A stretch of DNA of 37,416 nt, from positions 1-37,416 of the IMG/VR virus record IMGVR_UViG_3300014501_000040. The stretch is one strand, 5' to 3'. A model generated the notes under the pieces. That model was not told the DNA's origin. It worked only from the letters and a program-made list of their open reading frames with translations, and made no database searches. The DNA comes from a virus. The position numbers and the translations under genes were made by a program. Positions 1 through 37,416 of the stretch are shown in pieces (positions within the stretch are counted from its first letter, which is position 1; the number at the start of each line of letters is the position of its first letter).

Positions 1-2167
1 CCGTACCCGCTACACCTGTTGATCCTAAAGTCCCGGTCCCGCCGCCACCCGTGCCGCCCGCTCCTACCGTCCCGCCCGTGTAAGCTCCACCGCCGCCCCC
101 GCCGCCATAATAAACCGACGACCCAGAAATCGAACTGGTAACACCAACGCCCCCGGAACCCGAAACCGAGGCTACGGCCGTACCCCCAACAGCGCCCGCG
201 CCACCGCCGCCGCCAGCAGCATTATTGGCAGAGACGCCAGCGCCGCCAGAATTTACGTCTCCTGAGCCACTTGTAGCGCCGCCAGAACCACCAGCACCAC
301 CAGAACCACCGCCGCCAGAACCACCTGTCCCGCCGTTACCCACCGATCCACTCGCGCCAGCGCCGCCGCCAACTACAGTCCCGATTGACCCAAAAACAGA
401 ATTTGATCCTTGCGTTCCTGCGGTTGGGCCTGTTGTACCGCCCGCGCCACCAGCACCAACAGTAATTGTTATTTGCGCTCCCGGCGTTAACGAAGCACTA
501 CCCCCAAAAAGAACGCCGCCTGCGCCGCCGCCGCCCGCGCCAGAACCAACAGAACCACCGCCGCCACCGCCGCCCGCGCCAACCAGATAAGAGTTGCTTG
601 TGTTATTCCAGTCGGAAGGAACAGGAAAAATAGTCGAAGCCAAAAAGGAATAAACTGCGGTTGGGTTCGTTGGTACGTAGGTAATGATAATGATACCTTG
701 CGCGCCCGCGCCCTGAGTTCCGCCTGTCAGGGATGAACCGCCACCACCGCCGTATGCCCCGCCAGCCCCGGCTACACCAGTCGTAGCACCACCGCCACCG
801 CCGCCCGAACCAGCCGCGCCGCCGTTGTTTCCAGTCGTTGTATATTCTGTACCGGCTACGCCAACACCCGCACCACCAGTCGTCGCACCAGCCCCGCCTG
901 TACCGCCTTGTCCATTGTCGCCCGTGCCGCCGGCCCCGCTGTTTCCGGCTGTGCCGTTCGCGCCCGCAACACCAGCGCCATTCGGTCCCGCGGCACCACC
1001 ACCACCCCCCGCATCGGTCGAGAGACTACCACCCGCGCCCCCGCTTGAACCGGTGCCATTGATAGCCGCGCCGCCCGCGCCACCTGTCGTAGTCGAACCA
1101 CTGACGCCACCGTTCGCCTGAACAGAGTTATTACCAGAGCCTACCGTCCCGTTGAACCACGATGACCCGGTTGTTCCAGTCGTACCACCACCTGCACCAA
1201 CATTGTAAGCCACAGGTGTTCCGGCCGTGAGCGAGACATTAGTCGCAATAGAAAAGCCGCCACCGCCCCCCGCGCCGCCTAGCGTCGTGCCCGTACCGCC
1301 CGCGCCAATACATTCAATTTGGTTGGCAGAACTATTCCAGTTCGACGGAGGAACCCAGGTACCTGCGCCGGTAGTTGTCAGAAAAATAGTTGTGCCGCCT
1401 CCCGTATAAGAAATAATGACAATGCCTGAACCACCTGCACCGCCATTAGTTGTTCCGGCGGCATTAGACGCACCCGCACCACCGCCTCCACCAGTGTTTG
1501 CGGTTCCTGCTGTTCCGTTAGCCCCGTTTATCGCGCCCGCGCCACCGCCGCCAGCGCCTCCGCCCCCCGCTGCACTCGTAAAAGAAGCACCGCCGCCGCC
1601 ACCGGCATAGGTAACTGAGGAACCAGAGATAGACGAAGCCGTACCATTGCCACCGTTACCACCAGCCGAACCACTTCCGTTGCCACCAACAGCGGATGCA
1701 CCACCGCCACCACCACCGCCGTATTGAGTGCCCGCCGTAGCGCCGACACCACCAGTATTAGTATTGCCGCCACTACCCGCTGAACCTGGTGTTCCACTGG
1801 CTGAAGAGCCACCGCCCGAACCACCAGAGCCACCATTCTCAGCAAAGGAGCCGCCACCGTAGGCCCCACCACCACCACCCGAAGCAGTGATGCTTGAGAA
1901 AACAGAACTATTTCCTTGGCTGCCGGCAGACGGCGTTGCCCCAACCCCACCACCGCCACCGGCCCCCACTGTTACAGTCAACCCCGCCCCCGGCGTGACT
2001 GATAGAGAGCCTGACAAAACTTGTCCGCCGCCGCCGCCGCCAGCCCCGTAACTACCAATCACCCCACCACCGCCACCGCCGCCCCCGGCGACTATTAAAT
2101 AGCTAACCAAAGTAACCCCAGGCGGGACCGTCCAAGTCGTGCTAGTATTGAATGTTTGAACCGTCAT
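1..2167 (-). CDS. Glycine-rich tail adhesin/fibre protein, C-terminus outside the window
   Basis: An open frame starts with ATG at 2167, six bases after the stop of the glycosyltransferase gene, and stays open for about 722 codons to the left edge, so the C-terminus is missing. I followed the frame through several blocks and saw no frameshift. The protein is dominated by runs of glycine with Ala, Ser, Thr and Asn, broken by three related beta-rich modules: N-terminal TWTVPPGVTLVSYLIVAGG, then TWVPPSNWN...CIGAGG (near 1330-1380) and FPVPSDWN...YLVGAGG (near 580-650). Similar glycine-rich domains occur in phage tail fibres and receptor-binding tips, where polyglycine stretches can pack as polyglycine-II helices. 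I infer a host-recognition adhesin. Many proline-rich open frames on the plus strand here are antisense shadows of the GGC/GGT codons. The family is fairly certain; the precise virion location is not. Confidence 0.8.
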   Translation of the reverse strand, partial: MTVQTFNTSTTWTVPPGVTLVSYLIVAGGGGGGGGVIGSYGAGGGGGGQVLSGSLSVTPGAGLTVTVGAGGGGGVGATPSAGSQGNSSVFSSITASGGGGGAYGGGSFAENGGSGGSGGGSSASGTPGSAGSGGNTNTGGVGATAGTQYGGGGGGGASAVGGNGSGSAGGNGGNGTASSISGSSVTYAGGGGGASFTSAAGGGGAGGGGAGAINGANGTAGTANTGGGGGAGASNAAGTTNGGAGGSGIVIISYTGGGTTIFLTTTGAGTWVPPSNWNSSANQIECIGAGGTGTTLGGAGGGGGFSIATNVSLTAGTPVAYNVGAGGGTTGTTGSSWFNGTVGSGNNSVQANGGVSGSTTTGGAGGAAINGTGSSGGAGGSLSTDAGGGGGAAGPNGAGVAGANGTAGNSGAGGTGDNGQGGTGGAGATTGGAGVGVAGTEYTTTGNNGGAAGSGGGGGGATTGVAGAGGAYGGGGGSSLTGGTQGAGAQGIIIITYVPTNPTAVYSFLASTIFPVPSDWNNTSNSYLVGAGGGGGGGSVGSGAGGGGAGGVLFGGSASLTPGAQITITVGAGGAGGTTGPTAGTQGSNSVFGSIGTVVGGGAGASGSVGNGGTGGSGGGGSGGAGGSGGATSGSGDVNSGGAGVSANNAAGGGGGAGAVGGTAVASVSGSGGVGVTSSISGSSVYYGGGGGGGAYTGGTVGAGGTGGGGTGTLGSTGVAGT

Positions 2168-2173
2168 AGCAGG

Positions 2174-2851
2174 CTACTCAAAAATAAATGTGCCAGCGTG
2201 ACGCAATTTCATCCATGGGCAAAGCCACGTCCGAATGCCAATTTCCTTGCACCGCGCAGAGAACCAATAGTCCTCGGACAAATAGCGCCGCGACGCCGGA
2301 TCAATCTCGGCCTGAAAATACTGCATAATAGCGCGCGGGTTTTTGTCATCAGTCTTGTACCGGAACTGCGGAAACTCATGTTGAAATTTCTCCAAAACCG
2401 AACGCTTTATCAACATGAAACCTGTACCGATCCCAGTCACTTCCACAGGTTCCTTGCTATCCCAATCCACAGGTACGTCATAGTTGTACGCATAGCCGGC
2501 CCCGATTTCCTTTTTCTTATAGGGGCCACCGATGATTTCATACTCGGTATTTTGGATTTGCAGGATCAGGAGTTCGAGCGCGTCCTGTGCCTTGAACCCT
2601 ATGTCTGCGTCGATAAACAGAAGATGCTCGGCGGGGGACTGCATGAACACGTCAGCGCAATAATTACGCGCCCGCGTAATCAGGCTTTCATTCAGATAGA
2701 AGCATGTGCCGAGAGGAAGACCGTACTGGCCCGCGAGCAATGCAAGGTCCGCGAGGGACCGGGCAAAGATGGTGTGGCAGTTGCCACCAAACTGCGGTGA
2801 CGCCAGCAGGACAGGGTGCTGCTTTAGTTCCTCAGTCTTGATCGCTCGCAT
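2174..2851 (-). CDS. Glycosyltransferase family 2-like protein
   Basis: A 225-residue protein with the layout of a GT-A fold glycosyltransferase. There is a DxD-type motif in LLFIDADIGF (D81-x-D83), expected to hold a metal-bound nucleotide sugar, an acidic pair in SEDYWFSARC (E193, D194) typical of the catalytic/acceptor region, and a late histidine (KLRHAG, H218). No membrane segment or signal peptide is visible, so it should act in the cytoplasm. It lies between small virion genes and the glycine-rich adhesin, with only six bases between its TAG and the adhesin ATG, so the two are probably co-translated. The neighbourhood suggests modification of a virion protein or of a host surface sugar; the acceptor cannot be read from sequence. 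It could instead modify DNA bases, but the operon position argues against this. Confidence 0.75.
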   Translation of the reverse strand: MRAIKTEELKQHPVLLASPQFGGNCHTIFARSLADLALLAGQYGLPLGTCFYLNESLITRARNYCADVFMQSPAEHLLFIDADIGFKAQDALELLILQIQNTEYEIIGGPYKKKEIGAGYAYNYDVPVDWDSKEPVEVTGIGTGFMLIKRSVLEKFQHEFPQFRYKTDDKNPRAIMQYFQAEIDPASRRYLSEDYWFSARCKEIGIRTWLCPWMKLRHAGTFIFE

Positions 2852-2870
2852 GTAAGCCTCATGGGCAGGC

Positions 2871-3383
2871 TCACAGCAGTTCGTACACTATGTGGGCACT
2901 CACCGCACCGACCGTGCCACCCGTAAAGGCCGACAGTGAGAGTTCACCAAGAGACGCGGTGTTCCCCAAGACCGAAATCGCCATGTCAGGCGTATAGGGG
3001 TTCCACTTCATGATACCACCAAAGGCATTCAGGCCAAGTTCCAATCGACCTTGCGAAGTAGCCGCAGAACGCTGCGGATTGGTGCCGGCGGACACAGCCG
3101 AGACCGCAGGTGCCGCTAGAGCGGCGGTCGAGGGGTGCATAGGTCCGTCACCATTCGGAGCCGCCAGCGCAGTTGGCGTAGCCATGACAGTGCTATCGCG
3201 CGCCAACTGAAGGAAGGTCGGGGCGGAAGTCGTCGCCTGCCCGTCAATCAGGACTTCAAGCACGTTGACAAGCTGCGTGGCTGACCCGCCTTGCAGGGCC
3301 ATGTAGGTGCCGTTCGCAAGGTTGGTCGTGTCCGCGGTAGCCGTGGGGGTCCACGAAGTCGCGTGAAACAATCGTTTAGCCAT
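2871..3383 (-). CDS. Putative virion structural protein, alanine-rich
   Basis: A 170-residue protein, rich in Ala, Thr, Ser and Gly, without signal peptide, membrane segment or recognisable catalytic motif. It begins MAKRLFHATSWTPTATADTT and ends in a beta-strand-like segment (SAHIVYELL). It sits in the run of late genes between the major capsid protein and the tail adhesin, one base after the zinc-ribbon gene stop. The composition is typical of head-decoration or tail-associated proteins of short-tailed phages. The role is inferred from position and composition only; I do not recognise a named family. Confidence 0.65.
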   Translation of the reverse strand: MAKRLFHATSWTPTATADTTNLANGTYMALQGGSATQLVNVLEVLIDGQATTSAPTFLQLARDSTVMATPTALAAPNGDGPMHPSTAALAAPAVSAVSAGTNPQRSAATSQGRLELGLNAFGGIMKWNPYTPDMAISVLGNTASLGELSLSAFTGGTVGAVSAHIVYELL

Positions 3384-3384
3384 C

Positions 3385-3699
3385 TTACACTCCTACCAAA
3401 TCCCTTGCCAGCAATGGAGCCAGCGTCTTTCCGTTCCTCAAATCATCCACCACCTGTTGAAACGGGCGGCAGAGTTTATTCTCGTGATAGGCACCCGCAC
3501 ATTGATCGCACAGATACTCGTCACAGTGGGGACAATGGCCCCTAGTCCTTACTCGCTCCGGGTTCATCACCACGGATATTCGACAATGACCACAAGAAAG
3601 GGTCGCTGCCTCGAAAATCTGTCCTTCGCCGAAGACTTGTGAACCCGGTATCCCCGGACTTGCCCGATGATCGACGAACAAGTATCCTTCGTATTTCAT
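3385..3699 (-). CDS. Small zinc-ribbon protein
   Basis: A 104-residue protein. The frame is open further upstream, but that would overlap the preceding gene by about 180 bases. The ATG at 3699 gives a four-base ATGA overlap with the upstream stop and leaves a complete protein, so I chose it. It carries seven cysteines in a ribbon-like arrangement: C36-x2-C39, C56-x2-C59, C64-x2-C67 and C77 (SCGHC, HCPHCDEYLCDQC, KLC), probably binding two zinc ions. Finding such a protein among head and tail genes is unusual. It could be a virion component, an assembly factor or a late transcription or packaging accessory. Function unknown; the zinc-binding call is from cysteine spacing. Confidence 0.7.
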   Translation of the reverse strand: MKYEGYLFVDHRASPGIPGSQVFGEGQIFEAATLSCGHCRISVVMNPERVRTRGHCPHCDEYLCDQCAGAYHENKLCRPFQQVVDDLRNGKTLAPLLARDLVGV

Positions 3700-4187
3700 C
3701 CAATCTCCGCTAGGGTAACGTGCGCGTTGGTAATCGCTACAATACTTGCGCCAATAACACTCTCGGCCGCCACGTCGAACCAATACTGCTGGTTCGGCGA
3801 AAGTCCTTTCGCCATGCCGTGCAAACAGAACGGCTGAAACAAATCCGCCGCGGTCGTGAGTGTCACGCCGGAAGCCCAAGTCATGGGCGGGCCGAGCGCA
3901 ACAGCCGAGGCCGGGATAGCCGCAGCGTTCGCCGGGGGAGCCGTGCCGCTGACAATTGGCCCGTAATAAAGTTGAAGATTGATACCCTCACCAACCGTTG
4001 TCGCACTATCCGTCAGCGTACCGGAGATAATCGCCAGCACGCTACCGGACGGGGTTGATGGCGTAATCAGCGCCCCAAGACCCTGCATCTTGTACGCAGA
4101 CGTACTCGCGGGCGCGGTCGGGTTTGCCGGCGAAGTATCCGCGGTCTGCGGGGTAATGTAGCCATAAGGCTGTGAGCCGGATGCCAT
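3696..4187 (-). CDS. Putative virion structural protein
   Basis: A 163-residue protein starting MASGSQPYGYITPQTADTSP, rich in Ala, Thr, Ser and Gly, with alternating hydrophobic segments (SGSVLAIISGTL, INLQLYYGPI, YWFDVAAESV) suggesting a beta-sandwich. No catalytic motif, signal peptide or membrane segment is evident. The stop overlaps the start of the zinc-ribbon gene (ATGA). Position downstream of the major capsid protein suggests a head-decoration, fibre or tail component. I do not recognise a named family. Confidence 0.65.
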   Translation of the reverse strand: MASGSQPYGYITPQTADTSPANPTAPASTSAYKMQGLGALITPSTPSGSVLAIISGTLTDSATTVGEGINLQLYYGPIVSGTAPPANAAAIPASAVALGPPMTWASGVTLTTAADLFQPFCLHGMAKGLSPNQQYWFDVAAESVIGASIVAITNAHVTLAEIG

Positions 4188-4197
4188 TATCTAGTAC

Positions 4198-4464
4198 CTA
4201 AATCTGTGGACCGACATAATCGGCCCCGTTTACCGCTGACTGAAAGAATTGCCCTGCGAGTGGGCCGCCGCTCTGGATGCCAACAATAACAGCCTCCAGG
4301 AACTTAATCAAATCCTTCTTGGTGATGGCCACGCTATTCTGGTCGAGCAAGTTGTAACGAACCTCAAAATCGGTCGAAGCTGTCGGCGCGGAAGTCGCGA
4401 GCGTATAGCTCGCCGCCTTGTAAAGCGTTACCCCGCGCGTGGAAGAAATACAAACAGCAGTCAT
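4198..4464 (-). CDS. Small conserved virion-region protein
   Basis: An 88-residue protein beginning MTAVCISSTRGVTLYKAAS and ending GADYVGPQI. It looks like a compact mixed alpha/beta domain: an N-terminal beta region, then a charged helix with KKDLIKFLEAVIVGIQ. No motif of known function is visible. It is the first gene after an intergenic hairpin (4480-4536) and is followed 10 bases on by the next virion-type gene. Probably structural; function unknown. Confidence 0.6.
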   Translation of the reverse strand: MTAVCISSTRGVTLYKAASYTLATSAPTASTDFEVRYNLLDQNSVAITKKDLIKFLEAVIVGIQSGGPLAGQFFQSAVNGADYVGPQI

Positions 4465-4479
4465 CAGTCTTTCCTTCGC

Positions 4480-4536
4480 CTACGGACGGGTGGGAGTTTG
4501 CATGTAGAGGGTGACACTTCATCCCACCCGCCGTAG
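4480..4536 (-). promoter_or_regulatory. Long intergenic hairpin inside the virion operon
   Basis: The 79-base gap between two leftward virion genes holds an inverted repeat of 15 pairs with one bulged base: CTACGGACGGGTGGGA at 4480-4495 against TCCCACCCGCCGTAG at 4522-4536, with a 26-base loop. There is no T-run, so it is not an ordinary intrinsic terminator. It could be an attenuator or an mRNA processing or stability hairpin that sets levels between the upstream capsid genes and the downstream ones. The structure is seen; its function is inferred. Confidence 0.55.
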
Positions 4537-4543
4537 AACCCCG

Positions 4544-5266
4544 TTAAATCGTATAAGTTACCGTTGCGTAGAGATTGTAAGCCGCGGACGGAACCGTGTT
4601 ATAACCCGTAGTCGCAACCACAATCAAGTCCATCATGCCCAACTTCGGAAGCAGCAAACCCGCGCCGTCGCGGAAGTTGAACAGGTTGACAAGCGGGGTC
4701 TGCGTAAGAACCAGCGGCTCGCCGTAGGTCGCAATCGCGCCGCCGAAGGTAATATCGCCACCGTAAAGCGTCCCCGATCCGGTACTCGGACCAGCAACAG
4801 TTCCGCCAGAAAATGAACCAGTCGAACCAAGAGCGGTAATAGTCCCGAAGATATAGTTCGCGTTGGTGCCACCGATAGCAACCACGGTTCCCGGAGTAGT
4901 GGACCCGCCACCAATACCAACGGTCGTCGGCATCTGGTTCTGGTAAGTAACCGGAGTTCCGTCAACCGTGCTATCACTGAACACTACACCGACGCTCAGC
5001 ACAAGAGCCGAAGACGAAGTGCCCCCGTCAACAAGCGACTTATCCGAAAATAAGTTTACCGCCTTAATGCAGGCGTGACTTGGAAACCGACACAACCGAA
5101 CAAAGTTACCAGCGGTCAAAAAACCGACCGCAGGGATCGCAACCTGATCTTCCACCCGCAGAAGATGCGCTGGCGCGCCCGCCCCCGTTGGCAATTGAGC
5201 GAACGGGTTTAGAGTGTCATAAAGCGCGACATTGACGCCAGAGGCTTTTTGGGTATAGGTGGTCAT
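4544..5266 (-). CDS. Putative virion structural protein next to the capsid gene
   Basis: A 240-residue protein starting MTTYTQKASGVNVALYD, 12 bases after the capsid gene stop. A glycine/threonine/serine-rich middle (near residues 120-170) separates two beta-rich parts, and the C-terminus ends YNLYATVTYTI, a strand pattern common in capsid-decoration and head-associated proteins. No signal peptide or membrane segment is present. Placement immediately after the major capsid gene suggests a head decoration/cement or minor head protein. This is a positional inference; no named family recognised. Confidence 0.65.
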   Translation of the reverse strand: MTTYTQKASGVNVALYDTLNPFAQLPTGAGAPAHLLRVEDQVAIPAVGFLTAGNFVRLCRFPSHACIKAVNLFSDKSLVDGGTSSSALVLSVGVVFSDSTVDGTPVTYQNQMPTTVGIGGGSTTPGTVVAIGGTNANYIFGTITALGSTGSFSGGTVAGPSTGSGTLYGGDITFGGAIATYGEPLVLTQTPLVNLFNFRDGAGLLLPKLGMMDLIVVATTGYNTVPSAAYNLYATVTYTI

Positions 5267-5278
5267 AGGCTCGCTCCC

Positions 5279-6193
5279 TTACGGCGTAATGTCCGCCCCG
5301 CTCGTGTCCGAACAAAGTGCGTCAAGCACCTTACCGGGCTGGAGACGGGTGGCACCGTACATGGTGGACGTATAAAGCTGGAAAGGCTCACTCGAAATGT
5401 CGTTACGGATCGACACGCGATTGGTCAAGTCTTTCCAAATTCCGAGGTACAGACCGGACTTGCTATAAGCGAGAACCGTTCGCATGTTCGCCGCGGTCGC
5501 AAGACGCTCCGTGACCTTGATCTGGAAGCCAAGGAATTGCTCGATCTTGCCATTCACAAGAACCGGCCGGTCGTTAAACTCCGTGCTGACCACTTCGACC
5601 TGATTGAGAAGATCGCTTTCTTGCTGCGATCCAATGACCAGAGTAACCGGGTCATTCTCAAGGTCCACATGGTAATGGCGGAAGATGCGCTTCAGTTCAA
5701 TAACCTTGGCAACGGTCAAACCCGCAGCCGAAGAAGACCCGAACGTGCTGGCCACTTGAAAGTTCGTGGTATTGAACGTCTCGGTCGTCAGGCTCGCGCC
5801 GTCCGTGCCGATCTGAGCAGAGCCAGTTGCCGCAGCGATAATAGCGTCATCCCACGAACGGCCAACCGCGTAAGTGGCATTCTCGGCATACATGGACTTC
5901 GGATCGACAATCGTTTCGAGTTCATCGAAGCTGTCGATTTGCTGCGGAAGGTCGCCCGGCTGCGGAAACACCCAACGCCGAGTAAATTCCGCGTCAACGC
6001 GGCCCATTGGAGCGCCGCGGCCGGAAGGTTGCTGAAGCGAGATTGCGCCGATTTGGTTAATCGGAGACGCCATCTTTCCGACATGGAAGCCCTCACGCAC
6101 AGTGCCGCGGAGCTTTGAACCTTTTTGCTGAAGCAGCAATTCCAGGTTCGTCGAAAATTGGGTGGTAAAAAGTTGATAGAGGTTCTCTGACAT
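5279..6193 (-). CDS. Major capsid protein
   Basis: A 304-residue protein resembling the Phage_capsid_2 group of major capsid proteins in short-tailed phages. Recognisable features are an N-terminal helix region (NLYQLFTTQFSTNLELLLQQ), the conserved stretch FDELETIVDPKSMYAENATYAVGRSWDDAIIAAATG, here spread over residues about 90-125, and a C-terminal IGSQQESDLLNQVEVVSTEF region. It builds the icosahedral shell. It lies downstream of the scaffold and portal genes, as expected, and has its own strong promoter (6269-6297) with a leader of about 68 bases containing a stem-loop. That fits the need to make this protein in large excess. No N-terminal protease domain is seen. Confidence 0.88.
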   Translation of the reverse strand: MSENLYQLFTTQFSTNLELLLQQKGSKLRGTVREGFHVGKMASPINQIGAISLQQPSGRGAPMGRVDAEFTRRWVFPQPGDLPQQIDSFDELETIVDPKSMYAENATYAVGRSWDDAIIAAATGSAQIGTDGASLTTETFNTTNFQVASTFGSSSAAGLTVAKVIELKRIFRHYHVDLENDPVTLVIGSQQESDLLNQVEVVSTEFNDRPVLVNGKIEQFLGFQIKVTERLATAANMRTVLAYSKSGLYLGIWKDLTNRVSIRNDISSEPFQLYTSTMYGATRLQPGKVLDALCSDTSGADITP

Positions 6194-6212
6194 GAGAAAA
6201 GCCCACCGTTAA

Positions 6213-6241
6213 TTGGATACCGTGACGAGGGCCGTATCCAA
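6213..6241 (-). promoter_or_regulatory. Stem-loop in the capsid mRNA leader
   Basis: TTGGATAC (6213-6220) and GTATCCAA (6234-6241) form a perfect 8-bp stem with a 13-base loop. It lies between the promoter at 6269-6297 and the capsid start at 6193. It would sit in the 5' untranslated part of the capsid mRNA and may stabilise it. Confidence 0.5.
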
Positions 6242-6268
6242 ATCCGGGGGCCTATCAGTCGTATAGGG

Positions 6269-6297
6269 ATATTATCCCACCGTAGGAATACTGTCAA
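6269..6297 (-). promoter_or_regulatory. Strong sigma70-type promoter for the capsid gene
   Basis: On the minus strand, TTGACA (6297-6292) is followed by exactly 17 bases and TAATAT (6274-6269). The -35 box is perfect and the -10 matches the consensus in five of six bases. The spacer contains ATTCCTACGGTGGGA, nearly the same as in the promoter at 9530-9558. A short CCCC/GGGG hairpin (6301-6312) lies just upstream. The predicted start near 6262 gives a leader of about 68 bases before the capsid ATG. Confidence 0.8.
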
Positions 6298-6316
6298 CTC
6301 CCCCTACTGGGGTTAT

Positions 6317-6439
6317 TTATCTCCACTCCAGCCACAAAGCGATAACGACAACAATTGCTAATCCCGCCACCGCACCATACAGAAACAACACTAAAGACCA
6401 CAACCACGGAGTAAGAGCCTTATTCGTTAAAATATTCAT
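6317..6439 (-). CDS. Tiny single-span membrane protein (40 residues)
   Basis: A 40-residue open frame beginning MNILTNKALTPWLW, with one long hydrophobic segment (residues about 12-36, rich in Leu, Val, Ile and Ala) and ending LWLEWR. The ATG overlaps the stop of the scaffold gene in an ATGA junction, the linkage used throughout this operon, and this supports it as a real gene despite its size. It is the last gene before the hairpin and promoter ahead of the capsid gene. Inner-membrane location is likely. Function unknown; a lysis helper or superinfection-related peptide are options. Confidence 0.65.
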   Translation of the reverse strand: MNILTNKALTPWLWSLVLFLYGAVAGLAIVVVIALWLEWR

Positions 6440-7290
6440 CGTCCACTCCGCTGCCGACTAAACTCAGTATCATCGCCGGCAATGATTGTCGAAAGCGCCT
6501 TGCTCTGACGCTGCGCATCAATATCACCCGCCAACAGCCGCGCTGCCCACGCCTTGTCTTTCTTAAGCGCCGTGAGTTGTTCCGTCGCTTGCGCCTTTGT
6601 CATGACACCATCATTTTCGCGAGGGCCACCGCCGACGAATTTATCCTCACCAATCGTAGTCGCGATCTTGGCAAACATATTCATGACTTTATCGTAGCCA
6701 ATCACTTCCTGTAGCGCGTCGATCTGTTCCTTCGTGGCCCCGAGCGCGCCCGCGGCTTCCTTGGCTCGATACAGGAGCGCATCGTAGTTCTTGCCCCATT
6801 CAGTCTGGAGCGCCGCTTTCTGTTCGGTGAGTTTGGCCTGCTTCTCTGTCAACTCGGAGGCTTGGGATTTTTCGTTGTACTCGACAACCGACTTGGCAAT
6901 TTGCGCCGCCGCGTCCTTCGGCAAGTGCAATGTAGCCGCGGTCGCACGCATCGTGTCAACAAACGCGGTCGCGAGTTCCTTACCGTCCTTGCCCTTGATC
7001 CCCGAGAAGTCGTAGTCCTTCGGATCGGCCGGCGCACCTAACCGCTGCCACACCTTGTCCCAACCGGGTTCGGTCGCAGTCTTCGGCAACCGTATCAACT
7101 GGTCGGACGGAAGGCCCACAAGACTTTCCGCCGACATATACGCGCGGGTGGCTTCGATAGCGACCTTCTTAGGGTCGGACAAGTCATAGCTCTTATTCTG
7201 CCACTTGCCAAGGATTTCGGCAGGCACATCGGCGTGCCACGCGCCTGCGGGTGGGGACGGTGCGGTCGTGGTTGTGTCGGTATTACTCAT
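6436..7290 (-). CDS. Capsid assembly scaffold protein
   Basis: A 284-residue, charged, largely helical protein between portal and major capsid genes, the usual scaffold position in short-tailed phages. The N-terminus is disordered and Thr/Pro-rich (MSNTDTTTTAPSPPAGAW). A middle segment (residues about 140-175) is rich in Glu, Lys, Gln and Ala and has coiled-coil character. The C-terminus is basic (STIIAGDDTEFSRQRSGR), as expected for the part of a scaffold that binds the capsid protein. Its start overlaps the Bbp19-like gene by eight bases. The assignment rests on position, composition and resemblance to phage scaffold-like proteins carrying the motif LGAPADPKDYDFS. Confidence 0.75.
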   Translation of the reverse strand: MSNTDTTTTAPSPPAGAWHADVPAEILGKWQNKSYDLSDPKKVAIEATRAYMSAESLVGLPSDQLIRLPKTATEPGWDKVWQRLGAPADPKDYDFSGIKGKDGKELATAFVDTMRATAATLHLPKDAAAQIAKSVVEYNEKSQASELTEKQAKLTEQKAALQTEWGKNYDALLYRAKEAAGALGATKEQIDALQEVIGYDKVMNMFAKIATTIGEDKFVGGGPRENDGVMTKAQATEQLTALKKDKAWAARLLAGDIDAQRQSKALSTIIAGDDTEFSRQRSGR

Positions 7291-7588
7291 TGTCTTTATC
7301 CTCTGCTAGATAGTCCTGCCCGCTATACAAAGCGAGCAATTGCTGCGACGTTAGATTGAAGTGCTGCCAAATACGAAGTCCAACTTCGCGCCGGCCTTCA
7401 AGTAACGCGGTGGCCAATTCATCAATTCGGCCGTCCTTATCCTTGACAACACAAGTCTCATTCATCCGGCAGAAATTGGCAAGGTCACGAAGGAACGGTA
7501 CGCCAGCTACAGCCTTGAACGTCTGATAGCTCTGCTTGCGCGCACGGATGAAATCCCACGCCTTGCTCAACCCCTCTGGTAGTACCAT
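7283..7588 (-). CDS. Bbp19-like phage protein
   Basis: A 101-residue protein with the signature of the Bbp19-like family found beside portal genes of short-tailed phages: PFLRDLANFCRMNETCVV followed by a hydrophilic loop and LLEGRREVGLRIWQHF. The family is predicted to be all-helical; its role is unknown but it always accompanies head genes, so a minor head or assembly role is likely. It is translationally coupled on both sides: its start shares a base with the portal stop (TAATG) and its end overlaps the scaffold start. Confidence 0.75.
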   Translation of the reverse strand: MVLPEGLSKAWDFIRARKQSYQTFKAVAGVPFLRDLANFCRMNETCVVKDKDGRIDELATALLEGRREVGLRIWQHFNLTSQQLLALYSGQDYLAEDKDNE

Positions 7589-9303
7589 TATGGACCTGCT
7601 GGTGCCTGCGGTTGCTGCGGCTGCATTCCAGCCTGTGCCTGTTTAGCCTGCGCGCTCATAAGACCAGCCTGACCCGGCGCAGCCTGGATTTGCTCTTGCC
7701 GCTGCATAGCCTTCTGACGATCCAACTTCTTCTGCTTCATCTTGCGCGGCGAAGCCATCCAGCTTTCCTTCGTGCCGTAGATCGCCGCGGTGCCGGGGAT
7801 CGCGGTATCGAAGTCAAACGCATCGAACAAGGATTGGTCCTGACTGATCGCGAAAGCATCCTTAGCCTGATCGACCGCGCGCCAGAACCCGGCCGCATCA
7901 CCTGCCTGCATCATCCTCGACAACGGCGATGTATAGACTGTCTTGTACTCGCCCTGTGCCTCCCGAAGCCGCGGCGGCATTGGCTCAAGCAAATTCATCT
8001 GCATCAGAAGGTCAAGTTCACGGTCGATCAGTGGGCCAAGATATTCCGATTGCTGCCGGCCGATAGTTGGGGCCAGCAAGATAGCCTTTTCATTGATACG
8101 CTCGATAACCTCCGTCGCGGTCATCTGCGGGCTTTCCGTCATGATCTGAAACAGGGTGACCAGCGCCGCATCGTTAATCAGCTTGGCTTCGTCAGCCATC
8201 ATTTCCTTGCTGATCTGGATTTCTCCGGTCGGCAAGACGTGGACCATCAACTTGCCGTCCGTATTCACCCCGCCGGGATTTATCGCCCCCGGCCGTAACG
8301 AAAAGTCCACAATACCGTCATCAGCAGTAAGTAGCACTGGATCAGCGGCACGATGACCCTGTTTAAGAAAAGTTCGTTTTTCTGCGTTGAGTGTCTTGAG
8401 AGCCGGGAGGACATATGTAGCCCAGGAACGGCCATAGACCTCGCCGGGAGTTTGATCATATCGGGACGCAGCAAGGGGGAAGGTATTGTAGCCGCCTTCC
8501 TGCAAGAGCGTCTTGCCATCGAGCGACACATAGTAAGAAGCCCACCGTTTACCTTTTGCATCGAGCCGCCCTGGTTCAAAATCCTCCCGCGGACAGACCC
8601 GGTGAAGGAACATATAAGTCAATTGGCTGTGGCTATCGAGCGCCGGCTGTAGGCTCGACGGAAACGTGTCGGGCCAACGCTGTTTGGCTTGCGCCGCGTT
8701 CAGGCGGAACAAGCGGTTAAAGCGATAGATAAGCCCTTGATGGTTTTCACCGAGATAGGTTTCCCCCAAGGAAAATGCTTTGTACCGAAGGCCGCGCTCG
8801 CCAGACAATCCGTCAAACTGGTCTGCAAACATAGCGCCGGTTCCGTAGGCACCGAGCGAACGGTAGTTGCAGAAGTTTTGCGCAGCGAAGTTCGCGTTCG
8901 GCGCGTACCTCTGCTTGAATAGGACTTTGGTCGCCTTCTCAAACCAGATTTTTGTGTCACGATCTTTCTGGACATAATCGTTATCCGCCTCCAGCGTATG
9001 CCACTCCATATTGCGTGGCGTGAGCAAGCTATCCATGATCGCGCAAAAGCGTTGCAGCGCCATCATGCCTGTTGCGTCAATCTGGCGGTCTGTCTTCTTC
9101 ACCCCCGGCCAATTGAAGTCACCATAAAAGAACGTATTGCGCGAAGGCGGGTCGATCAGTTCGGCAATTTCCTCCCACATGGACGCGGAAGTAGAGCGCC
9201 AGAGAACGTCTTGCGCAAACTCCTGTAAGCTGTCCGCAACAACCCGTTCCTCGTATTCGGATTGCTTGCGTGTGTTGCCGTAGGGCTGGACTTCCGAAGC
9301 CAT
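7588..9303 (-). CDS. Head-tail connector (portal) protein, T7 gp8-like
   Basis: A 571-residue protein of the bacteriophage head-to-tail connecting protein family (T7 gp8 type). It forms the twelve-subunit ring at the unique vertex through which terminase pumps DNA and to which the tail attaches. Family-typical parts include an N-terminal helical region followed by MWEEIAELIDPPSRNTFF, a YRSLGAYGTGAMFAD stretch (residues about 147-161), a TYMFLHRVCPRED segment, PGEVYGRSWATYVLPALK, and the long helix MTATEVIERINEKAILLAPTIGR. The C-terminus is Gln/Ala/Pro-rich, as in many connectors. The gene follows a 67-residue gene by a one-base TGATG overlap and is probably driven by the promoter at 9530-9558. 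Confidence 0.92.
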   Translation of the reverse strand: MASEVQPYGNTRKQSEYEERVVADSLQEFAQDVLWRSTSASMWEEIAELIDPPSRNTFFYGDFNWPGVKKTDRQIDATGMMALQRFCAIMDSLLTPRNMEWHTLEADNDYVQKDRDTKIWFEKATKVLFKQRYAPNANFAAQNFCNYRSLGAYGTGAMFADQFDGLSGERGLRYKAFSLGETYLGENHQGLIYRFNRLFRLNAAQAKQRWPDTFPSSLQPALDSHSQLTYMFLHRVCPREDFEPGRLDAKGKRWASYYVSLDGKTLLQEGGYNTFPLAASRYDQTPGEVYGRSWATYVLPALKTLNAEKRTFLKQGHRAADPVLLTADDGIVDFSLRPGAINPGGVNTDGKLMVHVLPTGEIQISKEMMADEAKLINDAALVTLFQIMTESPQMTATEVIERINEKAILLAPTIGRQQSEYLGPLIDRELDLLMQMNLLEPMPPRLREAQGEYKTVYTSPLSRMMQAGDAAGFWRAVDQAKDAFAISQDQSLFDAFDFDTAIPGTAAIYGTKESWMASPRKMKQKKLDRQKAMQRQEQIQAAPGQAGLMSAQAKQAQAGMQPQQPQAPAGP

Positions 9304-9506
9304 CAGCTACCTGCCGGGCCAAGCAACGCCGTTGAGGCATAACTGTTCTGTGAAGCCATAGCCGCCTGCGCCTGCTGCGCCTTGATGCGCCGCTGGCGTT
9401 CTTCCTCAGTCTCCTGATCCATGCTCGGAGTACCAGAGTTTCCAATTCCAAGATCGGAACTGGCGAGCGGGTCCAGGGGCGAGTTTTTTGCTGACGTGGC
9501 GGGCAT
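9303..9506 (-). CDS. Small protein preceding the portal gene
   Basis: A 67-residue hydrophilic protein rich in Ala, Ser, Gln and Glu, with a charged helix (MDQETEEERQRRIKAQQAQAAM). An earlier ATG exists at 9512, but the Shine-Dalgarno AAGGA is only two bases from it and eight from the ATG at 9506, so I prefer 9506. It is the first gene after the promoter at 9530-9558 and its stop overlaps the portal start (TGATG). Short proteins of this sort are common upstream of connector genes. Function unknown. Confidence 0.65.
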   Translation of the reverse strand: MPATSAKNSPLDPLASSDLGIGNSGTPSMDQETEEERQRRIKAQQAQAAMASQNSYASTALLGPAGS

Positions 9507-9529
9507 TGGCATGATCCTTGCGCGGGGGC

Positions 9530-9558
9530 ATCTTACCCCTGCGTAGGAATTTAGTCAA
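9530..9558 (-). promoter_or_regulatory. Sigma70-type promoter for the portal operon
   Basis: On the minus strand, TTGACT (9558-9553), 17 bases, then TAAGAT (9535-9530). The spacer holds AAATTCCTACGCAGGGG. It shares ATTCCTACG at the same register with the capsid promoter, and both sit just downstream of a GC hairpin. The predicted start near 9523 is 17 bases before the chosen ATG at 9506. Confidence 0.78.
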
Positions 9559-9623
9559 TGCCTCCCCCAAGCACGGGGGAGGTTAATTGTCATTGGGTTT
9601 GGAATTCCAAACGGTTCCGGCAT
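9555..9623 (-). CDS. 22-codon mini-ORF with a perfect Shine-Dalgarno
   Basis: Directly after the stop of the 35-residue membrane protein lies AGGAGGTGAT (9638-9629), fully complementary to the 3' end of 16S rRNA. It is followed at good spacing by ATG at 9623 and a 22-residue frame, MPEPFGIPNPMTINLPRAWG plus RH. The frame runs through the hairpin at 9561-9582 and ends inside the -35 box of the portal promoter. The signal for translation is strong. The peptide resembles nothing I know, so it may be regulatory: ribosomes on it would melt the hairpin. Confidence 0.4.
   Translation of the reverse strand: MPEPFGIPNPMTINLPRAWGRH
9561..9582 (-). terminator. GC hairpin before the portal promoter
   Basis: CCTCCCCC (9561-9568) and GGGGGAGG (9575-9582) form a perfect 8-bp stem with a 6-base loop. 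It lies after the lysis genes and directly upstream of the promoter at 9530-9558, where a terminator insulating the two transcription units would be expected. On the minus strand no T-run follows; on the plus strand TTAATTGT follows. Intrinsic termination is therefore uncertain. Confidence 0.45.
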
Positions 9624-9637
9624 AGGGCATCACCTCC

Positions 9638-9745
9638 TCACTTCAAGAAAAGAATGAGACCAGCGATAGCCAGCGAGAGCAACGCTATACACGCTACCGC
9701 TTGAGGCGCAGTCAGATAAAGAACCGCGTCGTCAGGACAGGTCAC
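9638..9745 (-). CDS. Tiny membrane protein (35 residues, GTG start)
   Basis: A 35-residue frame starting with GTG at 9745, overlapping the stop of the secreted-protein gene in a GTGA junction. After a short polar N-terminus (VTCPDDAVLYLTAP) comes one hydrophobic span (residues about 14-34, Ala/Leu/Ile-rich) ending in Lys. It closes the lysis region, so a holin-related or lysis-timing role is plausible, but this is inference from size, topology and location. Confidence 0.5.
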   Translation of the reverse strand: MTCPDDAVLYLTAPQAVACIALLSLAIAGLILFLK

Positions 9746-10254
9746 AGTTTCGGCAGCGCCAAGAATGTCGCAATCGCAGCCGGCAGACCAGCCGCCGCAA
9801 CTGGCACCGAAGTTATCGGGTTTGCAATAAGGCCAACGGCCACACCCAACGCAATCAGCGTATTCTGTGCGTCCATCACAAGCGGCGCGCAGGCATTATT
9901 GAGCACTGCCAGAGGGCCATTCGGGGCTTGCAACGAACCAATCATCGCCTTAGCGTCGCGCGCTTTCTGCAATGCCGAGAATGCCCCCGCCGTAGTAGGC
10001 AGCGGATTGGCCACGTTGGTTTTCACGATGGCAAGGACTGCCGTGTAACAGGTGACGGCTGGCGCGTCGGGCGGGGTTTGAGCCTGTGCGTCGGCGAGCG
10101 CGGCGTTCAAGTCAGTCTCCGTGAAGGTCTGCAACAGCAACAGCGGGTTCGCCGTAGCTTGAGCAGTCGTGACCTTAGCCGCGACTTTGGTTTGAGCGTG
10201 GGCCGGAACGCACAGCCAGACTAGACAAACGAGAGCAAAGATAAACTTCTTCAT
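9742..10254 (-). CDS. Secreted/periplasmic protein of the lysis region
   Basis: A 170-residue protein with a clear Sec signal peptide: MKKF, hydrophobic core IFALVCLVWLCVPAHA, and probable cleavage after AHA (residue about 20). The mature part is Ala-rich and helical (TETDLNAALADAQAQ), with two cysteines (in VTCYTA and NNACAP) that could form a disulfide. The last third is hydrophobic (LIALGVAVGLIANP, VPVAAAGLPAAIATFL) and could insert in or lie along a membrane. In a lysis cassette without a recognised Rz/Rz1 pair, a periplasmic membrane-active protein is a candidate to help disrupt the envelope. Family not recognised; export is the secure part of this call. Confidence 0.65.
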   Translation of the reverse strand: MKKFIFALVCLVWLCVPAHAQTKVAAKVTTAQATANPLLLLQTFTETDLNAALADAQAQTPPDAPAVTCYTAVLAIVKTNVANPLPTTAGAFSALQKARDAKAMIGSLQAPNGPLAVLNNACAPLVMDAQNTLIALGVAVGLIANPITSVPVAAAGLPAAIATFLALPKL

Positions 10255-10298
10255 GATACCTTTTCCTTAGCACCACAAATATCAAATGAATAACTCAT
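10251..10298 (-). CDS. Possible 15-codon coupling ORF
   Basis: In the short gap after the holin-like gene, AAGGA precedes an ATG at 10298 and a frame MSYSFDICGAKEKVS whose TGA overlaps the next ATG (ATGA). It may simply deliver ribosomes to the secreted-protein gene. The evidence is only spacing and overlap. Confidence 0.3.
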   Translation of the reverse strand: MSYSFDICGAKEKVS

Positions 10299-10308
10299 AA
10301 CCCATCCT

Positions 10309-10662
10309 TTATTTTGTTGGAAGAACAGAAACAATAGTTGCCCCGCCCCGACCATCAGGAACAACAGCATCCGTTTTAACCGCGGCTTGAATTGCATTCG
10401 CAGCCGTAGCCACTGAAGCAGTTTTAGCCACAATACCATGAGCCTTGGAGAACTTGGCAAGGACCAGTTGCTTGCCACGGTCGTTCCACCACGACCACAC
10501 AAGGCTAACTAGCCCGACCACAATGCCCGAACCAACAGTAACAAACCCTGTTTCATCCGGCCCGGTATGAAGCACACCCAAAGTTATGAGAGCGCCAGCC
10601 AACCATGCCATCACCTTCTTGGCGGCGAAGCTGGAAACCATCTTGATTGTATCAGTATCCAT
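10309..10662 (-). CDS. Holin-like membrane protein
   Basis: A 117-residue protein (start at 10662, with AGGA seven bases upstream; the open frame begins earlier but would overlap the neighbouring gene). It has two membrane segments: AWLAGALITLGVLHTG and FVTVGSGIVVGLVSLVWSWW, separated by a short polar turn. A positively charged segment (NDRGKQLVLAKFSKAHG) and a soluble Ala/Val-rich tail follow. This topology and placement in the lysis cassette fit a class II-type holin, which would open the inner membrane to release the endolysin. It resembles small putative holins of alphaproteobacterial phages. Holin identity is likely but not certain; the adjacent two-span protein is the alternative. Confidence 0.62.
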   Translation of the reverse strand: MDTDTIKMVSSFAAKKVMAWLAGALITLGVLHTGPDETGFVTVGSGIVVGLVSLVWSWWNDRGKQLVLAKFSKAHGIVAKTASVATAANAIQAAVKTDAVVPDGRGGATIVSVLPTK

Positions 10663-10667
10663 GTTCG

Positions 10668-10898
10668 TTATCCTGCTGAAATTGAACCGGGCGGGCACCA
10701 GTGCCAGAAAAAGTGAACGGCCAAGCCGCCCGCGAACAAACCCATGAGAAAAATACTAAGAGGCCACTTCGACCCGATTGTAAAAACCGCCATACTCAGC
10801 GTGTCTTGCCGAGTGGGGTAGCGGAACGCATACCACTCAAAGTAGGCAAAAAATGCAATCGCCCCTAAAGTGCCTAGTATCCAAGGCAAGTCCATCAT
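10668..10898 (-). CDS. Two-span membrane protein of the lysis cassette
   Basis: A 76-residue protein with two hydrophobic segments (LPWILGTLGAIAFFAYFEWYAF and LSIFLMGLFAGGLAVHFFWHW) separated by a basic/polar loop (RYPTRQDTL). The start overlaps the upstream gene stop (ATGA), and the stop lies six bases before the holin-like gene. A second holin or antiholin is plausible. Histidines and tryptophans cluster at the end of the second span. Function is inferred from topology and context. Confidence 0.6.
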   Translation of the reverse strand: MMDLPWILGTLGAIAFFAYFEWYAFRYPTRQDTLSMAVFTIGSKWPLSIFLMGLFAGGLAVHFFWHWCPPGSISAG

Positions 10899-11083
10899 GA
10901 CTGTTGCGCTCGTACACCGGCCGCCGCATCGAGCGCAGCCTTGGCGGCAACAGCAGCGAAAGTCTTTACCTGCTCAGCCGGGATTTCGCTTTGAAAGATA
11001 ACCGGGATGACCGACTTTATATCGGCCTGAACCAAATCGAGAATTGCCGTAGTCGCCGCTGCGTATTCCGCTGGTGTGGTCAT
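10895..11083 (-). CDS. Small helical protein of the lysis cassette
   Basis: A 62-residue Ala-rich helical protein (MTTPAEYAAATTAILDLVQADIKSVIP...AKAALDAAAGVRAQQS) with no membrane segment. ATGA overlaps link it to the hydrolase gene upstream and the membrane protein downstream. Function unknown. Its strict coupling suggests it works with its neighbours. Confidence 0.55.
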   Translation of the reverse strand: MTTPAEYAAATTAILDLVQADIKSVIPVIFQSEIPAEQVKTFAAVAAKAALDAAAGVRAQQS

Positions 11084-11658
11084 GGCGTCACCCCTGGCAC
11101 CGCGAGAACCGCCGCAAGAATTTGCGCCTGAATATCCGGCAGAACCGGAAGCACAACATGCGCTTCCGCACGTTCGAAGTTCTGAAAATTGGTAGTCGTG
11201 TTACCGGGCGCAAGCTGAACGACGCCACCACCGGGATAGACAGGTTGCCGATAATGTAGCCATTGAGCGACATTATCCGGTACGAAGTATTGTCCGGGTG
11301 TTGAGGTTCCAATCGCATAGGGAATAGTTCCTGGAGCATTGGTGCCCCAATCCGTACTGTCGATTGAAACCACCAGCGGCAATGAAAGACCCAACTTTTT
11401 TGCCGCATCAGCCATATAGAACATCATCATGGCCCCGAGCGAGTGCCCGAGAATGATCGGGGTTTGGCCGGCCCCAACTGCCGCCGCCAGGCTCTGCTCG
11501 AACTGGAAAATGAACGGCCGCGGATCGGCCCCGCCAACAGTATTGAAGTGAACGCCCTTTGGCGTGTTCTCGTTAAGAAAGTTTGCAAGGCGCGAGAGCG
11601 GGTTGGCGAACAAGGCTTCGTCAAGGCCATTGCAAGCAAGACAAAAGAACTTACTCAT
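11080..11658 (-). CDS. Alpha/beta-hydrolase (lipase/esterase-like) in the lysis cassette
   Basis: A 192-residue serine hydrolase. The nucleophile elbow GHSLGA (S73) follows a hydrophobic strand TPIIL. A second strand, LPLVVSIDSTDWG, carries the candidate acid (D100 or D103), and AEAHVVLP carries the candidate histidine (H167), in the order expected for an alpha/beta-hydrolase triad. No signal peptide is seen, so export would rely on the holin lesion. ATGA overlaps tie it to the endolysin upstream and the small protein downstream. Mycobacteriophage LysB is a known hydrolase in a lysis cassette, but it acts on a mycolate envelope and is larger. Here I infer an activity on an envelope lipid or ester; the substrate is unknown. 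Confidence 0.72.
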   Translation of the reverse strand: MSKFFCLACNGLDEALFANPLSRLANFLNENTPKGVHFNTVGGADPRPFIFQFEQSLAAAVGAGQTPIILGHSLGAMMMFYMADAAKKLGLSLPLVVSIDSTDWGTNAPGTIPYAIGTSTPGQYFVPDNVAQWLHYRQPVYPGGGVVQLAPGNTTTNFQNFERAEAHVVLPVLPDIQAQILAAVLAVPGVTP

Positions 11659-12236
11659 GCAGTCGCTCCAAAAGTGATAGACGGGTCAGCCACCGCCATA
11701 CACGATAGCAACGCAGCGCATCCGAGTTGATGGTCAATAGCATTCGGATCATAGTTACCATCCGAAACATATTTCCCCGAGTGATACTGGTCAGTGCTCG
11801 CCCACACATAAGGCGACGGCACGCCTCGGCTCGCATAGCCGAGACCGTTGTATTCCTCAAGCAGCGTCAACATACCACCAATCGACCAGTCCTCCCACTT
11901 CGCCGCGAACGGAGCGCAGCTATGGAGCGCGTAAACAGCAGCGTCAACCCAATTCGCAAACGGCCCAATCCCACGCGGAACATGGATCGAAACTTTGTCC
12001 CAAGGGTCACCCTGAGCAAGCCCCGCCGTCCAACTCTGCGAACTCTCGCGCTCATGAATGACCGCAACCACGTACCACGGCACGCCGGTCTGCCCGCTCA
12101 CGTTTTGGTAGAACTGCTTTGCCGCGGGCGCTATAAGGCGTTCAGCTACCGCGTCAAGCGTAGCACTGAGCGACGGGGTAGTGTGCATGACTACCCATCG
12201 TTTTGCATTTGCAACCTTGAGCGCCGCAACGTTCAT
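11655..12236 (-). CDS. Endolysin, lysozyme-family (COG5526-like) muramidase
   Basis: A 193-residue protein resembling the lysozyme-family peptidoglycan hydrolases of alphaproteobacterial phages. It has GVPWYVVAVIHERESSQ with candidate catalytic glutamates E62/E64, then LAQGDPWDK and PFANWVDAAVYAL, then WSIGGMLTLLEEYNGLGYASRGV and SPYVWASTDQYHSGKYVSDG. It would cleave the glycan backbone in the periplasm. No signal peptide is seen, so release probably needs the holin. It is coupled by TAATG to the upstream acidic-protein gene and by ATGA to the hydrolase. A later ATG (12188) is possible, but GAGGA sits upstream of 12236. Confidence 0.85.
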   Translation of the reverse strand: MNVAALKVANAKRWVVMHTTPSLSATLDAVAERLIAPAAKQFYQNVSGQTGVPWYVVAVIHERESSQSWTAGLAQGDPWDKVSIHVPRGIGPFANWVDAAVYALHSCAPFAAKWEDWSIGGMLTLLEEYNGLGYASRGVPSPYVWASTDQYHSGKYVSDGNYDPNAIDHQLGCAALLSCMAVADPSITFGATA

Positions 12237-12526
12237 TAGAACTCGTCCTCATCGTCTTCTTCCTCAACCTCGTCGGCTGGCAATTCCTTTTGCTTCTTCT
12301 TCAGCAGTTCCAGACAGCGTTTCGCCTCAGCGGTGTTTTCCTCGGTCGGGCTTATCTTCGCCGTGATCACGGTTGACTTGGCCAACGCCATGAAGTGCGG
12401 CAGGGTCTCGTGACCCGGCGCACCGTGGCCTTGCTCGATGGGCCTGCCGTCCTTGTCAAACTTCACATCGTCGCCGAAGACGGTTTTCATCCGCTTCAGC
12501 TTCTTCGGACCCATTTTCTTGGCCAT
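12236..12526 (-). CDS. Small basic/acidic-tailed protein
   Basis: A 96-residue protein starting MAKKMGPKKLKRMKTVFGDD, with a strongly basic N-terminus and an acidic C-terminal tail (ADEVEEEDDEDEF). I chose ATG 12526 because GAGGG lies eight bases upstream; an in-frame ATG at 12544 lacks this. A polyacidic tail on a small late protein recalls DNA-mimic or chaperone-like binding regions. No family is recognised. It is coupled to the endolysin by TAATG. Confidence 0.6.
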   Translation of the reverse strand: MAKKMGPKKLKRMKTVFGDDVKFDKDGRPIEQGHGAPGHETLPHFMALAKSTVITAKISPTEENTAEAKRCLELLKKKQKELPADEVEEEDDEDEF

Positions 12527-12537
12527 GAAAGTTCCCT

Positions 12538-12663
12538 CTAGCATTGACCGTTACAAGGCCACAACAGACCACTAAGGCGCGTAAACAGCAACGCAATGTC
12601 GATCACGACAACAAGCACTACCGCGACGAATAATACGAGTTCAACCCCGGACAGGCGGCCCAT
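12538..12663 (-). CDS. Tiny single-span membrane protein (41 residues)
   Basis: A 41-residue frame MGRLSGVELVLFVAVVLVVV..., with one strong membrane span (residues about 7-27) and a short tail ending CNGQC with two cysteines. It overlaps the end of the 57-residue membrane protein gene by 23 bases in another frame, an arrangement used by some nested lysis (spanin) genes. No lipobox is seen in the right place for an o-spanin, so I do not call it one. It probably is an inner-membrane protein. Confidence 0.5.
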   Translation of the reverse strand: MGRLSGVELVLFVAVVLVVVIDIALLFTRLSGLLWPCNGQC

Positions 12664-12814
12664 AGACTTGCCACCCGAGAAGCAGGAGCAGAACCATTGT
12701 CACGAGGCCAGAAAAGCCACCCACGCCGTATTCCCGGCCGAAACCAAACGCAACCGCGCCGGCAAAGATCACCGCAACAATGAAGATGACCCAGAACAAA
12801 AGACCGCGGGTCAT
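12641..12814 (-). CDS. Small two-span membrane protein (57 residues)
   Basis: A 57-residue frame starting at 12814 in an ATGA overlap with the upstream gene and preceded by AGAGGTGAT, an excellent Shine-Dalgarno. Two hydrophobic spans (GLLFWVIFIVAVIFAGAVAF and FSGLVTMVLLLLLGWQV) flank a short loop GFGREYGVGG. This is holin-like topology near the endolysin, so it is an additional holin/antiholin candidate. The coding call is well supported by the coupling and ribosome site; the function is inferred. Confidence 0.62.
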   Translation of the reverse strand: MTRGLLFWVIFIVAVIFAGAVAFGFGREYGVGGFSGLVTMVLLLLLGWQVYGPPVRG

Positions 12815-13314
12815 GCGATCACCTCTTGGTCTGCCGAGACGTTACCGGACGGATATACCGTCCCCGCCTTTGCAACAGGAACATCACCCGGAACCGGAGT
12901 AGGATTTTTGGGGTCGAACGGCTTTGCCGCAACCGCGTCGAACGCGGCTTTATTCGATACATCGACTTGCTTCTTGGCGGCGTCAACGTGCGCTTTCTTC
13001 CGCTCCACGAGAGCGAGCAACGCATTCAACTCGTCTTCCACCGCGGCGAGAACATTTCGCGCCTTGGCAGCGGCTAAAGCCGAAGTGTCCCGAGCCGCTA
13101 CGATCTTGACATTCTCGGCATTCGCAGTCTGAACCTCGACAGTCGCCGCGCCACGCCCGGTCTCGATTGGGTTGCCGTAAGCGTCCTTTACACCATGCGC
13201 GCCGAAGACGAGTTTTTCTGTTGCATTCAGCGGCACCGGAATATACTGACTACCGATACCCGGCGCGGTTGGGGCTACGGGTTTTGCGGGGATTACAGGA
13301 TAAAGGTCAGCCAT
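12811..13314 (-). CDS. Hypothetical late protein with a coiled coil
   Basis: A 167-residue protein: proline-rich N-terminus (MADLYPVIPAKPVAPTAPGI), a beta-like segment with ATEKLVFGAHGVKDAYGNPIE, a helical coiled-coil-like region (LAAVEDELNALLALVERKKAHVDAAKKQ, residues about 90-118), and a Pro/Val-rich tail. No catalytic motif or membrane span. It sits between terL and the membrane-protein cluster. A minor virion or assembly protein is possible; not recognised. Confidence 0.55.
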   Translation of the reverse strand: MADLYPVIPAKPVAPTAPGIGSQYIPVPLNATEKLVFGAHGVKDAYGNPIETGRGAATVEVQTANAENVKIVAARDTSALAAAKARNVLAAVEDELNALLALVERKKAHVDAAKKQVDVSNKAAFDAVAAKPFDPKNPTPVPGDVPVAKAGTVYPSGNVSADQEVIA

Positions 13315-13360
13315 AGTGAAAATCCTTGGGAAAAGCTGGCATCGTCAACGCACCCTACCA

Positions 13361-14806
13361 TCAGGAAAGGTCGAAGTCAATATCCCTCGCGATCATATTT
13401 CTGCGCCTTTGAGCCGCAAAACCTCCGAGCGGGGTCTTTCGCGCGAACCGCTTGGCCATCACGGCAATTCTCGTTGCACTCATCAAATCGTCTTGTTCCT
13501 TGACAATCTGGCCATCCTTACGATGATAGCCCCGGTATTCCTCGAACCAGTCCATCAATTGACGGGCCACCTTGAAACGCCCGGTAGCCATCCGTTGTTC
13601 CATTTCAAGAATTCCGGCCTCGGTCGAAATCGAACCATCCTCGAACTTGGCGTGGTCGGGCAACATCGCCAAACCCTGTTGCTTATACAAAGTCGAAAGC
13701 ACTTCACCAGAACCCTTGTCACGCACCGTTCCGTCCTGGGGCCACGCAACAGGGACGTTTACCCCGATTGGTTTCATCGCCAGGGCATGATGCACCGGCA
13801 GGGACAGCTTACCCTCCCCGACCATCTTTATTGCGTGGTGAACATGGACCACATCGTTATCCTTGTCCCACAGGATCAGCGCCGCAGCGAATGGATGACC
13901 AATACCGAAGTCGATCCCCCACAACGTGAACCAATGCTGCGGGATATACGTCAGCGCATCCTCTTTCAAAGTTTCCTCGTCATAGTCGAACACCCGGCCT
14001 GACCCGAGCAGCGGCTCCCCGCGGGCGCGAGCGTCGCGCTCATGCGACCGATACCCGGCCAACCGTTGCGCTTTTTCTTCCGGGGTGAAATGTTCGGCTT
14101 CGTCCAACGTCATGTTGACGATGGCGCGATCAGGACTTTGTTCTTGTTTGAACCGAAGGACTAGTTCTGTGCGCCCGAGCAATGGAGTAAAAGTCGTGAA
14201 CATGATACCATCGGGGGCCAGCCGGGTAAGAAATTCGGCGTACACATCCATCTTGCCTTCTTCGTCGCCCCAACCGAAGTCGATTTCGTCGCCCTGGAAA
14301 CCGGCGCGGCCTTCTTCGTAACTTTTGAACTGTATTGTCGAGACACCATCCTCAACGCCGTTCGTCTTGTGGGTAATCTGAATGGTATCGTAAGCGTCCG
14401 TCACGCCCCTCGATAAAGATTTGTCCACCAAGCGGTCCTTCGGAATATACCCAGTACCGAATAAACTCTCCACTCCAGGCTCGCCGCACAACTTCTTTTG
14501 CTGAATGTTGCGAACGTCCACACTCTTGATCCCCGCACACCACCCGCGCGTCGGCCGGGAGAACTTTTTTCCAGTCCACCATTTCGGATAATCTCCCGTC
14601 ACATGACACGCCGCCTCGAACGCACCGGCTTCGGACTTGCCGGCGCGGTTCGCGGCCATGAACATTCGCTCGCGCTTGGTACGCCCAAGATCAAAAAACA
14701 ATTTCTGTTTCGGGTACGGCTTGAACAACCGTATCTTGTTGTACTTGCGGAATGCGGCGAGTTCTTCCAGCGTTCCGAGAAGTTCAGCCAGCTTTGGATT
14801 GGCCAT
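13361..14806 (-). CDS. terL: Terminase large subunit (packaging ATPase/nuclease)
   Basis: A 481-residue motor protein that translocates DNA into the prohead through the portal and cuts it. Visible motifs: ATPase Walker A AANRAGKS (residues 51-58), Walker B region EIDFGWGDEE (174-183), a coupling motif MFTTFTPLLG (202-211), and RNase H-like nuclease acids at WGIDFG (D299) and EQDDLMSA (D439/D440). I took the ATG at 14806, which overlaps the terS stop (TGATG) with GGAAG upstream; the longer frame adds only five residues. It has the size and order of a complete, active enzyme. Confidence 0.93.
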   Translation of the reverse strand: MANPKLAELLGTLEELAAFRKYNKIRLFKPYPKQKLFFDLGRTKRERMFMAANRAGKSEAGAFEAACHVTGDYPKWWTGKKFSRPTRGWCAGIKSVDVRNIQQKKLCGEPGVESLFGTGYIPKDRLVDKSLSRGVTDAYDTIQITHKTNGVEDGVSTIQFKSYEEGRAGFQGDEIDFGWGDEEGKMDVYAEFLTRLAPDGIMFTTFTPLLGRTELVLRFKQEQSPDRAIVNMTLDEAEHFTPEEKAQRLAGYRSHERDARARGEPLLGSGRVFDYDEETLKEDALTYIPQHWFTLWGIDFGIGHPFAAALILWDKDNDVVHVHHAIKMVGEGKLSLPVHHALAMKPIGVNVPVAWPQDGTVRDKGSGEVLSTLYKQQGLAMLPDHAKFEDGSISTEAGILEMEQRMATGRFKVARQLMDWFEEYRGYHRKDGQIVKEQDDLMSATRIAVMAKRFARKTPLGGFAAQRRRNMIARDIDFDLS

Positions 14807-15345
14807 CAGCCATCTTCCCAATCCTCAACCACGACTTCGGAAAATTCCACATCTATCACTCCTAGCATTTTTTTCACCGCGGCGGCGTCGAAACCGAGTT
14901 CGCCGGCCAACTGTGTCGCCCGCTCCAGCATTGCTTCCTCGGTACGGCTTTCGTCCTTGACCTTGACGGTGTGTTCGGTCTTGGCGTGCAGGCCGCTGCG
15001 GTCGAGAATGGCGAGATTGGCCTTGACCTGATCCTTGTGGCTTGGGTCGGTCGCGATCAGGGCCAGGGTCGAGACCGCAACAAGGCCACCGACATTGAGC
15101 CGGCGCTGCGCTTCCTCGTGCATAGCCTCCTGTACCCGCTCGTTGTGGGCCAGCGAATGCGCCGTAACGTTGATTTCGCTTTTGCCATTGTCGGCGTACC
15201 CCGCGGCCCGGGCGCACCGGGTATAGTCCATTGTCCCGAGTTCGGCCACGGCGCAGACGAACAGGCGTTGCTTTTCAGTCAACGCCCGCATTTTTGGCCC
15301 CAATTGGGTCTCGGGAGGGGTCTTTATGATCGTGGGAACTGGCAT
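14806..15345 (-). CDS. terS: Terminase small subunit
   Basis: About 179 residues, directly upstream of terL. The N-terminal part LTEKQRLFVCAVAELGTMDYTRCARAAGYAD is the helix-turn-helix-like DNA-recognition segment typical of small terminases (the 'Terminase_2' style). A helical oligomerisation region (LAILDRSGLHAKTEHTVKVKD) and an acidic C-terminus (VVVEDWEDG) that should contact TerL follow. The frame is open to a TTG at 15381, but that codon is part of the promoter -35 box. With a transcription start near 15346, the ATG at 15345 would be at the very 5' end of the mRNA (leaderless). The internal ATG at 15291 is the alternative. Confidence 0.85.
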   Translation of the reverse strand: MPVPTIIKTPPETQLGPKMRALTEKQRLFVCAVAELGTMDYTRCARAAGYADNGKSEINVTAHSLAHNERVQEAMHEEAQRRLNVGGLVAVSTLALIATDPSHKDQVKANLAILDRSGLHAKTEHTVKVKDESRTEEAMLERATQLAGELGFDAAAVKKMLGVIDVEFSEVVVEDWEDG

Positions 15346-15352
15346 ACTAATT

Positions 15353-15381
15353 GAATTAGCAAAAATGGGCCTTTTTGTCAA
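15353..15381 (-). promoter_or_regulatory. Leftward promoter for the terminase/late operon
   Basis: On the minus strand: perfect -35 TTGACA (15381-15376), 17-base spacer, and -10 TAATTC (15358-15353) preceded by TGC, an extended -10. It is the only strong leftward promoter signal ahead of the whole terS-terL arm. Confidence 0.72.
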
Positions 15382-15394
15382 TCCCCCGCTATTG

Positions 15395-15410
15395 TGTCAG
15401 AATTGTGACA
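15395..15410. promoter_or_regulatory. TGTCA-N6-TGACA palindrome, candidate operator
   Basis: A 5+5 inverted repeat, TGTCA (15395-15399) and TGACA (15406-15410), lies 14 bases upstream of the -35 box of the leftward promoter, where a regulator of late transcription could bind. No regulator is assigned. Confidence 0.4.
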
Positions 15411-15504
15411 GTGGTTTCAAAAATCGCCGCGCGTGCAAGAACTTACCCGAATATTTTTGAACGAGCGCGTTTCGCCCCCCACCCCCGACCCCACCCCGGT
15501 CTTT

Positions 15505-15629
15505 TGCAAGAAACGTGCCAATAGGACAAAACTGGTGCAAGAATTGTGCCAATAGGACACTATCGGGATGCAAGAACCGTGCCAATGGCATATAATAATT
15601 TGAACAGTTCGTGCAAGAAGCGTGCCAAT
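15505..15629. repeat. Iteron-like array of four 18-base repeats
   Basis: TGCAAGAANYGTGCCAAT-type units lie at 15505-15522 (AAACG), 15536-15553 (AATTG), 15569-15586 (AACCG) and 15612-15629 (AAGCG), all in the same orientation; only the two or three central bases vary. Start-to-start distances are 31, 33 and 43 bases, close to whole helical turns. The first two units are each followed by AGGACA. A truncated unit (TGCAAGAAC) is at 15434. Near-copies of an AT-rich segment, CATATAATAATTTG (15589) and CATGTAATAATCTG (15641), follow units three and four. The array sits between the divergent arms, fitting a replication origin or a cooperative operator. Confidence 0.72.
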
Positions 15630-15738
15630 CTGTTGAAAGCCATGTAATAATCTGTAACAATTCGTGATTGGCCAGGGATTAGCGGTCGTGTGATGAATTT
15701 GGCGTGAATAGGACCATATTAAATCTGGAGCAATGACA

Positions 15739-15957
15739 ATGCAAGCCATAGCCGACAAGTACCAAGCCATAGCCGACAAGTACGCCGGCAAGCTTTGCCT
15801 GCTTTACACCCTAAATGGCACACAAGAGGCCATTATATGCGGGCGAATGAACGAGTTTGCAACAATCCATGCGATTGACGGGCCACTATCAATTGAAGTG
15901 AACTGGCCAACCGTTGAACGCAAGATGGAAAGCGACAAACTTTTCTATACGTGCTAG
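15739..15957 (+). CDS. First rightward gene, small unknown protein
   Basis: A 72-residue protein whose N-terminus carries an exact seven-residue duplication (QAIADKY twice), caused by a perfect 21-base tandem repeat. The rest (GKLCLLYTLNGTQEAIICGRMNEFATIHAIDGPLSIEVNWPTVERKM) has the strand pattern of a small beta-barrel. I chose the ATG at 15739 because GGAG lies eight bases upstream; an ATG at 15733 is too close. As the first gene of the replication arm next to the iteron array it could be an early regulator or anti-host protein, but no family is recognised. Confidence 0.6.
   Translation: MQAIADKYQAIADKYAGKLCLLYTLNGTQEAIICGRMNEFATIHAIDGPLSIEVNWPTVERKMESDKLFYTC
15742..15783 (+). repeat. Perfect 21-base tandem duplication in coding sequence
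   Basis: Two identical 21-base copies (15742-15762 and 15763-15783) sit back to back at the start of the first rightward gene. They keep the frame and encode QAIADKY twice. The lack of any difference implies a recent slippage or duplication, or strong selection. Confidence 0.85.
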
Positions 15958-15969
15958 TTCACGAATACG

Positions 15970-16010
15970 TGACTTGGCCAGCATAGGGGGTTTACTTTCT
16001 GGCCAAGTCA
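15970..16010 (+). terminator. Perfect 12-bp hairpin after the first rightward gene
   Basis: TGACTTGGCCAG (15970-15981) and CTGGCCAAGTCA (15999-16010) form an uninterrupted 12-bp stem with a 17-base loop containing GGGGG and TTTACTTT. It starts 12 bases after the gene stop. No T-run follows (TGTTATAG), so termination would be weak or factor-dependent; it may act instead as an RNA processing or stability element. Confidence 0.55.
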
Positions 16011-16017
16011 TGTTATA

Positions 16018-16106
16018 GACGCAATGCCCATCGCAATGGCGGGAGCGAAGGCGAAACTCCGTGTAGCACTTCGTTCGCCCGCCCCAGTAGCGAAGGCCAA
16101 TGCGTC
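16018..16106 (+). ncRNA. Candidate structured RNA element
   Basis: This 89-base stretch without a gene can fold as a closed, branched structure. GACGCA (16018-16023) pairs with TGCGTC (16101-16106); GGCGGG (16038-16043) pairs with CCCGCC (16078-16083), extended by CGAA (16046-16049) with TTCG (16074-16077) across a small bulge; an inner CGAA (16052-16055) can pair with TTCG (16070-16073). It lies between a strong hairpin and an 18-codon ORF with an excellent ribosome site. It does not look like a tRNA. It could be a regulatory leader or a small phage RNA. The pairing is visible; the RNA gene call is inference. Confidence 0.4.
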
Positions 16107-16139
16107 ATATACATGGCTTGAAACCTGGAGGATAAGATA

Positions 16140-16196
16140 ATGTCGAAACACTACTCTGACCCTGCCCGCGAGACCGATGTGAAAGCCCGCACCTAA
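16140..16196 (+). CDS. 18-residue mini-ORF with strong ribosome site
   Basis: GGAGG followed by eight bases and ATG at 16140 opens a frame encoding MSKHYSDPARETDVKART. The spacing is ideal and the peptide is charged and hydrophilic. It directly follows the foldable element at 16018-16106, which would form its leader. It may be a regulatory peptide or a very small early protein. Only the translation signal supports it. Confidence 0.4.
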   Translation: MSKHYSDPARETDVKART

Positions 16197-16268
16197 ACCC
16201 CCTTAACTTGGCGAATGACGAAGCCACACAATCGCGCCAATCACGGCGCAACTAGCGGAGCGCAAGCC

Positions 16269-16979
16269 ATGCCTAGGACAAACCTTTCGGATCAATTCGA
16301 CGCAACACAACGGAAAGAGTGGAAACCTAAAATCGTTTGCCGAAATACATTCAAGTTTGAACGCGACGGCGCGACGGTTTACCGGCTGCACGGCACTGAC
16401 ATCGTGTGGATCAGGGACGGCAAAACAACACTTAATTCGGCCGGCTGGAAAACAGTCACGACTAAGGACCGGATGTCGCATTATTCGGGCTACAACGTTT
16501 ATTCCAAAAACGGTTGTTGGTATGTCGCGGGGCGCGGGAGCTGGAACGATATTCCGTATTTCGATGGCATGGTGTTGCCCGATGCTTTCAAAGCGCCGGC
16601 AAAAGGCGTTGCGACGGAAAAGCGGGAAATTAAATTGCGGGCGGATATCAAAAAGTTTGTGGCCAAGCTCGACAAGCTTTTCGAACTGCCGGCGCCGTCG
16701 CAAGGGGATTGTTGGTATTGCAGTACGTGCGTTGTTGACGGTAAGAACGCGGGCAAAAGTATGGGCGAGCTTTCGCATTCGGATCATATTGCTAGCCATG
16801 TGAAGGAAGGCTATTTGCACGGTTCGCTGATTTTGAACGCTCTTAAATGGGCCGGTTATCCGTATCCGGGAATTGTTTGGCAAATGGGGAATTCGGACCT
16901 GGCGCGGGGCAAAAAGCCGGGCATGATTAAGCGGGCTCTAAAGCGATATCTTTATCGCCAGTTCGGGCTTGTTGGCTAA
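16269..16979 (+). CDS. Conserved phage protein of unknown function
   Basis: A 236-residue soluble protein. Its N-terminal half contains a beta-rich block (FERDGATVYRLHGTDIVWI..., GWKTVTTKDRMSHYSGYNVYSKNGCWYVA, residues about 28-85) of a kind I associate with a conserved but uncharacterised phage domain. The C-terminal half is helical and contains CWYCSTC plus late histidines (SHSDHIASH, residues about 176-184), which could bind zinc. The ATG at 16269 has GGAG eight bases upstream; the open frame begins at 16215, but that start lacks a ribosome site. Function unknown. Confidence 0.7.
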   Translation: MPRTNLSDQFDATQRKEWKPKIVCRNTFKFERDGATVYRLHGTDIVWIRDGKTTLNSAGWKTVTTKDRMSHYSGYNVYSKNGCWYVAGRGSWNDIPYFDGMVLPDAFKAPAKGVATEKREIKLRADIKKFVAKLDKLFELPAPSQGDCWYCSTCVVDGKNAGKSMGELSHSDHIASHVKEGYLHGSLILNALKWAGYPYPGIVWQMGNSDLARGKKPGMIKRALKRYLYRQFGLVG

Positions 16980-17082
16980 ACATATCGAGGTGATTTTCGG
17001 GTTCGAAGGCCCGCGGGTGCGTTATTTGAGAGTGCCCGCTACCTTGCTGCCCCTCAAAACCGAGAACATGGAGAGAACATTT

Positions 17083-17107
17083 CATGCTTATCCGGTTGCC
17101 ACACACA
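17083..17107 (+). repeat. Left inverted repeat flanking methyltransferase 1
   Basis: CATGCTTATCCGGTT (17083-17097), three bases, then ACACACA (17101-17107). The reverse complement recurs at 17769-17793 with 15 of 15 and 7 of 7 matches around three differing bases, so the methyltransferase gene is bracketed by imperfect 25-base inverted repeats. Confidence 0.75.
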
Positions 17108-17125
17108 AAAGCTGAGGCCTACTAG
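17084..17125 (+). CDS. 13-codon leader ORF before methyltransferase 1
   Basis: GGAGAG then ATG at 17084 encodes MLIRLPHTKAEAY and stops with TAG immediately before the methyltransferase ATG (TAGATG). This would couple translation of the two. The ORF lies within the left inverted repeat, so it might be incidental. Confidence 0.3.
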   Translation: MLIRLPHTKAEAY

Positions 17126-17779
17126 ATGTTGACGCGAACAAAACCCAAAGCTCTTGACCTTTTCTGCTGTGCCGGCGGCGCGGGAATGGGCTTGTGGCAA
17201 GCCGGATTTGAGGTTGTCGGCGTTGATATTGAACCGCAGCCTCACTACCCCTTCGCCTTCTTCAAAGCCGACGCTCTGACGTACCCGCTCAAAGGCTTTG
17301 ATTTCGTGTGGGCCAGTCCGCCTTGTCAGGCTTACACACTGGCGCAACGTATTCGGGACAACAAGCACCCTGACCTGATCGAACCTATCAGGAAGCGGCT
17401 GCAACGCCTTGGAGTGGCATGGGCGATTGAGAACGTGGTAGGCGCACCACTCATTAACCCGATTGAACTTTGCGGGGCGATGTTTGGCTTGCAAGTTTAC
17501 CGGCATCGCCTTTTTGAGTGCTCGTTTCCTATCGAAGCCCCGCCCCACCCCGTTCACATGGCGCCCCTTCGCAAAATGGGGCGTCCCGTGCGGCCGGGCG
17601 AGTTCATGCACGTTGTCGGCAACTTTTCCGGCGTTGCCCAAGCCCGCAAGGCCATGGGGATTGACTGGATGATGCGCGACGAATTGCGGGAGGCGATACC
17701 ACCCGCTTACGCCAAGTTCATCGGAACAGCCGCAATGGCATATATCAACCAGACACAAGATGTAGGGCTGTGTGTCTAA
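17126..17779 (+). CDS. DNA cytosine-C5 methyltransferase, short form (copy 1)
   Basis: A 217-residue member of the C-5 cytosine methyltransferase family. Motif I DLFCCAGGAGMGL (residues 11-23) binds S-adenosylmethionine. VGVDIEPQ (31-38) is motif II. SPPCQ (64-68) holds the catalytic C67. ENV (102-104) is motif VI, YRHRLFE (125-131) corresponds to motif VIII, and PPAYAKFIG (192-200) to motif X. The region between motifs VIII and X is only about 60 residues, so the target recognition domain is minimal. No restriction endonuclease lies nearby, so it is probably an orphan enzyme protecting phage DNA. A paralogue is at 24282-24953. It is flanked by inverted repeats. Confidence 0.88.
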   Translation: MLTRTKPKALDLFCCAGGAGMGLWQAGFEVVGVDIEPQPHYPFAFFKADALTYPLKGFDFVWASPPCQAYTLAQRIRDNKHPDLIEPIRKRLQRLGVAWAIENVVGAPLINPIELCGAMFGLQVYRHRLFECSFPIEAPPHPVHMAPLRKMGRPVRPGEFMHVVGNFSGVAQARKAMGIDWMMRDELREAIPPAYAKFIGTAAMAYINQTQDVGLCV

Positions 17780-17793
17780 ACCGGATAAGCATG
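17769..17793 (-). repeat. Right inverted repeat flanking methyltransferase 1
   Basis: TGTGTGT (17769-17775), three bases, AACCGGATAAGCATG (17779-17793): the reverse complement of the left repeat at 17083-17107. It spans the methyltransferase stop and the ribosome site and ATG (17791) of the next gene. A third copy of its 15-base core, in the same orientation, is at 24944-24958. Confidence 0.75.
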
Positions 17794-18198
17794 GAACATT
17801 TGATTAAAGAAGCCTTTCGTCGCATGACTAGCGAACAAACTTGGCAAGATCGCGCCATCGCACTCACCGGGGGTAACAAGTCCGCCCCCGGTACAGTGCT
17901 GTTGGCCATGTTGGGGCGGTCTACCAAGCGCCCGCATTTTGGCCGGGAAGGTTATATTGACGCGCAAGGCATGGTGCGGTCCTCGATGGTTCATGCCACG
18001 AAAGGCTGGTTTCCGAATGTCCCTATCTGTGACAAGATCACGTTGCGGGACACGTTTCGGAAAATAGCCGATGAACTGAAACTATCGGACGTTGATCGGG
18101 TAGCCATGTTTGGCGAACTCAAAAAATGGTTGACACGCGACGATAGCGCAGCTTATGATCCGCGCGAGAGACTTGGCGAATGGTACAAACCCTCTTAA
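17791..18198 (+). CDS. Hypothetical early-region protein
   Basis: A 135-residue protein starting MEHLIKEAFRRMTSEQTWQD at the ATG within the right inverted repeat (GGA is seven bases upstream); a GTG 21 bases earlier is less likely. It is mixed alpha/beta and basic in the middle (LGRSTKRPHFGREG), ending RERLGEWYKPS. No motif of known function. The DNA at its 3' end (GGCGAATGG...TCTTAATGGAGA) is nearly repeated at the end of the mini-ORF at 18614-18700, indicating local recombination. Confidence 0.65.
   Translation: MEHLIKEAFRRMTSEQTWQDRAIALTGGNKSAPGTVLLAMLGRSTKRPHFGREGYIDAQGMVRSSMVHATKGWFPNVPICDKITLRDTFRKIADELKLSDVDRVAMFGELKKWLTRDDSAAYDPRERLGEWYKPS
18130..18159 (+). promoter_or_regulatory. 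Candidate promoter before the pentapeptide gene
   Basis: TTGACA (18130-18135), an 18-base spacer, TATGAT (18154-18159). Both boxes are near consensus, but they lie inside the coding sequence of the preceding gene. The predicted start near 18166 would serve the gene at 18211. Confidence 0.45.
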
Positions 18199-18210
18199 TG
18201 GAGAGAACAA

Positions 18211-18621
18211 ATGAAAATTATTCAGTTAATAACGGGTAAAGTCTTATGGGAAGGCGCGAACCTGACAGGCGCGGACCTGACAAGCACGAACCTGATGCGC
18301 GCGAACCTGATGCGCGCGAACCTGATAGGCGCGAACCTGACAGGCGCGGACCTGACAGGCGCGAACCTGAGAGGCGCGAAGCTGATGCGCGCGAACCTTA
18401 TTGTTGGTGGCCAACGGTCGGACGGGTATCTGTTTTTGCTATACCGGCACACCAACGGGGATGTGCGAGTTCGCGCGGGGTGTCGGTATTTTTCAGTAAA
18501 AGAAGCAAAAGCGCATTGGCTTGCTACCCGCAAAGGCACGCAACTAGGTAAAGAAAGTCTTGCCTTAATCGCTGGTCTTGTTGCTTTGGCAAAAATTGCA
18601 GGGTGGAAGTGTGATGATTAA
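18211..18621 (+). CDS. Pentapeptide-repeat protein
   Basis: A 136-residue protein. After a short N-terminus ([15 protein letters not shown]), about ten tandem A(N/D)LxG/R-type pentapeptides (residues about 16-66) should form a short right-handed quadrilateral beta-helix. The C-terminal 70 residues ([34 protein letters not shown]...) form a separate domain. Pentapeptide proteins such as Qnr/MfpA mimic DNA and bind gyrase; this repeat block is much shorter than theirs, so that role is only a possibility. The coding DNA is a visible 15-base tandem repeat (GCGAACCTGACAGGC-like). TAATGGAGA overlaps the previous stop and acts as ribosome site. Confidence 0.8.
18256..18404 (+). repeat. 15-base tandem repeats encoding the pentapeptides
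   Basis: Roughly ten units alternating GCGAACCTGACAGGC, GCGGACCTGACAGGC and GCGAACCTGATGCGC in head-to-tail order. Near-identity at the DNA level suggests recent expansion and possible length variation by slippage. Confidence 0.8.
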
Positions 18622-18700
18622 GCAGCATAGCGAACTTTTGGCATTGCTCGATCAACGGTACAAGGAACTGTCGCTAGGCGAATGGAACAAATCTTCTTAA
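18614..18700 (+). CDS. 28-residue chimeric mini-ORF (recombination scar)
   Basis: The ATG overlaps the pentapeptide gene stop, and the frame encodes a peptide starting [20 protein letters not shown] and ending GEWNKSS. Its first part matches the interior of the next protein ([17 protein letters not shown]) through a 39-base perfect repeat (18643-18681 and 18857-18895). Its end matches the C-terminus of the gene at 17791-18198 (LGEWYKPS). It is therefore a hybrid left by recombination around the pentapeptide gene. It may still be translated. Confidence 0.55.
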
Positions 18701-18895
18701 TGGAGAAAGCTAAATGAGTGCTTTTACAGTCTGTGACTGTTGTAAGAAAGACTTGCAAACCATCAAGCAACTAGGCCAACACATCAAGGATTGTATTGTA
18801 TTGGCTCCGCCGCACCGGGCGCGTGACAAGTTTCACGCGCAAAGTGAACTGTTGGTATTGCTCGATCAACGGTACAAGGAACTGTCGCTAGGCGA
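18643..18895 (+). repeat. 39-base direct repeat pair
   Basis: The same 39 bases occur at 18643-18681 and 18857-18895 without a mismatch, 214 bases apart. The first copy is in the mini-ORF, the second inside the gene at 18714-19097. Confidence 0.85.
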
Positions 18896-19097
18896 TGGCA
18901 AGCCATATCGTGTTCCGGTTTGGAATGCGACTGACTTGGCACGGATTGATCGGGCGGTTGCTTTGCACGCACAGGCCAACATCCATGACCCGTTCGCTGC
19001 TGGTCGGATGCGGTTGCATTTGACACGCGCGCTTGACAGTTCAGGCGAAGTCCTCCGCGCCGCGTCTGGCACAATCGCAGCGAGGCATGTGCTATGA
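18714..19097 (+). CDS. Small protein with N-terminal zinc-finger-like motif
   Basis: A 127-residue protein. The N-terminus, FTVCDCCKKDLQTIKQLGQH and then IKDC, has two cysteines (C-x2-C), a histidine and a final cysteine spaced like a C2HC zinc finger (residues about 7-27). It continues with a helical part that contains the segment duplicated in the preceding mini-ORF. No catalytic motif is seen. It is preceded by TAATGGAGA as ribosome site and overlaps the next gene (ATGA). Nucleic-acid or protein binding is likely; function unknown. Confidence 0.65.
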   Translation: MSAFTVCDCCKKDLQTIKQLGQHIKDCIVLAPPHRARDKFHAQSELLVLLDQRYKELSLGDGKPYRVPVWNATDLARIDRAVALHAQANIHDPFAAGRMRLHLTRALDSSGEVLRAASGTIAARHVL

Positions 19098-19336
19098 TTG
19101 ATGCTGACCTGGAACTGTGGCGCGCGGTAATGGCCCAAGCTTTTACCGACTTGAGGCTATCGCCGACACTCAAGGACAAAGTATCGCGGCGGGCGAGGCG
19201 CAACGCAATCAAGTGGTTCACAACACGCAGCGATGACCTGGAAACAGTGTGCGAGTGTGCCAATCTCTCGCCGCACACAGTCATGCAGGAAGCCCGAAAT
19301 CTTCTTAATGGAAAAAAAGTGGAGAAATCTAAATGA
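19094..19336 (+). CDS. Small helical, HTH-like protein
   Basis: An 80-residue, Arg/Lys-rich helical protein. The segment WFTTRSDDLETVCECANLSPHTVMQEARNLL (residues about 43-73) has the helix-turn-helix look of small phage DNA-binding proteins. It is coupled on both sides by ATGA overlaps. It may be an early transcription regulator. The fold is guessed from pattern, with no family assigned. Confidence 0.6.
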   Translation: MIDADLELWRAVMAQAFTDLRLSPTLKDKVSRRARRNAIKWFTTRSDDLETVCECANLSPHTVMQEARNLLNGKKVEKSK

Positions 19337-19701
19337 CACCCCCTGAATGGAATGTATTATTGGCCCCGACGGTCTCGTGGCAGCAATGCTATGCTATCGT
19401 GGCCAAGGAAGCCCGCGCCTATCTGGAAATAGAAGCGCCTAGCGGGCTTGGCACTGCCGGGCTGGTCGAAGGCCTGTACCCTATCGCCCTAGCGCGCGGT
19501 GCCGGCTACAAGGCCCGCGCCCGGCTGTTCAAGGCGCTGGCGGCTCTTGCTGACCATGACTTGAAGGATTGTTGCACGCGGGGTGAGGGCCGCCCCGGCA
19601 AAGGTCGCATGAACAAGACAATGGTGCGGCCAATCTACTGGCACGCGCCGAAGGCTATGGAAGCCTGTCAGATTTGCCCGCATTGCGGGGAACAGATTTA
19701 G
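19333..19701 (+). CDS. Small protein with C-terminal zinc ribbon
   Basis: A 122-residue protein with an Ala/Leu-rich helical N-terminal two thirds (LFKALAALADHDLKDCC) and, at the extreme C-terminus, CQICPHCGEQI, half of a typical zinc ribbon (C-x2-C-x2-C). Additional cysteines (DCC, near residue 79) might complete a site. Its TAG lies inside a 4-base overlap with the stop of the convergent primase-polymerase gene. Function unknown. Confidence 0.6.
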   Translation: MTPPEWNVLLAPTVSWQQCYAIVAKEARAYLEIEAPSGLGTAGLVEGLYPIALARGAGYKARARLFKALAALADHDLKDCCTRGEGRPGKGRMNKTMVRPIYWHAPKAMEACQICPHCGEQI

Positions 19702-21575
19702 CCCGGCAAGTGCCATAGCAGATGGCGGCCTTGTTTGGTGCAATACGCCTCCAGTCGGGTCCTGGCTAGTGTGGCTAGCGCGCGACTGGTTCGGTCAATG
19801 ATGGCTTGACGTTCTTCGGGTGTATCCAATTCATCGGGAGGGATCAATGCACCGGCTAAAACCACGGTTGAGACGCCAGCAATCTCTCCGCAGGCTCCGA
19901 GCATACGCAATGCTGCGCCAACTGTCTTTGGCGCAAACGTCGCATCTTCTCCGAGGCTGGCTTTGTAATCAGTACCGCTTATTGGTTGAAAGACAAGCGA
20001 TTGTCCGACAGCTACGCCTTCAAAATAGAACGGTTCCTCGCGTTCCAGAGCACTAGCATGTTGCACGACTTTGACCGAAACCAGCTTCGTGTTCGGTACA
20101 CGTTTTACCGCGAGCGTGGTATCGAACCCGGCTTGGAAGGCGCTACTGCCACGCCCGCCGCGCCCTTCATCCTTGCCGAAGTGATGCAAGCAAATAACCG
20201 CGCACTCAAATTCATCGCGGAGACTATCGACGAAGCCAATAAACCGGCCTACATCGCCGGCATCGTTTTCGTTCAGCCCGACCATGCACTTGGCGACGGT
20301 ATCGAGTACAATCAGCCCTATTTTAGTTTGGCTGTCCCGCAAACGCACGCGGATTTGCTCGCGGAACTCGTCGCATTCTTCGGTGCTAATAATATGTGGC
20401 CCACGCGCGACGTAGAATGGAATATGTTTGTTAATCTCATGCGCAACTTTCCAGGCGTGCTTGCGAGCCTTTCTAATGTCGTCTCTGACTTCGTGCGCTC
20501 CGTAAAAGGTTGGCCCGCTTCGACGTGGCGGCTCTCCGAATGTTGCTTTGTTTGTCGCGACGGCCAACGCCATATCCTGCACAAGAAAACTCTTGAAACT
20601 GCCAGTCAGACCCAGGACTAAAACAGTGGCGCGGTCTGGAATGATCTCAGGAATAAGCCATTCCGGGTCTGGGGCCTCGTCCTGTTCCTCGTCATCCTCA
20701 AAATAAAAACGTGAGCGGACAGGCGGCGGTTCTTCGGGCGCGCTTTCGAGGGCTTGGCCGAAGACTTCCGCCGCCTGTCCTACCGCAAATGCACCCGCCT
20801 CGTTTTGCATGTAGGAGGACGCATTCAATACTATGCGCTCCAACTCCCCATGCGCCCAAGGTGGGACGCAGTGCGGGTTCCAATGTTCCTCTAAAAGTTG
20901 TAGGCAAGTTTCCGGGGAAACACCCAAAGCCTGTATTTCAGCAGCAAGTCGGTAACTTCGATCATTTCCGCCTTGTCCTGTTCGAGCAACGTCGCCTCGC
21001 CTAACACAATCACATAGGAGATTTCGTGTACGAGCGACAGCTCCACTCCCGTCAAGGACCGTGCCACTAGGCGCAGCTTGGCGAGTTGGCGTAGCAAACC
21101 TAGCCGCAATTCCGTCAGGGAGAGTTGCAATGGGTCTTTCATGCAGCACCTTATAAGCTTGGCCGTCCACGACCGAGGGTGGGACCAGGACATAGGAATG
21201 CCGGCCGCGCGTGTCGATCTTGGGTGCGATCTTGTTCACGCTTGGTGGCAGCGATCCTTTGTAGTACAGGTGCTTGCCGCCGCGCGGTGTTGTGACTGTG
21301 AACGTGTCAGGGAAGTCGTGCGGAGCCGCGCCAGGATCAATGTCGATCACACACCAGCCGGCGTCTTCGGGGCACAGGCCGATGTTGTAATCAGGGTTCT
21401 CATTCCACCACGCTTCTATCTGTTCCGTGGAACAAGTTGCGTCTTTGTGTGCATGTTCGCACGCCGGTTGCTTGCCGTTGGCCCTACACGGGAACACGGG
21501 CCTGCCAGCAGCGGCATATTGCAGCGCGGTTTCTTTAAGACTGGTGATTGACTGTGCCCTCGAAAGATGGTACAC
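19698..21575 (-). CDS. Bifunctional primase-polymerase with RepA-type helicase domain
   Basis: A 625-residue replication protein in reverse orientation to its neighbours. The N-terminal prim-pol (AEP) domain starts with AAAGRPVFPCRANGKQP, has WCVIDIDPG (D78, D80) as metal ligands and PRGGKHLYY (H102). A RecA-like ATPase follows: Walker A-like GLTGSFKS (322-329), Walker B LIVLDT (D425), and CLHHFGKDEGRGGRGSSAF as the sensor region. It would prime and perhaps unwind the phage DNA. The open frame begins at a GTG (21575) that partly overlaps the possible promoter -10 box, so the exact start is uncertain. Confidence 0.85.
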   Translation of the reverse strand: MYHLSRAQSITSLKETALQYAAAGRPVFPCRANGKQPACEHAHKDATCSTEQIEAWWNENPDYNIGLCPEDAGWCVIDIDPGAAPHDFPDTFTVTTPRGGKHLYYKGSLPPSVNKIAPKIDTRGRHSYVLVPPSVVDGQAYKVLHERPIATLPDGIAARFATPTRQAAPSGTVLDGSGAVARTRNLLCDCVRRGDVARTGQGGNDRSYRLAAEIQALGVSPETCLQLLEEHWNPHCVPPWAHGELERIVLNASSYMQNEAGAFAVGQAAEVFGQALESAPEEPPPVRSRFYFEDDEEQDEAPDPEWLIPEIIPDRATVLVLGLTGSFKSFLVQDMALAVATNKATFGEPPRRSGPTFYGAHEVRDDIRKARKHAWKVAHEINKHIPFYVARGPHIISTEECDEFREQIRVRLRDSQTKIGLIVLDTVAKCMVGLNENDAGDVGRFIGFVDSLRDEFECAVICLHHFGKDEGRGGRGSSAFQAGFDTTLAVKRVPNTKLVSVKVVQHASALEREEPFYFEGVAVGQSLVFQPISGTDYKASLGEDATFAPKTVGAALRMLGACGEIAGVSTVVLAGALIPPDELDTPEERQAIIDRTSRALATLARTRLEAYCTKQGRHLLWHLPG

Positions 21576-21601
21576 CTATCACGGAACTGGAGACCAGTCA
21601 A
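21573..21601 (-). promoter_or_regulatory. Candidate promoter for the primase-polymerase gene
   Basis: On the minus strand TTGACT (21601-21596), a 17-base spacer, TAGGTG (21578-21573) preceded by TGA. The TGATAGGT core equals that of the promoter at 27179-27207. The -10 box touches the annotated GTG, so either the start codon or the promoter assignment needs care. Confidence 0.45.
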
Positions 21602-21834
21602 TGCCCATTCGCAAAACTACTAGCGTTTACCGTCAAGTTGATGATGGTGTTTGGTATCGCTGCGCAAAAAAAGAATGGACGCAATGCTGCGATTGCGGCT
21701 TAGTGCATCTGGAATACTGGCGGCAACGCAAGGTTAAAGGCAAACTGGTAATCGAGTTTCGTACTGTGCGCGACAATCGGGCTACGGCCGCGGTGCGCCG
21801 CCAGCACAAATTTGTCCTGGATGACCACGGATGA
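21601..21834 (+). CDS. Small conserved phage protein with CCDCG motif
   Basis: A 77-residue protein. WTQCCDCGLVHLEYWR (residues about 22-37) and the C-terminal RDNRATAAVRRQHKF match a small conserved phage protein found in replication regions, where the cysteines and histidine suggest a metal site. The ATG at 21601 has GGAG eight bases upstream. It starts 25 bases from the divergent primase-polymerase start and overlaps the helicase gene (ATGA). Function unknown. Confidence 0.7.
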   Translation: MPIRKTTSVYRQVDDGVWYRCAKKEWTQCCDCGLVHLEYWRQRKVKGKLVIEFRTVRDNRATAAVRRQHKFVLDDHG

Positions 21835-23468
21835 TTTTGGACTATGTAGGGAACACGCGCGCATTCTTGCTGAAGGTGCCGCGCGGTGCGGAGGATATTT
21901 CCATTCTCATGCGCGAGCATGGATTAGACTTGTCCGAGCCGGCATCGTTACCAGGGGAGGCGGTTCTGTTCACGCGCGACCCGTACTGCGCTGCATCGTT
22001 CGGGAAGTATGCGACACCACAGGCAAAAGGACAACTCCATGGCATCCTCCATGAAATCGAAGCCTCGTTTGCGGCATCTAGCAACTCACATATCAGATGC
22101 CCCGCCGACAAGGAACTATGGCCCTTTCAGAAGGCTGATATTGACTACGCCAAGCGGCGACGTAACACTCTCGTTGGCGATCAGCCTGGACTTGGCAAAA
22201 CTCCTATCGCAATCTGTTATGCCAACGAAATCTCTGCGCGAAGGGTTCTTGTTATCTGCCCTGCTAGTATCCGATGGCAATGGGTAAAAAAGATACGCGA
22301 ATGGACGACAATGCGGTGGCCCTATCATGTTCATCCGGTAATCGCTGGCCGGCATGGTGTGCATCCTACCGCGGCATGGACGGTGGTGAGCTATGAACTC
22401 GCAAGATCAGAAGGTATTGGCAAAGCTCTGGCCAGGGGGACCTATGACTTGCTTATCATCGACGAAGCGCACTACCTCAAAACAACAGACAGCCGACGAA
22501 CGCGCGCTGTGTTTGGTGGGGGAAGCGAGCGCGCATTTGAACCGCTTGCTGGACGGTGCGGGGCCATACTCGCACTTACGGGGACGCCTCTCCCTAACCG
22601 GCCGCGTGAGGCTTACACGATCACTCGCGCGCTCAATTGGGACGCTATTGACTGGTTGTCCGAAGACGACTTCGGCGCACGATTTAATCCTTCGCTCCGA
22701 ATTGAGCGAACTGACCCGCGAACTGGACGAACTTCGTTCTACATTGACGAGCGAACTGGTCGCCACGGAGAACTCCAAAATCGCCTGAGGGCGAATTTCA
22801 TGACCCGCCACCTGAAACGGGACGTGATGCCGCAGCTTCATATGCCGGTGTACGACTTGATCCAGGTCGAGGAAACCGGGCCGGTCAAGCAAGCACTCAA
22901 GGCCGAGAGTTTGCTTGACATAGACCCGGAGCATCTGGAGGGTGCGGACGCCACGATCCTTGGGCATGTAGCGGCGGTGCGCCGGCTTATGGGAATAGCT
23001 CTGGCCCCACAGGTTGCGGATTATGTGGAAATGCTACTTGACGGCGGCGAGGAAAAGCTGGTATTGTTCGCGTGGCATATCGAAGTCATGAACATTCTGG
23101 AGGCGCGCCTTGAAAAACACGGTCTTATCAGGATTGATGGCTCGACTGGAGCAACAAAAAAAGAACGACTTGTCAAGAAATTCATTGACGAACCCGGCAT
23201 CCAAATCGCCCTTGGCAACCTTCTTAGCATGGGAACAGGCACGGACGGGTTGCAGCATGTCTCCTGCCACGCTCTTATTTCTGAGCCATCTTGGACGCCG
23301 GGAGAAAATGTCCAGTGCTTTGACCGGCTTGATCGCGGAGGCCAAACCCGCGTAGTCCAGGGGGACATATTCGTTGCCCCCAACAGTTTCGCGGAACGAA
23401 TACTCGCCGCGTCTTTACGGAAACTCGCCGTGACGAACAAAGCACTCGATCACAGGATAGGGTCTTGA
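21831..23468 (+). CDS. SNF2-type DEAD/H helicase
   Basis: A 545-residue superfamily 2 ATPase/translocase resembling the SMARCAL1-like phage helicases. Motifs: Q/Walker A region GDQPGLGKT (116-124), Ia VICPASIRWQW, Walker B DEAH (211-214), motif III LTGTP (249-253), C-terminal motif V MGTGTDGLQ (467-475) and motif VI QCFDRLDRGGQ (495-505). The N-terminal 90 residues are an extra region of unknown role. It would remodel or unwind DNA in replication or recombination. Coupled by ATGA to the preceding small gene. Confidence 0.9.
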   Translation: MILDYVGNTRAFLLKVPRGAEDISILMREHGLDLSEPASLPGEAVLFTRDPYCAASFGKYATPQAKGQLHGILHEIEASFAASSNSHIRCPADKELWPFQKADIDYAKRRRNTLVGDQPGLGKTPIAICYANEISARRVLVICPASIRWQWVKKIREWTTMRWPYHVHPVIAGRHGVHPTAAWTVVSYELARSEGIGKALARGTYDLLIIDEAHYLKTTDSRRTRAVFGGGSERAFEPLAGRCGAILALTGTPLPNRPREAYTITRALNWDAIDWLSEDDFGARFNPSLRIERTDPRTGRTSFYIDERTGRHGELQNRLRANFMTRHLKRDVMPQLHMPVYDLIQVEETGPVKQALKAESLLDIDPEHLEGADATILGHVAAVRRLMGIALAPQVADYVEMLLDGGEEKLVLFAWHIEVMNILEARLEKHGLIRIDGSTGATKKERLVKKFIDEPGIQIALGNLLSMGTGTDGLQHVSCHALISEPSWTPGENVQCFDRLDRGGQTRVVQGDIFVAPNSFAERILAASLRKLAVTNKALDHRIGS

Positions 23469-23493
23469 CAGGTGTTTGTTGTTGGTGTATTAA
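23465..23493 (+). promoter_or_regulatory. Promoter before the gene at 23639
   Basis: TTGACA (23465-23470), a 17-base spacer, TATTAA (23488-23493). The -35 overlaps the helicase stop codon. A leader of about 140 bases follows; it has two related segments (AAACTGGACCTGCCGGCC and AAACTAGACCCGCGGCC) but no obvious gene. Confidence 0.65.
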
Positions 23494-23638
23494 GGAATAG
23501 GGTTGGCCCCGGCGGCGGGGACAGATTGCGAGGAACAAAGGCCCGCAAGCCTGAACGCCTCGGACCTTTCTGAAACTGGACCTGCCGGCCGGAAGTCCTG
23601 GGAAACTAGACCCGCGGCCCTAACTGGAGTTACAATTC

Positions 23639-24202
23639 ATGGCTCATATCACAGGTGGTGAAGTCACTTTTGAGCGGCGCTTGAAGACAGGCGACTACGA
23701 GCATAAGCACGCCGCGGTCAAAATGTCCTTCAGCGTGGACGAGAGCGAGGACGTGGAAGCGATCCTCAATCGGACTTCGTTGCTCGCGCTCACCAAGGCG
23801 CACGAAATGCTCGGTCTCAAGGTGACACCGGCATTGACCGCGACTGCTAAGAGCCAAACCAAGACGACAGCAGCTAAAGGTGCAGCCGGTGTTGCCGCTG
23901 TCAAGGCGGTCGAGAAGACACAGGTTGATGCTTCGGTGGTCGAGGAACCCAAAACTCAGATTAGCACTGGTGACGCGCGAGTTGACCCGGCTCAAGTGCC
24001 CGACGAACTCGACGACACCAGTGTTGATATTACGGATGCGATGTTGACGGACGCCGCGAAGACGACGAACAAACGCATCAATAACCCGGTTGTCATCAAG
24101 GCAGTTCGGGACAGATACACTGGCAAGACGCCTTCGATTTTGAGCGAGATACCAAAGCCAAAGCGGCAAGCGTTCTTAGACGAACTCGCGAAGTTGAAGT
24201 AA
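23639..24202 (+). CDS. Conserved phage protein with disordered Ala/Lys/Thr-rich linker
   Basis: A 187-residue protein. Residues 1-60 (MAHITGGEVTFERRLKTGDY..., VKMSFSVDESEDVEAILNR...) resemble a short conserved domain found beside phage recombination/replication genes. A low-complexity linker (residues about 70-115) follows, then a helical C-terminal segment (INNPVVIKAVRDRYTGKTPSIL...FLDELAKLK). GGAG lies nine bases before the ATG. Its own promoter and its place between helicase and nuclease genes suggest a DNA-metabolism role, possibly DNA binding; this is inference. Confidence 0.65.
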   Translation: MAHITGGEVTFERRLKTGDYEHKHAAVKMSFSVDESEDVEAILNRTSLLALTKAHEMLGLKVTPALTATAKSQTKTTAAKGAAGVAAVKAVEKTQVDASVVEEPKTQISTGDARVDPAQVPDELDDTSVDITDAMLTDAAKTTNKRINNPVVIKAVRDRYTGKTPSILSEIPKPKRQAFLDELAKLK

Positions 24203-24281
24203 TCCTGCTCCATTCATGACACAAACGCGCGTCGCCGAGGAAGCCGGCTACGAAGGGCGTGCAGGACATGAAGGCGCGTTG

Positions 24282-24953
24282 ATGCGAACCAAATTGAAGG
24301 CTTTGGACTTGTTTTGCTGCGCGGGCGGCGCGGGCATGGGCTTGCACCAAGCTGGCTTTGATGTTGTAGGTGTCGATATTAACCCTCAGCCACATTATCC
24401 GTTTACCTTCTTTCAGGCGGACGCCATGAAATTCTCGCTCAGTGGCTTTGATTTCATTTGGGCCAGTCCGCCTTGTCAGCAATTCTCGATTACAAAGTCT
24501 CTATTCCGTGACAGGAAGCGGGAGCATCGAAAGCTGATCGTCCCGATACGGAAGCGCTTGGCGACCACTGGCCTGCCCTATGTCATCGAAAATGTTATAG
24601 GTGCGCCGCTTAACGACCCCATTATGCTTTGTGGCACGATGTTCGGTCTTAAGGTTTACAGACACCGAATTTTCGAGAGCAACTTTACAATTGTCGCTCC
24701 CCCACACAGGAAGCACACTCAAGGCTCTACAGGCAGTCACCGCGGTTACAGTCGAGGCAATCCGATGGTTTGCGTGGCCGGCCACAACTTTAAGCGCGAG
24801 GAAGGTGAAGCCGCAATGCGTATTGATTGGATGACCAACCGAGCGGAACTTTCTCAGGCCATCCCGCCCGCCTATGCCAAGTTCATCGGGAAGGCGGCAA
24901 TGGCTCATATCAGACAGACACAAGATGTGGGACCATGTGAGGAAACCGGATAA
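24282..24953 (+). CDS. DNA cytosine-C5 methyltransferase, short form (copy 2)
   Basis: A 223-residue paralogue of the enzyme at 17126-17779. Motif I DLFCCAGGAGMGL (residues 9-21), SPPCQ with C65, ENV (103-105), YRHRIFE (126-132) and PPAYAKFIG are all intact. The two are nearly identical at motifs and at the C-terminus (QTQDVG) but differ in the variable region (MTase 2: HTQGSTGSHRGYSRGNPMVC; MTase 1: PVHMAPLRKMGRPVRPGEF), so they may recognise different targets. The ATG at 24282 has GAAGG upstream and matches the start of copy 1; an earlier ATG (24216) lacks a ribosome site. The stop lies in a third copy of the 15-base repeat. Confidence 0.87.
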   Translation: MRTKLKALDLFCCAGGAGMGLHQAGFDVVGVDINPQPHYPFTFFQADAMKFSLSGFDFIWASPPCQQFSITKSLFRDRKREHRKLIVPIRKRLATTGLPYVIENVIGAPLNDPIMLCGTMFGLKVYRHRIFESNFTIVAPPHRKHTQGSTGSHRGYSRGNPMVCVAGHNFKREEGEAAMRIDWMTNRAELSQAIPPAYAKFIGKAAMAHIRQTQDVGPCEETG

Positions 24954-24958
24954 GCATG
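24944..24958 (+). repeat. Third copy of the AACCGGATAAGCATG repeat
   Basis: AACCGGATAAGCATG is identical to 17779-17793 and lies at the same place relative to a methyltransferase 3' end. Here the ATG opens only an 8-codon frame (MPGMSLSR), apparently a remnant of what followed copy 1. Confidence 0.8.
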
Positions 24959-24993
24959 CCTGGTATGTCGTTATCACGATAGGAGCGGCCGCG

Positions 24994-25191
24994 ATGAAAC
25001 GCACCGAACTAAAAGAATTGCGGCAAGCCGTAGCCGATTACATGCGGTCGGAAGGGTGTAGCTGCTGTCGAGACATCGACGCTCACGAGCGACACGCTGA
25101 ACGATTGGCTAAAATACTCAACGTCCCGCGCTACTCCGATGGCAGCGGCTTCGATTTTGCGAAATTCAGAACAGCAGACTTGGTGAAATAG
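24994..25191 (+). CDS. Small cysteine-containing conserved phage protein
   Basis: A 65-residue protein: MKRTELKELRQAVADYMRSE, then GCSCCRDIDAHERHAERLAK with three clustered cysteines and two histidines (residues about 22-35), then YSDGSGFDFAKF. The pattern fits a short metal-binding helical domain that I have seen in many phage early regions, with no assigned function. GGAG precedes the ATG at 24994; the open frame continues upstream into the methyltransferase gene but has no suitable start. Confidence 0.68.
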   Translation: MKRTELKELRQAVADYMRSEGCSCCRDIDAHERHAERLAKILNVPRYSDGSGFDFAKFRTADLVK

Positions 25192-25202
25192 GAGCCGAAG
25201 CA

Positions 25203-25772
25203 ATGACCGCCAAAAAACTCACGCAGCTAGAGCGAGACGCGCTCAACAACCTCTCTAGCCGACTATCTCGCGGCGAAACGGGCGCGGGAGAAGGCGGCAT
25301 GAGCGGCCCATTCCAGGCCAGCCCCATTCTCGCCGCGCGCGTCAAGGACGTGACGGTAATGGCCGTGCGCGTGCCGGCCGAGCTGCACCCGGAGAGCAAG
25401 CGCCTCCTGCAAGCCTTCGCCGAGGAGCTCGCGGCGAAGATGCGTGGCGCCGAATTGAAGTACGGCTACAGCGATCACTGGCTGCACGGGATTTGGGATA
25501 CCGAATGTCGCGCGCAAATGCGCGAGCACATCGAAAAGGGCGATCCGCGCGACGTTGCGATCTATGCCGCATTCATGTGGGCGCGCGGCTGGCCGATCGT
25601 GAAACTCATAGCTCACGATCAGAGAGGGGACACAGTAACGCACCGCTATTCGATCCAGCGGGAGGACGGCAAAGGTGTCTGGCTTCTATTCGACATTCCA
25701 ACCAATTCGCCCTTTACACCGCTCGATGTAGCTCGCGCTCTTGAACAGATTTTGCCAGAATTGGATTACTAG
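25203..25772 (+). CDS. Conserved phage/prophage protein of unknown function
   Basis: A 189-residue protein. Its central region, FAEELAAKMRGAELKYGYSD and further CRAQMREHIEKGDPRDVAIYAAFMWARGW (residues about 72-135), is a helical domain seen in many phages without known function. The C-terminal 55 residues appear beta-then-helix (VTHRYSIQREDGKGVWLLFD, LDVARALEQILPELDY). The GC content of this gene is visibly higher than that of the neighbouring genes, suggesting recent acquisition. Sits 11 bases after the small Cys protein. Confidence 0.65.
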   Translation: MTAKKLTQLERDALNNLSSRLSRGETGAGEGGMSGPFQASPILAARVKDVTVMAVRVPAELHPESKRLLQAFAEELAAKMRGAELKYGYSDHWLHGIWDTECRAQMREHIEKGDPRDVAIYAAFMWARGWPIVKLIAHDQRGDTVTHRYSIQREDGKGVWLLFDIPTNSPFTPLDVARALEQILPELDY

Positions 25773-26071
25773 AGCAGGAGATTAGAAAGGCTATTCTATC
25801 CGCGCAAGTCGGAGCAACGGTTGTTGTCCTGATCCGCCCCGGCTTGAATACCGTGTGGTTTCAACAATGCTTGACATACGGCGAAGTCAGGTTTATACAG
25901 GCAGACGAGTTCAAGTGCGTCGAATGCGGGCAACACCTGGAATTTGCTATCGCGATCTTCAGACCTGGAGATAATACCAATGTCCACAGAAATCAGACCG
26001 GCCCACAGTCCACTTGGGGCAAGTTCCTCGGAACGCTGGATGAATTGCCCCGGCTCTGTAGAGCTACTTAA
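25745..26071 (+). pseudogene. C-terminal remnant of an adenine methyltransferase-like gene
   Basis: The frame open from 25745 has no convincing start codon (only ATT, CTG or TTG), yet it encodes a coherent stretch: EIRKAILSAQVGATVVVLIR, then TVWFQQCL, GEVRFIQADEF, and LEFAIAIFRPGD. This matches the end of phage-type DNA adenine methyltransferases (a VVxLxPARTDTxWF-like strand, then xEVRFxxGRxxF, then a final strand followed by FRP). The S-adenosylmethionine and (D/N)PP(Y/F) motifs are absent. A two-cysteine insert (KCVECG) replaces part of the usual sequence. After FRPGD the frame reads into the next gene. I infer a decayed 3' fragment. A short expressed domain with a rare start codon is the alternative. 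Confidence 0.5.
25871..25899 (+). promoter_or_regulatory. Promoter for the DUF2800 nuclease gene
   Basis: TTGACA (25871-25876), a 17-base spacer, TATACA (25894-25899). It lies inside the methyltransferase remnant and would start transcription near 25906, about 75 bases before the nuclease ATG. Confidence 0.55.
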
Positions 26072-27119
26072 GACCCTTAATCTGCCCTCAAGCGATGAAC
26101 CCGACTACCGGACCTTGGGGACTGCCGCTCATGCCGTGGCGTGCGAGTGTCTTCAGAAAGGTCTTGATGCTTGGGAAGTCATGGGCCAGAAATACGGCAA
26201 GCACGAGGCCGATGATGACCTTATCAATGCAGTTCAATTTTATCTGGATGAAGTGCGGTCACTCATTACGCCGGCTTCCAAACTCTATTTTGAGTTTCAG
26301 ATTGACAACCCCGACTTTCATCCGCAATTCTACGGAACGGTCGATTGCGGCGTCATTACGGGCACCACGCTCTATGTGAGGGATTACAAACATGGCGAAG
26401 GCATCGCGGTTGATGTAGAGTGGAACCCGCAGATTATGTATTACGCTTATGGTCTTCTGCGCCACCATCCCGACGTTACTGAAGTCAATTTGGGAATTGT
26501 CCAACCGCGGGGATTTCACCCGGATGGGCCTGTCCGAACCTGGGTTACGTCAGCGGATAGCATTAGGGCATGGGCTAGTGAAACTCTTAAGCCCGCGATG
26601 GATCGAACGGAACTGGACCACTCGTTAGACGCCGGCCCCTGGTGTCGTTTCTGCCCCGCCAAACTCGTCTGCCCCTTGATGACTTCACTGTTCGGCGCGG
26701 CGTGTACCGCCGATCCTCAAGTCGTAGTGAACCTGTCCGATGCCAGCCTCGGGCGGTCCTATCAATATGTTCAGGCGGTCAAGTTCTATCTCAAGGCAAT
26801 GGAGGACGAGACTTTCCGGCGCTTGAACGGTGGCGGTGAAGTCCCCGGTACGAAGCTGGTCATGAAGAAGGCCAACCGGGTCTGGAAGGAAGGCTTCAAC
26901 GACGTGTTCGCTGGTATTAAGGAAGCGTGGACTGTGCCTGAGTTTAAGTCGCCGGCCGAAATGGAAAAGATCGGCGCGGAGGCTAAGGCGCTGGTGCGCC
27001 AATGGGCCTACACCCCTCAGACCGGCTACACGGTAGCTCTCGAAACCGACAAGCGCGCGGGTGTCAAGGTTCAGCCGGCGCAGGAAGCGTTCGCTCATGC
27101 CCCGGGAGTTAACGAATAG
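25980..27119 (+). CDS. PD-(D/E)XK nuclease, DUF2800 (RecB/Cas4-like)
   Basis: A 379-residue nuclease of the DUF2800 family. N-terminal SSSERWMNCPGSVEL carries a cysteine (C23); GTAAHAVACE (H51) is the typical early histidine; YGTVDCG (D122) and VRDYKHGEG (D135, K137) form the catalytic D...DxK core; QIMYYAYGLL (151-160) is the Q-Y helix. A C-terminal cluster WCRFCPAKLVCP (C222, C225, C231) together with C23 resembles the four-cysteine iron-sulfur site of Cas4/AddB-type nucleases. Located next to a DUF2815 protein, its usual partner, it would resect DNA in phage recombination or replication. The start at 25980 has GGAG upstream; 36 extra bases upstream are open. Confidence 0.88.
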   Translation: MSTEIRPAHSPLGASSSERWMNCPGSVELLKTLNLPSSDEPDYRTLGTAAHAVACECLQKGLDAWEVMGQKYGKHEADDDLINAVQFYLDEVRSLITPASKLYFEFQIDNPDFHPQFYGTVDCGVITGTTLYVRDYKHGEGIAVDVEWNPQIMYYAYGLLRHHPDVTEVNLGIVQPRGFHPDGPVRTWVTSADSIRAWASETLKPAMDRTELDHSLDAGPWCRFCPAKLVCPLMTSLFGAACTADPQVVVNLSDASLGRSYQYVQAVKFYLKAMEDETFRRLNGGGEVPGTKLVMKKANRVWKEGFNDVFAGIKEAWTVPEFKSPAEMEKIGAEAKALVRQWAYTPQTGYTVALETDKRAGVKVQPAQEAFAHAPGVNE

Positions 27120-27166
27120 TGCAGGCAGGCATGGGAGGGGTATCAGCCTGCACGGATGGCCCCTCC
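27119..27166 (+). terminator. Two overlapping hairpins after the nuclease gene
   Basis: GTGCAGGC (27119-27126) pairs with GCCTGCAC (27146-27153), a perfect 8-bp stem. GGAGGGG (27134-27140) pairs with CCCCTCC (27160-27166), 7 bp, extendable by GCC after a bulge. The two stems interlock, so only one can form at a time, or they form a pseudoknot. They lie between the nuclease gene stop and the next promoter. There is no T-run. Confidence 0.45.
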
Positions 27167-27178
27167 TGCCCAAAGGGA

Positions 27179-27207
27179 TTGACAAGCCCAAGGCCGGATG
27201 ATAGGTT
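27179..27207 (+). promoter_or_regulatory. Promoter for the single-stranded-DNA-binding protein gene
   Basis: TTGACA (27179-27184), a 17-base spacer, TAGGTT (27202-27207) preceded by TGA (extended -10). The predicted leader has a small TCCCC/GGGGA hairpin and the ribosome site AGGAG seven bases before the ATG at 27245. Confidence 0.68.
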
Positions 27208-27244
27208 TAGAGTATCCCCATATCGGGGAGATTAGGAGACAGCG

Positions 27245-27889
27245 ATGGCTGTGATTGAGAATACCGGCATCTACACTCTGATGAAGCCGGTCGTCATGAC
27301 ACACCCTAGCTTGTTCGAGGCCCGTGGCTTCGGCAAGAAGGGCAAGGAAACGGGCGAGCCGAAGTTCAGTGCAAACTTCCTGTTCGATCCCGCAAGTGAA
27401 GACCTAGCTGGGATGAAGAAAGTCGCGGCTCAGGTGGCGCGGGCGCGTTGGCCCAATCGGGAGTTCAAGGAACTGAAGTTTCCTTTTACAGCCGGCGACA
27501 AACTGGCGGACAATCGCAAAGCCAAGTCCGGCAAGGACGGCGGCGATTTCAACCGCGGCAAGATTGTGGTTGCGGCTCGGAGTAAATATGAGCCTCGGCT
27601 GAGTGGTGTTGAGAACGGGAAGGTTGCCGATTACGAAGGCGACGCCCGTGTAAAGAGTAAGGGTAAGTTCTTCTTCGGCGTGGAAGTCCTCGCTCAGTTC
27701 AATTTCGTGGCCTATGATGGCGTGGGGGCGAACCCCGATGGCGTCACGGCCTACTTGAACATGGTCCACACGACTAACCGCGGTACGCGGTTGTCGAGCG
27801 GGGCTAGCGCAGCGGAGACTTTCAAGGACTATGCCGGGCATATCTCGCAAGAGAACCCGACAGCCGTTGAGGACGAGATACCTTTCTGA
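27245..27889 (+). CDS. DUF2815 single-stranded-DNA-binding protein
   Basis: A 214-residue protein of the DUF2815 (ssDNA-binding, T7 gp2.5-like) family. After a short N-terminus (NTGIYTLMKPVVMTHPSLFEAR) comes the family block KFSANFLFDPASEDLAGMKK, then GKIVVAARSKYEPRLSG and the OB-fold end FFFGVEVLAQFNFVAYD with GANPDGVTAYLNMVH. The tail ends EDEIPF, an acidic/aromatic C-terminus of the sort that single-strand binding proteins use to recruit partners. It coats single-stranded DNA at the phage fork. It has its own promoter, fitting the need for a high copy number. Confidence 0.88.
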   Translation: MAVIENTGIYTLMKPVVMTHPSLFEARGFGKKGKETGEPKFSANFLFDPASEDLAGMKKVAAQVARARWPNREFKELKFPFTAGDKLADNRKAKSGKDGGDFNRGKIVVAARSKYEPRLSGVENGKVADYEGDARVKSKGKFFFGVEVLAQFNFVAYDGVGANPDGVTAYLNMVHTTNRGTRLSSGASAAETFKDYAGHISQENPTAVEDEIPF

Positions 27890-27925
27890 TCGGCCGGGGT
27901 AGAGTTATTACTCCCTCGGACGCTA

Positions 27926-27969
27926 GGAACGGCGGCACTGGTGTTCTCCAGGTCTAGTGCCGCCGTTCC
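27926..27969 (+). terminator. Perfect 14-bp hairpin after the binding-protein gene
   Basis: GGAACGGCGGCACT (27926-27939) and AGTGCCGCCGTTCC (27956-27969) form a 14-bp GC-rich stem with a 16-base loop, 36 bases after the gene stop. No T-run follows, so factor-independent termination is doubtful. It could reduce read-through into the polymerase gene or protect the upstream mRNA. Confidence 0.6.
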
Positions 27970-28028
27970 GCCTTCCAGAGACTTGCAATGGCCGTTCTCA
28001 ACGCTTTAATCGCTTTCTTGTTTGTCAC

Positions 28029-30026
28029 ATGACATTGCGTTGGGTCGTCCTCGACTTTGAAACTGCATCGGCGTGCGACCTGAAGAAGGCTGGCGCGTGG
28101 CGCTACAGTGAAGACCCGACGACGGAAGTTGTGTGTCTGTGTTTTGGTTTCGAGACCGGAGACATTAAGGTTTGGCGGCCGGGTTCTGATAACATAGATG
28201 TTATGCAGATGGCTCAAGATGATAACCTAACGGTTATCGCGCACAACGCCGGGTTTGAGAAAGCCATTTGGCGCAATATCATGGTCAAGGAATATGGCTT
28301 CCCTGACATACCGAATAGCCGCTGGCACGACACAATGGCGGTCTGCGCCATGCGAGTGCTACCACAAGACCTGGAACGAGCGGCGCTGGTTCTGAACCTG
28401 GAACATGAGAAGGACGCGAAAGGATCACGGCTCACACGGGGCTTGTCGAAACCAAACAAGGAGGGGTACTATGACCGATCCGCAGAGACAATTGCCAGAG
28501 TTGAACGGTACTGTGCGCAAGATATATGCACTGAAACTGCCCTTCACAAACGTCTGGGCTGGCTTCCGGCTGGAGAAAGAAGTGTTTGGCTGCTCGACCA
28601 ACGGATCAACGAACGGGGTGTCCGTCTGGACCTGGAGTATATACGCGCTGCACAAAAAATCGTGGAAGCTGCCTGTACTCCGCTGGTCCGTGAGTTCCAG
28701 ACACTCACCGGAGTTAAACCCACTCAGCGGGACAAGTTCCTCGCCTGGATACGAGAACAAGGTGTGGCCGAGATACATGAACTTACAAAAGAACGTGTCG
28801 CGGACCTACTCGGAGGGTCTATAGATGGAGACGATGAAGAAGGGAACTCAGAAGACCCTGATAGTCCTGTCGTTCTTCCTGGCAATGTACGGCGCGCTCT
28901 TTCTATTCGGCAGCTTGTTGGTTCAGCATCGGTTAAAAAACTCGCACGGATGGAAGCATGTGTCTGTAGTGACGGGCGCGCACGGGGAACTACAAGTTAT
29001 CATGGAGCCGGCCCCGGACGATGGGTGGGTCGATTATTTCAGCCCCAAAACTTTCCGCGAGGGACGTTGAAACAAGATGGCGAAGCAACACCAGTCGAAA
29101 CAGTTGTCGAAGCAATCAAGACAGGAGACCACGAATACGTCGATCTTATCCTTGGACCGGCGGTCGAAGCGGTTGTTTCCGGGTTACGACATGCCATTAT
29201 TGCAGACGATGACCGACAACTTCTTGTTGGAGACTTTTCAACTATCGAACTCCGGGTTAACCTCGCTCTGGCAGGACAAGAAGACAAAATAGATTTGCTG
29301 GTCGCTGGCGAAAATCCGTATCTCGATATGGGGCGAAACATTTACAAGAGAGAGATTACAAAAAAGGAATTGGTCGAGTACACCCTCAGCAAAAATACCG
29401 TGCTTGGCATGGGTTTCCAGATGGGGAAAGACAAGTTCCACGACAGGTACGCGAAGCAGCACTCGCTGGAATTTTGCGAAAATCTAGTCCGTATCTTCCG
29501 CAAGGAATGGGCACCGCTGATCCCGCACAACTGGTACGACCTGGAGCGGGCGGCGGTGCGTACAGTACACGACAAAACTCCGAACGAAGCGCATGGCGTA
29601 CTGTACCAATTGGACGACGGGTGGTTGACTGCAAGGCTACCGAGTGGTAGAAAGCTGTGGTACTTCAATCCCCGCGCCACTCGAAAGGCAATGCCTTGGG
29701 ACGAGACCGACATTCGCCTAGCCTTCACCTATCAGGCGATGAAGCTAGGCCAGTGGAAGACAATCGACGCCTTCGGCGGCCTGCTGACGGAGAACGTGGT
29801 ACAGGCTCTCGCACGCGACTTGATGGTAGCCGCTATGTTCAAGTGCGAGAAAGCCGGGTTGCCAGTTGTCCTTACTGTGCACGACGAAATTGTGACCGAA
29901 CCACTACAGGTGGATGCAAACGTTAAAGCCCTGGAGCAAATCATGACCGATAGACCCGAATGGGCCAAGGCGATGAACATTCCCGTGGCTGCGGAGTGCT
30001 GGCAGGGAGATAGGTACAGGAAATGA
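28029..30026 (+). CDS. DNA polymerase, family A, with 3'-5' exonuclease domain
   Basis: A 665-residue replicative polymerase. Exonuclease: VLDFET (D9, E11), HNAGFEKA (72-79, with Glu where Asp is usual), YCAQD (Y161, D165). Polymerase: GRLFQPQNFPRG, motif A VGDFSTIELR (D402), motif B SKNTVLGMGFQMG (K455), motif C TVHDEIV (H618, D619, E620). All catalytic residues for synthesis are present. I chose the ATG at 28029, which starts just before the exonuclease core, although no ribosome site is visible; the open frame begins at 27957. The gene follows the single-strand binding protein and overlaps the RuvC-like gene (ATGA). Confidence 0.93.
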   Translation: MTLRWVVLDFETASACDLKKAGAWRYSEDPTTEVVCLCFGFETGDIKVWRPGSDNIDVMQMAQDDNLTVIAHNAGFEKAIWRNIMVKEYGFPDIPNSRWHDTMAVCAMRVLPQDLERAALVLNLEHEKDAKGSRLTRGLSKPNKEGYYDRSAETIARVERYCAQDICTETALHKRLGWLPAGERSVWLLDQRINERGVRLDLEYIRAAQKIVEAACTPLVREFQTLTGVKPTQRDKFLAWIREQGVAEIHELTKERVADLLGGSIDGDDEEGNSEDPDSPVVLPGNVRRALSIRQLVGSASVKKLARMEACVCSDGRARGTTSYHGAGPGRWVGRLFQPQNFPRGTLKQDGEATPVETVVEAIKTGDHEYVDLILGPAVEAVVSGLRHAIIADDDRQLLVGDFSTIELRVNLALAGQEDKIDLLVAGENPYLDMGRNIYKREITKKELVEYTLSKNTVLGMGFQMGKDKFHDRYAKQHSLEFCENLVRIFRKEWAPLIPHNWYDLERAAVRTVHDKTPNEAHGVLYQLDDGWLTARLPSGRKLWYFNPRATRKAMPWDETDIRLAFTYQAMKLGQWKTIDAFGGLLTENVVQALARDLMVAAMFKCEKAGLPVVLTVHDEIVTEPLQVDANVKALEQIMTDRPEWAKAMNIPVAAECWQGDRYRK

Positions 30027-30472
30027 ATATCCTCGCCCTTGATCTTGGCCGGAACTTCGCGTGGGCTTGGCGCTATGCAAGAGGCGGCATCGCTGCCGGC
30101 CACTTGGAACTCGACGGTATCCGCTCGCACCGTATGGGCCAACTTGCCAAGTTGTTGCCGGGGATTTTCGAGACAAGCCACTTCGATGTAATCGTGTACG
30201 AGACCCCGTTCGCCCGCGGCCGGGACGCCACGCGCTCGCTGTGGGGCATGGCTGGCATCATCGAGGCTTGTGCTACCAATGCCAATCTCGCGGTCCTCGA
30301 CGTGGCCGTGCCGACGATCAAGAAGTTCGCCACCGGGCACGGCAAAGCCCCCAAGGACGACATGATCGCGGCGGCACAGAAATTCGGCTACCGCGGCACC
30401 AACGAACACGAGGCCGATGCGGTCTGTCTGTTGTGCTATGCCGAAGCCAATTGCGAAAAGGGTACGACATGA
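30023..30472 (+). CDS. RuvC-like Holliday-junction resolvase
   Basis: A 149-residue RNase H-fold nuclease. ALDLG (D7) is the first acid; VIVYETPFARG (E60) is the second; KAPKDDMIAAAQKFGY and NEHEADAVCLL (D132) supply the last. This order is that of RuvC-type resolvases of phages. It would cut branched intermediates before packaging. Length is normal for the family. Four-base overlaps with the polymerase (ATGA) and the metallophosphoesterase (ATGA) link the three as one transcription unit. Confidence 0.86.
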   Translation: MNILALDLGRNFAWAWRYARGGIAAGHLELDGIRSHRMGQLAKLLPGIFETSHFDVIVYETPFARGRDATRSLWGMAGIIEACATNANLAVLDVAVPTIKKFATGHGKAPKDDMIAAAQKFGYRGTNEHEADAVCLLCYAEANCEKGTT

Positions 30473-31707
30473 AGGCTCAAGTCACCGATGCAGAAATCGT
30501 CGTCGCCCTCAAGCTGCTGGAAGCATCCAATGGGAATATATCCCTAGCCGCGCGTGAAGGCCACATGGATCGGGGGTGGTTGCGGCATTTGAAAGAGGAA
30601 GCAAGCGTCCGGCATTTAACGGCGAGTTCCAAAGTCCAGGACGCCGCAGCCAAGGCTCAATTCGAGTTGGCTCAAGCCAACAAGAGGATTGAGCGCATAA
30701 GCCGTGACAACGACACTGCCGAGGCCATCCGTGAGGCTATTCTTGAGTTGGCAGGGCATACCCCCGAACCCCCGAAGTGGCTCCTGGAGGCCGGCAGGGC
30801 GGGTTTCCGGGGTGCTCCTATGACTATCTGGAGCGACTGGCATTGGGGCGAACGGGTGGTCAAGGAAGAAGTCGCCGGGGTCAACGAGTTCAATGCCGTG
30901 ATCGGCCGCCAGCGGGCCAAGCGTCTTGTGGAGACGACGATTGACTTGGCCTACAATCACATGGGACGGGCCAAGACGAAGTACCCCGGCTGTATTGTGT
31001 GTCTTGGCGGCGACATGATTACGGGAGACATTCATGAAGAACTTTTGGCCACGAACGACAGAACGCCCCAACAGTCGATCAACGATCTTACTGATGTGTT
31101 GGCTGGTGCTTTGGACACTATGGCCGGGAAGTTTGGCTGCCTTTTTGTGCCTTGTGTTGTTGGTAATCATGGCCGGTCGTCCCGCAAGCCGCGAATGAAG
31201 GGTCGGGTCTATACCAGCATCGAGTGGGTGATCTACTGCAATTTGGAACGCCACTTCCGCAATTCCAAACACATTCAGTTCATGATACCGGGAGAAACAG
31301 ATGCGTACTTCTCAGTTTTTGGTCATAGATATTTGCTCACACATGGGGATAGTCTCGGCGTTAAGGGCGGTGATGGGATTATTGGGGCAATGGGACCTAT
31401 TATGCGCGGTGCCATTAAGGTCGGTCGAAGTGAAGCAGAGATCGGGCGGGACTTCGATACGATTGTTATGGGACATTGGCACCAGTACCTCACCTTCCCC
31501 GGAGTTATTGTCAATAATTCGTTCATTGGATACAACGAGTACACCCGTCTCGCCCTCCGTGCGCCCTACTCGCGGCCGTCGCAAGCACTCTGGTTCACGC
31601 ATCCAGAACACGGCATAACCGCCCATTGGCAAGTTTATCTTGAAGGACTGAAGGCCGCGCATCAAGGATCGGAATGGGTCACATGGCAAGAAAGAAAATC
31701 TATCTAG
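30469..31707 (+). CDS. HTH domain fused to a calcineurin-like metallophosphoesterase
   Basis: A 412-residue protein. Residues 1-45 (AEIVVALKLLEASNGNISLAAR..., DRGWLRHLKEE) look like a helix-turn-helix of the Fis/resolvase type, followed by a helical linker (residues 55-95). The C-terminal domain has every metallophosphoesterase motif: SDWHWG (D123, H125), LGGD (D182), VVGNHG (N233, H234), LTHGD (H292) and MGHWHQ (H336, H338). It is predicted to be a di-metal phosphodiesterase. The N-terminal HTH suggests DNA targeting. The true start is the ATG at 30469, overlapping the RuvC-like stop; the frame is open far upstream as a shadow. Confidence 0.82.
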   Translation: MKAQVTDAEIVVALKLLEASNGNISLAAREGHMDRGWLRHLKEEASVRHLTASSKVQDAAAKAQFELAQANKRIERISRDNDTAEAIREAILELAGHTPEPPKWLLEAGRAGFRGAPMTIWSDWHWGERVVKEEVAGVNEFNAVIGRQRAKRLVETTIDLAYNHMGRAKTKYPGCIVCLGGDMITGDIHEELLATNDRTPQQSINDLTDVLAGALDTMAGKFGCLFVPCVVGNHGRSSRKPRMKGRVYTSIEWVIYCNLERHFRNSKHIQFMIPGETDAYFSVFGHRYLLTHGDSLGVKGGDGIIGAMGPIMRGAIKVGRSEAEIGRDFDTIVMGHWHQYLTFPGVIVNNSFIGYNEYTRLALRAPYSRPSQALWFTHPEHGITAHWQVYLEGLKAAHQGSEWVTWQERKSI

Positions 31708-32036
31708 CCGGGCCGATGCGGGACTATCCGCAGTTCAACTTTCCGGCGTTTCATTTTGCCGCGTCGAAGTTGCGCGCGGAAGGCCACAACGTCTTCTCCC
31801 CGGCTGAGAAAGGCGCGGAGAAGGAAGTCGAGGAAAATCCCGATCTGCAACATTCGCTTGCCTTCCGGCGCAAGGTCTTCCACATGGACACGACATACAT
31901 CTGTCAGGAAGCCGACGCGGTAGCCATGCTGCCGCACTGGCACACCAGTACCGGCGCGACCGCCGAACGCGCCTTAGCCATCGCTATAGGTCTTGAAGTC
32001 ATTTACCTTGGAGCCGACTATGCCCCTGCCAACTGA
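31683..32036 (+). CDS. DUF4406 protein (nucleoside 2-deoxyribosyltransferase-like fold)
   Basis: A 117-residue protein matching the DUF4406 family. It begins ARKKIYLAGPMRDYPQFNFPAF (YLAGPM is the family signature), with a middle histidine/acid region, CQEADAVAMLPHWHTSTGATAERALA (residues about 75-100), and an end LEVIYLG. The fold is that of nucleoside 2-deoxyribosyltransferases, suggesting cleavage or transfer of the base on a deoxynucleoside or deoxynucleotide. The catalytic glutamate equivalent appears to be in TAERALA. It overlaps the metallophosphoesterase gene end and the next gene. The ATG at 31683 is chosen to match the family start; 31674 is possible. Confidence 0.8.
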   Translation: MARKKIYLAGPMRDYPQFNFPAFHFAASKLRAEGHNVFSPAEKGAEKEVEENPDLQHSLAFRRKVFHMDTTYICQEADAVAMLPHWHTSTGATAERALAIAIGLEVIYLGADYAPAN

Positions 32037-32427
32037 AGCCAAAGCCCGCAAGGAAATTCCGCTGTTCACTGGCCTGATAAAGTATTTCCCCGATGCACTC
32101 GCGGAAGTCGCGGCGGTATCCTACACTGGCAACCAACAGCACAATCCCGGCCAGCCCTTGCATTGGGCGCGGGAGAAAAGTAACGATCACGAGGATTGTG
32201 CCGCGCGTCACCTGTTCGGGGTAGGCGAACTGGACAACGACGGCCAGCGCCATGCGGCCAAGCTGGTTTGGCGCGCACTGGCAATATTGCAGTTGGAGAT
32301 AGAGAGTTCTCCAGCAGCCTCGGGTCGGTCACTAGACGATGGCTGGACTGACCCTGGCGCACGCGCGCCAAACTCACCATCTGACAGCTACAATGCGCGC
32401 GAGAACCTGAAGGGTTCAGGGCGCTAG
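32020..32427 (+). CDS. dATP/dGTP diphosphohydrolase-like (MazG-fold) protein
   Basis: A 135-residue protein similar to the dATP/dGTP diphosphohydrolase N-terminal family: PLFTGLIKYFPDALAEVAAVSYTG, GQPLHWAREKSNDHEDCAARHL (residues about 45-66), GELDNDGQRHAAKLVWRALAILQLEIE (residues about 70-96). The acidic/histidine residues in DHEDC and ELDNDGQRH are likely metal ligands. Such enzymes hydrolyse purine deoxynucleoside triphosphates to monophosphates. The C-terminal 40 residues are polar and disordered. GGAG precedes the ATG at 32020. Its stop is shared with the convergent DUF3309 gene in CTAG. Confidence 0.72.
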   Translation: MPLPTEAKARKEIPLFTGLIKYFPDALAEVAAVSYTGNQQHNPGQPLHWAREKSNDHEDCAARHLFGVGELDNDGQRHAAKLVWRALAILQLEIESSPAASGRSLDDGWTDPGARAPNSPSDSYNARENLKGSGR

Positions 32428-32582
32428 AAGCGGCCGAGAAGAACAAAGATCAGGACGATAACCAATACAAGACCAATCCCGCCGCCGCCGTAGTAGCCAG
32501 TCCCATAGAAGGGGCCGCCGCCGATGTTTCCTAGGCCGCCGCACAGCAGCAGGACTAGCAGAATTAAAAGAACGAGGCCCAT
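32424..32582 (-). CDS. DUF3309 small glycine-rich membrane protein
   Basis: A 52-residue protein that fits the DUF3309 pattern: LVLLILLVLLLCGGL, a Gly/Tyr turn (GNIGGGPFYGTGYYGGGG) and a second hydrophobic span (IGLVLVIVLIFVLLGRF). It is probably inserted in the inner membrane. GGAG lies six bases before the ATG at 32582; the open frame extends upstream in the neighbouring gene without a good start. The family is common in alphaproteobacterial genomes. Last gene of the leftward right-end operon. Function unknown. Confidence 0.78.
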   Translation of the reverse strand: MGLVLLILLVLLLCGGLGNIGGGPFYGTGYYGGGGIGLVLVIVLIFVLLGRF

Positions 32583-32583
32583 G

Positions 32584-32961
32584 TCAGGCTCCATTGGTTG
32601 GTGGCTCGGGGGTCTTCCCCACGGCAAGATCAGCGTTAGCTTTAGCAACGACGGAGTTTTGTTCCACAAGTCTCGCCGCTTCCGCCGCGGCTGTTTCGAT
32701 CTTGTCCTTGGCGGCAACCCATGTCTCCAGTGATTTCTCGATAGCGTCTATCTTGGCCAGCACCAGCAGTTTCTCGGCCTCCAGCTTGGCTAGATGCTCC
32801 GCGTGTCTGTGGATCAACCTTCGCGCCCGCCACTCCCGGAAGGTACGGCTTTCGTTTATCTGGATGATGGACCAGATAGTACCGAACATGGCAGCCAAGG
32901 TCATGCCCACAGACGGGAAGACTACAAACAGGGTTGACTGCGGGTTAATATCGGCGATCAT
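32584..32961 (-). CDS. Membrane-anchored coiled-coil protein
   Basis: A 125-residue protein. The N-terminus has one membrane span (TLFVVFPSVGMTLAAMFGTIWSII, residues about 10-33) followed by a basic stretch (FREWRARRLIHRHAEHL) and a long coiled coil (residues about 55-105, LAKLEAEKLLVLAKIDAIEK...). It ends GKTPEPPTNGA. A single N-terminal anchor followed by a coiled coil is the shape of i-spanins, but no matching o-spanin is seen; a virion membrane-channel component is an alternative. It starts two bases after the ejection protein gene stop. Confidence 0.62.
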   Translation of the reverse strand: MIADINPQSTLFVVFPSVGMTLAAMFGTIWSIIQINESRTFREWRARRLIHRHAEHLAKLEAEKLLVLAKIDAIEKSLETWVAAKDKIETAAAEAARLVEQNSVVAKANADLAVGKTPEPPTNGA

Positions 32962-32962
32962 A

Positions 32963-35900
32963 TCACTTGCCTTGGTTCATCATATGGTCGCGCTGCGCGG
33001 GGGTCAAGAACTGATAGAGTTCTTGCGCGGTCTTGGGATTGAACCGCAGCGCCGGGTTCTGTGTCGTCTTGACCATCCACTTCTGATAGCTCTTGTTCAT
33101 GCCAAGCGCCTGCATCCGCTGTTGCGCGGTAGCCAAGTCGCCGGACTTGATAAGGTCGCGGATTTCCTGGGTCTGCTTCTCGATCTGGAACTGCTGCATT
33201 TCCTTGGCGTGGTAGTAATCCCCAACCGCGGGGCCGCCGGGCGCGCCACGCGACACGTTCGTTCCCAACAGCGGCCCAAGCATCTGTAGCGCGTTGAAAC
33301 CTTTGTCGTCGGGACTGGTCACGAGTTTTCCGAACGCTGCCACCTGGCCAGTTGGGGCTTGGCTTTCAGCAACCGTCTTGGCAATGTTGATAGCGGCCTG
33401 CATTTCTGCGCCGTTCTCCAGCGCGTTCGGGTCATAGACCTTCCGCCCGAAGCCGCGGTCATTGGCCAGAATATCGAATGTCGGCTTAGCGAACGTGCCC
33501 ATCTTCCGTTTCATTTGATCGAGTGGCCCCGTCATGTAATCCATGAACTCATTACCGATGCGGCCGGCGGGGTTGGTGCCATAGATGCCAGTCCCGTCCT
33601 TCATGCTGCCGATGCGGATACGATCCTGCTTTCCGGGTTCATTGTCGGCTGTGGCGCTGATCTTCTTGGCCTCCGCAATCGCATTCCACGGCAGGAGCAT
33701 ACTGAGGGGGTGGTTAAGTACATCGTCTTTCATGCCTTGCAGCCGACGAATGTAGCCACGGAACTCCTGCGGCCACGAACTGTCGTTGTTGGCAACGTTG
33801 AACACATTTTGCAAGAGCGAGCCCCCGACGATGGCCAAGCCTATGTCGAGCGCAACCGTGGACACGGCCATACGGCGGGCCTTGGACTTGATTGCAGCAA
33901 GGACATCCGGCCCGGCGTCGCGAAGGATTTGAGCGGACACGTCGCCGGGTAATCCAGTCACTGCATCCTTCATCACCCCGATATTGCCAAGCGTGTAGGT
34001 ACGAGAGAACATCAGAAGATTGGACAACTTCCGCGCCCCGGTTGACATGGCTTCTTGCGGTAGCGATCCCGCGAACCTGTTAGCAAAGTGTGCTGCGTAT
34101 CGAGTAGCCGTAACGCGATCAAAGCCAGCGGCAATTGCGTCGCGCTGAAAATTGACAGCCAGCCCCATCTGAAGATCAGCGACACGATCCCACAATAGCG
34201 TGTTGTGCCAGAAGTCGCCTGCTTTGTCGATTGCTTGCTTGACTGCAACTTCCGCCCCTTCGCTGAACAAGCCGGGGATGAACCCGGCGATCTTGGCCGT
34301 GGTAGATCGGCCCGGTGTCAGATCGGGGCTTTCCATGATGGCGTTTATGTCTTGATTGAAAAATCGTTTCCCGATAGGCACGAGGCCGTTGTCTAGAAAC
34401 TCGTGCATCACAGCAGGATTGTTCTTGGCCGCGTTACCCTCAAAGTATGCCCTGAGTGTAATGACCTTCAACGGCATAGCCGGCAGCGCGCGGCTCCACT
34501 CCACGACGTTATGGATCAATGGGCTATTCATGATAAGGCTCATGCTCTTGCCCTTGATAGCCATGAGCGCCTTGTAGGTTGCGTCACTCTTTTCGTTCAG
34601 GATGGTCTGAAGTGGCCCCTCAAAATCCTTGTGAACGTGGAGCGGGACTTTGTTGAACATCACATCGCCATCTTCGTTCTTGACTGTCTTGAGGCTGTTG
34701 CCTTCCAGGATCGGTTCGCCATGTGCGTCCCGCTCATAGATTGGCTCCCAACTCTTGAACGCCGGGTGGTCGAGCGTGAACCAATCCTTCGCGTTAGCCC
34801 CCGGAGGCAGGTTGCCACGCACGACGGTAGGAAAGCCGGTCTGTGCGCCGTATTCCTCGATGTTGTTTATCAGTTGCCGTCCGGCGATTGCGTTCTCCAA
34901 TTCAGCCCGCTTGAGCGGCAGGATACGAATGTCGCGGACCAACTGACCTTCCTCGCCGACCGCGCCCTTGCCGGCGGCTTCGGTTTCTCCCGCTGTCAGA
35001 TACTTGCGTTCGAGCATTCCTGTGGCTGTCGTGCGAACCCCACTCTTGGCATTGATCGCGGCCGGCTTGTTGCCGGCGGTACGGTCAACGAGGTTCACCA
35101 TGGCGCGCGGCGTGTAGGACGGCAGGCCCTCGCCCTTAATCATGCCAAGGTCTTTTGCCTTGGCAAACGTAATCATCCCGGCTTCCTGTTCGCGCTCAAC
35201 CGCGACGCGGAGTTCAGGGGCCAGCGCAGAGAGACCTTTTTCGGGATCAGTCTTGCCCTCGGTTTGGACATTTCGTGGCTGTGTAGTTGGCCATATATAA
35301 TTATCCGGATTTTCCCCCATAGCACGTAGGCTAGCTTTTGCCTGTTCGTTTTCTTCTGGTGTGGCGCCCCACCCTGCCGCTTCTGCCCATTTAACAGGGT
35401 CTTTAAAAAACTCAGGGTCTTCTTCTGGCGTATGTCCTAGTTGCCGCAAAAAACTAGCAGCATTACGGCGATCAACTAAATCCACCACATTATTTTGCGG
35501 CTGTGCTTGCGGTTGGGGGCGGGCAATGGCGGCTGTAGCCTGGAGGACACTTTCCTCGTCCGCCCGCTCCCACATTTCCTTGCGCTGTTCGGGGGTAAAC
35601 CGTTTAACCAAGTCGTTATCCGTCCGCGCCCATTCCCACCGGATACGTCGCAGTGCGTTGGCAGTGTCCTTGACAATCGCCATTGTGGCTTTCGTGCCGC
35701 GGGTCATGGGCGACACGAGCATCTGAATATCGCGGCCGATTTCGGTCGCCGCATTTATGCCTTGTTGGGCCAGCGTCACCAGCTTCCCGGCCGCTGGAGC
35801 GGGCTGCTTGTCCAAGGGGATCAGAGGGGCCTCTGGCGGCTCTACCGGCTTAGCCGCTTGAGTATTGAGGATGGCGTTCGCTTGCGCCCGCTCAGCCTCA

Positions 35901-37063
35901 GAGGGGGCTGTAGCCTCGACTGGACCGCGGCCGGCTTGAGAGATACCCCCGTGCCCATATGGCTTCTCAAACAGGTCCGGGGGCGGGCTGGCGGGGTTCT
36001 CGTGGTCGATACTATCTATGAACGGTTGATAAGCAGTATTGACCTTTTCCGGGTCTAAACCGTGAACGGTGTACCATGTATTCTCAGCCGGGTCGGCATA
36101 GTCGAAATGAGCCACCCGATAGGCGGCATCTTCGTCCATGCCGCCTTTAGTCAGCCGGTTCATCACGTCGCGCTCGGTGAACTCATGAACGCCTAGCGGC
36201 TCAGCCGGGTCGAATGTGATCCCGTCCACGGTCATCTGGTGCGGGAAGTTCCTGTCGATGTTTAGCCCGTTGCCTTTCTTGTCAGGGCCGGCACTATAGG
36301 GAACATCGTTGTCCCGGTTGACCACGGGATTATCAATCGCGGCTTTCGTGGCCTTGTCATTTAGAATTGTGTCAACGCGCGGGTCTCCAGTCTTGGCTAG
36401 GTCGGACGTAGTACCGCGGTCGGGGTTGGTGGCTATGTCGTGCTTGACCCACGCATCGTCGTCGGCTGCTTGCGCGACTTCCGCGGGATGCAGTCCCTTC
36501 TCTTGCCACGCAGCTTGCAGATTGGCTTCTGCTTCCGGCCCCTTGATGACTGACGCAGCGGCTTTGAAATCTTCTGGTTTGGGCGGCGGCCCAATCGTCT
36601 GTCCCTTCATGGTGCCGTCCGCGTCCGACACAAGACGGGCGGCTTGACCACCTTTAGTCATGACGATGGGATGCTCGGCAAACGAAGTCGAAGGAAACGC
36701 AAACGCCGACAGGTCTTGCGCCCTCTGGATCAGCGTATCCAACGGTTCCGGCGCATCAGGATCATCGGAGAAGTCTTCCTTGCGTAGCCCAGGCCCTGTC
36801 AGCACAGTCCCGTCCATCACGTCCTTGCCCAAAGACAAGGCACTGCGCGCCATGCGCTCAGGCCAAAATGCCGTGTGCGGCCCGGTCTCCATCATGCTCA
36901 TAGGATCGAACCCGACATGATCGTTCAGAGCTTTGGCCACCGCTGCGCCCGAAGCCATACGATCCTGAAACGCTTGCGGCAACGGCTCCGCTGGCGTAGC
37001 AAATGGATTATTGCCCACGGGCTGCGGCGCGAATGGATTACCTTCTACGGACTGCGGGTCCAT
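32963..37063 (-). CDS. Giant internal virion/ejection protein (1366 residues)
   Basis: A 1366-residue protein, by far the largest gene here, comparable in role and size to T7 gp16-type internal virion proteins carried in the capsid and injected with DNA. The N-terminal 250 residues are Pro/Asp/Ala-rich and probably disordered. Near residues 285-340, GVHEFTERDVM and RVAHFDYADPAENTW resemble a metallopeptidase-like block. VKRFTPEQRKEMWERADEESV (near 480-500) is a conserved stretch of this protein type. Residues about 505-594 coincide with lower-GC DNA (35281-35520) and may be an insertion. The rest is mostly amphipathic helix. The ATG at 37063 overlaps the previous stop (TGATG); a TTG one codon earlier is not needed. 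Inference from size, position and pattern. Confidence 0.75.
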   Translation of the reverse strand: MDPQSVEGNPFAPQPVGNNPFATPAEPLPQAFQDRMASGAAVAKALNDHVGFDPMSMMETGPHTAFWPERMARSALSLGKDVMDGTVLTGPGLRKEDFSDDPDAPEPLDTLIQRAQDLSAFAFPSTSFAEHPIVMTKGGQAARLVSDADGTMKGQTIGPPPKPEDFKAAASVIKGPEAEANLQAAWQEKGLHPAEVAQAADDDAWVKHDIATNPDRGTTSDLAKTGDPRVDTILNDKATKAAIDNPVVNRDNDVPYSAGPDKKGNGLNIDRNFPHQMTVDGITFDPAEPLGVHEFTERDVMNRLTKGGMDEDAAYRVAHFDYADPAENTWYTVHGLDPEKVNTAYQPFIDSIDHENPASPPPDLFEKPYGHGGISQAGRGPVEATAPSEAERAQANAILNTQAAKPVEPPEAPLIPLDKQPAPAAGKLVTLAQQGINAATEIGRDIQMLVSPMTRGTKATMAIVKDTANALRRIRWEWARTDNDLVKRFTPEQRKEMWERADEESVLQATAAIARPQPQAQPQNNVVDLVDRRNAASFLRQLGHTPEEDPEFFKDPVKWAEAAGWGATPEENEQAKASLRAMGENPDNYIWPTTQPRNVQTEGKTDPEKGLSALAPELRVAVEREQEAGMITFAKAKDLGMIKGEGLPSYTPRAMVNLVDRTAGNKPAAINAKSGVRTTATGMLERKYLTAGETEAAGKGAVGEEGQLVRDIRILPLKRAELENAIAGRQLINNIEEYGAQTGFPTVVRGNLPPGANAKDWFTLDHPAFKSWEPIYERDAHGEPILEGNSLKTVKNEDGDVMFNKVPLHVHKDFEGPLQTILNEKSDATYKALMAIKGKSMSLIMNSPLIHNVVEWSRALPAMPLKVITLRAYFEGNAAKNNPAVMHEFLDNGLVPIGKRFFNQDINAIMESPDLTPGRSTTAKIAGFIPGLFSEGAEVAVKQAIDKAGDFWHNTLLWDRVADLQMGLAVNFQRDAIAAGFDRVTATRYAAHFANRFAGSLPQEAMSTGARKLSNLLMFSRTYTLGNIGVMKDAVTGLPGDVSAQILRDAGPDVLAAIKSKARRMAVSTVALDIGLAIVGGSLLQNVFNVANNDSSWPQEFRGYIRRLQGMKDDVLNHPLSMLLPWNAIAEAKKISATADNEPGKQDRIRIGSMKDGTGIYGTNPAGRIGNEFMDYMTGPLDQMKRKMGTFAKPTFDILANDRGFGRKVYDPNALENGAEMQAAINIAKTVAESQAPTGQVAAFGKLVTSPDDKGFNALQMLGPLLGTNVSRGAPGGPAVGDYYHAKEMQQFQIEKQTQEIRDLIKSGDLATAQQRMQALGMNKSYQKWMVKTTQNPALRFNPKTAQELYQFLTPAQRDHMMNQGK

Positions 37064-37416
37064 CAACGCACCTTGAAGTATTTATCGCCCTGCTGAATAT
37101 ACCAGTTGCCATCGGGGGCTTTCTTAGCGTCTGGATAATCGGGCGGGGCTTTGTCCTGATCTTCTGCGGTCTGGTTGGCTAGCGCCTTCGTCTTCTCCGC
37201 CAAGGACATGACGAATGGTGCCATCGCTTTTCTGACCATGGATTTTGGATCATTGAAATCCAGCGCATTGTCGGGAACAGTTTTCTTTTTAACCAAGTCC
37301 ATGTAGGTCGGCAAAAAGTTGTTCATGAAATTGGCATAGTTTGCAGACCCGATAGGATCGGCACCGAGAGTGGTATCGACAAGGCGCTGCTCGACAGCCT
37401 TCATTGAGGCTTTGAA
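37063..37416 (-). CDS. Virion protein, N-terminus outside the window
   Basis: A frame that enters at the right edge (FKAS before the ATG at 37404) and encodes at least 117 residues, so the gene is cut at its 5' end. The visible part is helical (MKAVEQRLVDTTLGADPIGS...) and ends with a small domain KKAPDGNWYIQQGDKYFKVR, rich in aromatic and charged residues, of the kind found at ends of phage structural proteins. It is coupled to the giant ejection protein by TGATG. Probably an internal virion or tail protein. Confidence 0.6.
   Translation of the reverse strand, partial: FKASMKAVEQRLVDTTLGADPIGSANYANFMNNFLPTYMDLVKKKTVPDNALDFNDPKSMVRKAMAPFVMSLAEKTKALANQTAEDQDKAPPDYPDAKKAPDGNWYIQQGDKYFKVR

Follow-up and report, generated by a model that had tools for sequence, protein, structure and literature searches.

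Mobile insertion cassettes, such as mic-qnrD and the MIC231 element of Bacillus cereus that is mobilised in trans by IS231A, place cargo between the inverted repeats of an insertion sequence, lack a transposase and are flanked by a target duplication (PMC3913671). Members of the IS1595 family usually generate 8-bp target-site duplications (TSDs) and have an N-terminal zinc finger and a DDE domain (PMC8101967), and A/T-rich 8-bp repeats are described for ISApl4 (PMC12561309). Passenger genes accompany IS1595-family transposition in tISCpe8 and MTnSag1 (PMC5704250), which encode their own transposase, tISCpe8 being a lincomycin resistance element of a bacterial plasmid. Ultra-small mobile elements with inverted repeats are known from mycobacteriophages as MPME1 and MPME2 (439 bp; PMC3029335), two related types that add 6 bp beside IR-L.

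Here we describe a 711-bp element at positions 17083-17793 of a 37,416-nucleotide stretch of viral DNA (the window, meaning the whole stretch that was analysed). Like mobile insertion cassettes, it holds cargo between insertion-sequence repeats, has no transposase and is bordered by a target duplication. Unlike tISCpe8 and MTnSag1 it encodes no transposase of its own, and unlike the MPMEs it has an 8-bp direct duplication and belongs to a group whose cargo varies by copy. Since MIC231 and passenger-bearing IS1595 elements are already known, so is the kind of element found here. What distinguishes it is its phage setting, the range of its cargoes and ends that bear a start codon: whereas MIC231 is bacterial and IS231-based, the phage cassettes are IS1595-based, occur in uncultured phages, carry about 70 cargo families and have a left end built around a start codon. 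A search of the open-access literature found no earlier description of phage IS1595 cargo cassettes. We conclude with high confidence that the segment 17083-17793 is an IS1595-family transposon of the non-autonomous kind and thus a mobile insertion cassette, which carries one gene and is presumably moved in trans.

Structure of the methyltransferase cassette

The first-ranked inverted-repeat pair of the window has 28-nt arms at 17080-17107 and 17769-17796, which match at 24 of 28 positions (86% complementary) across a spacing of 661 nt. The inverted repeats that a preliminary description had placed around a methyltransferase gene are thus real, and at the tips of the element they are perfect over 15 bp (CATGCTTATCCGGTT). 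Overlooked in that description was an 8-bp sequence, GAACATTT, that is repeated directly and without mismatch just outside either tip. A target duplicated in this way next to terminal inverted repeats is the hallmark of DDE transposition. The features of the locus are as follows.

17075-17082, no strand: target-site duplication GAACATTT, left copy, identical to 17794-17801
17083-17107, plus strand: left terminal inverted repeat CATGCTTATCCGGTTGCCACACACA; its first 15 bp equal the right end, and the same end occurs in about 100 elements
17084-17125, plus strand: possible 13-codon leader ORF MLIRLPHTKAEAY, putatively translated; its TAG directly abuts the methyltransferase ATG
17126-17779, plus strand: cargo, a small C5 cytosine-specific DNA methyltransferase of 217 aa (phrog_363, E=1e-37)
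17769-17793, minus strand: right terminal inverted repeat, CATGCTTATCCGGTTTAGACACACA on the reverse strand; contains the cargo stop TAA and the ATG at 17791
17791-18198, plus strand: target gene with no assigned function, its ATG supplied by the element's right tip
17794-17801, no strand: target-site duplication GAACATTT, right copy
24216-24958, plus strand: second C5 methyltransferase, 245 aa, with a right end only (24944-24958)

Exact copies of the 15-mer lie at 17083 (plus strand), 17779-17793 (minus strand) and 24944-24958 (minus strand), the last being the third copy already reported behind the second methyltransferase gene. With up to three mismatches allowed, the window holds four matches against 0.93 expected, a number reached in none of 100 shuffles. 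A scan of tips with up to five mismatches found no pair in the window besides 17083-17793 with a matching octamer. CATG was considered as the target duplication and ruled out, because the duplicated 8 bp are those outside it.

The whole methyltransferase ORF lies inside the repeat pair, with its stop codon within the right arm. Its product contains FCCAGGAG (motif I), PPCQ (IV), ENV (VI) and RHR (the RxR of motif VIII), as looked for in a C5 enzyme; the Pfam family PF00145 misses this 217-aa copy and reaches the window's second methyltransferase. Ahead of the cargo, the leader frame reads MLIRLPHTKAEAY, a stop and at once the methionine of the methyltransferase, and the GGAGAG upstream of the leader comes from the target site. 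Related left ends, which we call type 1, read CATGCTTATCCGGTTGCCACACACAAACGCTGAGACCTACTAGATGTTGA, and the cargo of type-1 cassettes is read from the ACACAAACGC end. In 26 of 33 type-1 left ends, a frame of 13 codons begins at an ATG (or variant) within the terminal repeat, and the cargo ATG comes directly after its stop. Translational coupling of leader and cargo is a plausible reading of this arrangement, which would be conserved equally under common descent of the ends. A consensus scan of the window's left end found no sigma-70 promoter.

At the other side, the terminal CATG of the right end provides an in-frame ATG (17791) for the downstream gene, whose product begins MEHLIKEAF. Before the insertion, this gene probably started at the TTG at 17800, which lies behind GGAGAG in the joined empty site. 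Searches for Pfam families, PHROG families and viral relatives of the gene returned none and, because of this lack of relatives, no empty site for the window's own insertion was found.

Other repeats occur near the cassette. A 24-nt direct repeat (TGCAAGAAACGTGCCAATAGGACA and variants) is present four times at 15505-15635 with a spacing of 31-43 nt, in the manner of an operator or iteron array. An intergenic module, TTCTTAATGGAGARA, recurs at 18187-18211, 18689-18713 and 19297-19316, where it bears the ribosome-binding site of three genes, and a similar sequence, ATGGAGAGAAC, stands immediately upstream of the cassette. A 57-nt direct duplication (18625-18681 and 18839-18895, 93% identical, 214 nt apart) falls directly after a pentapeptide-repeat gene and inside the next gene.

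Sister elements and their transposases

An exact search of viral contigs with the 15-mer returned at least 118 stretches, many with two convergent copies about 250-2000 bp apart. We defined pairs as exact convergent 15-mers less than 3 kb apart and accepted duplicated octamers with at most one mismatch. Among the matches listed, 39 of 52 such pairs have an 8-bp repeat at offset 0, compared with none at 12 other offsets (-6 to +6). The remaining 13 of these 52 lack a target duplication, for which recombination between elements is a likely reason. The 15-mer scan, three further viral scans and one scan of bacterial genomes together yielded at least 121 distinct elements with the same ends and 8-bp duplications, at least 109 of them viral. 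These 109 sit on 98 viral contigs, whose 1.5-kb flanks form 91 clusters; most therefore represent separate insertions in different phages.

The duplicated octamers follow a symmetrical AT-rich consensus, RWW[TCG][AGC]WWY (RWWBVWWY). With a crude ORF caller, an interrupted ORF was recorded for 40/85 insertions and for 1088/1549 random sites, a lower frequency among the insertions (Fisher p 1.8e-5). The window and the elements of L101 and L052 had prompted a rule of insertion between Shine-Dalgarno sequence and start codon, which we dropped because Shine-Dalgarno-like motifs beside insertions are not clearly enriched (18/85 versus 247/1549 in controls). An alphaproteobacterial metagenome-assembled genome (MAG) carries two elements back to back (L234:2899-3806) with the octamer CGTTGATC present three times, which suggests that one inserted into the other's target duplication.

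In a complete count, 113 viral stretches contain a 22-base pattern, GCTTATCCGGTTNNNACACACA, for which bacterial and archaeal genomes totalling 257 Gb gave 21 matches. None of 50,697 phage records matched the 50-bp type-1 left end. Uncultured viruses are therefore the main source from which we know the cassettes. Several of the 21 prokaryotic matches are MITEs of 142-177 bp in Methylobacter, Thiobacillus and a gammaproteobacterial MAG. In Methylobacter MAGs (L238, L245, L232 and L235), MITEs of 172 bp that have 8-bp duplications and related ends, CGTGCTTATCCGGTT, are present in several copies per genome.

Thirteen viral elements (1.6-2.3 kb) encode an IS1595-family transposase and 96 lack one. 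The transposase-bearing sisters have long open transposase frames; Zn_ribbon_IS1595 was matched in 8 representatives and DDE_Tnp_IS1595 in 7 (best E 6.9e-34). This low share is not merely due to the later cargo-type search patterns, since in the scan seeded by the 15-mer alone about one-seventh of the elements among the matches listed carry a transposase. The window's 15-bp end consensus is that of the 13 transposase elements and GAACATTT lies on both its sides, as in the IS1595 family; the zinc-ribbon and DDE_Tnp_IS1595 domains are absent from the window element and present in sisters with the same ends. No transposase was found in the 37-kb record (best tblastn E 0.09), which may be a fragment. 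The window element is thus only a derivative and not an autonomous IS1595 insertion sequence, which accounts for the correct earlier remark that no transposase lies inside. On five contigs a cargo element is accompanied by a transposase element, a co-residence suggestive of mobilisation in trans.

The published IS1595 features agree with the phage elements (PMC8101967; PMC12561309). The closest plasmid transposases belong to IS1595 elements of Rhizorhabdus/Tardibacter (65.9% aa identity) and Acidiphilium (65.6%; 61.8% for the ISAcr1 type), and the nearest are mostly from Alphaproteobacteria; phage records gave two distant transposase matches only. The ends of these plasmid relatives share 12-13 of 15 bases with the window's and are likewise flanked by 8-bp duplications: CTTGCCTATCCGGTT (TSD GAATCAGC), CATGCCTATCCGCTT/CCTGCCTATCCGGTT (TSD GAACGAAG) and CGTGCCTATCCGCTT (TSD GGTCGTTC), with ends of the CTTGCCTATCCGGTT or CGTGCCTATCCGCTT type in Acidiphilium and Tardibacter. 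Judged by their sequence, they are clearly of the same kind as the phage cassette ends. The phage sisters also resemble ISAcr1-like elements in their zinc-ribbon and DDE_Tnp_IS1595 transposase, which shares 62-66% aa identity with the plasmid enzymes. The window element and most phage sisters depart from ISAcr1-like elements in having no transposase, in their cargo of one phage-type gene and in their concentration on viral contigs.

Two further observations concern the transposase-bearing relatives. An IS1595-type element on plasmid pACMV1 of Acidiphilium multivorum (L291:406-2527, 8-bp duplication GAACGAAG) carries, besides its transposase, an AbiEii-type nucleotidyltransferase toxin gene. 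By eye, the ends of the transposase-bearing elements of L055, L117, L015 and L071 show TTGACA in the repeat, 17 nt and then TAGTAT or TAGTGT, which looks like a candidate inward sigma-70 promoter.

Cargo diversity and possible exchange

Linkage by blastp placed the first 100 elements in 74 protein families, and the 96 transposase-free viral elements carry about 70 unrelated cargo families. Annotation covered 71 representatives including 8 transposases, which leaves 63 that are transposase-free, and by plain count at least 13 of these 63 carry DNA-modification genes. These comprise C5 methyltransferases (the window, L073 and L116), three N4/N6 methyltransferases, D12-type methyltransferases (L011, L030 and, by PHROG, L067), a Dam (L219) and Mom proteins (L008, L207 and, by PHROG, L045). 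Other named cargoes are NADAR, phosphoadenosine-phosphosulfate reductase-like proteins (4), MazG, radical SAM, HNH and TnpB, and the remainder are mostly small proteins without a family. The putative TnpB/OrfB_IS605-like protein is encoded by a cassette with these ends on a viral contig (L051:1253-2408) and would represent a transposon-associated nuclease inside a transposase-less IS1595 cassette.

Methyltransferases of the window's family ride in four cassettes (the window, L147, L073 and L116). The nearest relatives of the window enzyme (67-76% aa identity, L119-L124) lack the repeat, which indicates an ordinary phage family that is sometimes carried in cassettes; a methyltransferase tree, in which few branches are strongly supported, requires two changes for the cassette methyltransferases. 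Identity between the methyltransferase cassettes of the window and L147 is 94-100% in the first ~127 compared positions and 85-96% in the last ~127, with 39-76% in the stretch between, a mosaic that points to recombination swapping the central, specificity-determining part. This methyltransferase cassette of L147 has no target duplication, as expected after such an exchange. Neither a left end nor a target duplication was found for the second methyltransferase of the window (gene at 24216-24953), which probably represents a cassette of this type that has decayed or recombined.

Mobility and alternative readings

Joining the flanks of the L186 element yields a sequence with 99.75% identity over 401 bp to L274, which has a single copy of the octamer and thus represents an empty site. 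The cassettes at L147:3367 and L004:11810 are 98.3% identical and lie at different octamers (AATGGATA and CTATATTT), and the pairs L102/L117 and L255/L063 are likewise near-identical at different targets. In L277, an element interrupts a sequence whose intact homologues occur in L117, L076 and L102, the homologues in L117 and L102 being themselves cassettes of the same family. Judging from these sequence comparisons, the empty site and the near-identical cassettes show mobility. Together with the target duplications and about 100 sisters at unrelated loci, they bear out the earlier suggestion of a cassette that moves.

An unlikely alternative that nonetheless accommodates part of the data is that the cassettes are fossils of transposition, which now spread among phages chiefly through homologous recombination at the ends they have in common. 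The 13 of 52 exact pairs lacking a TSD among the matches listed, the mosaic methyltransferase cassettes of the window and L147 and the transposase-free 37-kb record are consistent with such spread. Against it, the window's inverted repeats and target duplication are perfect, the transposase sisters keep their open frames, and the L147/L004 pair and the nearly identical empty site point to recent transposition at loci other than the window.

The preliminary description had also proposed that the repeats form an operator through which the enzymes control their own synthesis; the methyltransferase would then bind the 15-mer and repress its own gene. The arms do overlap the start region and stop of the cargo, and a copy follows the second methyltransferase as well; since the same ends flank about 70 unrelated cargoes as well as IS1595 transposases, the nearest methyltransferases lack them and an operator is not expected to bring 8-bp target duplications, we consider this proposal highly improbable. 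We give equally little credence to movement by another system, either integron-like attC capture or a homing endonuclease. Single-gene cassettes with swapped cargo resemble integron cassettes, and integrons have been reported from phages (PMC9892861), but 8-bp duplications at scattered AT-rich octamers and ends held in common with IS1595 transposase elements fit DDE transposition rather than an integrase or homing. An invertible switch flipping between the arms, also raised previously, would fit their inverted orientation and is the least credible reading of all, as site-specific inversion neither makes 8-bp target duplications nor moves cassettes between loci, no invertase was found, and type-1 cargo is read from the ACACAAACGC end.

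A transposase-free IS1595 cassette thus remains the preferred reading, based on the observed ends, target duplications, transposase-bearing sisters, empty site of a sister and cargo diversity. Transposition would be carried out in trans by an IS1595-family (ISAcr1-like) transposase from a co-resident element, whether carried by the phage itself, by a second phage, by a plasmid or by the host. Insertion into AT-rich RWWBVWWY octamers would create the 8-bp duplication. The conserved left end would provide the cargo with a start codon, perhaps in coupling with the short leader ORF that begins within the repeat, and the conserved ends may offer homology for recombinational swapping of cargo or parts of it. 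In the window, the cargo would methylate phage DNA and might thereby shield it against restriction.

The acquisition of small accessory ('moron') phage genes, including orphan methyltransferases, Mom and NADAR, is mostly unexplained. That about 100 unrelated phage contigs have the same ends around different single genes, many of them for DNA modification, suggests that phages trade such genes by transposon. The chances seem evenly balanced that a large and mostly viral family of IS1595 cassettes, each with a single gene and a standard, expression-ready left end, lets unrelated phages pass around and reshuffle genes for counter-defence (methyltransferases, Mom, NADAR) with transposases acting in trans. 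A DDE-transposon vehicle with varying cargo in about 100 unrelated uncultured phage contigs would provide a concrete and searchable mechanism, and searches baited with the end sequence and 8-bp duplications may reveal new small counter-defence genes of phages.
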